A stretch of 38,993 bases of DNA. It comes from Pseudobacteriovorax antillogorgiicola (GTDB taxonomy: Bacteria; Bdellovibrionota_B; Oligoflexia; Oligoflexales; RGVZ01). Position 1 is the stretch's first letter. Each line of letters opens with the position of its first letter. The DNA is taken from NCBI GenBank assembly GCA_945865565.1, contig CAMBEK010000017.1, positions 1 to 38,993 on the forward strand. Reading direction: 5' to 3'. This document shows positions 1 through 38,993 of this stretch, piece after piece. The translations under genes and the position numbers were made by a program. The notes under the pieces are model-generated. The model saw only the letters and a list, made by a program, of their open reading frames with translations. It had not been told where the DNA came from and did no database searches.

Positions 1-791
1 AAGATCTGCAGAACCCCCTGCTCTTCCTCATTCAGTTCAAGATCGTCCTTGCGGCCAAAGCATTCCGACGCCGCATCGCGGACCTTTTGGTCCAATTCGT
101 GATGCTTTTGACGTGCCTCCAGCAAGTCAACCTTTTGGGTTTCTTCCTCGAATAATAACTGAAAATGCTGCCATGAACTTGCGAGCAGCGACAATGTGGG
201 AATTCGTTGCCCAAAATGCCTCAACATCAAGACCACCTGATCGACGGGATGTGTCTCGCATAAAGTTTTCGCTGCGGCCTCTGATGTCGCCAGTTCAACC
301 TCATCCAGGCTGCGGTTGCGGATGAATGATTCAAGGACGCGTTGCCAGGTGTTGATCTCCACCTGGCGGTGGTTTGTGCGTTCCTTGTCCCGACGGTGTC
401 CGTCTAACACCTGCAGATTGGTCAGGCCTTGGCGCCGGAAGGGAAAAACAAGAGCGTCATGGGAGGAGTGGGTTTCGCCGTTGTCGTGCCGCCATTTGTG
501 CGTATCAAATTGCATGGAGAGTCTGACGGATTGAATTTTTGGAGCTTGAGTCAAGTCACCATAACCAGCGCGAATGATCCCGCGCGTTACCAGGTTGCTG
601 ATGGCGTCACGGATTTCCATGGGTTGGCGGTGAAGTACGAGCCCTAATTCGTGTTCGGTGGTGATGATGTCGTCCAGGCCAGAAACTGCGCAGTTCAGTA
701 AATAGAGCACAACGCTGTACTCACACTGGCTTAGTTTGGCCAGCGCAAGAAGTTTGAAACCGGACTCGCGGTAAAAACTTTGGACGCTCAT
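1..791 (-). CDS. Unknown protein with winged-helix-like N-terminus, 3' end cut by the window
   Basis: An open frame starts with ATG at 791 (reading MSVQSFYRESGFKLLALAKL) and stays open for 263 codons to the left edge without a stop, so the C-terminus is missing. A GGGAGAG Shine-Dalgarno lies about 7 nt before the ATG. Residues ~10-75 have the helix/turn/helix-wing pattern of a winged helix, including ITTEHELGLVLHRQPMEIRD and then AISNLVTRGIIR. This is reminiscent of DnaD-like or MarR-like DNA-binding folds. The remainder is hydrophilic and largely helical, with Glu/Lys/Gln-rich helices after residue ~200. I recognise no family beyond that. It lies 50 nt downstream of the carboxylase alpha gene on the same strand and could be co-transcribed. 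DNA binding is inferred from pattern only. Confidence 0.7.
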   Translation of the reverse strand, partial: MSVQSFYRESGFKLLALAKLSQCEYSVVLYLLNCAVSGLDDIITTEHELGLVLHRQPMEIRDAISNLVTRGIIRAGYGDLTQAPKIQSVRLSMQFDTHKWRHDNGETHSSHDALVFPFRRQGLTNLQVLDGHRRDKERTNHRQVEINTWQRVLESFIRNRSLDEVELATSEAAAKTLCETHPVDQVVLMLRHFGQRIPTLSLLASSWQHFQLLFEEETQKVDLLEARQKHHELDQKVRDAASECFGRKDDLELNEEEQGVLQI

Positions 792-841
792 TTTGATCTC
801 TCCCGATGTGACCCCGGAGATTTCATCTTACCCGAGGTTGG

Positions 842-2905
842 CTATGGACTCCAACGGGCTACGGTTTGACCTGCAGAAACTTGCTCTCCAACAGTCACAT
901 CTACACTTTCGATCCGTCCCTGGCGTTGGGACTTGACTTCGAATTCCATTTTCATCGATTCGATGACGAGGACGGCAGCACCTTCCTCCACCTCAACTCC
1001 TGCAGAGACCTTTATTGCAACAATCTTGCCGGGAACCGGAGCTGAAACATGAAGGCTCGTCGCCTGTCTTGCTGATGCTCTTGATGTCGGGGCGACCAGG
1101 GATGTCCTGGAAATTTCCCGGCTGAAATTATGACCACATAGATTAACAAACAAGACACGGTCGCCCCCGGTCTGCCGAGAGGCAAAATGAAATGGAACCT
1201 GCTGCCCTGCCAACCGGACTGAACCTAGTCCCATGCGTGTGGTCGTTGTGCCATCTTTGGCCAAAATCTTTTCGTGATGCAGGTGGGCTGGTGTCATTTG
1301 GTCCGAAGGTGCCGGCGCAGTTGTCATGCGAGATCCGAAGGCGGCGCGAGTCAACTGCGTTGCCAGGGACTCGCTGGCGCCGTCAGGGGTACGGGCGCCC
1401 AGACCGTGCGAGATGTGGCCGGTTGAAAAGGCAACAGCATCCAATGCGGCTGTTGCGGCGGCTTCCAGTTTGCCGCGCTCAGATTTTTCCCAATTAAAAA
1501 ATTCAGACAAGGCATCAGCAATGAAATGCGTGCTGACAACCTTGTTGCGAAATTCGCTGAAGCCGGCAAGCCACGTGAGTAGCGAAATATTGTTGGAGCC
1601 ATTAGCGAGAAACATGGATTTTAGAGTTTGCGTCAAGCGTGCTAGAGCCGCCTCGCGCGATTCAGCCGTGGCCACAAGTTTTGCGACCATTGGATCAAAG
1701 CGCGTGGTGACTTCGTCGACAGTATCAAGTCCCGTTTCCCAGCGAATTCCTGGACTGCTGGGCGTGATGAAGGACGAAACAGGGCCTGGAGCCGGAAAAA
1801 AATTTTGGTGGACGTCTTCAGCGTAAATCCTCGCTTCTATGGAATGTCCACGTGGAGGCAGGTTTCCAAACGAAACCGGCATCGGCGCGCCGCAAGCAAT
1901 GCGCAGTTGCCACTCAACCAGATCAAGGCCAAAGACTTCTTCGCTGACCGGATGTTCAACTTGCAGGCGGGTATTCATTTCAAGGAAATAAAAAGGCTGG
2001 GGTGAGGTTGCAGGTGCTTTTCCGTCGACAAGAAACTCCACGGTTCCAGCAGAGTCATAGCCGACTGACTTGGCCAGTCCGATTGCCGCAGCGTGCATCG
2101 CTTTTCTTGTTGTCTCGTGCAAGTCAGGAGCAGGTGCTTCCTCGATTATCTTTTGGTGGCGGCGTTGCAGTGAACAATCGCGGTCACCAATGGCAAACAC
2201 TTGGCCTGATTTATCTGCCAGGATTTGAACCTCTACATGGCGCGGGCTCTCCAAGTACCGCTCGACAACGAGAAGGCCGTTGCCGAAAGAACTTTTAGCC
2301 TCGGACGCCGCGCGATGGCTCTGCTCAATTAAAGCGGCTTCGTCATGAACGATGCGCATGCCTTTTCCGCCACCGCCAAAGGCTGCCTTGATCAAAAGGG
2401 GAAACCCCGTGGCCTTGGCGAATTTCCGCAATTGGTTGGCAGCCAGTTCGGAGTCATGGTCTAAATCAATGCCGTCGAGGCCTTGAATGCAAGGAACAGC
2501 GGCCTTCAGGGCCAAAGTCCTTGCGGCTGCCTTGCTGGCCATCGCTTTGATTCCTGCTGCTGCCGGACCAACCCAAATCAAACCAGCGCTGGCCACGGCC
2601 TCTGCAAACTCAGCATTTTCAGATAAGAATCCAAAGCCTGGGTGAATCGCATCGCACTCGCATAATTTAGCGAGATTGATCATTTCATTGCCGTTCAAAT
2701 ACAGGGCTGTGGTTTCCTCGGGAACATGGTGAAATTCGGTGATCACGTCGGCCAGGTAGGCCGGTGGTGTTACACGGTCAGTTAAAGCCACCGTTTCAAT
2801 TCCCAGCCGTTGCGCAGTCAGTGCGATACGTCTGGCAATTTCGCCACGATTGGCAATGAAAAGTCGTTTGCAGAGTTCAGTATTTTTTTTCAGCCGTGAA
2901 TTCAC
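842..2905 (-). CDS. liuD: Acyl-CoA carboxylase alpha subunit (biotin carboxylase + biotin carrier), methylcrotonyl/geranyl-CoA type
   Basis: This is the ATP-dependent biotin-carboxylating subunit of a two-subunit acyl-CoA carboxylase. Of 687 residues, ~13-460 form the biotin carboxylase and ATP-grasp domains, with the glycine loop FGGGGKGMRIV and the catalytic motif EMNTRLQVEHPVSE. A BT/linker region follows. A C-terminal biotinyl domain carries ESMKME, with Lys652 as the predicted biotin site. Length and architecture match MccA/LiuD and geranyl-CoA carboxylase AtuF. The start is GTG at 2905, overlapping the upstream hydratase stop as GTGA, with a GGAG about 11 nt upstream. Its partner beta subunit lies in the same operon. 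LiuD (leucine) versus AtuF (acyclic terpene) cannot be decided from sequence alone. LiuD is preferred because the beta subunit is very MCC-like. Confidence 0.9.
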   Translation of the reverse strand: MNSRLKKNTELCKRLFIANRGEIARRIALTAQRLGIETVALTDRVTPPAYLADVITEFHHVPEETTALYLNGNEMINLAKLCECDAIHPGFGFLSENAEFAEAVASAGLIWVGPAAAGIKAMASKAAARTLALKAAVPCIQGLDGIDLDHDSELAANQLRKFAKATGFPLLIKAAFGGGGKGMRIVHDEAALIEQSHRAASEAKSSFGNGLLVVERYLESPRHVEVQILADKSGQVFAIGDRDCSLQRRHQKIIEEAPAPDLHETTRKAMHAAAIGLAKSVGYDSAGTVEFLVDGKAPATSPQPFYFLEMNTRLQVEHPVSEEVFGLDLVEWQLRIACGAPMPVSFGNLPPRGHSIEARIYAEDVHQNFFPAPGPVSSFITPSSPGIRWETGLDTVDEVTTRFDPMVAKLVATAESREAALARLTQTLKSMFLANGSNNISLLTWLAGFSEFRNKVVSTHFIADALSEFFNWEKSERGKLEAAATAALDAVAFSTGHISHGLGARTPDGASESLATQLTRAAFGSRMTTAPAPSDQMTPAHLHHEKILAKDGTTTTRMGLGSVRLAGQQVPFHFASRQTGGDRVLFVNLCGHNFSREISRTSLVAPTSRASARQATSLHVSAPVPGKIVAIKVSAGVEVEEGAAVLVIESMKMEFEVKSQRQGRIESVDVTVGEQVSAGQTVARWSP

Positions 2906-3753
2906 GATTCAACGCGCTCCAAAAGGGGGGAGATTTTAAATTCATCCGAAATTTTGATCACCCAGGGAGATGGAGATTTAGAGAAGAAGGCTTTCAGGCC
3001 CGCTTGCCCTTCGCTTCCGGTTCGCGCCGAAGCAATGGCTTGAGCAGTGTAATCGCCTTGACGGCCAGACTGTTCCCGGACTTGATCCAGCAGTTTTTTG
3101 ACGGCACTTTGGGCGATCGGGCCAGCCTCAAGGATGTGTTTGATTTCTGTGCGGAGGGCGTCGTCCAAATCTCCGCCTTCGACAACAACATCAACCAGAC
3201 CAGCGGTCTTGGCTTCTTGGGCATCAAAAACTCGCGACGTCAATGCTGCGCGCCGCAGGGGTCCAGGGGAAAACCTGCGGGCCAGATAGGGCATGATAAC
3301 CGCTGGAATCAGTCCCAGCTTGGCCTCACTCAAACAAAACCGGCTGGTCTCCGTTGCGATGACGATGTCGCAGCATGCAATAAGGCCCACGGCTCCGCCA
3401 TACGCGGCTCCCCGCACGAGAGCGATGGTTGGTCTTGGAAAGTTTGCTACGGCTTCAAACATGTTCGTCAGGCGCGCGGCATCCGCTAAATTTGCTTGAT
3501 GCGAAAGCCTGGCGCTTTCCTGCATCCAGCCAAGGTCAGCCCCAGCGCAGAAGTGTTTTCCCCGCCCCGATATAATGAGAAAGCGCAGGGACGGGTCGCT
3601 AACCGCATTCCGGATTGTCTCCGTAATCGCATCAAGCATTGCTCCACTAAACGCATTTGCGGTATCGGGGCGGTCCAAAATAAGAACCCCGGCTTTGGAG
3701 GTGCCTCTCTCGTCAAGATCAAGCGTGGTCCAAGATGTTGGAGATGCACTCAC
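2902..3753 (-). CDS. liuC: Enoyl-CoA hydratase/isomerase family, probable methylglutaconyl-CoA hydratase
   Basis: This is a crotonase-fold protein of 283 residues. It shows the oxyanion-hole segments GKHFCAGADLGWM (residues ~67-79) and RGAAYGGAVGL, followed by CDIVIAT, which is the pattern of 3-methylglutaconyl-CoA hydratases (LiuC/AUH). In leucine breakdown that enzyme hydrates the product of methylcrotonyl-CoA carboxylase to HMG-CoA. In the Atu pathway the counterpart is AtuE. The GTG start at 3753 has a strong GGAGG 7 nt upstream and overlaps the AtuA-like stop codon (GTGA). The C-terminus continues about 15 residues past the usual AFFSKSPSPW end of the family. Placement between the AtuA-like and alpha-subunit genes supports the pathway role. 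Family is certain; exact substrate is inferred. Confidence 0.87.
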   Translation of the reverse strand: MSASPTSWTTLDLDERGTSKAGVLILDRPDTANAFSGAMLDAITETIRNAVSDPSLRFLIISGRGKHFCAGADLGWMQESARLSHQANLADAARLTNMFEAVANFPRPTIALVRGAAYGGAVGLIACCDIVIATETSRFCLSEAKLGLIPAVIMPYLARRFSPGPLRRAALTSRVFDAQEAKTAGLVDVVVEGGDLDDALRTEIKHILEAGPIAQSAVKKLLDQVREQSGRQGDYTAQAIASARTGSEGQAGLKAFFSKSPSPWVIKISDEFKISPLLERVES

Positions 3754-5576
3754 TTGAGGCCCTCCAAAACATCTTTGGGGATGAGGATCTTTTGACGGAG
3801 CAGGGCCTGGGCAAAAGTCTTGCCTTGAGCATCGGTTCTTAATGTCTCGGTTCCGCCGCCGCCGAGGGATTCATCCAGAAGGAAATTGAGTCCTTCCATG
3901 TTGGGCAGGCGGTACCTGGTGACGCTGCCGAGGCAGATCTCTTGGAAAAGATCCTTGACGCGTTGGGCGGTCAGATATTGATCAAGAAAAGCGAATGCTT
4001 TCGAACTGCGCGCCATGATCCCGATATTTGCCATGTCGCCCTTGTCACCGCTGCGACCGAGGCAAATGGTCGAGAGCGGCAAAGCCTCGGGATGATCCTG
4101 TGTTTTCATCGCGGCATTGAGGTCGCAGCTAACGTGGTTTGCGATTTGGTCTGGCTTGTAGCCGGACGGATCAAATTTCCCAGATTGTTCCGGTGGCACA
4201 ACCGTTTCGCTATGGATTCCTTGGTCGGCTTCACATAACGCAATCTTCGGGCGAACAACGGATTTCGGCATCAAGGCCGGCCAGTAACTCACGATCTCTT
4301 GTGCCTTTGGCACGCCTCCAATGACGCAAACACCCGGCGGCCCGGACAGGATCAGGCTTGGTATGAACTTGCCAAAGCGACGCAGTTTTTTCTCGTCTGA
4401 GCTGCGGGCTCCGAGGCGCAGCAGGATTTCATTCCCGTCGTCCCTTCCGCCAAGAGACCGGTGGCAAGCGTTCCAGCCAAAATATTCCGTCGATGTTTCC
4501 GTGAACTCGTTGGGTTCAAAACGCCCCCAGAAATTTTTCGCAAATACCTCGGCCTTGGCCCGTGCATCTGGACCTGACATGGCGATGGCTCCAATGCTTT
4601 TGAAGCCGTCCGCATAGGCCATGGAAACCTTGTAAAAAGGCGTTGGTTCGTAGCCTTTGATGCCGCTCACCCTCACGCGGTCAGTGCCTTCCTGGGTCAG
4701 GCGTATGGTTGCAAAATCGGCAACGACGTCGGGGGTGATGTAGGCGTGGGGATTTCCCATTTCATAGAAGAGTTGCTCGCGCACAGTGTCGACAGATACA
4801 AGGCCGCCAGATCCCGGGTGCTTGGTCACGACAAAAGTACCGTCGCGATGAACTTCAAGGACCGGAAAACCCATGTTTTCAAAAGAGGGAACTTTGCGCC
4901 AATCCGTGAAGTTTCCGCCGGTCGCCTGGGTCCCGCACTCAATGACATGGCCGGCGATGACACCAGCAGCCAGTTTATCCCAGTCGGTGGTGGACCAACC
5001 AAATTCGTGCAGCATCGCACCGACAGTGATTCCTGTGTCCGTGACGCGGCCAGTGACAATAATGTCGGGGTCCCACTTCAAGGCGTCGGCAACGGGTGCG
5101 GCGCCAAAGTAAATGTTCGCAGATTCAATGCGAGAAGCCACTTCACCGAAAGCAGTACTGGATTCCATGTTGCGGAATTCACAGCCTTCGCTTTGGAGCC
5201 TCGGAATATCGTTCAGAATGTCGTCGCCGTAGACAATGGCGACTTTTGGTTTAAGGCCGAGGCGCTTGCCAAGGGCCACAATGGCTTCGGCGCAGCCCTG
5301 CGGGTTTACGCCGCCGGCATTGGTTATGATTTTTGTGCGATTTTTCAGAAGGTCAGGAAGGACATCCTCCAGCATGCCGATGAAGTCGCGGGCGTAGCCA
5401 AGTTTCGGATCGTGGGACCGTTGCTTTTGCATAATTGACATCGTGACTTCCGCAAGAAAGTCCATGCTGATGTAATCAAGGTGTCCGCCGCGAACCTGCC
5501 GCTTGAGGGCGTCAGGGTCGTCTCCCCAATAACCGCCTGCGTTGCCAATGCGAATGATGTCTTTTGTCTTGGTCAT
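3750..5576 (-). CDS. AtuA-like (DUF1446) acyl-CoA catabolism protein
   Basis: This member of the AtuA/DUF1446 family is about 608 residues long, the size of Pseudomonas AtuA. The N-terminal domain begins with IRIGNAGGYWGDDPDAL, and the C-terminal AtuA-like subdomain contains CLGRSGDKGDMANIGIMARS. AtuA is required for acyclic terpene (citronellol/geraniol) use, but its biochemical activity is not established. Homologues also sit in leucine-type carboxylase operons, as here. ATG at 5576 is preferred because AGGA lies 7 nt upstream. An in-frame GTG at 5582 would overlap the beta-subunit stop as GTGA but has its Shine-Dalgarno too close. The gene lies between the beta subunit and the hydratase. 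Confidence 0.85.
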   Translation of the reverse strand: MTKTKDIIRIGNAGGYWGDDPDALKRQVRGGHLDYISMDFLAEVTMSIMQKQRSHDPKLGYARDFIGMLEDVLPDLLKNRTKIITNAGGVNPQGCAEAIVALGKRLGLKPKVAIVYGDDILNDIPRLQSEGCEFRNMESSTAFGEVASRIESANIYFGAAPVADALKWDPDIIVTGRVTDTGITVGAMLHEFGWSTTDWDKLAAGVIAGHVIECGTQATGGNFTDWRKVPSFENMGFPVLEVHRDGTFVVTKHPGSGGLVSVDTVREQLFYEMGNPHAYITPDVVADFATIRLTQEGTDRVRVSGIKGYEPTPFYKVSMAYADGFKSIGAIAMSGPDARAKAEVFAKNFWGRFEPNEFTETSTEYFGWNACHRSLGGRDDGNEILLRLGARSSDEKKLRRFGKFIPSLILSGPPGVCVIGGVPKAQEIVSYWPALMPKSVVRPKIALCEADQGIHSETVVPPEQSGKFDPSGYKPDQIANHVSCDLNAAMKTQDHPEALPLSTICLGRSGDKGDMANIGIMARSSKAFAFLDQYLTAQRVKDLFQEICLGSVTRYRLPNMEGLNFLLDESLGGGGTETLRTDAQGKTFAQALLRQKILIPKDVLEGLK

Positions 5577-5578
5577 GA

Positions 5579-7177
5579 TCACATCCTGAAAATGCCGAAC
5601 TGGGTTTTAATCCAGCCGTGGTAGAGGGTTGAGGCTAGAGACATCGAGAGTATGGACCGTGAATTGCGGGGATCAATGATTCCGTCGTCCCATAAACGAG
5701 CCGTCGAATAATAGGCCGACCCTTCACGCGCATACTTCTCCAGGATTGGTTGTCGAATCTTCGTGCGTTCTTCTGCACTCAGTTTTTCGCCACGTTTTGC
5801 AAGTTGCTGTTCCTTTACGGTCGCCAGTACATCGGCGGCCTGTTCGCCGCCCATGACCGAAATGCGTGCATTTGGCCACATGAACAGATAGGCGGGGTCA
5901 TAAGCCCGCCCGCACATTCCGTAGTTGCCAGCACCGAAACTGCCGCCCACCACCATCGTTATTTTAGGAACCCGTGCATTTGCAACGGCGTGGACCAGTT
6001 TGGCGCCGTCTTTGGCAATGCCGCCATGTTCGTATTTTTTACCGACGATGAATCCCGTGATGTTTTGGAGGAACAAGAGTGGAATGTTTTCCTGGGTACA
6101 AAGTTCGATGAAATGAGCAGCCTTCAGGGCTGATTCCGAAAACAGCACTCCGTTGTTGGCAATGATGCCGACGGGGACGCCGTTCAAATGGGCAAAACCG
6201 GTCACCAGAGTTGTTGCATAATTCGGTTTGAACTCAAACAATTCGGAATTGTCGACGATTCGTGCGATCACTTCGCGGATGTCAAAAAACTTCCGTGGAT
6301 CTTGCGGCAGGATACCCAGAAGTTCATCGGGATCATAGGCAGGGCTCGATGCCGTGCGAAGGGCGACCTTGGGGCGTGTTGGGTCACCAAGGTGCTCCAC
6401 AATCTTCCGGACAATTGCCAGGGCATGTCCGTCGTCTTCTGCAATGTGATCTGCAACACCACTGATGCGGGTATGAACGTCGGCTCCGCCAAGTTCCTCG
6501 GCCGTTACGTCTTCACCGGTGGCGGCTTTTACGAGCGGCGGGCCAGCAAGAAATATCGTTCCATTGCCGCGAACGATGACACTTTGATCCGACATGGCAG
6601 GGATGTAGGCCCCACCCGCCGTACAGAATCCGTGGACGGAAGCTATCTGCTGAATTCCGGCCGCGCTCATGCGGGCTTGATTGAAAAAGATTCGACCAAA
6701 GTCATCCTTGTCGGGGAAGACTTCATCTTGCATCGGTAGAAAGGCGCCACCAGAGTCCACCAGATAGATGCACGGCAAATGCAATTGCTGTGCGATCTCC
6801 TGGGCCCGCAGGTGTTTTTTTACCGTGATCGGGTAGTAGGTGCCGCCCTTCACGGAATGGTCATTGGCAACGATCATGCAGGGGCGTCCGTGAATCAGGC
6901 CAACGCCTGTCACAATGCCGCCTGCTGGAACCTCGTCTTCGTACAGGCCTTCGCCGGCAAGGGCCGATAATTCCATGAATGACGATTCACCGTCGACAAG
7001 CTGACGGACCCGTTCGCGGGCGGAAAGCTTACCGTCGGAGCGCTTTGCGGCGCCCTCTGTGGAAAGGCGTTCACCTCGTGCAGTCTTTTCGGCAAGTTCG
7101 TTGATGGCCTGCAAATGGAAGGCGTGGTTGTTCTTGAAATCTTGGGATTTGGGCGAGATCTGACTTTGTATTTTCAT
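5579..7177 (-). CDS. liuB: Methylcrotonoyl-CoA carboxylase beta subunit (carboxyltransferase)
   Basis: This biotin-dependent carboxyltransferase of about 532 residues transfers CO2 from biotin on the alpha subunit to the acyl-CoA. Family signatures run the full length: [85 protein letters not shown] and the terminal FGIFRM typical of MccB. The ATG at 7177 is chosen because family homology begins just after it and length then matches the family; no clear Shine-Dalgarno precedes it. A GTG at 7219 would extend it 14 residues into the upstream exonuclease gene. It begins 5 nt after that gene's stop, which suggests translational coupling. The AtuA-like gene follows 2 nt after its stop. Geranyl-CoA carboxylase beta (AtuC) is the alternative identity. 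Confidence 0.92.
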
Positions 7178-7182
7178 TTTGA

Positions 7183-7893
7183 TCAGACAACTTGAAAGGG
7201 TTGAAGGTCTTTCCAGCACTCGAGGCCATCACCGTCAATCGTGATAAGGTTTCGCAAAACCTCAGAGGTAACGCGAACGTCACCAGACGAACGGTGGCGA
7301 CTTTCAAAGGTCAGGCCATAGTGCCGGGCTATCGTATCGAGTTTGCGATTCTCAATATTGGGCAAGAAGGTTCTTGCCATCTTGAGGGTGCAAAAACATG
7401 GCAAATCCACGTCATAACCAAGGCGGGTTGCAGCCGCCTTGAACATCATTAAATCGAAATCCGCGTTGTGGGCTACCATGATGCTACCATCTACGAACTT
7501 AAGGAATTCGGGCAGAGCATTTTCGATTGAAGGTTGCCCGAGCAGCATGTCTGGGGTGATGCCGGTGAGTTTTTGAATATGGGGCGTCAGTTCCACGTTT
7601 GTTGAAATAAGAGTTGAATATGTTTCAACGACTTCAAAGCCGATGAGCTTTTCCGCGCCGATCTCGATGATCCGGTCTTGTTGTGAATCGAGACCGGTTG
7701 TCTCAAAGTCAAAAACGACAATAGGCATCTCTTCAAGTCGCGCGTCGGGAGCCGGAACAAAACGCAGCAAACGCCGCAGCATCAGATCGTCATCGGTGGT
7801 GGCCTGACCATTGCTGGATTCATTGCCGAACATCTGTTCAGCTGGAAAAATCACGGCGTGGAACATGGAATGCCGAAGTGCGGGACCGGTCAT
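7183..7893 (-). CDS. DEDDh-family 3'-5' exonuclease (DnaQ/RNase T-like)
   Basis: This 236-residue protein has an intact DEDDh exonuclease site: FDFETTGLD (Asp62, Glu64), [11 protein letters not shown] (Asp145) and a late His200/Asp205 pair in HRSSGD. It resembles DNA polymerase III epsilon-like and exonuclease X-type proteins, acting on DNA or RNA 3' ends with two metal ions. The N-terminal ~55 residues before the exonuclease core are not recognised. The ATG at 7893 overlaps the stop of the upstream CFI-box gene as ATGA, so the two are translationally coupled. Longer in-frame starts only read through that gene. The replicative epsilon subunit usually has other neighbours, so this is more likely an accessory nuclease. 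Confidence 0.85.
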
Positions 7894-9272
7894 CGGGACA
7901 TTGACCTCGCGCAGCGGCCGCGGTTTTTCCTTGCCTGGATGGCAATGGCTGTCATTGCCAGTGCCGTCATGAAGATCATGGTTGCGACTGATTGGGCCGG
8001 TGTCAGCCCAATCTGCTGTGCGGCTGTCATTGTGGCTCCGGTGACGAGCGCGGGCACCCAAAGTGCAGCCCGCACAGAGGCTGATGCCGAGGGATGTTTT
8101 GTAATCCAAGCCGCAAGCGGTGGGCTGTTGCGATAGTAGGCTTCAATCAGTGCGTTGCCGGCGGGGTGCATGCCTGCAATCCCATCCCGGAACCACCGCA
8201 GTCCGCGAAGGTTTTTATGGAGGGGAGTGCCGTAGGCCGCCGTGGCAATAAAACAGCGAAAATTCTGCTCTGTGGCTTCGCCTTCGCCATTCAGTTCGGT
8301 AAGCGTTAAGTTTTCAGATGGCGTCGCAGTCAAGCAAACTGAACGTTGGATTCCGTCGGGCTGATACATCGCGACGACGGCGTAACTCACATCGTTTTCG
8401 AGGCCTGAAATGTCACGGCTTCCCTTCGATGCACTGCGCACGCTGATGTTGTTCGGGTCCAGCGTTGCGAGTGAAGCAGCATCTAGATAAGCCTTGGAGT
8501 CAGCGCAGACAATGCAAGCGCCGCCGTTGGCCTGTGTGGCATCAAACTCACAGGTGGTATCCGTGTCGGCGGTGGAGGCAGGGGTAAAGATTTTTGCGGG
8601 GAGGGATGGATAAGCCGTTCCCAGCCGGAATGCGACCACGGTTGCGTCTGTTGGTGCGTCAGTCGAAGCAGCGTCAGATGCGCCGATGAAGGTGATGCTT
8701 GGCTTGGACTCAAATGCGACGCTCAGAAGCTTATGACTGCCTAAGACAGAGAGGCTTCCTGGAGCCTCGTTGGCCACCGTTGGATTCACGACGATGGTGT
8801 TGTCCACCGGATCGCCCTTGGCCACCAGGTCCTCGAGGTATTTGATCCGGACCTTCAATGATTTTTTGTCTGTGCTGCTGTCGACAAGATTGGCAAGTCC
8901 GTTGCTGTTGACCTGGCGTATGCGAGGGTAAAAGGTCAGGTCATAATTTCCTGAAGAATTCAATTCGGAAAGGACTTCGTCGCGCAACTCCAAATAGAAA
9001 GCGACTGTGGTCGTGCCTCCTGTAGCCGTGCCAACGGTCTCCGATGAACTTACGTCCGTCAGGTAAAGGCTCAGGCGTTGTGTCAGGGATGTTTCTTTGG
9101 ATTTTAATGGCAGGTCGCTGGGCAGGACATCCTTCACCTTCACAGTCAGATCAAAATAGCCGCGAGAGGTGTCGCGCGGTAACGATCCGGTTGTAGTGAT
9201 GCCTCCGATGCCCCAAGCGGGACTCGTGAAAGCCAAGGCGATGACGACGGCAAGCAGTCTTTTTGCAGCCAT
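7890..9272 (-). CDS. Secreted CFI-box-CTERM domain protein
   Basis: This 460-residue exported protein starts at the ATG at 9272, with AGGAG about 6 nt upstream. A Sec signal peptide (MAAKRLLAVVIALAF, then SPAWG) comes first. A Thr/Ser/Asp-rich, probably beta-rich extracytoplasmic region of ~320 residues follows. The C-terminal domain (residues ~340-460) opens with CFIATAAYGTPLH and continues through LRWFRDGIAG and EAYYRNSPPLAAWI, the hallmarks of the CFI-box-CTERM domain seen in many delta-like proteobacteria. It ends in a hydrophobic stretch (MIFMTALAMTAIAI) and a basic tail, so the C-terminus is probably membrane-embedded. The role of this domain is not established. The gene lies 49 nt downstream of the MBL-fold gene and overlaps the exonuclease gene by ATGA. 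Confidence 0.82.
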   Translation of the reverse strand: MAAKRLLAVVIALAFTSPAWGIGGITTTGSLPRDTSRGYFDLTVKVKDVLPSDLPLKSKETSLTQRLSLYLTDVSSSETVGTATGGTTTVAFYLELRDEVLSELNSSGNYDLTFYPRIRQVNSNGLANLVDSSTDKKSLKVRIKYLEDLVAKGDPVDNTIVVNPTVANEAPGSLSVLGSHKLLSVAFESKPSITFIGASDAASTDAPTDATVVAFRLGTAYPSLPAKIFTPASTADTDTTCEFDATQANGGACIVCADSKAYLDAASLATLDPNNISVRSASKGSRDISGLENDVSYAVVAMYQPDGIQRSVCLTATPSENLTLTELNGEGEATEQNFRCFIATAAYGTPLHKNLRGLRWFRDGIAGMHPAGNALIEAYYRNSPPLAAWITKHPSASASVRAALWVPALVTGATMTAAQQIGLTPAQSVATMIFMTALAMTAIAIQARKNRGRCARSMSR

Positions 9273-9321
9273 GACGGACTCCTCTCGATGAGCGTGGTGC
9301 ATCGATTTTCCGTTGTGGACT

Positions 9322-10299
9322 CTATAGCTTGTCTAGGTTCAGGACAAGCCCATCGTAGCCCATGACAAGCTTGGGACCCGCAGCGCCGCGGGCCTTCCAA
9401 GCTTCCGCGTACTCGGGGCTGTTGGCGGCAAGAAAATCCCCGGCTTCCTGGAGCATGGAACGCAGCTTGTGGGGGGCTGCCCACGGATCATGGTGGACAA
9501 AGGCGATGGTTCGGACGCCCTCTCTCAGTGCCAGTTCCGTTCCAATAATCGGCGTGCAATGGCCCCAATCGAATCGACTTTCCAGTTCGACGCGGTCGTA
9601 TTGGGAGTCGAAGATCAGCAGGTCCAGATTCTGAAAATAGGGTAGGTCTTTCCCAAGTTCTTTGGCCGTTCTACGCTTGAACTCCCCGTCCACAGCCACG
9701 CTGACCGAATGGCCGCCCTGCTCGACCCGGTAGCCGAAGCAGCCTCCCGGATGGTCCAAGGTGAAGGCGGTGATGGATAGTGGTCCAAGTTTGAATTTTT
9801 CATAGATCTTGTGCTGGTGGAATTCAACGGATCCCTTGAGCTGGTCCCATTTTAAGGGAAAATTGATGCCATTGAACTTGATCTTGACGTATTCAGGAGC
9901 GTTTTTGTGAATGTGGTGGATGTGAATTTTGGAACCTTCCTGATGCAGGGGCAAAAAGAAGGGTAGACCAATCAGGTGATCCCAGTGCATGTGGGTCAAA
10001 AGGATGTGGAACTCCTTCCGGCCGCGCTGCAGTGCCAAGGTGCCGGCTTCGCGCAGTCCAGAACCCATGTCCACATAAACGGACTGCCCTGCGGCCGAGA
10101 TTTCGGTGCACATCGTAGCGCCCCCGAAAGATAGGGGGTGCCCAAGTTGGCCGTCATGGATGGCTTTGGAAAAGCCATCGATTGTTGAAATACCTTTTGA
10201 TTTCGCCTGGTTAATGGCTTCTTGAAGGATGGTTGTAAATTCGCTGTCGGGCATGGTCCTGGGTATCGACCCACGTGTGCCCCATAGAGTGACTTCCAC
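9322..10299 (-). CDS. MBL-fold metallo-hydrolase (cyclic phosphodiesterase/RNase Z-like branch)
   Basis: This 325-residue metallo-beta-lactamase-fold enzyme opens with LWGTRGSIP. It has the metal motif THMHWDHLIG (His103, His105, Asp107, His108) and later ligand segments FTLDHPGGCFGYR, IFDSQYD and FVHHDP. The opening and the ligand set resemble phosphoribosyl 1,2-cyclic phosphate phosphodiesterase-like and RNase Z-like MBL proteins; the substrate is unknown. An insertion of ~35 residues between the first strand and FGGATMCTEI enlarges the N-terminal region. The GTG start at 10299 is preceded by AGGGG about 6 nt away. It is the first gene of the minus-strand directon and is divergent from rpsP across a 168-bp gap, in which I identified no convincing promoter hexamers. 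Confidence 0.85.
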   Translation of the reverse strand: MEVTLWGTRGSIPRTMPDSEFTTILQEAINQAKSKGISTIDGFSKAIHDGQLGHPLSFGGATMCTEISAAGQSVYVDMGSGLREAGTLALQRGRKEFHILLTHMHWDHLIGLPFFLPLHQEGSKIHIHHIHKNAPEYVKIKFNGINFPLKWDQLKGSVEFHQHKIYEKFKLGPLSITAFTLDHPGGCFGYRVEQGGHSVSVAVDGEFKRRTAKELGKDLPYFQNLDLLIFDSQYDRVELESRFDWGHCTPIIGTELALREGVRTIAFVHHDPWAAPHKLRSMLQEAGDFLAANSPEYAEAWKARGAAGPKLVMGYDGLVLNLDKL

Positions 10300-10467
10300 C
10301 AGAACCCCTTCGGTTGCTCAAGTTAGCGATATCCTTGATGGTATCATGCAGGCAATCTTTTCAGAAGAATCCTGTCGCAACCGTTCGTTCCCTGTGCTAT
10401 CTCACTGGGCTTCCGGCGGGTCCGGAGTTTGGTTTAATTTGTTATTTGACTGTTTTTTGGAGGAATC

Positions 10468-10755
10468 ATGGCCGTTTGCGTCCGTCTTCAGCGCCATGGG
10501 AACAAGCACCGTCCCTTCTACCACATCGTCGCCACCGACTCTCGCAAGAAGCTGGGTGGAGAGGTCCTTGAACGCCTGGGTCACTACGATCCGGCTAGCG
10601 AATTATCCACGATCGTCGTCGATGAAGCCCGTATCCGCTTCTGGTACGAAAGAGGGGCAGAGCTGACCAGCACCGTCGCCAAGATCGCTAAAATTCAGAA
10701 GATCAAGCTTGAACGCGCAAAAACCCACACGGCTCGCCCCAAAAAAGCCAAGTAA
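10468..10755 (+). CDS. rpsP: 30S ribosomal protein S16
   Basis: This 95-residue protein is immediately recognisable as bS16: VRLQRHGNKHRPFYHIVATD at the N-terminus, the LGHYDP motif, then a short Lys-rich tail. S16 binds 16S rRNA and promotes 30S assembly. The ATG at 10468 has an excellent GGAGG 5 nt upstream. It is the first gene of rpsP-rimM-trmD, a common ribosome-maturation operon. The usual upstream ffh gene is absent; a divergent MBL-fold hydrolase is there instead. Confidence 0.97.
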   Translation: MAVCVRLQRHGNKHRPFYHIVATDSRKKLGGEVLERLGHYDPASELSTIVVDEARIRFWYERGAELTSTVAKIAKIQKIKLERAKTHTARPKKAK

Positions 10756-10771
10756 TCCGTCACAGGATTCC

Positions 10772-11311
10772 TTGGCAGGCAAAGACGACCGTTGGCTCTT
10801 GATTGGTGCCGTTGGCAAACCTCATGGTTTGCGCGGCGCCTTTTTTGTTTCCGGAAGATCTGAGCCACTGCCAAAGGGTTGCAAGCAGGCTGTTGTTGGC
10901 GATTCTCCATCGACGGGAGCCGTGCATCGGGTGGCCGCGGATTCGTTGTTGCAGGATCGCCCCGTCATGGCTTTCGCTGATGTTCCTGATCGAACTGCAA
11001 TTGAACTCCTGCGCGGCATGAAGGTTTGGATTCCCCGCGATAGTGTTCCGGTCGATGAATCGGCAGAATACCTTTGGTCAGATGTGCTGGGTTCAGAAGT
11101 TTTCGATGCGGCAGGCGTATGCCTTGGCCGGGTCGTAGACATGACCAACTACGGAGCGAGCGACATAGCGGTCATCGAGGACAGTCAAGGCGCGCGATTG
11201 GATATGGCCTTTGTCGATGTCTATGTGGATATGTCATTCCGTGGTGCAGACAAGCGTATCAACCTTCTCGTAGAATCTTCCGTTTTTGCAGAATTTTGGG
11301 TGAAACCCTGA
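10772..11311 (+). CDS. rimM: 16S rRNA processing protein RimM
   Basis: RimM assists 30S head assembly by binding S19. The N-terminal barrel begins LLIGAVGKPHGLRGAFFVSG, the RimM signature. A PRC-barrel-like second half contains SDVLGSEVFDAAGVCLGRVV and VIEDSQGARLDMAFVD. There is no ATG. TTG at 10772 (AGGA 4 nt upstream) gives 179 residues, the usual size, starting 16 nt after rpsP ends. An in-frame TTG at 10709, inside rpsP, would add 21 residues and is less likely. The start is therefore uncertain although the gene is not. trmD follows 2 nt after the stop. Confidence 0.92.
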   Translation: MAGKDDRWLLIGAVGKPHGLRGAFFVSGRSEPLPKGCKQAVVGDSPSTGAVHRVAADSLLQDRPVMAFADVPDRTAIELLRGMKVWIPRDSVPVDESAEYLWSDVLGSEVFDAAGVCLGRVVDMTNYGASDIAVIEDSQGARLDMAFVDVYVDMSFRGADKRINLLVESSVFAEFWVKP

Positions 11312-11313
11312 TC

Positions 11314-12012
11314 ATGCATTCCATTTCTATCATCAGTATTCATCCCCGTTTCATTGCCTCGTATTCTGAATTCGGTGCCTTGCGTGCCGCAATCGCAGCG
11401 TCTTCTTTGGATTTTCGCAGCGTAGATTTGCGAGACTTTGCCATCGACCGGCATGCCAGCGTCGATGAGGCTCCTTATGGCGGCGGCGACGGTATGGTCA
11501 TGCGTCCCGATGTTTTAGCCAAGGCCATCGCGGGTCAAATTCCAGCAGATGGTGACCATTCATCGCTTCATGTAATTTCAACAGCTCCGGGCGCGAAACC
11601 ATGGACCCAAGCTGATGCCCTGAGACTGTCGGCTATAAAAAAAAATCTGGTGTTTATCTGTGGGCGATTCGCTGGCCTTGATCAGCGGTTCATCGATCTT
11701 CATGTCGATGAGGAGTTTTCCATCGGAGACTTTGTGGTTTCAGGTGGGGAACTTCCTGTCATGGCCATGGTAGATAGCCTGGTTCGAATGCTGCCAGGGG
11801 CTTTGGGCAATCCGGCCAGCGCACGTGATGATTCCTTTGCAGAGGGAATGGGTGGGCTCCTTGAGTATCCGCTCTACACCCGGCCTGCCGTGTATGAAGG
11901 CGTCAAGGTTCCGGATGTCCTGATGTCGGGTGATCACAAGGCAATCCAGAAATGGCGCGCTGATCAGGCCGTCGCACGAACACGACGTCTTCGGCCCGAT
12001 CTTCTGAAATAA
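11314..12012 (+). CDS. trmD: tRNA (guanine-N1)-methyltransferase TrmD
   Basis: TrmD methylates G37 of tRNAs with a purine at position 36, using SAM bound in a trefoil knot. The 232 residues show the expected motifs in order: ISIHPRF, the substrate loop DEAPYGGGDGMVMRPD, VFICGRFAGLDQRF, and the knot segment IGDFVVSGGELPVMAMVDS followed by LPGALGN. The ATG at 11314 lies 2 nt after the rimM stop. The gene ends 7 nt before the stop of the convergent methyltransferase gene, so there is no intergenic terminator. rplS, which usually follows trmD, is absent. Confidence 0.96.
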   Translation: MHSISIISIHPRFIASYSEFGALRAAIAASSLDFRSVDLRDFAIDRHASVDEAPYGGGDGMVMRPDVLAKAIAGQIPADGDHSSLHVISTAPGAKPWTQADALRLSAIKKNLVFICGRFAGLDQRFIDLHVDEEFSIGDFVVSGGELPVMAMVDSLVRMLPGALGNPASARDDSFAEGMGGLLEYPLYTRPAVYEGVKVPDVLMSGDHKAIQKWRADQAVARTRRLRPDLLK

Positions 12013-12019
12013 ATGACGA

Positions 12020-13375
12020 TTAGCTGCAGGATGATGAGGACACGAGTCCTGCGTCCAATTTTCTGACGGCTACCGCGTGCGGCCCGTGGTCGTCTGTTTG
12101 TGCGAGCGGCACGTGGTGTGGAATATCGGGTGGCGACATCTGGTCTTCCCGGGGTGCTGCCGCGATTTTTGCGTTTTCTGGGTCGAGTTGATCTGGAAGG
12201 ATGGCCCCCAAGCGTGCCAGACGCTGCAGAGTGCGATGATTTTTGCCCCAAGCAGAAGGCACCAGTTTGCGTGCATCAATAAACGCATGCCAGATTTGCA
12301 TCTTGCGCGCCGTTGAAAGGTCCCTGGTTTCTTCAAAATCAAACCAGATGTGCGGTGGTCCCATGAATTTAAGTCGCGTCAGGTGTTCCGCGCTTCGAGT
12401 CACCGTCGATACAAGTGCGTGGGTGCCTGGCTTGGGTGGCTTGGTCCAAATCAATTCCAAATTGCCCTCAAGCCGCCTGTCGGCAGCCCTGATGGTCAAT
12501 TCATAGTCCCAATCAAGTTTGCTGCCGCCAGCCAAAAGCGGATTAGGCAGGTCGTCAAGTTCGCCATACCGGTCATAGATTCCCGTCAGCCTAAGTCCTG
12601 CAGATGAAAACAGTTCAAACCAGCGTGAAATTGGCCAACGCAATTCCCGGGGATGTAGAAACGTATCGGCCACACGTGCAGGGTTTCCCATCGTGCTGGA
12701 CCCGAGGGCACGCATCCTGTTGCCAAGAAGAGGTGAACGCACCGCAAATCGGTCGAGGATTTCGCGGCACTTTTTTACCGCTTTTAACGGGTCATTGTTG
12801 TGAATGCTGAGGCCAATTTCCTCAAAGTAGTCCTGCAGGGCATGGATCCAATCCCGCGCGGGTGAATTGTAAACCATCACCCTCAATGTCCCGCCCGGTG
12901 CCAACTGGCGTGCCATTCCCTCCACAGCGGGAGCCGGGTCGCTCATGTGGTGCAACATGCCGAAGGTTTCAATGTGCGCAAAGGTCCGGGTCTCGGCGCC
13001 GCAACGATCCAAAAAAGAGACGATGTCCGTCTCGTGAAATTCCGATTTCCCGCGGGTGAGCATGGTTCTGAATCGGGCGCGACGCAGGCTCCGACCGGAC
13101 AGATCTATATTTACGACCGTCGCGTCCAATGGTTCCCACTTGCGTATGATATAGGGCAGGATTTCGCCGCAACCGGCAACCAGCACATCTCCTCGGGGAG
13201 CATTTTGCTGGCTCTTTCCATTTCGAGCTTGGGCGGCAAGGCGTCCCGAAAAGAAAGATGAGGTTAAAAACCCGTCTTGCCAGCGTGGGCGCGCCAGCAG
13301 CGGGTAATTTGGATACGGAAAGCGGTTGTAAAATTTTGCAACCGCTTCATTTTTATCTATCAACACCCCATCCAA
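12020..13375 (-). CDS. Class I SAM-dependent methyltransferase with long C-terminal extension
   Basis: This is a protein of ~451 residues. The N-terminus contains FYNRFPYPNYP, a short Tyr-Pro motif often found ahead of methyltransferase domains. Residues ~60-200 form a class I SAM-binding fold: DVLVAGCGEILPYI (motif I), VVNIDLSGRSLRRAR (acidic motif II), HIETFGMLHHMSDP and APGGTLRVMVYN. The remaining ~250 residues are not assigned; the end is Ser-rich. The substrate is unknown. No ATG exists near the start; TTG at 13375, GTG at 13366 and TTG at 13363 are all possible, none with a clear Shine-Dalgarno. The first ~60 nt contain a 28-nt palindrome (separate entry). The gene is divergent from the M13 peptidase. 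Confidence 0.8.
   Translation of the reverse strand: MDGVLIDKNEAVAKFYNRFPYPNYPLLARPRWQDGFLTSSFFSGRLAAQARNGKSQQNAPRGDVLVAGCGEILPYIIRKWEPLDATVVNIDLSGRSLRRARFRTMLTRGKSEFHETDIVSFLDRCGAETRTFAHIETFGMLHHMSDPAPAVEGMARQLAPGGTLRVMVYNSPARDWIHALQDYFEEIGLSIHNNDPLKAVKKCREILDRFAVRSPLLGNRMRALGSSTMGNPARVADTFLHPRELRWPISRWFELFSSAGLRLTGIYDRYGELDDLPNPLLAGGSKLDWDYELTIRAADRRLEGNLELIWTKPPKPGTHALVSTVTRSAEHLTRLKFMGPPHIWFDFEETRDLSTARKMQIWHAFIDARKLVPSAWGKNHRTLQRLARLGAILPDQLDPENAKIAAAPREDQMSPPDIPHHVPLAQTDDHGPHAVAVRKLDAGLVSSSSCS
12026..12062 (+). terminator. Weak terminator-like hairpin after trmD
   Basis: On the plus strand just past trmD, GCAGGA at 12026-12031 can pair with TCCTGC at 12047-12052, or AGGAC at 12037-12041 with GTCCT at 12046-12050. 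AATTTT follows at 12057-12062. It lies within the 3' coding end of the convergent methyltransferase gene. The stem is short and the U-tract poor, so it would be at best a partial terminator for rpsP-rimM-trmD. Confidence 0.3.
13320..13347. repeat. 28-nt near-perfect palindrome at the methyltransferase 5' end
   Basis: The arms 13320-13333 and 13334-13347 are inverted copies, with the outer stem AAGCGGTTG/CAACCGCTT and an AAAATTTT centre. Of the 14 pairs only one (T13329/G13338) is not Watson-Crick. It falls within codons ~10-19 of the minus-strand methyltransferase gene. Read on the plus strand it is followed by CATTTTTAT, so it resembles an intrinsic terminator. It could equally be a dimeric-regulator operator or an mRNA hairpin limiting methyltransferase translation. 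Confidence 0.55.
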
Positions 13376-13505
13376 GGGCGCACCCCATTGCTAACGTGAC
13401 CAGTGTTCGTGATTTAACTTCCGAATCTTATTGCATTTCGATGCGTATGGCCAAAAAATCATCCACATGAACCTAAGACGTCCCAGAGATTGCGGAGAAA
13501 CCATC

Positions 13506-15545
13506 ATGAAAACCTCGAAATTGCATTTGATTGGCAGATATTTCGCAATGGCGGCTGTCATTGCAACCAGCTTTGCCGCAGCCCGTCCTTTCGTCGCCAT
13601 GGGCGCAGGCCACCAAAAAAAATCCAGCAAGATTCCTGAACGCCGCGAGTTTCCCATAAACAAGTCGATCAATGCCTGTACTGATTTTTATGAATACGCA
13701 TGTTCAGAGGTCATTGATGCATTTGAATTACGGCCGGACCGGTCGCGCCATATCTTTTCCTTTAACGATTCGAGCGAACGGTTGTTGGACAAAAAGAAAA
13801 AATATCTTTCTGGACTGCTGGTCGAGAAGCGCAAGCTTGACGGCCGGGAAAAGGATTTGCGGGATAATTACCAGGCCTGCATGGACAAGGGCGGCAGTAA
13901 AAAAGATGAAACTTCGATTCTTGAAAGGACACTGAAGGAAATCGATACCTTGAAAACTCCAGCCGCGGTTGCCGGGTGGGTGGGTGCCCGACTAGATAGC
14001 GGTGAGTTCAGTGGGTTTGAGATGGACGCCATCGCCAATCAGGATGATCCAACCAGGGAAGATTTTGTGGTTTTGGCGGGAATGAAAACCCTTCCAGAGC
14101 GCAGCTATTACGATAAGGCTGACGTGGTGAAAGATCTCGAGTCTGTCATCTCTGATTTTTTCGCTACCATCAAGCTGCCCGATGCAAAGAAACGGGCAGC
14201 ACGCGTTGTCGCCTTTGAAAAATCGTTTGCCCAGACTTTTCCCTTGCCGGCAGAGATGCGAGAACTTTTTAGTAGCAAGCGTTACATCGACAAGAAGGCG
14301 TTCGCTGCCCGTCATCCGCATATTGCTTTAAGCCCGGCGTTAAACAAAGTGCCAGACGAAACCCTTTTGCGCGACATTGCGCCTGACAACTTTGCCTGGA
14401 TCGATCAGCAGTTTGCCAGTGGGGACATTGAAACCTTGAAGGATTTTTATCGGTGGCATGCGGTCTCAGGGATAATGGACGATGCTTATCCTGAATTTTT
14501 CAAAAAATCGTTTGAATTCAATCGCAAGCATTTGGGTGGGGCAGACAAACGTGCGCCCCGCGATGAGCGCTGCGCTCAATTGGTGATCAACCAGTTTGGC
14601 AAGGAGCTTGATTCAGTATTGATTGACCGTGTGTTCCCGGATTTTCCAACCGAGAAATTCATTGCTCTTGCGGAAAAAGTTCGTGTGGAGATCATTCGCG
14701 GCTTGGAGCAAAACACTTGGCTCGATTCTCAAGGTCGTAAAGGCGCAATTGAAAAAATCAGAACAGCGAAGCTGCAGCTGGTGAAACCTAAGAACGAAGA
14801 GGAATGGGATTTTAACCCATCGGTCAAGTATTCGTCCGTGGCCCGCCATTCAAACGGTTTCAGCCTTGGGCGGGCATTGACGGGCCGGATGTTTGAACGT
14901 CTTGCGAAACCCCGCAATCGCGATCGTTGGAGCATGTCGCCTTTAACTGTAAATGCTTATTACTCGCCCTCAGACAACAAGTTCGTGATGCCCCTTGGGA
15001 TTTTGCAATACCCATTTTACGATCACAAGGCTCCGGATCATGTGAACCTCGGTGCCGTTGGTGCCGTGATCGGGCATGAGCTTGGGCATGGCATCGACGA
15101 CAAGGGTTCGAAGTTCGATAATGAGGGTCGGCTGAAGCAGTGGATGAGTGAATCTGATTTAGTAGAGTTCAAAAAGCGTACGGAAGGTCTCGTCAATCAG
15201 TTCAATGCGATCGGTCACAACGGTAAACTGACGTTGGGTGAGAATATCGGGGATCTCGTTGGTTTGACTTTTGGTTACAAAACGGCCTTCAGCACAGCTA
15301 GCGGATCGGAAGTCATTCCGCCAAATTCGGCCAAGCGGGATTTTTTCATCCAATATGCTCGCGTGTGGTGCGGTGTGGTCCGTCCAAAAATGGCGGAACT
15401 GATGTTGAAGACGGACCCTCATTCGGCCGTAAAGGCTCGAGTCAATGAGCAGGTGAAGCACCAGTTGGGATTCAAACAGGCATTTTCTTGTAGCGATTCC
15501 GACAAAATGGTTTTGAGAGAAGAGCAGCGTATTTCAGTGTGGTAA
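13506..15545 (+). CDS. Secreted M13-family zinc metallopeptidase (PepO/neprilysin-like)
   Basis: This 679-residue M13 endopeptidase begins with a Sec signal peptide (MKTSKLHLIGRYFAM, hydrophobic to ~AAARPFVAMGAG). The mature protein starts with the family's DFYEYACS element. The catalytic domain carries the zinc site HELGH (His524, Glu525, His528) and ENIGD (Glu579 as third ligand, Asp583). It ends with the substrate-binding arrangement RVWCGVV and the HSAVKARVN motif. M13 enzymes cleave peptides on the amino side of hydrophobic residues. ATG at 13506 is preferred over upstream in-frame codons because GGAG precedes it by about 10 nt and the signal peptide begins there. No lipobox is present, so it is probably periplasmic or secreted. 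Confidence 0.93.
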   Translation: MKTSKLHLIGRYFAMAAVIATSFAAARPFVAMGAGHQKKSSKIPERREFPINKSINACTDFYEYACSEVIDAFELRPDRSRHIFSFNDSSERLLDKKKKYLSGLLVEKRKLDGREKDLRDNYQACMDKGGSKKDETSILERTLKEIDTLKTPAAVAGWVGARLDSGEFSGFEMDAIANQDDPTREDFVVLAGMKTLPERSYYDKADVVKDLESVISDFFATIKLPDAKKRAARVVAFEKSFAQTFPLPAEMRELFSSKRYIDKKAFAARHPHIALSPALNKVPDETLLRDIAPDNFAWIDQQFASGDIETLKDFYRWHAVSGIMDDAYPEFFKKSFEFNRKHLGGADKRAPRDERCAQLVINQFGKELDSVLIDRVFPDFPTEKFIALAEKVRVEIIRGLEQNTWLDSQGRKGAIEKIRTAKLQLVKPKNEEEWDFNPSVKYSSVARHSNGFSLGRALTGRMFERLAKPRNRDRWSMSPLTVNAYYSPSDNKFVMPLGILQYPFYDHKAPDHVNLGAVGAVIGHELGHGIDDKGSKFDNEGRLKQWMSESDLVEFKKRTEGLVNQFNAIGHNGKLTLGENIGDLVGLTFGYKTAFSTASGSEVIPPNSAKRDFFIQYARVWCGVVRPKMAELMLKTDPHSAVKARVNEQVKHQLGFKQAFSCSDSDKMVLREEQRISVW

Positions 15546-15567
15546 CTTAACACCGCAGGAGCCGTCA

Positions 15568-16269
15568 TTGATCCAGACTTTATTTAAATCACTTCGTGGT
15601 ACGGACTGGGAACTTCTCACAGGCTTTGTCTCCCCGGCCTTTTTCGATGTCGTTCCAACGATTGGGATGGCGCGTGTTTTCGCTCGCATTATGAAGGATT
15701 ATGCGAGTCCTGGGGAGTTCGAGAAGGCGTTGAGAAAGGCGAAAAAAGCACTGCCAAAAATTCCAGATGGTCTGGGTCAGGATCCAGCGGCCCAAGGGCG
15801 TGCTGTGTTGGAGTTATATTTCCGGCAAATTTTTGATTTTGACTCGGCCGTGTTGGATTTGCGGTCCAGTGCTTTTGATTTCAAGGGTGACAAGGTGGTG
15901 TGGAAACCGAAACCACTTTTTTACGTCTGGGATCAGGAATTTGTTTTGGCGATGCGCCAGTTGTATCGGGGTTTCTATCGTAACGATGAAGTTGAGTATA
16001 TCGCTGGCCTTGAAGCGCTTGACTTGGGTCATGCCAAGGAGACCTTTAAAGCCCATTTTGGCGAAGGGGATCAGAGTTCGATGAAGTTCACTCTGGCAGC
16101 CTTCAAAAAGTCTTTTCAGTCCATTTTTGAATCCTGCAAGAAGAACAAGACGCGATTGCATCCCGACTTTTTTGCCTTGGGTGCCTATTTGCTGTGCCTG
16201 TACGAACATCTTGAGGCCCTCGATGTTCCACTCGATGTAAGGGGAGCCTTCGATGCCGTTGTCGACTGA
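15568..16269 (+). CDS. Conserved-looking protein of unknown function
   Basis: This 233-residue, probably cytoplasmic protein has no signal peptide or membrane segment. It is rich in aromatic and charged residues, for example YFRQIFDFDSAVLDLRSSAF and LAMRQLYRGFYRNDEVEYIA, and appears mostly helical. No family or catalytic motif is recognised. It starts with TTG at 15568, preceded by AGGAG about 8 nt upstream, 22 nt after the M13 peptidase gene. Its last 17 nt overlap the start of the SDR-GPx gene, so it belongs to that operon. The coding call rests on good length, a Shine-Dalgarno site and tight packing. Confidence 0.75.
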   Translation: MIQTLFKSLRGTDWELLTGFVSPAFFDVVPTIGMARVFARIMKDYASPGEFEKALRKAKKALPKIPDGLGQDPAAQGRAVLELYFRQIFDFDSAVLDLRSSAFDFKGDKVVWKPKPLFYVWDQEFVLAMRQLYRGFYRNDEVEYIAGLEALDLGHAKETFKAHFGEGDQSSMKFTLAAFKKSFQSIFESCKKNKTRLHPDFFALGAYLLCLYEHLEALDVPLDVRGAFDAVVD

Positions 16270-18253
16270 ATCCGTGACGCCACCGCGTCGCTTGACTGTT
16301 GCTATTGCGGGAGCCAGTGGATTCGTTGGACGGGCGCTCATTGACGCCTTGTCGTCCCATTGCGACATTATTGCGCTGAGTCGTGATCCAGGCAGGGTGA
16401 AGGATGTGAAAGCTGGGAACGAATCGTCAGATCCGGTGATCCAATGGCGGCGTTGTGATTTATTCTCAGCGCTGGAGACCGAAACTGCCCTCGCTGGCTG
16501 CGATATTGCCATTTACCTGGTTCATTCGATGTTGCCCTCCGCTAGCTTGACGCAAGGTAAATTTGAAGACCTTGATTTAATGATTGCCGACAACTTCGGA
16601 CGGGCGGCTAAAGCCTGCGGTATCCGCCGCATCATCTATCTCGGGGGAATCATTCCCGCAGACGATCTATCCCGTCATCTTGCGAGCCGGCTCGAAGTTG
16701 AGGAGGTTCTTGCGGAGTACGGCGTTCCCCTGGTGGCGTTGCGCGCCGGACTGGTGGTGGGCCGCAATGGATCATCCTTTGACATGATGCGCAAACTTGT
16801 GGAACGCCTGCCGCTGATGGTTTGTCCGAAATGGACCAGAACCAAAAGTTGTCCTGTGGCGATTGATGACGTGGTTGCAGCGATTGCCAGAGTTGTCAAC
16901 GATCATGGTTTGGCGCCGGGTGCCTACGACCTTGGCGGCTCAGAGACAATCACTTACTTGGAAATGATGAAAGCAATGGCCCAAATGATGGGCAAACGTC
17001 GTTTGATGATTCCGGTTTTTCTATTCAGTCCGAAATTATCCCGGCTCTGGGTTCGATTGGTGACCGGTGCACCAAGGGAACTGGTTGCGCCCCTGGTCGA
17101 GAGCCTTCGCCATGAGATGATTCCCAGGGATCAATATATTTTTAACCATTACGGGATTGCACCCGCCTCATTTCGCGAGGCGATTGCCAAGGCAATTGCC
17201 GGTTCTTCCGTGGCGTCTCCGCGCAAGGTCCCCAATGTCGTGACATCGGTAAAAACAGTTTGTTCCGTTCAGCGCCTCCCGCTCCCGGCGGGAAGGTCAG
17301 CGCATTGGGCTGCCGACCGTTACGCGCATTGGCTGATCCAATTTTTCTTTCCGTTTATCGTCGTAGAGCGGACTGGGGATGGATCGTTGGTGTTCAAGTT
17401 TCGTTTCTTTTTTAAATTCACCGAAATTAGCCTGCTCTACCTGACGTATGTCGCGAAAAGGAGCACCGCCCAACGGCAGTTGTTTTTTATCACAGGTGGT
17501 GTGCTGACAGATAAAAAGGCCAAGAAAGTTGGTCGATTTGAATTTCGCGAAGTTCTGAAAGGCGCCAGTTTTATGGCGGCTATTTTTGACTATTCTCCAG
17601 CGCTGCCGTGGTGGGTTTACAAAAACACGCAGGCGTTCGTTCATTTGTTTGTGATGCATTCCTTTCGGCGTTACTTGAAGCGTGTCGCAGGGCGAGCTGC
17701 GACACTGTTGCTTTTTGCCCTGCCGATTCTGTCCGGTATCACACCGGACTATGCCGTTGCGCGGGTATCGACCAACCTTTATGACCTTTCTGCTGAATCT
17801 ATTGATGGGACCTTAGTCCCACTGTCAAAGCACAAGGGGAACGTCTCGCTAGTCGTTAATACGGCTTCTCGTTGTGGTTTTACGGATCAATACAGAGACC
17901 TCCAGGCTGTTTATGAAAAATACAAGTTGAAGGGGTTTGTGGTCCTTGGGTTTCCAAGTAATGATTTCTCGATGCAGGAGCCCGGTTCAAACAAGGAAAT
18001 AAAAAAATTTTGTGACCTTAATTTCAAAGTTAAGTTTCCCATGTTTGCCAAGGGAAAGGTTCTTGGGCCTTCTAAACAGCCCGTTTACGGTTTTTTGACC
18101 AGTGGCAAAAAATTCAACGGGGAAATTAGTTGGAACTTTGAGAAATTTCTGGTCAACCGCCGGGGTGAAGTTGTTGCGCGTTTCGATCCAGTGGTGCAGC
18201 CCATGGATCCAAAAGTGACTAAAAGGATCGAAGAGCTCCTTTCTACCAAGTGA
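16253..18253 (+). CDS. Fusion: atypical SDR (NmrA/DUF2867-like) + glutathione peroxidase
   Basis: This single 666-codon frame has two parts. Residues ~14-470 are an atypical SDR with the Rossmann motif VAIAGASGFVGRALIDAL, followed by a C-terminal region ending LPWWVYKNTQAFVHLFVMHS, like the end of DUF2867-type SDR proteins. Residues ~505-666 are a glutathione peroxidase: NTASRCGFT (peroxidatic Cys541, not Sec), FPSNDFSMQEPGSN and WNFEKFL. The second catalytic position, usually Gln, is Asp, and the resolving-Cys position is Ser, as in many bacterial homologues. Between them, residues 475-503 look like a signal peptide: a basic stretch, then ATLLLFALPILSGI, then AVA. No stop separates the parts. 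Internal starts (ATG 17654, TTG 17675) exist but lack a Shine-Dalgarno. The main ATG at 16253 has AGGGGAG upstream. Confidence 0.85.
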   Translation: MPLSTESVTPPRRLTVAIAGASGFVGRALIDALSSHCDIIALSRDPGRVKDVKAGNESSDPVIQWRRCDLFSALETETALAGCDIAIYLVHSMLPSASLTQGKFEDLDLMIADNFGRAAKACGIRRIIYLGGIIPADDLSRHLASRLEVEEVLAEYGVPLVALRAGLVVGRNGSSFDMMRKLVERLPLMVCPKWTRTKSCPVAIDDVVAAIARVVNDHGLAPGAYDLGGSETITYLEMMKAMAQMMGKRRLMIPVFLFSPKLSRLWVRLVTGAPRELVAPLVESLRHEMIPRDQYIFNHYGIAPASFREAIAKAIAGSSVASPRKVPNVVTSVKTVCSVQRLPLPAGRSAHWAADRYAHWLIQFFFPFIVVERTGDGSLVFKFRFFFKFTEISLLYLTYVAKRSTAQRQLFFITGGVLTDKKAKKVGRFEFREVLKGASFMAAIFDYSPALPWWVYKNTQAFVHLFVMHSFRRYLKRVAGRAATLLLFALPILSGITPDYAVARVSTNLYDLSAESIDGTLVPLSKHKGNVSLVVNTASRCGFTDQYRDLQAVYEKYKLKGFVVLGFPSNDFSMQEPGSNKEIKKFCDLNFKVKFPMFAKGKVLGPSKQPVYGFLTSGKKFNGEISWNFEKFLVNRRGEVVARFDPVVQPMDPKVTKRIEELLSTK

Positions 18254-18259
18254 AACAAT

Positions 18260-20257
18260 ATGACTAAGAAGATCATCGAAGAAGAAGGCGTCGAGCGACC
18301 TCTGGTTGCGCACCGGATCACGGAGCTGGCCCACGCGATCATGCACCACAAGAAGGCCTATTACTCGGGACATCCCGAGATTTCTGATGCTGCCTATGAT
18401 GCGCTTGAAGATGAGTTGAGGTCAATGTCGCCTGATCATCCCGTCTTGGAGATTGTCGGGGCTGGAACGTTGCCCTTCGCTGCCGCTGGAGCCGTTGCTC
18501 GCAAGGTGGAGCATCGCACTCCGATGTTGTCTTTGGACAAGACATATAATCTGGCTGACCTACATCACTGGGTTGGTGGCAGGCCCGTCATGGGGACGCT
18601 CAAAGTCGATGGCAACAGCCTGAGTATTGTCTACGAGGGTGGACGATTGGTTTTGGCAAAGACCAGGGGCAATGGACGGGTTGGCGAGGATGTTACGGAA
18701 AAGGCGGTCTGGATTTCAGATATCCCCCGGACTCTTACGGAGGGCATGGACGCGGAGGTCCGCGGCGAAATTTATTGCACCGAGGGAAATTTTTTACGCC
18801 TTGCGGACGAGATGGTCCAATTGGGTCTCGATCGGCCAACGAATCCCCGCAACATCGTGGCTGGACTCTTGGGCCGAAAAGCCCACTTTGAACTGGCCCG
18901 CTATTTCTCTTTTTTTGCTTTTGATTTTATTCCTGCCAACGGGAAATCTCCCGGTTTTAAAACCGAAGTTGAGAAATTTAAATGGCTTGGCAAGGTGGGT
19001 TTTTCACTTCCACATCCAAAACGATTGTCTGATCCCGCTGAGATTGAAGGCTACCTTGATTACGTCAAGGCTTTGATCGCAGAAGACGAAATTGGATTGG
19101 ATGGTGCTGTTTTTAGTTACGATGACCTGGCGTTGCATGACGAGATGGGACTCACGGCGCATCATCCGCGCTATAAGATGTCATTCAAATGGCAGGGGCA
19201 GACTGCCGTTTCCGTCATCAAGGAGATCAGCTGGGCAACATCCCGGTTGGGTATCGTGACTCCAGTTGCGGTGATTGCTCCAGTTTATTTAAGTGGCGCA
19301 TCCATCACCAATATAACTTTACACAACGCCGCTCATGTCAAAGCTTACAACTTAAAACCAGGAGACCGGATCGAGATCGTCCGATCAGGGGAGGTCATCC
19401 CGAAGTTTCTTGGTGTGGTAGAGCCGGCTGCTGGTGACTATCGTTGGCCAGAAAATTGTCCGGAATGCGGGTCCCTTTTGGTGAGTGACAGCATTCGCTT
19501 GAAATGTCCAAATGAGACGGCCTGTCCTGCACAGCGCCTTGGAGCGATTTTGAATTGGATTCGCTGCGCAGAGATTGACGATCTTAATGAGAAGCGTCTT
19601 CTTCCATTGATGGATTCCGGTTTGGTCAAGTCAATGGCAGACCTCTACAGGCTGCAAGAAAAGGACTTTCTGATCATTCCGCAGACCCGGGAAAAAATGG
19701 CGTCAAAGCTTTGTAAGAATATCCAGTCGTCAAAAGATCTTCCTCTGGCGTCTTTTTTGAATGGCCTTGGTATCGAGGGCGCTGGGCGCACAACATGGGA
19801 AAAGCTTCTCGAGCATTTTCACGGTTTGGATGGGGTTTTAAAGGCAACAGCCGATGAGATCGGCAAAATAGAAGGGTTTGCGGAAAAGTCCGCAGCCCAA
19901 GTCGTCGATGGGCTGACTGCCCGCCGGGGTTGGATCAAAGACCTCCTTGAAGCAGGGGTGAAGCCTTTTCAGGCGGATGCTGTTCCAAAGGAGGGGGTGT
20001 TGTCGGGCCTGCAATTCGTAATCACTGGTGCCCTTTCTGTGCCGCGCGCTGAAATTGAGGACGCTATAAAAATGGCTGGTGGTAAGCTGTCGGCCTCTGT
20101 TTCGAGAAATACCTATGCGGTTGTGACTGAGGAGCCGGATTCGGGATCAACAAAAATGAAAAAAGCACGTGAACTCGGCGTGAAGATCTGGAGTGAACGG
20201 CAGCTTCGCAGTGCGATTGCGGATAAGGCAAACATCGAGGGTGGGAACAACCTATGA
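18260..20257 (+). CDS. ligA: NAD-dependent DNA ligase LigA (divergent)
   Basis: This NAD+-dependent DNA ligase of 665 residues has the complete domain set. The NAD-binding Ia domain contains YYSGHPEISDAAYDALEDEL. Adenylation Lys115 lies in TLKVDGNS. The OB fold is followed by the zinc finger CPECG...CPNETACPAQ, HhH repeats around FLNGLGIEGAG, and a C-terminal BRCT domain from ~590. Several positions differ from typical LigA: TRGNGRVGED instead of TRGDG, and NPRNIVAGLLGRK instead of NPRNAAAGSLRQ. It could therefore be a second, specialised ligase. ATG at 18260 is 6 nt after the SDR-GPx stop. Its own stop overlaps the next start (ATGA). Confidence 0.92.
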   Translation: MTKKIIEEEGVERPLVAHRITELAHAIMHHKKAYYSGHPEISDAAYDALEDELRSMSPDHPVLEIVGAGTLPFAAAGAVARKVEHRTPMLSLDKTYNLADLHHWVGGRPVMGTLKVDGNSLSIVYEGGRLVLAKTRGNGRVGEDVTEKAVWISDIPRTLTEGMDAEVRGEIYCTEGNFLRLADEMVQLGLDRPTNPRNIVAGLLGRKAHFELARYFSFFAFDFIPANGKSPGFKTEVEKFKWLGKVGFSLPHPKRLSDPAEIEGYLDYVKALIAEDEIGLDGAVFSYDDLALHDEMGLTAHHPRYKMSFKWQGQTAVSVIKEISWATSRLGIVTPVAVIAPVYLSGASITNITLHNAAHVKAYNLKPGDRIEIVRSGEVIPKFLGVVEPAAGDYRWPENCPECGSLLVSDSIRLKCPNETACPAQRLGAILNWIRCAEIDDLNEKRLLPLMDSGLVKSMADLYRLQEKDFLIIPQTREKMASKLCKNIQSSKDLPLASFLNGLGIEGAGRTTWEKLLEHFHGLDGVLKATADEIGKIEGFAEKSAAQVVDGLTARRGWIKDLLEAGVKPFQADAVPKEGVLSGLQFVITGALSVPRAEIEDAIKMAGGKLSASVSRNTYAVVTEEPDSGSTKMKKARELGVKIWSERQLRSAIADKANIEGGNNL

Positions 20258-21321
20258 CAAAGTCTCTGGATTCATACAGCATTGCGATGGAGAAACTCGA
20301 GCGTGGGACGCCTCCTGTTGAGGGATCCGGCTTTTTGGGTGCGGACCTCGATCCGAAAGAGGCAAAGGTGATTTTGATCCCGTCCCCATGGGACGTGACA
20401 ACGTCCTACCGGCCCGGAACATCGCGCGGTCCGGAGGCCATTATTGCGGCAAGCCACCAGCTCGATTTGGACGATGGAAGTTTCGGTAAAGTTTACCGGG
20501 CCGGAATATCTTTTCTTCCGAACCCGGATTTCATTGAACGCATGAATGCTTTTTTGCGGATTCGTGCTGAGAAGGTCATGGCTGATTTGTCGGAAGGTGA
20601 AGCTGACCCGGGCGACTTGGCGGCCGTTAATGAAGGGTCGGCGGCATTGAACAAATACGTGCGGGATGCTGCTGTTGAGGCGCTGGAAAGTGGAGCTATT
20701 GCCGCCGTTGTTGGGGGCGACCATGCGTCACCTCTAGGTTTAATTCAGGCCCTTGGGGATAAGCATCCGGATGGGTTTGGTGTCCTGCACTTTGATGCCC
20801 ATCATGATCTGCGCAATGCTTACGAAGGGTTTCAATTTTCCCACGCATCTATTTTTCACAACGTCATGGAATCCGTGCCGGCGGTGTCGCGATTGGTTCA
20901 GGTCGGGATCCGGGATTTTTGCGAGGAAGAACGCGATTACATGACCGCCCTGGGTTGGCGGGGATCTGTTTTTTATCAGCGGGATTTGTTTAAACGCAAG
21001 GCTCGAGGTGAGACTTGGGACACAGTGTGCAAAGATATCGTGTCGCAACTGCCACCGAAGGTTTACGTGTCATTTGACATCGATGGGCTTGATCCCGTTT
21101 GTTGCCCATCGACCGGCACGCCCGTACCAGGTGGATTGTCATTTGACGAGGCGGTCTATCTTCTCGAATGCCTTGCAGAATCTGGTCGGAAAATCGTTGG
21201 CTTTGATTTGTGTGAGGTTTCTCCCGATCCAAATGGCGAGAGCGAGTGGGATGCCAACGTCGGGTGCCGGGTGCTCTATAAACTTTGCGGACTTGTCGCA
21301 AAGAGCAGTAATTTGATTTGA
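20254..21321 (+). CDS. Ureohydrolase (agmatinase/arginase family)
   Basis: This binuclear-manganese ureohydrolase has 355 residues and all metal-ligand motifs: GGDHASP (His157), DAHHD (Asp181, His183, Asp185) and SFDIDGLDP (Asp275, Asp277). The family hydrolyses guanidino compounds to urea (agmatine, arginine, guanidinobutyrate) or formiminoglutamate to formamide. It is about 50 residues longer than E. coli agmatinase. The extra length includes a charged helical insert at ~93-135, typical of agmatinase-family proteins of unclear specificity. The substrate cannot be fixed from sequence. ATG at 20254 overlaps the ligA stop (ATGA), which indicates translational coupling. Confidence 0.88.
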   Translation: MTKSLDSYSIAMEKLERGTPPVEGSGFLGADLDPKEAKVILIPSPWDVTTSYRPGTSRGPEAIIAASHQLDLDDGSFGKVYRAGISFLPNPDFIERMNAFLRIRAEKVMADLSEGEADPGDLAAVNEGSAALNKYVRDAAVEALESGAIAAVVGGDHASPLGLIQALGDKHPDGFGVLHFDAHHDLRNAYEGFQFSHASIFHNVMESVPAVSRLVQVGIRDFCEEERDYMTALGWRGSVFYQRDLFKRKARGETWDTVCKDIVSQLPPKVYVSFDIDGLDPVCCPSTGTPVPGGLSFDEAVYLLECLAESGRKIVGFDLCEVSPDPNGESEWDANVGCRVLYKLCGLVAKSSNLI

Positions 21322-21330
21322 GGTGCTTTT

Positions 21331-21930
21331 ATGTCGGTCTCGTCGGCAAGATTTGAAATGCCAAAACTCCAAAAGCCTGGAGCCGGCCTGCCTTTTTTTG
21401 AGTGGCTGGTTTCGAAGTATTGGATCATCAATCGACTCCCGTACAAGATGTCATGGGATGAAACTCAAGCTTTCTTGGATCGGGAGAGCCAGAAATCCAT
21501 TGAGATCTTTGAGTCAATTCCGTTGGTTTTGCGTGAAAAAAGAATTTTAATCGACCGGATTCCTGGCATCGAGGATTCCTCCAGATATTGGTCGGCAGCT
21601 ATGGTTTTGGAGCACTTGGTCATCGTCGGATCGCTGATGACGGAAGCGATGGTCTTGCTCAGCCGCGACATTGTCCCAGAATCCTCGGTTGGAATCGCCG
21701 ATGTTAAGCCATTTGGTAGTACATCTTCTGAGCAAGTCCTGGCGCTATTCAAGGATTTTCTGACCACAACGAGCCATCGGATGGCGGCAGAAGTTCAAAG
21801 TCGAGAATCAAAAATAAAACTTGCGCATCCATGGTTCGGGCCAATGGATATCCAGCAGTGGCATTGGCTCATGGCCGCACATCATCGCGTTCATCGCAAG
21901 CACCTTGAGGCAATCAGGGATAACTTTTAA
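21331..21930 (+). CDS. DinB-like four-helix-bundle protein
   Basis: This 199-residue cytoplasmic protein has a DinB/YfiT-like layout, with long helices and three dispersed His-bearing segments: MVLEHLVIVGS, an HPWFGPMDIQQWHWLM segment and AAHHRVHRKHLE near the C-terminus. These are consistent with a metal site. DinB-superfamily proteins include bacillithiol/mycothiol-dependent transferases and many of unknown activity. The start at 21331 is supported by GAGG 7 nt upstream, and it follows the ureohydrolase stop by 9 nt. It is the last plus-strand gene before a convergent gene 6 nt away. Confidence 0.7.
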   Translation: MSVSSARFEMPKLQKPGAGLPFFEWLVSKYWIINRLPYKMSWDETQAFLDRESQKSIEIFESIPLVLREKRILIDRIPGIEDSSRYWSAAMVLEHLVIVGSLMTEAMVLLSRDIVPESSVGIADVKPFGSTSSEQVLALFKDFLTTTSHRMAAEVQSRESKIKLAHPWFGPMDIQQWHWLMAAHHRVHRKHLEAIRDNF

Positions 21931-21936
21931 CGGACC

Positions 21937-23511
21937 TCAGACGGCCGTTTGTTCCATGTTTTTTTTTGTCATGGTGTCGATGTTCTGGAACTCCCGGGCG
22001 TTCGACATGATCTGCGAGAGGTTTGGACGGGGGCGACAGGAGACCAGCATCTGGAATGCGAACATCGACGGCCATAGCCGGGCCAGGAAGCCATGAACCA
22101 CAACCAGGACTCTGCCAAGACGCCCTCCCACGGCAAAGTCCCAAGGGGCGGGAATGCCAGCGAATTCGAGAACGTCGTAACCAGAGTTTCGAATCATCCG
22201 CAAAAAACTTTGACGGCTAAATAGCCGGCTGTGGTCAATATCCAGGATTCCCTTGTCGCTGTAGTTGAAAAAGCCAAGGAGCAGTGCAAGCCGAACCGTA
22301 ATGAATGCGATATTTGGCGTACACAGTAAAACCACGGGAGATTTAATGCCTTTTTGGGCCTCGCGAATGTTCAATAGAAGTTCTTCCGGGCGCTTCAAGT
22401 GTTCGATGACATCAAGGCAAACGATGGCATCAAAGGAGGAGGTATCCAAAGTGATTGCATCCCGGTCAAGATCGATTTGACTGAACCCTGACCACGGAGC
22501 CGCAGTATGGTAATCCGCCTGGTCCATCCCGTGTACGAGATTTCCTGCCTGCATCATCCTGCGCGCCACTGAACCGTTGCCGCAGCCGATATCCAAAATC
22601 TTCTTTGTCGGATATTTCGCCAGCATTGAGAGTGCCTGGCCATGTGACGACCAGGCACTGCCCGCCTTGTCGATATAACGGTCCACTTGCTTGCGGCGGT
22701 ATTGCGGAGAATTTAAAATTCCAAAGTTGATCAGCGCATAGTGCAGCGTCGCAAGGAATACCTGAGCAGCGTAAACTGGCCCATTAACCCTGCAAACTTC
22801 GTCACCGTAGTGGACAGGAATGGGACGTTCAATGATCTTGGCTTCATTATAAAAGGCTTGCAGAAGAATTTCTGTGTCGAAGTAAAAGTCGTTTGAATTA
22901 AGCGCGAAGGCCAATTCTTTCAGGAAGGGGACGGAATACCCCCGTAGTCCTGTGTGGTATTCAATAAGATTTTTTCCCGTAATCAGGTTTTGGACCCAAG
23001 TCAGGATTTTGTTGCCGAAGTATTTATAGCGGGGCATTCCACCCGACCGGGCATTCCAATAGGACCAGGTCCTTGCGCCCAGATAAACGTCTGACTTTTC
23101 CTCTGCCATGATCTTTGCAATCTCAGCCACGAGTTCGGGTGCGTATTGCCCGTCGCCATGGAGCAGGACGACGTAATCAAAATCATGGTCCATCGCATAC
23201 TTGTAACCAAGCTTCTGATTGCCTCCGTAGCCCTGATTGTTGCGGTTTTTAAGTACCACAATGTTTTCAATTTGATGTTCTTTTCGCCATTTTGTCGCAA
23301 GCTCGGCAGTGGAATCGCGGGAGGCATCGTCGATGCAAAGGACTTCAAATCCAGAATTGTTCCAAATTTCGCCTGGCAAGCGGTTCAAAACTGCAGCAAT
23401 GTGAGACTCGGCCTCATAGGCAACTATAAGAACCAGAGTCTTCGTTTCGTTTGGAGTTTTGGTGCCGTTTTTCAAGTGGGTTCCATCTAGGCTATCTAGT
23501 TCAATTTCCAA
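21937..23511 (-). CDS. GT2 glycosyltransferase fused to SAM methyltransferase
   Basis: This is a 524-residue two-domain protein. Residues ~25-250 are a GT-A glycosyltransferase family 2 domain: LVLIVAYEAESHIAAVLNRL, CIDDASRDSTAE, and LLHGDGQYAPE as the nucleotide-sugar/metal motif. It resembles dolichyl-phosphate-sugar-synthase-like enzymes. Residues ~290-480 are a class I methyltransferase: KKILDIGCGNGSVARRMM, FDAIVCLDVIEHLKRPEELL and VVLLCTPN. The order suggests sugar transfer and methylation on one glycan or lipid carrier. The start is TTG at 23511, overlapping the upstream gene by 16 nt, with GGA ~6 nt before it; a later TTG is possible. Near its 3' end a run of A residues on this strand forms a T9 tract (21959-21967) on the opposite strand. 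Confidence 0.87.
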   Translation of the reverse strand: MEIELDSLDGTHLKNGTKTPNETKTLVLIVAYEAESHIAAVLNRLPGEIWNNSGFEVLCIDDASRDSTAELATKWRKEHQIENIVVLKNRNNQGYGGNQKLGYKYAMDHDFDYVVLLHGDGQYAPELVAEIAKIMAEEKSDVYLGARTWSYWNARSGGMPRYKYFGNKILTWVQNLITGKNLIEYHTGLRGYSVPFLKELAFALNSNDFYFDTEILLQAFYNEAKIIERPIPVHYGDEVCRVNGPVYAAQVFLATLHYALINFGILNSPQYRRKQVDRYIDKAGSAWSSHGQALSMLAKYPTKKILDIGCGNGSVARRMMQAGNLVHGMDQADYHTAAPWSGFSQIDLDRDAITLDTSSFDAIVCLDVIEHLKRPEELLLNIREAQKGIKSPVVLLCTPNIAFITVRLALLLGFFNYSDKGILDIDHSRLFSRQSFLRMIRNSGYDVLEFAGIPAPWDFAVGGRLGRVLVVVHGFLARLWPSMFAFQMLVSCRPRPNLSQIMSNAREFQNIDTMTKKNMEQTAV

Positions 23512-23933
23512 TCCAGACTGCCCTGTTGAACGTCACGAAAGCATTGCGCTTTTGATTCAGTGCAGACGAAAACCACCATTTTGAAATCAATTTTTCCCGA
23601 TTTTGCGGTTGGTTTGGACGTCAATGAAAAGCCTGGCAGTGCCTCCTGGAACTCAGGCTTTCCTAATTTCGGTTTTGCTATAGTTAATCCGCTGTGCCCC
23701 TTGATTTCAAGGGACCAGGGGCCTTCGCTGTTAATTTTGAGTCCCTTGGCTGGCGTGGTTTTAAAATCAAAGCGGATATCGCCATCTGGTTGCTTGCTCC
23801 AGGCGACATCGACCGATGCCTGCTTTGAAGTGGTTGTGGCTTGGCGGGATTCAGATGCATGTGCCGCAATGCCGAGCAATGTCCAGGTGGCCAAGGCAGC
23901 CAAAAGTTTGAGCGAGAGGTTGAATTTATTCAT
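23496..23933 (-). CDS. Small exported protein with CX6C, possibly DsbD-N-like
   Basis: This 145-residue exported protein has a signal peptide (MNKFNLSLKLLAALATWTLL, cleavage near AAHAS). The mature part is beta-rich, with GLKINSEGPWSLEIKG and, near the end, VVFVCTESKAQCFRDV, a CX6C pair. The arrangement loosely resembles the immunoglobulin-like N-terminal domain of DsbD, which has a similarly placed Cys pair. That is a weak analogy. ATG at 23933 is preferred over the in-frame TTG at 23939 because AGGGGGCG lies upstream at good spacing. It lies between rel (41 nt upstream) and the GT2-methyltransferase gene. Confidence 0.75.
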   Translation of the reverse strand: MNKFNLSLKLLAALATWTLLGIAAHASESRQATTTSKQASVDVAWSKQPDGDIRFDFKTTPAKGLKINSEGPWSLEIKGHSGLTIAKPKLGKPEFQEALPGFSLTSKPTAKSGKIDFKMVVFVCTESKAQCFRDVQQGSLDWKLN

Positions 23934-23954
23934 GGGCAACGCCCCCTGTGCTTG

Positions 23955-23971
23955 TATTCAATTTTTGAATA
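23955..23971. repeat. AT-rich hairpin between rel and the small exported gene
   Basis: TATTCAA (23955-23961) and TTGAATA (23965-23971) form a 7-bp inverted repeat with a TTT loop. It lies just past the rel stop codon on the minus strand. It is AT-only apart from one pair and lacks a U-tract, so it is more likely a processing or weak attenuation site than a terminator. Confidence 0.3.
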
Positions 23972-23974
23972 ATA

Positions 23975-26260
23975 TCAGATTACGCGTCCGTTTTGTTGCC
24001 TGCCAGAAGAGCGCCTTTCCACGGAGACAATTTCGGGCAAGGACTCAACCTTGCGAAAAATTGCCTGAAGTTGGGTCAGACCGTTCAGCGTCAACTCGAA
24101 GTCGAGTACGCCAAGGAGGTCGCTGGAGACTTGAATGTTTGCGCGCTGGATGTTCGCGCCACAGGCGGCTATGGCCATGGTTACGTCAGCCAGAACGCCG
24201 GGCCGGTCACGGGTGATGACTCGGATGAAAGCGTGGTGGGTTCCGGCGGGATGACTCTCCCCGCCTGGTGTGCCAGCCCATTGCACCATGACCCGTCGTT
24301 GTGGATCCAAGTCTAGGGCCCGCGAACAGGTGGCCCGGTGTACCGTCACGCCGCGACCTCTGGTGATAAATCCTTGAATTTCTTCGCCTGGCAGCGGATT
24401 GCAGCAGCGCCCGAAGTTGACCAGGACATTATCGATACCGCTGACCAAGATGCCTTCGCGAGGGGCGGTTTTTTTGGTTTCCGGTTGCGGCGCAGCAACG
24501 GGAACTGTTGGATCAATCTGGATCTCTTTTTCAGGGAAAATTTTGGCAAGCACATCTTTAGCGTCAAGTTTCCCATACCCGATCGATGCCAGCATGTCGT
24601 CGAACGCACTTTCTTTTGCCGCCCGGGCCATGGCTTCGCCGTGCCCCTGTTTCAGCAGTTTATCCAGGTCGAATGATCGCGCTTCGCAGGCTTGCTCCAT
24701 CATGGAGCGTCCCATCTTCCGGCTCTTTTCTCTTTGTTGGCTGCGTAGATAGGACCGGATTTTATTTTTAGCGCGAGAACTTGTGACAAAATTCAGCCAC
24801 TCTTTGTTCGGCTTTTGGCCCGGAGAAGTGAGTATTTCGACGATGTCTCCGGATTTCAGTTTTTTCTTGATCGGTACAATACGGCCATTGACCTTGGCGC
24901 CAACCGTCGTCAGTCCAATGGCAGAGTGAACATTGAATGCAAAATCCAGAGCCGTTGCCCCGTGCGGCAGCCCAATGACATCCCCTTTGGGCGTGAAGAT
25001 AAAAATCTCGTCGTCAAACAAGTCAACCTTCACTGCCTCCAGAAATTCTTCCGGATCCTTTAACTCCGTTTGCCATTCCATCATCTGGCGCAACCAGGCA
25101 AATTTTTTCAGATCTGGATTTTGAGCCTTGGGATCTGCAGGTGCATTAGACCCCGAGCCTTTGTCTTTGTAGCTCCAGTGGGCAGCAATGCCGGATTCGC
25201 AGGTTTCGTGCATCTCGTGGGTGCGGATCTGGATTTCTGCTGGTTCCCCGTTGGGGCGTATCACCGTTGTGTGAAGAGATTGGTACAAGTTTGCCTTTGG
25301 CATGGCGATATAATCTTTGAAGCGCCCCGGCATTGGCTTCCACATCGCATGGACGACCCCAAGAGCCTCATAGCAGTCCTTGACCGTGTCCACGATAATT
25401 CGAAAGGCAAACAAGTCGTGAACTTCTTCAAACGTCAGATGCCGCTCGATCATTTTTTTGTAAATGGAAAAAAAATGCTTTGGTCGTCCATAAACGGTCA
25501 CATTTTGAAAGCCATATTTCTTGAGCTCGGCCTCTAGCTTTTCTTTCACATCTTCGATGGATGCCATGCGCTGATTTTTTTTAAGTGCGATTTTGGTCTT
25601 GAGTTCCTGGTAAACGTCAGACTTCATTTGACGCAGGCACAAGTCTTCCAGCTCGCTTTTGATCCCATAAATCCCGAGGCGGCTGGCCAGGGGCGCATAA
25701 ATATCCAGTGTCTCCTGAGTGATCCGCCGGCGCTTGGGCGGTGGCAGGGCCTCGATCGTACGCATGTTATGCAGGCGGTCTGCCAACTTGATCAGGATGA
25801 CGCGGACGTCCTTGGCCATCGCGAAAAGCATCTTGCGAAAGTTTTCGGCAAGGCGCTCTTGGGTGGATCGAAATTCGATTTTTCCAATCTTGGTCATGCC
25901 ATCGACCAGGTCCGCAACCTGCTTGCCAAATAGTTGCTCGATTTCAGTCAGTGGAGTTTCCGTGTCCTCGACGACATCGTGCAGAATGGCGGCTGTGATG
26001 GACGCTAAGTCGACCTTGAATCTGGTCAGGATAAGCGCAACGTTAAGGGGGTGGGTGATGTATGGCTCGCCTGAGACCCGAAGTTGGGGGCCGTGGCGAT
26101 CGGCGCCGAATTTATAAGCTTTTTCTAGTGGGCTGAGATCCTGGTTGGGCAGATAACCCCGGACAGCCGTTTGTAGTTCATGGAATAGCAAGTCGGAGGT
26201 ATTCGACGGACCAGTGGGTTTACCATCATTCTGATTTTGCAATTTTTTTGAAGGATCCAC
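23975..26260 (-). CDS. rel: Bifunctional (p)ppGpp synthetase/hydrolase (Rel/SpoT)
   Basis: This long RelA/SpoT homologue of 761 residues makes and degrades (p)ppGpp. The N-terminal HD hydrolase domain is intact (YITHPLNVALIL, ILHDVVEDT, KLADRLHNMRT). The synthetase domain has GRPKHFFSIYKKM, HDLFAFRIIVD and AMPKANLYQSLHTTV. A TGS domain follows (IFTPKGDVIGLPHGATALDF), then the conserved-Cys region (RCCNPLPGE) and an ACT domain (VITRDRPGVLADVTMAIA). Intact HD motifs argue for a bifunctional Rel/SpoT rather than a synthetase-only RelA. The start is GTG at 26260, with GAGG ~8 nt upstream; no ATG is available before the domain. It follows gmk by 87 nt, and rpoZ, often between these two, is missing. 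Confidence 0.96.
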   Translation of the reverse strand: MDPSKKLQNQNDGKPTGPSNTSDLLFHELQTAVRGYLPNQDLSPLEKAYKFGADRHGPQLRVSGEPYITHPLNVALILTRFKVDLASITAAILHDVVEDTETPLTEIEQLFGKQVADLVDGMTKIGKIEFRSTQERLAENFRKMLFAMAKDVRVILIKLADRLHNMRTIEALPPPKRRRITQETLDIYAPLASRLGIYGIKSELEDLCLRQMKSDVYQELKTKIALKKNQRMASIEDVKEKLEAELKKYGFQNVTVYGRPKHFFSIYKKMIERHLTFEEVHDLFAFRIIVDTVKDCYEALGVVHAMWKPMPGRFKDYIAMPKANLYQSLHTTVIRPNGEPAEIQIRTHEMHETCESGIAAHWSYKDKGSGSNAPADPKAQNPDLKKFAWLRQMMEWQTELKDPEEFLEAVKVDLFDDEIFIFTPKGDVIGLPHGATALDFAFNVHSAIGLTTVGAKVNGRIVPIKKKLKSGDIVEILTSPGQKPNKEWLNFVTSSRAKNKIRSYLRSQQREKSRKMGRSMMEQACEARSFDLDKLLKQGHGEAMARAAKESAFDDMLASIGYGKLDAKDVLAKIFPEKEIQIDPTVPVAAPQPETKKTAPREGILVSGIDNVLVNFGRCCNPLPGEEIQGFITRGRGVTVHRATCSRALDLDPQRRVMVQWAGTPGGESHPAGTHHAFIRVITRDRPGVLADVTMAIAACGANIQRANIQVSSDLLGVLDFELTLNGLTQLQAIFRKVESLPEIVSVERRSSGRQQNGRVI

Positions 26261-26347
26261 CGGTTCGACCTCACGCCAATCCTCGGGATTTATCGGCGTT
26301 TTTTGATCGTAGCTCAGCTTTACCCCGGCGGTCCACCATGGTGGCGA

Positions 26348-27025
26348 TTAAATTTTCTGGTGAATCTTCTTTAATTCAAGGATCTTATGGCTCTGTTCGA
26401 ATTCGTTCAACAGTCGCTCGCAGAGCGCCTCGCCTGCTCCTTGGGAGGTATGTCCTGGCTTGCCACTCACGATAATGGCTTCCAATTCGTTGTAGGCCCT
26501 TTCGAGATCATCGTTGACGATGAAATAATCATAGATGCGCCCGGCTGCAATTTCGTCCCTTGCCGCCTGAAAGCGGCGCCAGCGAACCTCTGGACTGTCC
26601 GTTCCACGTTTTTCGAGGCGATGCCAGAGGTCGATCATCGAGGGAGGCAAAATAAAGATGGAGAGCGCACCTGGAAGTTTTGGTTTAGCGGTCATCCAGC
26701 CCTGGACATCAATTTCAAGGATGACCTTGTGGCCTTTAGTCGTGATCCTTTCGACTTCTGCCTTGCTGGTACCATAAAGGTTTCCAAACACCTCCGCCCA
26801 TTCGAGCATGTTGTCCGCGGCAACATTTTCTTCGAACTCTGAGCGATCAACAAAATGATAGTGCTTGCCGGCAATTTCACCGGGACGTTGCTTTCGAGTG
26901 GTTAAACTGACAGAAATTTCAACGTCGGGATTGTTGCGCTCAAGGCGGCTGTTCAACGTAGTTTTACCGGTTCCGGACGGAGCCGAAACGGCAAAAATAC
27001 CTGATCGTGGGATTTCATTTTCCAT
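26348..27025 (-). CDS. gmk: Guanylate kinase
   Basis: This enzyme converts GMP and ATP to GDP and ADP. Of the 225 residues, the P-loop APSGTGKTT (Lys21) is followed by the GMP-binding segment SVSLTTRKQRPGE...HYHFVDRSEFE and then EWAEVFGNLYGTS and ILEIDVQGW, all classical for Gmk. The C-terminus is about 20 residues longer than E. coli Gmk and helical. The ATG at 27025 follows a short upstream gene by 8 nt. Co-location with rel places GDP/GTP supply and alarmone synthesis in one transcription unit, as in many proteobacteria. Confidence 0.96.
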   Translation of the reverse strand: MENEIPRSGIFAVSAPSGTGKTTLNSRLERNNPDVEISVSLTTRKQRPGEIAGKHYHFVDRSEFEENVAADNMLEWAEVFGNLYGTSKAEVERITTKGHKVILEIDVQGWMTAKPKLPGALSIFILPPSMIDLWHRLEKRGTDSPEVRWRRFQAARDEIAAGRIYDYFIVNDDLERAYNELEAIIVSGKPGHTSQGAGEALCERLLNEFEQSHKILELKKIHQKI

Positions 27026-27033
27026 GATTTATT

Positions 27034-27273
27034 TTAGCAGCCTGTCCCATAGGCTTCGACTAAAATCTTTGCCTCCCCAGTCAGTATTTCGATGGCTTTG
27101 GCCAAAGCTTCGGCCCGTTCCCGCCCGAGATGGTTGAAGGCGCCTAAGTTTTGTGCCAATTCGAGCGTGCGAATGGCACCTTTCAGGTCGTGAAACCTTT
27201 GCCTGCGGCTGATTTCGTCGGTTTCGATGAGAACTAGTGAAGGGCGGTTTTCATTTTTAATGAGTTGCCACAA
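27034..27273 (-). CDS. Small protein with H-box-like helical hairpin
   Basis: This 79-residue protein starts at TTG 27273, preceded by AAGGGG 7 nt upstream. An in-frame ATG at 27363 would extend it across the start region of the divergent S8 gene and is less likely. After a short strand (SLVLIETDEI) come two helices. The first, RFHDLKGAIRTLELAQ, resembles the phosphoacceptor H-box of histidine kinases; the second is RERAEALAKAIEILTGEAKI. No ATPase domain follows. It could be a stand-alone DHp/Hpt-like dimer or simply a small unknown helical protein. It is the first gene of the gmk-rel unit, 65 bp from the S8 peptidase start on the other strand. Confidence 0.62.
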   Translation of the reverse strand: MWQLIKNENRPSLVLIETDEISRRQRFHDLKGAIRTLELAQNLGAFNHLGRERAEALAKAIEILTGEAKILVEAYGTGC

Positions 27274-27338
27274 GATTTGTTCCCCTTGCTTTGCAGTGCT
27301 GGCATTGGAATCATAGCAGATGCCGCGAGGAGGCAAAC

Positions 27339-29204
27339 GTGCCCTATTTGAAGTTTCTGACATTTATTGTTTTTTTTATGATTTCCGCATGCGGGCAGCT
27401 GCCAAGTGACCCTCACGAGCTGTCTTTAGGGGGGGAGGCCCAAACGAAAACCCGTGTCCCGGGTTCATGGATCGTGGCCTTTCGAGTTCAAGCCTCGCGC
27501 GAAGCCCTGCAATTCGTCAACTTTCGGTCTGAGGTACGGTTTCATCAGACGGCCCTGAATTCAGTTTTTGTCAGTGATCCCCGCGTCAAATCAGTTGATT
27601 TCATCACCTCAGCTGACTTGTCTGCTCCGGTTGTCGGTGAGGAATTGTATGAGGCGCAAGGGCTTCAAGGGTTACTGAACTTCGGGTTCGGGAATTCTTC
27701 GTCGGTCGCAAGCCGAAAATCAGGGTCAGGTAAGGAGCTTCCGCTGTCTGCGGTGGCGGCCATAGCCAAAGTGGACTTTGTCTCAGACGATGTCGGCACC
27801 GAGACGCTGGCTGAATGGGAGGCCGCTGGGCGAATTTGGTTTGCAGATCCGAATGGGATCAGCCAACTGTCGAATCTGAACACGGCGGAAGATTCGTTTG
27901 CGACATGGTCCACCGATTACGGCCAGCTTGAAGGCTCAATCGGGCACCTCAAGTCTATCAACACGGCAGCCGCATTTACTGCGTTCAGCTCCCGGGCTGC
28001 TGACGCTCTGCCATCAAATGCGGACATTCTGGCCAATCCACCTTTGATTGCCGTGATCGACAGCGGCGTCGATTATTTGCACCCCCAACTTAAAAATCGC
28101 ATCTTTCAGAACCCGAGTCCGGGAGCCAGTGGCTGCGCCGACGACGTCTACGGATGCAATGTGACAGCCATGGGCAGCGGGTCCCTTGGCGACGGAAATG
28201 TTTTTCCTTATGGCACTTCGGCTGCCGGCGAAACCTGTCAGGGAGACAAATCAGTCGCGGAAAAATGTCAGCACGGTACTCATGTTGCGGGGATCATTGC
28301 AGCGGAGTATCAAAGCAGCGGCGCAACACCCATGGGTCCCGCGGGTGTTTGTCCCTTTTGCAAGATTGTTGTGATCAAAGCCACCAGTGATTTCGGTGGG
28401 ATTTCTGATTCCGCCCAACTGGCTGGCCTGAAGTATGTGTCCTTGTTTCGTAGCAACAGCTCCAACGCGATCCGGGTGGTGAACGCATCTTTTGGACAGT
28501 TCCAGCGTAACCGCGCCATTTCAGTAATCGTCGCCAGTTTGCGCAGGGCTGGCAACGGGATCGTTGTGGTGGCGGCATCGGGTAATGAAGACACGATGCT
28601 GCGCTCCTATCCGGCTTCGTTGACAGATGTGATTGCCGTCTCAGCAACAACCGCCGCGAATGAGAAGGCACCATTCAGTAATTTTGGAAACTGGGTTGAC
28701 GTTGCCGCGCCAGGGGACCAAATCATTTCCACGTTTCCTGGTGGTATCGTGGGAAAAAAGAACGGAACTTCGATGGCCGCCCCTGTCGTTAGCGGTGTCG
28801 CCGGACTACTTGTGGCTTTTACACCTTCAATCTCGGCAAGCGGGATTCGTGAGCGCATTATCAGTACGGCAAACCCTAATATCTACGGTGCCGATACCAA
28901 CCCACTTAATTACCAGTATTACTACGCGCGAATTGCCGGTGAATCAGTCCCACGACCACTTCTTGGATCGGGACTGGTTCAAGCCGCGGGTGCATTGGGG
29001 GGCAAGTCCACTGGAGCTTACACTCCCGATACTCTGCAAAGGGTGACCCCCGGATGCGGCATCGTTTCTGCCGGTGGCTCACGAAATTTCCCGGGATTTG
29101 ACCTCGGATTCGTGCTCTTGTTGATGGTTCCTTTATTCTTTTCGAGTCAGATCCGGGGGCAACCTCGTCGAGGCAAACCTGCGGAGGATTCCCGATGGGT
29201 GTGA
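27339..29204 (+). CDS. Subtilisin-like S8 serine protease lipoprotein
   Basis: This 621-residue secreted protease has a GTG start at 27339 with a very strong GAGGAGG 5 nt upstream. A lipoprotein signal peptide follows (KFLTFIVFFMISAC, Cys18). Residues ~25-200 form a propeptide-like region. The S8 catalytic domain has Asp241 (AVIDSGVDYLHPQL), His312 (HGTHVAGIIAA) and Ser478 (GTSMAAPVVSG). The C-terminus has GCGIVSAGG, then GFDLGFVLLLMVPLFF, then a basic stretch. This Cys, hydrophobic segment and basic end resemble bacterial C-terminal sorting or anchoring tails. The last 10 nt overlap the next gene. Cys-rich loops (GCADDVYGC, CPFCK) suggest disulphides. Confidence 0.92.
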   Translation: MPYLKFLTFIVFFMISACGQLPSDPHELSLGGEAQTKTRVPGSWIVAFRVQASREALQFVNFRSEVRFHQTALNSVFVSDPRVKSVDFITSADLSAPVVGEELYEAQGLQGLLNFGFGNSSSVASRKSGSGKELPLSAVAAIAKVDFVSDDVGTETLAEWEAAGRIWFADPNGISQLSNLNTAEDSFATWSTDYGQLEGSIGHLKSINTAAAFTAFSSRAADALPSNADILANPPLIAVIDSGVDYLHPQLKNRIFQNPSPGASGCADDVYGCNVTAMGSGSLGDGNVFPYGTSAAGETCQGDKSVAEKCQHGTHVAGIIAAEYQSSGATPMGPAGVCPFCKIVVIKATSDFGGISDSAQLAGLKYVSLFRSNSSNAIRVVNASFGQFQRNRAISVIVASLRRAGNGIVVVAASGNEDTMLRSYPASLTDVIAVSATTAANEKAPFSNFGNWVDVAAPGDQIISTFPGGIVGKKNGTSMAAPVVSGVAGLLVAFTPSISASGIRERIISTANPNIYGADTNPLNYQYYYARIAGESVPRPLLGSGLVQAAGALGGKSTGAYTPDTLQRVTPGCGIVSAGGSRNFPGFDLGFVLLLMVPLFFSSQIRGQPRRGKPAEDSRWV

Positions 29205-29647
29205 GCCTTGCCCTCGTTTTTCATTGCGCATCAGCCCTTGCGCTGATTTTGCTTTCGGCCTGGGGCCTTCGACGGCAGCGGGACTTGAATTTCTTGCGCG
29301 CTCTGATTGCGATTGGGACAAATTCGCCGGCCACGGGACGGCGTCGCACGGCGGACGTGCCTGCAAGGTTTATTTTGCGTGCGGCCCGTGCGTTTGGTGT
29401 TCCGGTTGCGGGGAACCCCAGTCGTGCATGGTTTTCCAAAAATTCCGCGGTGGTGGCGATCGAACCTGGGCCCCTCATGCAAATTTTTTTGCGTGCCCAA
29501 GTTTACCTGATACAATTCAAGGAACCTCGGACAATTGAATTTCTTCTGGCCACTTCGTCGCCGGTTCAGGCCAGTGAGCTGGAGGCTTCTTTCAGTGGTA
29601 AAATCCGGGTTAATTTGATTGAACCAGAGGACCATCATGCGCCTTAA
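29195..29647 (+). CDS. Small membrane-anchored protein of unknown function
   Basis: This 150-residue protein has one N-terminal membrane segment (VSLALVFHCASALALILLSA) followed by a basic stretch (LRRQRD), so the rest is probably cytoplasmic. The soluble part has no motif I recognise; it includes FILRAARAFGVPVAGNP and IQFKEPRTIEFLLATSS. ATG at 29195 has GGAGG 8 nt upstream and overlaps the S8 gene by 10 nt. Its stop overlaps the next lipoprotein gene by 11 nt. The tight double overlap and the ribosome-binding site are the main evidence that it is real. Confidence 0.7.
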   Translation: MGVSLALVFHCASALALILLSAWGLRRQRDLNFLRALIAIGTNSPATGRRRTADVPARFILRAARAFGVPVAGNPSRAWFSKNSAVVAIEPGPLMQIFLRAQVYLIQFKEPRTIEFLLATSSPVQASELEASFSGKIRVNLIEPEDHHAP

Positions 29648-30737
29648 TTTCCTTACGAAATCAATTTTTCTGGCGGCACCTCTTGCGCTGGCTTCTTGTG
29701 TCAGCCTTCAATCCGGCGAGGCTATCAATTCACCGGGAAATTATGGCGCGGATTCTCAGCCGCTTGGTTCAAGAGAAGACGATGCCTTTCAAGATGCCGC
29801 TAGCCGCGATTCGATGAAACGTGGCCGTTTTGACTCAAAGACGACCGTTGACCAGGCGATCGAGAAGGCCATCAATGCTGGATCCCAGGTCGTGGAAGAT
29901 GCGCGGCGCCTGATCACCCAGCGCAAGCAATGGCCGGCGGCACATCGTACGCTCGAAGCAGCCATTCAAGATGGGATCATCAAGTACGACAACGTCCGGC
30001 TTGCCAATGCTGTTGCCCTTTATCAAAGTTCGCCACTGGCGGCTTCGGTGACGCTTTTTCAGCGTCTGGTTGGTTCGGGGCGTCCAGTGGCGCGGCAGAT
30101 GGGGTGGCAGATCGCCGCCGCAATGCCTTCGCGGGCACTATCGTTTGCCATGGACCAGGAACTCGGGCGTGCGATCACGGAAAATGACGAGGCAACGGTT
30201 TTGATCCCGCAGATGGCTGTGGCTGTGCAGGCCAACGGGATGAAGTCGGCGTATACGCTGGTGCGACAAGGTCTCATGACCACTGGTCAGGAGGCTTTCG
30301 CCCTTTCCATGGCTCAGTTGGATGCCTCCCGCGCCTCAAATGATTTTCTTGATTACCTGGCTCTGGCTTCAGCAGAGGAGCTGCGCCAGCTCACGCAGAA
30401 TTCAGTCAATGTCTACACGTGCCTGATTGCACTAAAGCATCTTCAGGCCCACCCAGCACCATTGTCCCATGCCCATGCGGAACATCTTGTCTACTATGCC
30501 GTGTCGCGAAACAATGGCCTCGCAGACCTTGGACAAATGGCCCTGGAAAGCTATCTTCCGAAGGAGCGCTCTCAGGTGGCAATCATGATGTCTCGCATGC
30601 CACAGTGGGTCCAGATTGCTTATGTTGAATCTGTCCGCCGTAAAAAAGCCCCAGCCATAACGTTGCTGCTGGGCGAGTTAAAAAAGATCTCGTCATCTAC
30701 AGATGTTGTTGAAGAAGTGGATGAAGTCCTTCGGTAA
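29637..30737 (+). CDS. Lipoprotein with predicted alpha-helical repeat body
   Basis: This 366-residue lipoprotein starts at ATG 29637 (GAGG 6 nt upstream), with signal MRLNFLTKSIFLAAPLALA ending in the lipobox LASC (Cys21). After a ~60-residue flexible Ser/Asp-rich linker, the rest is almost entirely helical, with repeated Ala/Leu helices such as ALYQSSPLAASVTLFQRLVG and HAEHLVYYAVSRNNGLADLG. This is the look of a HEAT/TPR-like solenoid, though no exact repeat could be phased by eye. It probably acts as a periplasmic scaffold or interaction protein. It is linked by overlap to the small membrane protein and the S8 protease upstream. Confidence 0.75.
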   Translation: MRLNFLTKSIFLAAPLALASCVSLQSGEAINSPGNYGADSQPLGSREDDAFQDAASRDSMKRGRFDSKTTVDQAIEKAINAGSQVVEDARRLITQRKQWPAAHRTLEAAIQDGIIKYDNVRLANAVALYQSSPLAASVTLFQRLVGSGRPVARQMGWQIAAAMPSRALSFAMDQELGRAITENDEATVLIPQMAVAVQANGMKSAYTLVRQGLMTTGQEAFALSMAQLDASRASNDFLDYLALASAEELRQLTQNSVNVYTCLIALKHLQAHPAPLSHAHAEHLVYYAVSRNNGLADLGQMALESYLPKERSQVAIMMSRMPQWVQIAYVESVRRKKAPAITLLLGELKKISSSTDVVEEVDEVLR

Positions 30738-30799
30738 TTTTTCTTTTTTTCGGTTTTTTCCAAATCTTGTTTTGTGATTTCTGATTGAACCTGACTTGT

Positions 30800-30855
30800 T
30801 CCTGCCGATGACGATTTGGTTCCCTTGAATCAAATATCAGGTCAATCAGGCAGGA
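30800..30855 (+). promoter_or_regulatory. Possible ribosome-binding-site-masking hairpin before the kinase gene
   Basis: TCCTGCC at 30800-30806 is complementary to GGCAGGA at 30849-30855, which contains most of the AGGAG Shine-Dalgarno (30852-30856) of the kinase gene. Pairing across the 42-nt loop would hide the ribosome-binding site. The loop is long, so this is tentative. The rest of the 129-nt gap after the lipoprotein gene is T-rich with no strong terminator. Confidence 0.25.
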
Positions 30856-30866
30856 GTCTAATAACG

Positions 30867-31817
30867 TTGAGCACGATCCAGGCAAAAACGACGCCGGACA
30901 TCCCAGCCAAGATCGGCCCTTACAAGGTCGTTGGTGAAGTCGGGGTTGGTGGGCTTGGTCGCGTGTTCCGCGGGATTGACGAACGGACAGGAAATTCCGT
31001 TGCAATCAAAGTCCTGCATGACAAGTATGCGCAAAATTCAAAGTTTCTTGGGATTTTTCATCGAGAACTTCTGATTATTTCCAGTTTGAATCACAAGCAC
31101 ATCGTTAGTTACCTGGATAGTTTTTTTAGTCCTCCGAACTGCTACATCGTTACTGAATTTGTTGATGGATGGTCAGGGTATTCGTTTGTGAAACAAGTCA
31201 AACGGGTGCCGCCCCTGGTTGGCCTGTGCATTGTCATTGATATGCTGCAGGGTATTGACTACCTGCACTTGCATGACACGATTCATTCTGATCTTTCGGC
31301 TGCGAATTATCTGATTGATTCAAGGGGCCGGATTCTTGTGACAGATTTTGGTCTGGCCTGCCGGCTTGAGGTCGAGGACTACCGGAATTACATGATCGGG
31401 ACACCCGGGTATTATGCCCCCGAGCATATTTCCAATGAGCCGATTGTCCAGCAAACAGACATCTATTGTGCAGGACTGATCCTGTTCGAACTAATCACTG
31501 GTCGAAAAATCATTCCAGCATCCAATGATCGGCATCAGACCCTGGAGTTGATGCGAAGGGTATCGATTCCGCCTCTGGGACTGACCGATCCGGTGATGGA
31601 AAAATCCCTCTTGCGGCTGCTCAAGACGGCGTTGAACTTCTCTGTTTCGAGGCGTTATCAATCAGCGGATTTGATGATGTTCGCCTGCTACGAGATTCTC
31701 AAACGTTGTGAGATCCGTTACGCACGGCACGCCATTAAAAAATTTCTTGTGGATCAGGCTCTTGTTCCCGGACCTTTTGAGGGCCATGACCAGAATATCT
31801 ACAAGGGATCGCCCTAG
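30867..31817 (+). CDS. Hanks-type serine/threonine protein kinase with HSD catalytic loop
   Basis: This cytoplasmic, eukaryotic-like protein kinase has 316 residues and no membrane segment or sensor domain. The Gly-rich loop is GEVGVGGLGRVFRG, the ATP lysine is Lys48 (VAIK), the catalytic loop is IHSDLSAANYLI (Asp142, Asn147), the DFG is at Asp160 and the APE is in YYAPEH. The usual HRD arginine is Ser and the usual Lys-Pro after the Asp is Ser-Ala, so it is a non-RD kinase that may not need activation-loop phosphorylation. All metal- and ATP-binding residues remain. The start is TTG at 30867, with AGGAG ~10 nt upstream. An in-frame TTG at 30816 is an alternative. It lies between the S8/lipoprotein genes and the glycolipid genes. 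Confidence 0.88.
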   Translation: MSTIQAKTTPDIPAKIGPYKVVGEVGVGGLGRVFRGIDERTGNSVAIKVLHDKYAQNSKFLGIFHRELLIISSLNHKHIVSYLDSFFSPPNCYIVTEFVDGWSGYSFVKQVKRVPPLVGLCIVIDMLQGIDYLHLHDTIHSDLSAANYLIDSRGRILVTDFGLACRLEVEDYRNYMIGTPGYYAPEHISNEPIVQQTDIYCAGLILFELITGRKIIPASNDRHQTLELMRRVSIPPLGLTDPVMEKSLLRLLKTALNFSVSRRYQSADLMMFACYEILKRCEIRYARHAIKKFLVDQALVPGPFEGHDQNIYKGSP

Positions 31818-31850
31818 CCAAGCAGGCATGTTCCGTGATTTCATGCGCCA

Positions 31851-32978
31851 ATGAAACAATGGCTCCGACGGCTTAATGTAGTTCTTGATCAGAGGGCAAC
31901 CCCGAGGCGGGTTTTCTTTATGATCCTGCTGGCTTTTTTTTGGCAGGCAGCCTTTGTTTTCTTTATCGGACAGTCCCGCGGGGTTTCCTTGGACAAGCTG
32001 CTCCGCAGTTGGGATGCGGGTTGGTATTTGCGCATCGCTGGTGAGGGGTACTCCGGTTCAGGATGGGCATTTTTCCCCCTTTATCCGCTGATGATCGCCG
32101 GTTGGGCACATGTGACGGGGATGCCCTTGGCGATAGCCGGTCTTACTTTTTCACTTGCTTGCTACGCTGCGGCGATCTCAATCTACCTGCGTGCAACAGC
32201 CCTTGACGCCCCCGGGACACAGCTTCCTCGTGGCAATAATCTGGGGTGGATGCTGTTTATTTTTTCGCCGGCAGCCTGGGTTTTTTTTCATCCGCACACG
32301 GAATCCCTTTATCTGTTGCTCCTGTGCGGGACGCTGTTTTTTTGGGGTAAAAGGCAGTGGCGTCTTGCGGCCTTTATCGCGGGGCTTTCGGCCTTGACCA
32401 AAAACCAAGGAACTTTTTTGGCCCTGGCGACGGGATTGGCGGCCGGGTTTGACGGGTGGCGCGGAGGACGCGGAATCACCCGGTCGTTTGCTATTTTTGC
32501 GGTTTGCGGCGTTATAAGCGGTGGACTTTACGCCTTGTATCCCCTCTACCAGTATCAGGTGGCGGGAGATCCTTTTTTGTTCCTTCATTCTCAGGTCGAA
32601 TGGCGCCCAGAGATGACCTGGGCGTCGTATGTCAGGACGTTCTGGTTCGGTAACGCGTGGCAGAATACAAATTTCGGCAGCTTGATTCACCATGCCTTCT
32701 TTTTCGTCCTTGTTTGGTGTGTTGTCCGCCTCGCGGCAGCCAGGCCCAGGGATCTGATTTGGGTTTATTTTGCCCTTCATGTTGGCATAATGCCCCTATC
32801 GGGCGAACTGGTTACAGATTTTCGTTATGCGGCAGTGCTGTTGCCGTTGTGGCTGATGGGTGGGCGATGGTTATTCCAATTCAAGTGGAAGTTCTTGCCG
32901 TCCGCGGCATTGATCGTAACGTTGGTTTTACATCAAATTGTGCTTCGAAATTCATTGATTGGCCGTTGGGCCTATTGA
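31851..32978 (+). CDS. PIG-V-like GT-C mannosyltransferase, polytopic membrane
   Basis: This 375-residue integral membrane protein has about 8-10 hydrophobic helices. The first periplasmic loop contains SWDAGWYLRIAGEGY followed by WAFFPLYPLMI. That Trp-Asp and Phe-Phe-Pro-x-Tyr-Pro combination is the signature of the PIG-V/GT76 mannosyltransferase-like family. Such enzymes use polyprenyl-phosphate-linked sugars outside the cytoplasmic membrane. The acceptor here is unknown. The ATG at 31851 is used; the Shine-Dalgarno is weak. The GtrB-like donor-synthase gene follows 10 nt after its stop. Confidence 0.8.
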   Translation: MKQWLRRLNVVLDQRATPRRVFFMILLAFFWQAAFVFFIGQSRGVSLDKLLRSWDAGWYLRIAGEGYSGSGWAFFPLYPLMIAGWAHVTGMPLAIAGLTFSLACYAAAISIYLRATALDAPGTQLPRGNNLGWMLFIFSPAAWVFFHPHTESLYLLLLCGTLFFWGKRQWRLAAFIAGLSALTKNQGTFLALATGLAAGFDGWRGGRGITRSFAIFAVCGVISGGLYALYPLYQYQVAGDPFLFLHSQVEWRPEMTWASYVRTFWFGNAWQNTNFGSLIHHAFFFVLVWCVVRLAAARPRDLIWVYFALHVGIMPLSGELVTDFRYAAVLLPLWLMGGRWLFQFKWKFLPSAALIVTLVLHQIVLRNSLIGRWAY

Positions 32979-32988
32979 GGAAGCCGGG

Positions 32989-33948
32989 ATGAGCACACAA
33001 CCGAAGCTAAGCATCGTTGTGCCCGTTCGCAATGAAGAAGCTTGCGTCGAAGAGTTCATCCGGCGTACGGAAGCTGCCTTGAGTGGTCTGGCCGGTCTTT
33101 CTGGTGACTACGAATTGATCTTTATTGACGACGGTTCATCGGACCGGACGTATGCTTTGATTGAGGAAAAACATCGCAGGAACAGCCGGATCAAGTGTGT
33201 CTCCTTGTCAAGAAATGCAGGGCATCAGGCTGCATTGTTGTGCGGCATCCGGCGGGCCAAAGGGAGCGCGGTCGTCATGATGGATGGCGATTTGCAGCAT
33301 CCACCAGAGGTGATTCCTGAACTGCTGGAGCGGCTCAATGCCGGTTGGTCGGTGGTCCACTGCGTGCGTAGAAACTCCCAAGGACCCAACTTTTTTAAAA
33401 ATGTGTATTCCAGGTTTTTTTACTGGTTCTTCAACCGGATTTCACCCGTCAAGATCACGCCCAATGCCTCGGATTTCCGGATCATGGACCGTCGTTCCGT
33501 GGATGCGTTGCTTGCAATGCCGGAAGTCTCGCCTTTCTTGCGGGGGATGGTTCCCTATATTGGCTTCCGCCAGTGTGATCTGGAATTTGAGTGCGCGCCG
33601 CGTTTTGCTGGGCAGGCCTCCTATACCTTGAATAAATCAATGCGCCTTGCTTTTGACGGGCTGTTTTCCTTCAGCACTTGGCCGCTTCAATTGCCATTTA
33701 TGGCCGGCCTTCTGATGTTGGTGCTTGCGCTGGTTTATCTTCTGGTCTGCGTTGCACTGGCTGTCTCTGGCAAGGGCGATCTCGTACCCGGTTGGTTGAG
33801 CTTGATCAGCCTTCAGTTGATGCTGTTTGCCCTTCAAGTGTTGTTCACCGGAATTGTGGGGCTCTATGTTGGCAAGATTTATCATGAGGTCAAGCGTCGT
33901 CCAGCCTACTTTATCGACAAGGCCATCGGAGAAACGCCTGATGTCTGA
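32989..33948 (+). CDS. GT2 polyprenyl-phosphate glycosyltransferase (GtrB/ArnC/DPM1-like)
   Basis: This is a 319-residue glycosyltransferase family 2 enzyme with a C-terminal membrane anchor. The catalytic domain has LSIVVPVRNEEACVEEFI, LIFIDDGSSDRT, VVMMDGDLQHPPE (DxD) and SDFRIMDRRSVDAL, which is the GtrB/ArnC pattern. Two hydrophobic helices follow at ~235-300 (MAGLLMLVLALVYLLVCVAL and LMLFALQVLFTGIVGLYVG). It ends YHEVKRRPAYFI, also typical. It should charge undecaprenyl phosphate with a sugar on the cytoplasmic face. ATG at 32989 is preferred, with GAGG 8 nt upstream. It is flanked by the GT-C gene that could use its product and by a deacetylase gene. Confidence 0.92.
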   Translation: MSTQPKLSIVVPVRNEEACVEEFIRRTEAALSGLAGLSGDYELIFIDDGSSDRTYALIEEKHRRNSRIKCVSLSRNAGHQAALLCGIRRAKGSAVVMMDGDLQHPPEVIPELLERLNAGWSVVHCVRRNSQGPNFFKNVYSRFFYWFFNRISPVKITPNASDFRIMDRRSVDALLAMPEVSPFLRGMVPYIGFRQCDLEFECAPRFAGQASYTLNKSMRLAFDGLFSFSTWPLQLPFMAGLLMLVLALVYLLVCVALAVSGKGDLVPGWLSLISLQLMLFALQVLFTGIVGLYVGKIYHEVKRRPAYFIDKAIGETPDV

Positions 33949-33957
33949 CCAGAATCG

Positions 33958-34821
33958 ATGAACATTAGTCCCCGTCGTAAACTGATTGTCACAGCCGACG
34001 ATCTTGGGTTGTCGCCCCTGATCACCGACGGAATTTTTCGCGCCCATCGGGAAGGAATCGTCACCGCTGCTGCGTTGCTCGTAAATGCGCCTGGGACAGA
34101 CGATGCTGTGGCAAAGATCCACGCATATCCGGATTTACAGATTGGCCTTCATTTGGGAGTTGTCGAGGGGCACTCGCTATTGGGCAGGCATTCATCCATC
34201 ACGGATTCAAATTCTTATTTTGGCGATGATAAAATTTGCCTGCATCGCCATTGGAAGCCGTTTCTTGCACGGTATTTGTCGGGTGTGCTTGATTTGCGTG
34301 AAATCGAGCAGGAGTTTGAAGTTCAGATTCAGAAATTTATGACATTTTTTCCTTCGATTCCATTTCTAAATTCAACCCAGCATCTGCATATCTTGCCTGG
34401 GGTTTCAGAAATCGTGATTCGCTTGTGCAAAAAATACCAGATTAAGAACGTCCGGGTTCCATCCAGCATGGTGCCGGAATCGAGTGGACTGTTGCGGCGT
34501 TTGATCGGGATCCCCTATCGATTGCTGGGTGTCCGTTTCAGGGTTTTATGCCGTCGGGCTGGCATCGGTCATGCGGATCATTTTGCAGGATTTTTTCGTT
34601 GCGGCCATCAGGACGTCGAATCGATCCAGAAGATGATCAGTCAATTTTCTGAGGGTGTTACCGAGTTGATGCTGCACCCTGCTTTTGATGACTTGGCTTT
34701 GCGTCAGAAGATGCCTTGGGCCTACACAGATGTTGAGTGGGTTTCGGAGATGGAAGCGGCATGCTCTCCACTGGTCCGTCAACGATTGGCAAGTGAGTCA
34801 ATTGATCTAGTCCGCTATTAA
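33958..34821 (+). CDS. YdjC/ChbG-family carbohydrate deacetylase (HpnK-like)
   Basis: This 287-residue metal-dependent deacetylase of the YdjC family has LIVTADDLGLSPLIT (metal Asp pair), IGLHLGVVEG (His), NSTQHLHILPG (His) and ELMLHPAF near the end. ChbG removes acetyl groups from chitooligosaccharides. The branch found next to GtrB-like glycosyltransferases, including hopanoid-associated HpnK, probably acts on lipid-linked amino sugars. ATG at 33958 is 9 nt after the upstream stop. Its stop codon directly abuts the recD2 stop on the other strand. Confidence 0.88.
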   Translation: MNISPRRKLIVTADDLGLSPLITDGIFRAHREGIVTAAALLVNAPGTDDAVAKIHAYPDLQIGLHLGVVEGHSLLGRHSSITDSNSYFGDDKICLHRHWKPFLARYLSGVLDLREIEQEFEVQIQKFMTFFPSIPFLNSTQHLHILPGVSEIVIRLCKKYQIKNVRVPSSMVPESSGLLRRLIGIPYRLLGVRFRVLCRRAGIGHADHFAGFFRCGHQDVESIQKMISQFSEGVTELMLHPAFDDLALRQKMPWAYTDVEWVSEMEAACSPLVRQRLASESIDLVRY

Positions 34822-37122
34822 CTAGGACATCTTCAGGGCCCAGCGGATCCGTTCAATGAGTTGGGTCTGGCGTTTGGCTGAAACCTGATTGCGCACAGAA
34901 TAACCAAGGGCCTTTTTGGAGCCAACAAAAATGGCGAATTTCCGGGCCCTGGTGAGTGCAGTATAAATCAGGTTTCGTTGCAGCATGATGTAATGCTGCA
35001 TCGATACTGGGATCACAACGGCGGGGAATTCACTGCCCTGGGATTTGTGGATGGTGATTGCATACGCCAAGCGGAGATCGCCAATTTCTTCGGCCCCATA
35101 GGTGACAAGGCGACCGTCGGGAAAGGCCACCAGGACCTTTCCGCCTTCAACCCCGGCCTCGCGCACAAATCCGATGTCTCCGTTGAAAACACCAAGATCA
35201 TAGTTGTTAACCAGCTGAATCACCTTGTCGCTCTGGCGAAACATGCGGCGCGATTTTTCGCTGCGAGTACCCGTACCGGACTCTCCCTGACCGCGGTCCG
35301 GATTCAACAGGCGCTGCAACTCTTCGTTGAAGGTTTGCGTCCCAAGATCGCCACGGTTCATAGGTGTCAGGATTTGAATGTCGCGAACGGGATCAAGACC
35401 AAGTTTTTCAGGAATATCAGACGCCACGAGTTTCTTGATGGTCTCCATGACGTCTTCCGAAGTCTCTACCTCGATAAATTGGCAGTCACTGGATTCGTCC
35501 TGGTTTTTTGAAAACTCCGGTTCCTGCCCCTTGTTGATGGTGTGGGCGGTCCGGATGATGTGGGATTGATGGGCCTGTCGGAAAATTTGATCCAGCTTGA
35601 TGAAGGGTATTTGACGCGACTCAATCAGGTCGCGCAAAACGTTTCCTGGGCCAACCGATGGTAGCTGGTCAACGTCACCGATCAAGATGAGTTGGGATTT
35701 ATTTGGAAGTGCCTTGATCAGATTTGCCATCAATCGGATATCGATCATCGAGGCTTCGTCGATGATGGTAACTTGAGCGTCCAGAGGATTTTCATCCGTC
35801 CTGGTGAATCCTCCAACCGCCGGCGCCCATTCCAGGAGGCGGTGGATGGTCTTGGCCTTTTCAGCAGCGACTTCGCTCAACCTCTGGGCCGCGCGACCCG
35901 TCGGCGCGCCAAGGGCGACTTTTTTTCCCATCGCCTTAAACAGCCGGATGATCACATTGGCGGTGGTCGTTTTACCAACGCCAGGTCCGCCGGTCAGAAC
36001 AAAGACCCCACTTTGTACGGCAAATTTCAATGACTGCAGCTGGCCGTCGCTCAGGGTCGTGCCAGAAGCAGAAACGTAGCGATCAATCCAGTTGGCCACG
36101 CGCTCGTTATCGACATCAACGGGTTGGCTCAACAGGCGTGCGATTCCCTCGGCGACATCAGCCTCGGCAGCCCTCAGCTCGCCCCTGTAGTGGCCTTCGC
36201 CCGACTCGCCCATTTGGGTGTGAACTTTTTCAGTGATGACCGCCCCTGAATTCTGCAGGGCTCGAAGTTCCCCATCCAGGCGTGTCGACAATTGGGCTTC
36301 GGGTAAATCCAGCGTCGCCGAAAGGCCAGCCGTCAATTGTGGGCTGGTCAGGTAGCAATGGCCTTTGTCTTCGGCTTGCTGCAACTGATACAGGATGGCG
36401 GCCCGCACCCGTTGGGGTGAGTCTTTGGTGATGCCGACATTCAAGGCAATCGCATCGGCTTTGAGAAAACCGATCCCATGGAGGTCTTCTGCCAGGCGAT
36501 ATGGGTCCGTCGTGACAACTTCTATGGTTCCGGCGCCGTAAAGTTTGAATATTTTGCGCGCAAAGTTTGGCGTGATTCCATGCTGGTTGAGAAACATCAT
36601 GATGTCGGCGCCGGCCCGTTGGGATTGCCACGCCTCAATGATGACTTGCGCCTTTTTACGCGCGATGCTTTTCACCTGCATCAAACAGGCTGGGTTTTCA
36701 TCCAGGATTTTGAAAGTTTTTTCACCGAAGTGAGCAACGATGCGCCCTGCTGTTTTTTCGCCGATGCCCTTGATCAGGCCGGAGGAAAGGTAGCGGATCA
36801 TTGCTGGTTTGGATGTCGGTCTCACCGGTAAAGCCCGGTCGATTTTGAATTGCCGGCCGTACTGCGCGTGAGAACTCCACGTGCCAGTGAACTGGAACAG
36901 CTCGCCGGCTTTGATGTCGACAAAAACTCCCGTCGCGGTGACGGTGACATTGGTAGCGGTGTCACGAATGCGCAGGACGCTGTAGCCATTTTCCGCATTG
37001 GAGTAAGTGACACGCTCCACTTCGCCGCGCAGGGTGGACGCAGCACCAGCCTCGGCACGCAACTCCGCGTCGGAGCGGGCCTCGTTTTGCGAGTGACGGT
37101 TTTGGCTGTCGAAGGCAGTCAC
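34822..37122 (-). CDS. recD2: RecD2-type SF1B DNA helicase
   Basis: This is a 5'-3' DNA helicase that acts without RecBC, of about 766 residues. The N-terminal OB-like domain begins LRGEVERVTYSNAENGYSVL, and the HhH region contains LSSGLIKGIGEKTAGRIVAHF. The helicase core has Walker A GGPGVGKTTT (Lys384), Walker B IIDEASMID (~450), FIKLDQIFRQA, YAITIHKSQGSEFPAVVIP and YTALTRARKFAIFV (~720). GTG at 37122 is favoured: it follows AGGGG and lies just before family homology. An ATG at 37284 would add 54 residues of unrelated composition across the hpf upstream region. It is divergent from hpf and convergent with the deacetylase gene, with no base between stop codons. Confidence 0.94.
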   Translation of the reverse strand: MTAFDSQNRHSQNEARSDAELRAEAGAASTLRGEVERVTYSNAENGYSVLRIRDTATNVTVTATGVFVDIKAGELFQFTGTWSSHAQYGRQFKIDRALPVRPTSKPAMIRYLSSGLIKGIGEKTAGRIVAHFGEKTFKILDENPACLMQVKSIARKKAQVIIEAWQSQRAGADIMMFLNQHGITPNFARKIFKLYGAGTIEVVTTDPYRLAEDLHGIGFLKADAIALNVGITKDSPQRVRAAILYQLQQAEDKGHCYLTSPQLTAGLSATLDLPEAQLSTRLDGELRALQNSGAVITEKVHTQMGESGEGHYRGELRAAEADVAEGIARLLSQPVDVDNERVANWIDRYVSASGTTLSDGQLQSLKFAVQSGVFVLTGGPGVGKTTTANVIIRLFKAMGKKVALGAPTGRAAQRLSEVAAEKAKTIHRLLEWAPAVGGFTRTDENPLDAQVTIIDEASMIDIRLMANLIKALPNKSQLILIGDVDQLPSVGPGNVLRDLIESRQIPFIKLDQIFRQAHQSHIIRTAHTINKGQEPEFSKNQDESSDCQFIEVETSEDVMETIKKLVASDIPEKLGLDPVRDIQILTPMNRGDLGTQTFNEELQRLLNPDRGQGESGTGTRSEKSRRMFRQSDKVIQLVNNYDLGVFNGDIGFVREAGVEGGKVLVAFPDGRLVTYGAEEIGDLRLAYAITIHKSQGSEFPAVVIPVSMQHYIMLQRNLIYTALTRARKFAIFVGSKKALGYSVRNQVSAKRQTQLIERIRWALKMS

Positions 37123-37304
37123 GTCCTGAAAAACCCCTGAAAAATAACAAGACAGGCAAAGGTATCTACTCGAAACGATTATTGAAAATGGGCTGTTTTG
37201 GCAAGTCCCAATAAATTTACTAATGCCTCGGAAAAGGCAGCCGAAGAGTCTTTTGTAGCAATGAATTACACGTGAAGTTGTCACGGATCTGAAGGAGGTT
37301 TTTG

Positions 37305-37742
37305 ATGCATTTCCGCTTTGCTTTCAAGCACATGGACACGTCCCCAGCACTAACCCGATATGCCGAGGAGAAGATCACTGAACGTGTCACCAAGTTCGTT
37401 ACCAAGCCTGTTGAGGCCCATGTGACATTTACGGTGGACAACCTGAATCACTCTGTTCGTTGCACCCTGACCGGGGGCGACGGCTTCAATCTCGAGGTCG
37501 AGCATGCCTGCGGAGACATGTACGGTTCCATCGACCACATGATGGACAAAATGACGTCACAATTAAAGCGCCACAAGGAGAAGCTTAAGGGTCACAAGTC
37601 AAAGCGGCAGTTGCGCCTTCTTGATCCAATGGACAAGAATTATGCGTTCAGCGCGCCGCGTGAATTTGACATTGAATCTGAGCCAGTAGACGCCGAGGAC
37701 ATCCTTAAATTTGAGATGGCCCGGCGGCGTATGGCGCGGTGA
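37305..37742 (+). CDS. hpf: Ribosome hibernation-promoting factor (short HPF/YfiA type)
   Basis: This 145-residue S30AE-domain protein starts FRFAFKHMDTSPALTRYAEE and contains NHSVRCTLTGGDGFNLEVE and GDMYGSIDHMMDKM, with the basic KRHKEKLKGHKSKR closing the domain at ~104. It binds the 30S decoding centre and stabilises inactive ribosomes. After the S30AE core it has ~40 extra residues ending ILKFEMARRRMAR, longer than short HPF but not the long-HPF dimerisation domain. ATG at 37305 has an ideal GGAGG about 6 nt upstream. The usual rpoN neighbour is absent. The 182-bp gap from recD2 is AT-rich and presumably contains the divergent promoters; no clear hexamers were identified. Confidence 0.93.
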   Translation: MHFRFAFKHMDTSPALTRYAEEKITERVTKFVTKPVEAHVTFTVDNLNHSVRCTLTGGDGFNLEVEHACGDMYGSIDHMMDKMTSQLKRHKEKLKGHKSKRQLRLLDPMDKNYAFSAPREFDIESEPVDAEDILKFEMARRRMAR

Positions 37743-37835
37743 TAAGACCGCGTTGCCCCGCGGTCCTGGCGTAGAAGGGATAGCGCCGGAACCGTTGTTT
37801 GACCTCGTCCGGTCATGTGGGGCGTGTAAAACGAT

Positions 37836-37865
37836 GGGGCAGGACTGTAGCATTGGTCCTGCCCC
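37836..37865 (+). terminator. Strong hairpin downstream of hpf
   Basis: GGGGCAGGAC (37836-37845) and GTCCTGCCCC (37856-37865) form a perfect 10-bp GC-rich stem with a 10-nt loop, 94 nt after the hpf stop. Only GTCATTT follows, so the U-tract is poor. It may be a terminator, a processing/3'-protection hairpin, or a structured leader for the lipoprotein gene 45 nt downstream. Confidence 0.6.
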
Positions 37866-37910
37866 GTCATTTAAATGCAAATCCAACATGCAGCACAATC
37901 AGGAGTCCAC

Positions 37911-38525
37911 ATGACCATTTTTCTAAGGGTGGGGTACTTGACGTCAGTCGTTGCCGTCCTGGCGATTTTCCCCGGTTGCGGCAAAGACGAAGAGGAGAAG
38001 GCGGCTTTTCTGGCAAACCTCCATGGAACTTGGATCCAGGCATGCCGCGCGACTGCGGATGGAGCTGGTTACATCAAGCAGGAAGTCATTTCATTCGGTG
38101 AGGACTCAATGGCTTTGAACCAGACTTATGCCTCCGACGCAGAATGCCTCACCAAGACACTCGAGAATAAATTTGTCTATTCGCTGACCCTCGGCGGGGC
38201 AGCCTCCGAGCCAGCGGGTTCGACGGAACTGACCGCGAAGGTTACCAAATTACTCGTGACGCCACACATCGATGCGGTGACGAATGTCTATAATGCCGCG
38301 AATATTTGCACTTCTGGTGGGACCCAGTGGGTGACTGCGGAAGAGCGGGATATTTCTTCGTGCGCAGGCGTCGGTGACGCGTCGCAGTATACGCTCATCA
38401 GCATCGACGAGCAAAAGAAACCGAAAGAGATCTACCTTGGGGACTGTGATCAGTCTGGCAGGGATTGTTCGCTCCCGGAAAAGCGTCCGACGAAGGTTCA
38501 GGATTCACCGTTCCAGAAACAGTGA
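37911..38525 (+). CDS. Putative lipoprotein, lipocalin-like size
   Basis: This 204-residue lipoprotein starts at ATG 37911 (AGGAG 5 nt upstream), with signal FLRVGYLTSVVAVLAI and lipobox FPGC, then an acidic KDEEE stretch. The mature part starts LHGTWIQACRAT and continues with alternating beta-type segments and several Cys residues (DAEC, NICTSGG, ISSCAG, GDCDQSGRDC). This overall look resembles small exported beta-barrel proteins beginning Gly-Thr-Trp. No specific family is claimed. Function unknown. The group II intron begins 39 nt after its stop codon on the same strand. Confidence 0.75.
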   Translation: MTIFLRVGYLTSVVAVLAIFPGCGKDEEEKAAFLANLHGTWIQACRATADGAGYIKQEVISFGEDSMALNQTYASDAECLTKTLENKFVYSLTLGGAASEPAGSTELTAKVTKLLVTPHIDAVTNVYNAANICTSGGTQWVTAEERDISSCAGVGDASQYTLISIDEQKKPKEIYLGDCDQSGRDCSLPEKRPTKVQDSPFQKQ

Positions 38526-38563
38526 GCCGGCATTTTGGCACGCCATCTGCATTACCTTTTTAT

Positions 38564-38993
38564 GTGTTTGGAACGCAGCGATGCTAGCCAAACACTCTGG
38601 CGGGTGAGAGTCCTGCCGGTGGAATCGTCCAGATGCCACCGTAGTCGTGGCCGCTGCCTGCGCGGGTAACCTCGCAGGCAGAAGCCGGCTGAAAAGCCCT
38701 CCGTGAGTTCGTACGGGGGGCGGGCGAACTGACAGGTTGTAGCGTGAGCGAACCTTTAAGCCCAACGTGGACCTTGTGGTTAACGGATCGCAGGGAGCGG
38801 GAACGTGCCGAGCCTCTTCAAATAAGGCGAAGGCCATTGCAGCGAGCGAAGAACTGGACAAGTGCAGCTTGCTGATGTTCTGGGGGCGGACAGGATGACA
38901 TGTCAGGAAAGAGTGTTGGTGAAAGCACGGAACCTCTTGTAGCGCCCAAGCGTTCTCCAACGCGCGGGCAGGCAAGCTGGGAAAAGTCCCCGC
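38564..38993 (+). mobile_element. Group II intron, 5' portion (domain I), truncated by the window edge
   Basis: The last ~430 nt encode no credible protein and instead show the look of a bacterial group II intron 5' end. It opens GTGTTTGG, close to the GUGYG consensus, and this octamer pairs perfectly with CCAAACAC at 38588-38595. Next is GGCGGGTGAGAGTCCTGCC (38599-38617), a stem-loop whose GGGTGAGAGTCC element is common in bacterial introns. Further stems include CTGCCTGCG/CGCAGGCAG (38654-38684 region), followed by GTGAGCGAACC. The intron-encoded reverse transcriptase would lie beyond the right edge. The exact 5' boundary is inferred. No terminator hairpin is obvious between the lipoprotein stop and the insertion point. 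Confidence 0.72.

Follow-up and report, generated by a model that had tools for sequence, protein, structure and literature searches.

An open reading frame of 666 codons with an ATG start (16253-18253, forward strand) runs without a stop from an atypical SDR oxidoreductase into a glutathione peroxidase (GPX) in the 38,993-nucleotide stretch of DNA analysed here (the window; Table 1). A first-pass annotation had proposed that the two enzymes share one frame, and the Pfam matches (NAD(P)-binding families at residues 15-249, GSHPx at 509-615) bear this out. The fused gene overlaps its upstream neighbour by 17 nt. This neighbour (15568-16269) is COQ8-like in predicted fold; the window copy has no Pfam or NCBIfam match, and a homologue matches ABC1 weakly.

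Table 1. Features of the fused SDR-GPX locus (positions in the window; residues numbered along the fused protein).
Feature	Position	Strand	Remarks
Upstream COQ8-like gene	15568..16269	+	233 aa, TTG start; predicted fold is the C-lobe of COQ8/ABC1 atypical kinases, no N-lobe
Fused gene SDR::GPX	16253..18253	+	666 aa; strong Shine-Dalgarno AAGGGGAG ahead of the ATG; kept in G001
Atypical SDR, NAD(P)-binding, residues 14-320	16292..17212	+	GxxGxxG at G20/G23/G26; fold as in NDUFA9-type complex I subunits and QOR2
SDR C-terminal domain, residues 333-447	17249..17593	+	strand-helix-six strands, then a helix
SDR C-terminal tail, residues 460-481 (QAFVHLFVMHSFRRYLKRVAGR)	17630..17695	+	homologous to the end of the standalone G003 SDR; gives the basic n-region
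Candidate internal ATG (Met468)	17654..17656	+	no Shine-Dalgarno; aligned relatives of the SDR C-terminal domain all have Met here
Candidate internal TTG (Leu475)	17675..17677	+	no Shine-Dalgarno
Internal signal-peptide-like segment, residues 482-503	17696..17761	+	ends AVA (AVG in G001)
Glutathione peroxidase domain, residues 509-666	17777..18250	+	Cys541 (17873-17875), Cys587 (18011-18013), Gln575, Trp627, Asn628

The SDR half carries the glycine-rich Rossmann NAD(P) motif G20-A-S-G23-F-V-G26 and matches two Pfam families above their cut-offs over residues 15-249 (PF13460, 36.2 bits; PF01370, 35.1 bits). By inspection, the YxxxK motif of classical SDRs is absent from its usual helix (residues 141-154, SRHLASRLEVEEVL or thereabouts), and we therefore class the protein as an atypical SDR, as the first-pass annotation had done. 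By both sequence and fold, residues 9-320 best match NDUFA9-type SDRs, represented by the complex I 39-kDa subunit and E. coli QOR2 (Z about 25-26 for NDUFA9-type chains in a structure search), although identity is just 15-22% and, while that group includes a complex I subunit, nothing found places the window SDR in complex I. Unlike them, it has an additional C-terminal domain (residues 333-447), missed in the first reading, which ends just ahead of the joint between the two enzymes. The order of secondary-structure elements in its AlphaFold model is, by inspection, compatible with a helix-grip fold; no sequence match was found in Pfam, NCBIfam or PDB, and a structure search with the whole-protein model, which barely sampled this domain, listed none.

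The GPX half matches PF00255 with 123.4 bits against a cut-off of 27 (residues 509-615), and solved GPX structures align over residues 505-666 (Z 28.7). By position, Cys541 is the peroxidatic and Cys587 the resolving cysteine, and Gln575, Trp627 and Asn628 complete the active-site set, in agreement with the earlier description of a complete peroxidase built around Cys541. The presence of Cys587 suggests a thioredoxin-type two-Cys cycle. The fused GPX clusters with a leader-bearing standalone GPX of a congener (G002; 90/90), and most of its standalone relatives in the order (G002, G004, G006, G016, G023, G027, G038 and G033) have leader-like N-terminal segments. The other GPX of the window genome (C3) has no leader.

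The fused frame recurs in G001 (public MAG contig CANJZQ010000053.1, Oligoflexales), which is a second species of the genus and was assembled independently of the window genome (G000). Its frame has an identical length of 666 codons, 94% amino acid identity, no indels and no stops, and the surrounding gene order is the same. Two objections raised at the outset, that a sequencing error hides a stop at 17640-17760 and that relatives all have two separate genes, thus fall away. An assembly or sequencing error that masks a stop or frameshift at the joint is very unlikely because two independent assemblies of diverged species carry the uninterrupted frame, with synonymous differences spread throughout, even though G001, and probably the window genome as well (44 contigs, 90% complete), was assembled from a metagenome. 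At the level of sequence, we regard the fused SDR-GPX frame as confirmed.

Both halves are under purifying selection between the two species (dN/dS about 0.11 for each), whereas the joint (residues 470-508) evolves fast, with dN/dS of about 0.84 from few sites, and is therefore free of strong constraint. At synonymous sites, the GPX half has diverged further (0.45) than the SDR half (0.16), but we rejected separate histories of the two halves as an explanation, as neighbouring genes are equally variable (0.09 to 0.56), which points to regional patchiness. Adjacent genes within 13431-21930 differ six-fold in their synonymous divergence from G001 (0.09 for ligA, 0.56 for arginase), a pattern suggestive of patchy recombination.

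Synteny across the slot, which is flanked by an M13 peptidase gene and ligA, extends to four congeners and provided the comparison of the joint in close relatives that had been called for. In the window genome and G001, the slot holds the COQ8-like gene and the fused gene, followed by ligA, with neither a stop nor an indel at the joint of G001. G003 has the COQ8-like gene and the SDR alone (stop at codon 485, after YLTRIAGRSEK) before ligA, and G002 has only the GPX, complete with a start, ribosome-binding site and leader (MNLMLRHFTYFLAILIFISGFGGALSDPAAA) of its own, before ligA. The separate halves in the same slot of sister species mean that the origin and fate of the fusion can be traced. 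In G003 (L034:9100-9130), the motif AAGTGA lies six bases 5' of the ligA start; in the window, the GPX gene ends in this motif at an identical spacing, and the end of the G002 GPX gene matches it too. We read AAGTGA in G003 as the likely scar of a GPX deletion; judging from this short motif, the two genes may already have been fused, or at any rate adjacent, before the split of G003.

Full fusions were present in 2 of the 58 genomes of the class (G000 and G001, both related freshwater bacteria), in which the SDR family is common, and a phylum-level search gave the same set. A contig search for homologues spanning both domains, as proposed earlier, returned G001 as the sole full-length match. 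Two further candidates were rejected: the G033 C13 match (query residues 439-664) is a plain GPX gene, and a 745-codon frame in G053 is an N-terminal ORF extension overlapping the COQ8-like gene. No SDR-GPX fusion was described among the literature covered by our search. The protein is a rare new domain combination built from known parts. Judged from these comparisons, the fusion is genuine and lineage-restricted, and it is recent because it is found only in this species pair and congeners carry the standalone halves.

The joint resembles a signal peptide, as had been noted before. No other 12-mer of the protein is as hydrophobic as residues 485-496 (LLLFALPILSGI; mean Kyte-Doolittle 2.48), which lie between the basic stretch RRYLKRVAGR and AVA at 501-503. 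Assessed by hydropathy, charge and the -3/-1 rule alone, the segment has the features of a Sec signal, namely a basic n-region, a hydrophobic core and small residues at -3/-1, the last of which are kept in both species (AVA in the window, AVG in G001). SDR homology between the window and G003 extends up to codon 481/482, exactly where the leader core starts; for this reason, we assign the basic part to the SDR tail and the hydrophobic part to the GPX. The internal 'signal peptide' is thus the leader core of the peroxidase itself, with the n-region now supplied by the SDR and the original GPX start lost.

A cleavable signal is likelier than a permanent membrane helix, because AVA/AVG follows a core of only about 12-15 residues. 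The best 19-mer at the joint has a mean hydropathy of 1.78, borderline for a membrane helix, substitutions are tolerated there and AlphaFold models residues 460-489 as one continuous helix, all of which would suit a segment that is too short or too occluded for export, or that is left uncut, so that one bifunctional chain results, either soluble or a type II membrane protein. We consider such a chain unlikely, as both species retain the AxA/AxG site and, within the order, most standalone relatives of the fused GPX bear leaders. AlphaFold predicts the SDR and GPX domains with confidence but residues 493-503 with low confidence, which would fit a linker or cleavage region.

The peroxidase might instead start internally. 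Both in-frame codons named in the first-pass annotation, ATG 17654 and TTG 17675, are present just ahead of the basic stretch, and MHSFRRYLKRVAGRAATLLLFALPILSG would make a good signal peptide; two genes would then share one frame, with an ordinary exported GPX made also, or mainly, from one of these codons. Estimated Shine-Dalgarno energies are -8.3 kcal/mol at the fusion start and -9.4 kcal/mol at the start of the standalone G002 GPX, against +0.9 kcal/mol at the internal ATG and -1.7 kcal/mol at the internal TTG, and no Shine-Dalgarno precedes either internal codon in either species (G000 or G001). This absence is not decisive, since some annotated-looking genes of the window also lack the element. 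The Met at 17654, however, is invariant across 16 aligned relatives of the SDR C-terminal domain, which argues that Met468 serves the SDR rather than initiation. An internal start therefore seems improbable, and of the two alternatives offered at first, it is the two-compartment protein that gains support, from the conserved frame, purifying selection, a leader of the exported GPX lineage and internal starts devoid of a Shine-Dalgarno, whereas the internal start remains unsupported.

We favour a model, with a probability of about 0.58, in which one chain is made from 16253, the SDR stays inside and an internal signal is cleaved to leave a free periplasmic GPX. Neighbouring genes for an SDR and an exported GPX would have fused by loss of the SDR stop and the GPX start, bringing the Sec signal core of the GPX into frame behind the SDR tail. 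A single product would be translated from the strong start, and its SDR part would fold in the cytoplasm. The Sec machinery would then insert the hydrophobic residues 482-496, behind RRYLKRVAGR, in an N-in/C-out orientation, and signal peptidase I would most likely cut after residue 503. The predicted products are a membrane-tethered SDR inside and a free two-Cys (Cys541/Cys587) peroxidase outside, both with presumed activities. Several points weigh against this model: the fusion occurs in only two genomes, the joint evolves fast, and a large folded N-terminal domain could impede use of an internal signal. That the locus captures a two-compartment polyprotein soon after its birth, pairing a cytoplasmic NDUFA9-like SDR with a periplasmic peroxidase through an internal cleavable signal, is a tentative reading to which we give slightly less than even odds. 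If true, such a polyprotein would fix the SDR:GPX ratio and possibly tether the SDR to the membrane. Fusions of a cytoplasmic to an exported enzyme are unusual because the second enzyme needs its own export signal.

A single gene giving two proteins through an internal signal sequence cut by signal peptidase is known from the Bradyrhizobium FbcH cytochrome b/c1 precursor, although the first half of FbcH is an integral membrane protein and that of the window protein is a soluble-type SDR. Coq11 is an NDUFA9-like SDR and Coq10 a START-type protein. Fungal Coq10-Coq11 fusion proteins exist (PMC11541779). They offer a second case of fusion with an NDUFA9-like SDR, and the window gene lies next to a COQ8-like gene, but we take the likeness only as a lead: the fungal proteins include no peroxidase, and the START likeness of window residues 333-447 lies in secondary-structure order only, with no sequence match. 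Shewanella oneidensis PgpD is a periplasmic GPX that occurs beside a cytoplasmic paralogue; both were active when purified, the PgpD leader exported PhoA, and PgpD belongs to an oxidative-stress regulon with photolyases and a short-chain dehydrogenase gene (PMC4336711). The window genome likewise has an exported GPX lineage and a leaderless GPX, and relatives of the window genes lie beside photolyase genes in G011. In contrast to the window GPX, PgpD has a gene to itself and carries its signal peptide at the N-terminus; searches found no ChrR in the genus and no DNA photolyase in the window genome.

Unfused SDR and GPX genes lie near each other in three families. In G016, G023, G027 and G038 they are convergent neighbours; in G004 the COQ8-like gene separates them, at a distance of about 0.8 kb; and in G011 they share a cluster with photolyase, DPRP and DUF2805 genes. 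Given about two GPX genes in a genome of ~4 Mb, we estimate that proximity within 5 kb would arise by chance in just about 0.5% of genomes, and the association is therefore unlikely to be fortuitous. The COQ8-like gene directly adjoins the SDR gene in many Oligoflexia, and relatives' clusters also contain photolyases, an FAD amine oxidase and a COQ7/rubrerythrin-like protein. Quinone protection or photo-oxidative protection is a fair guess at the role, one drawn from relatives because of the missing ChrR and DNA photolyase; ChrR control of the locus was discarded on the same count. Read as a Rosetta stone, the fusion hints that the NDUFA9-like SDR and its COQ8-like partner act in peroxide or photo-oxidative defence, in agreement with the side-by-side unfused genes of other families.

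Two clusters in relatives differ in composition. One, in G011 (L057:723-6768), comprises the SDR, the COQ8-like gene, DPRP (photolyase-related), a DNA photolyase, DUF2805 and a leaderless GPX, and looks like a light or oxidative-damage island. The other, in G006 (L037:5285-9057), brings together the COQ8-like gene, a small COQ7/rubrerythrin/AOX-like protein, an exported GPX and a further SDR-like gene, the NDUFA9-like SDR being encoded elsewhere in that genome.
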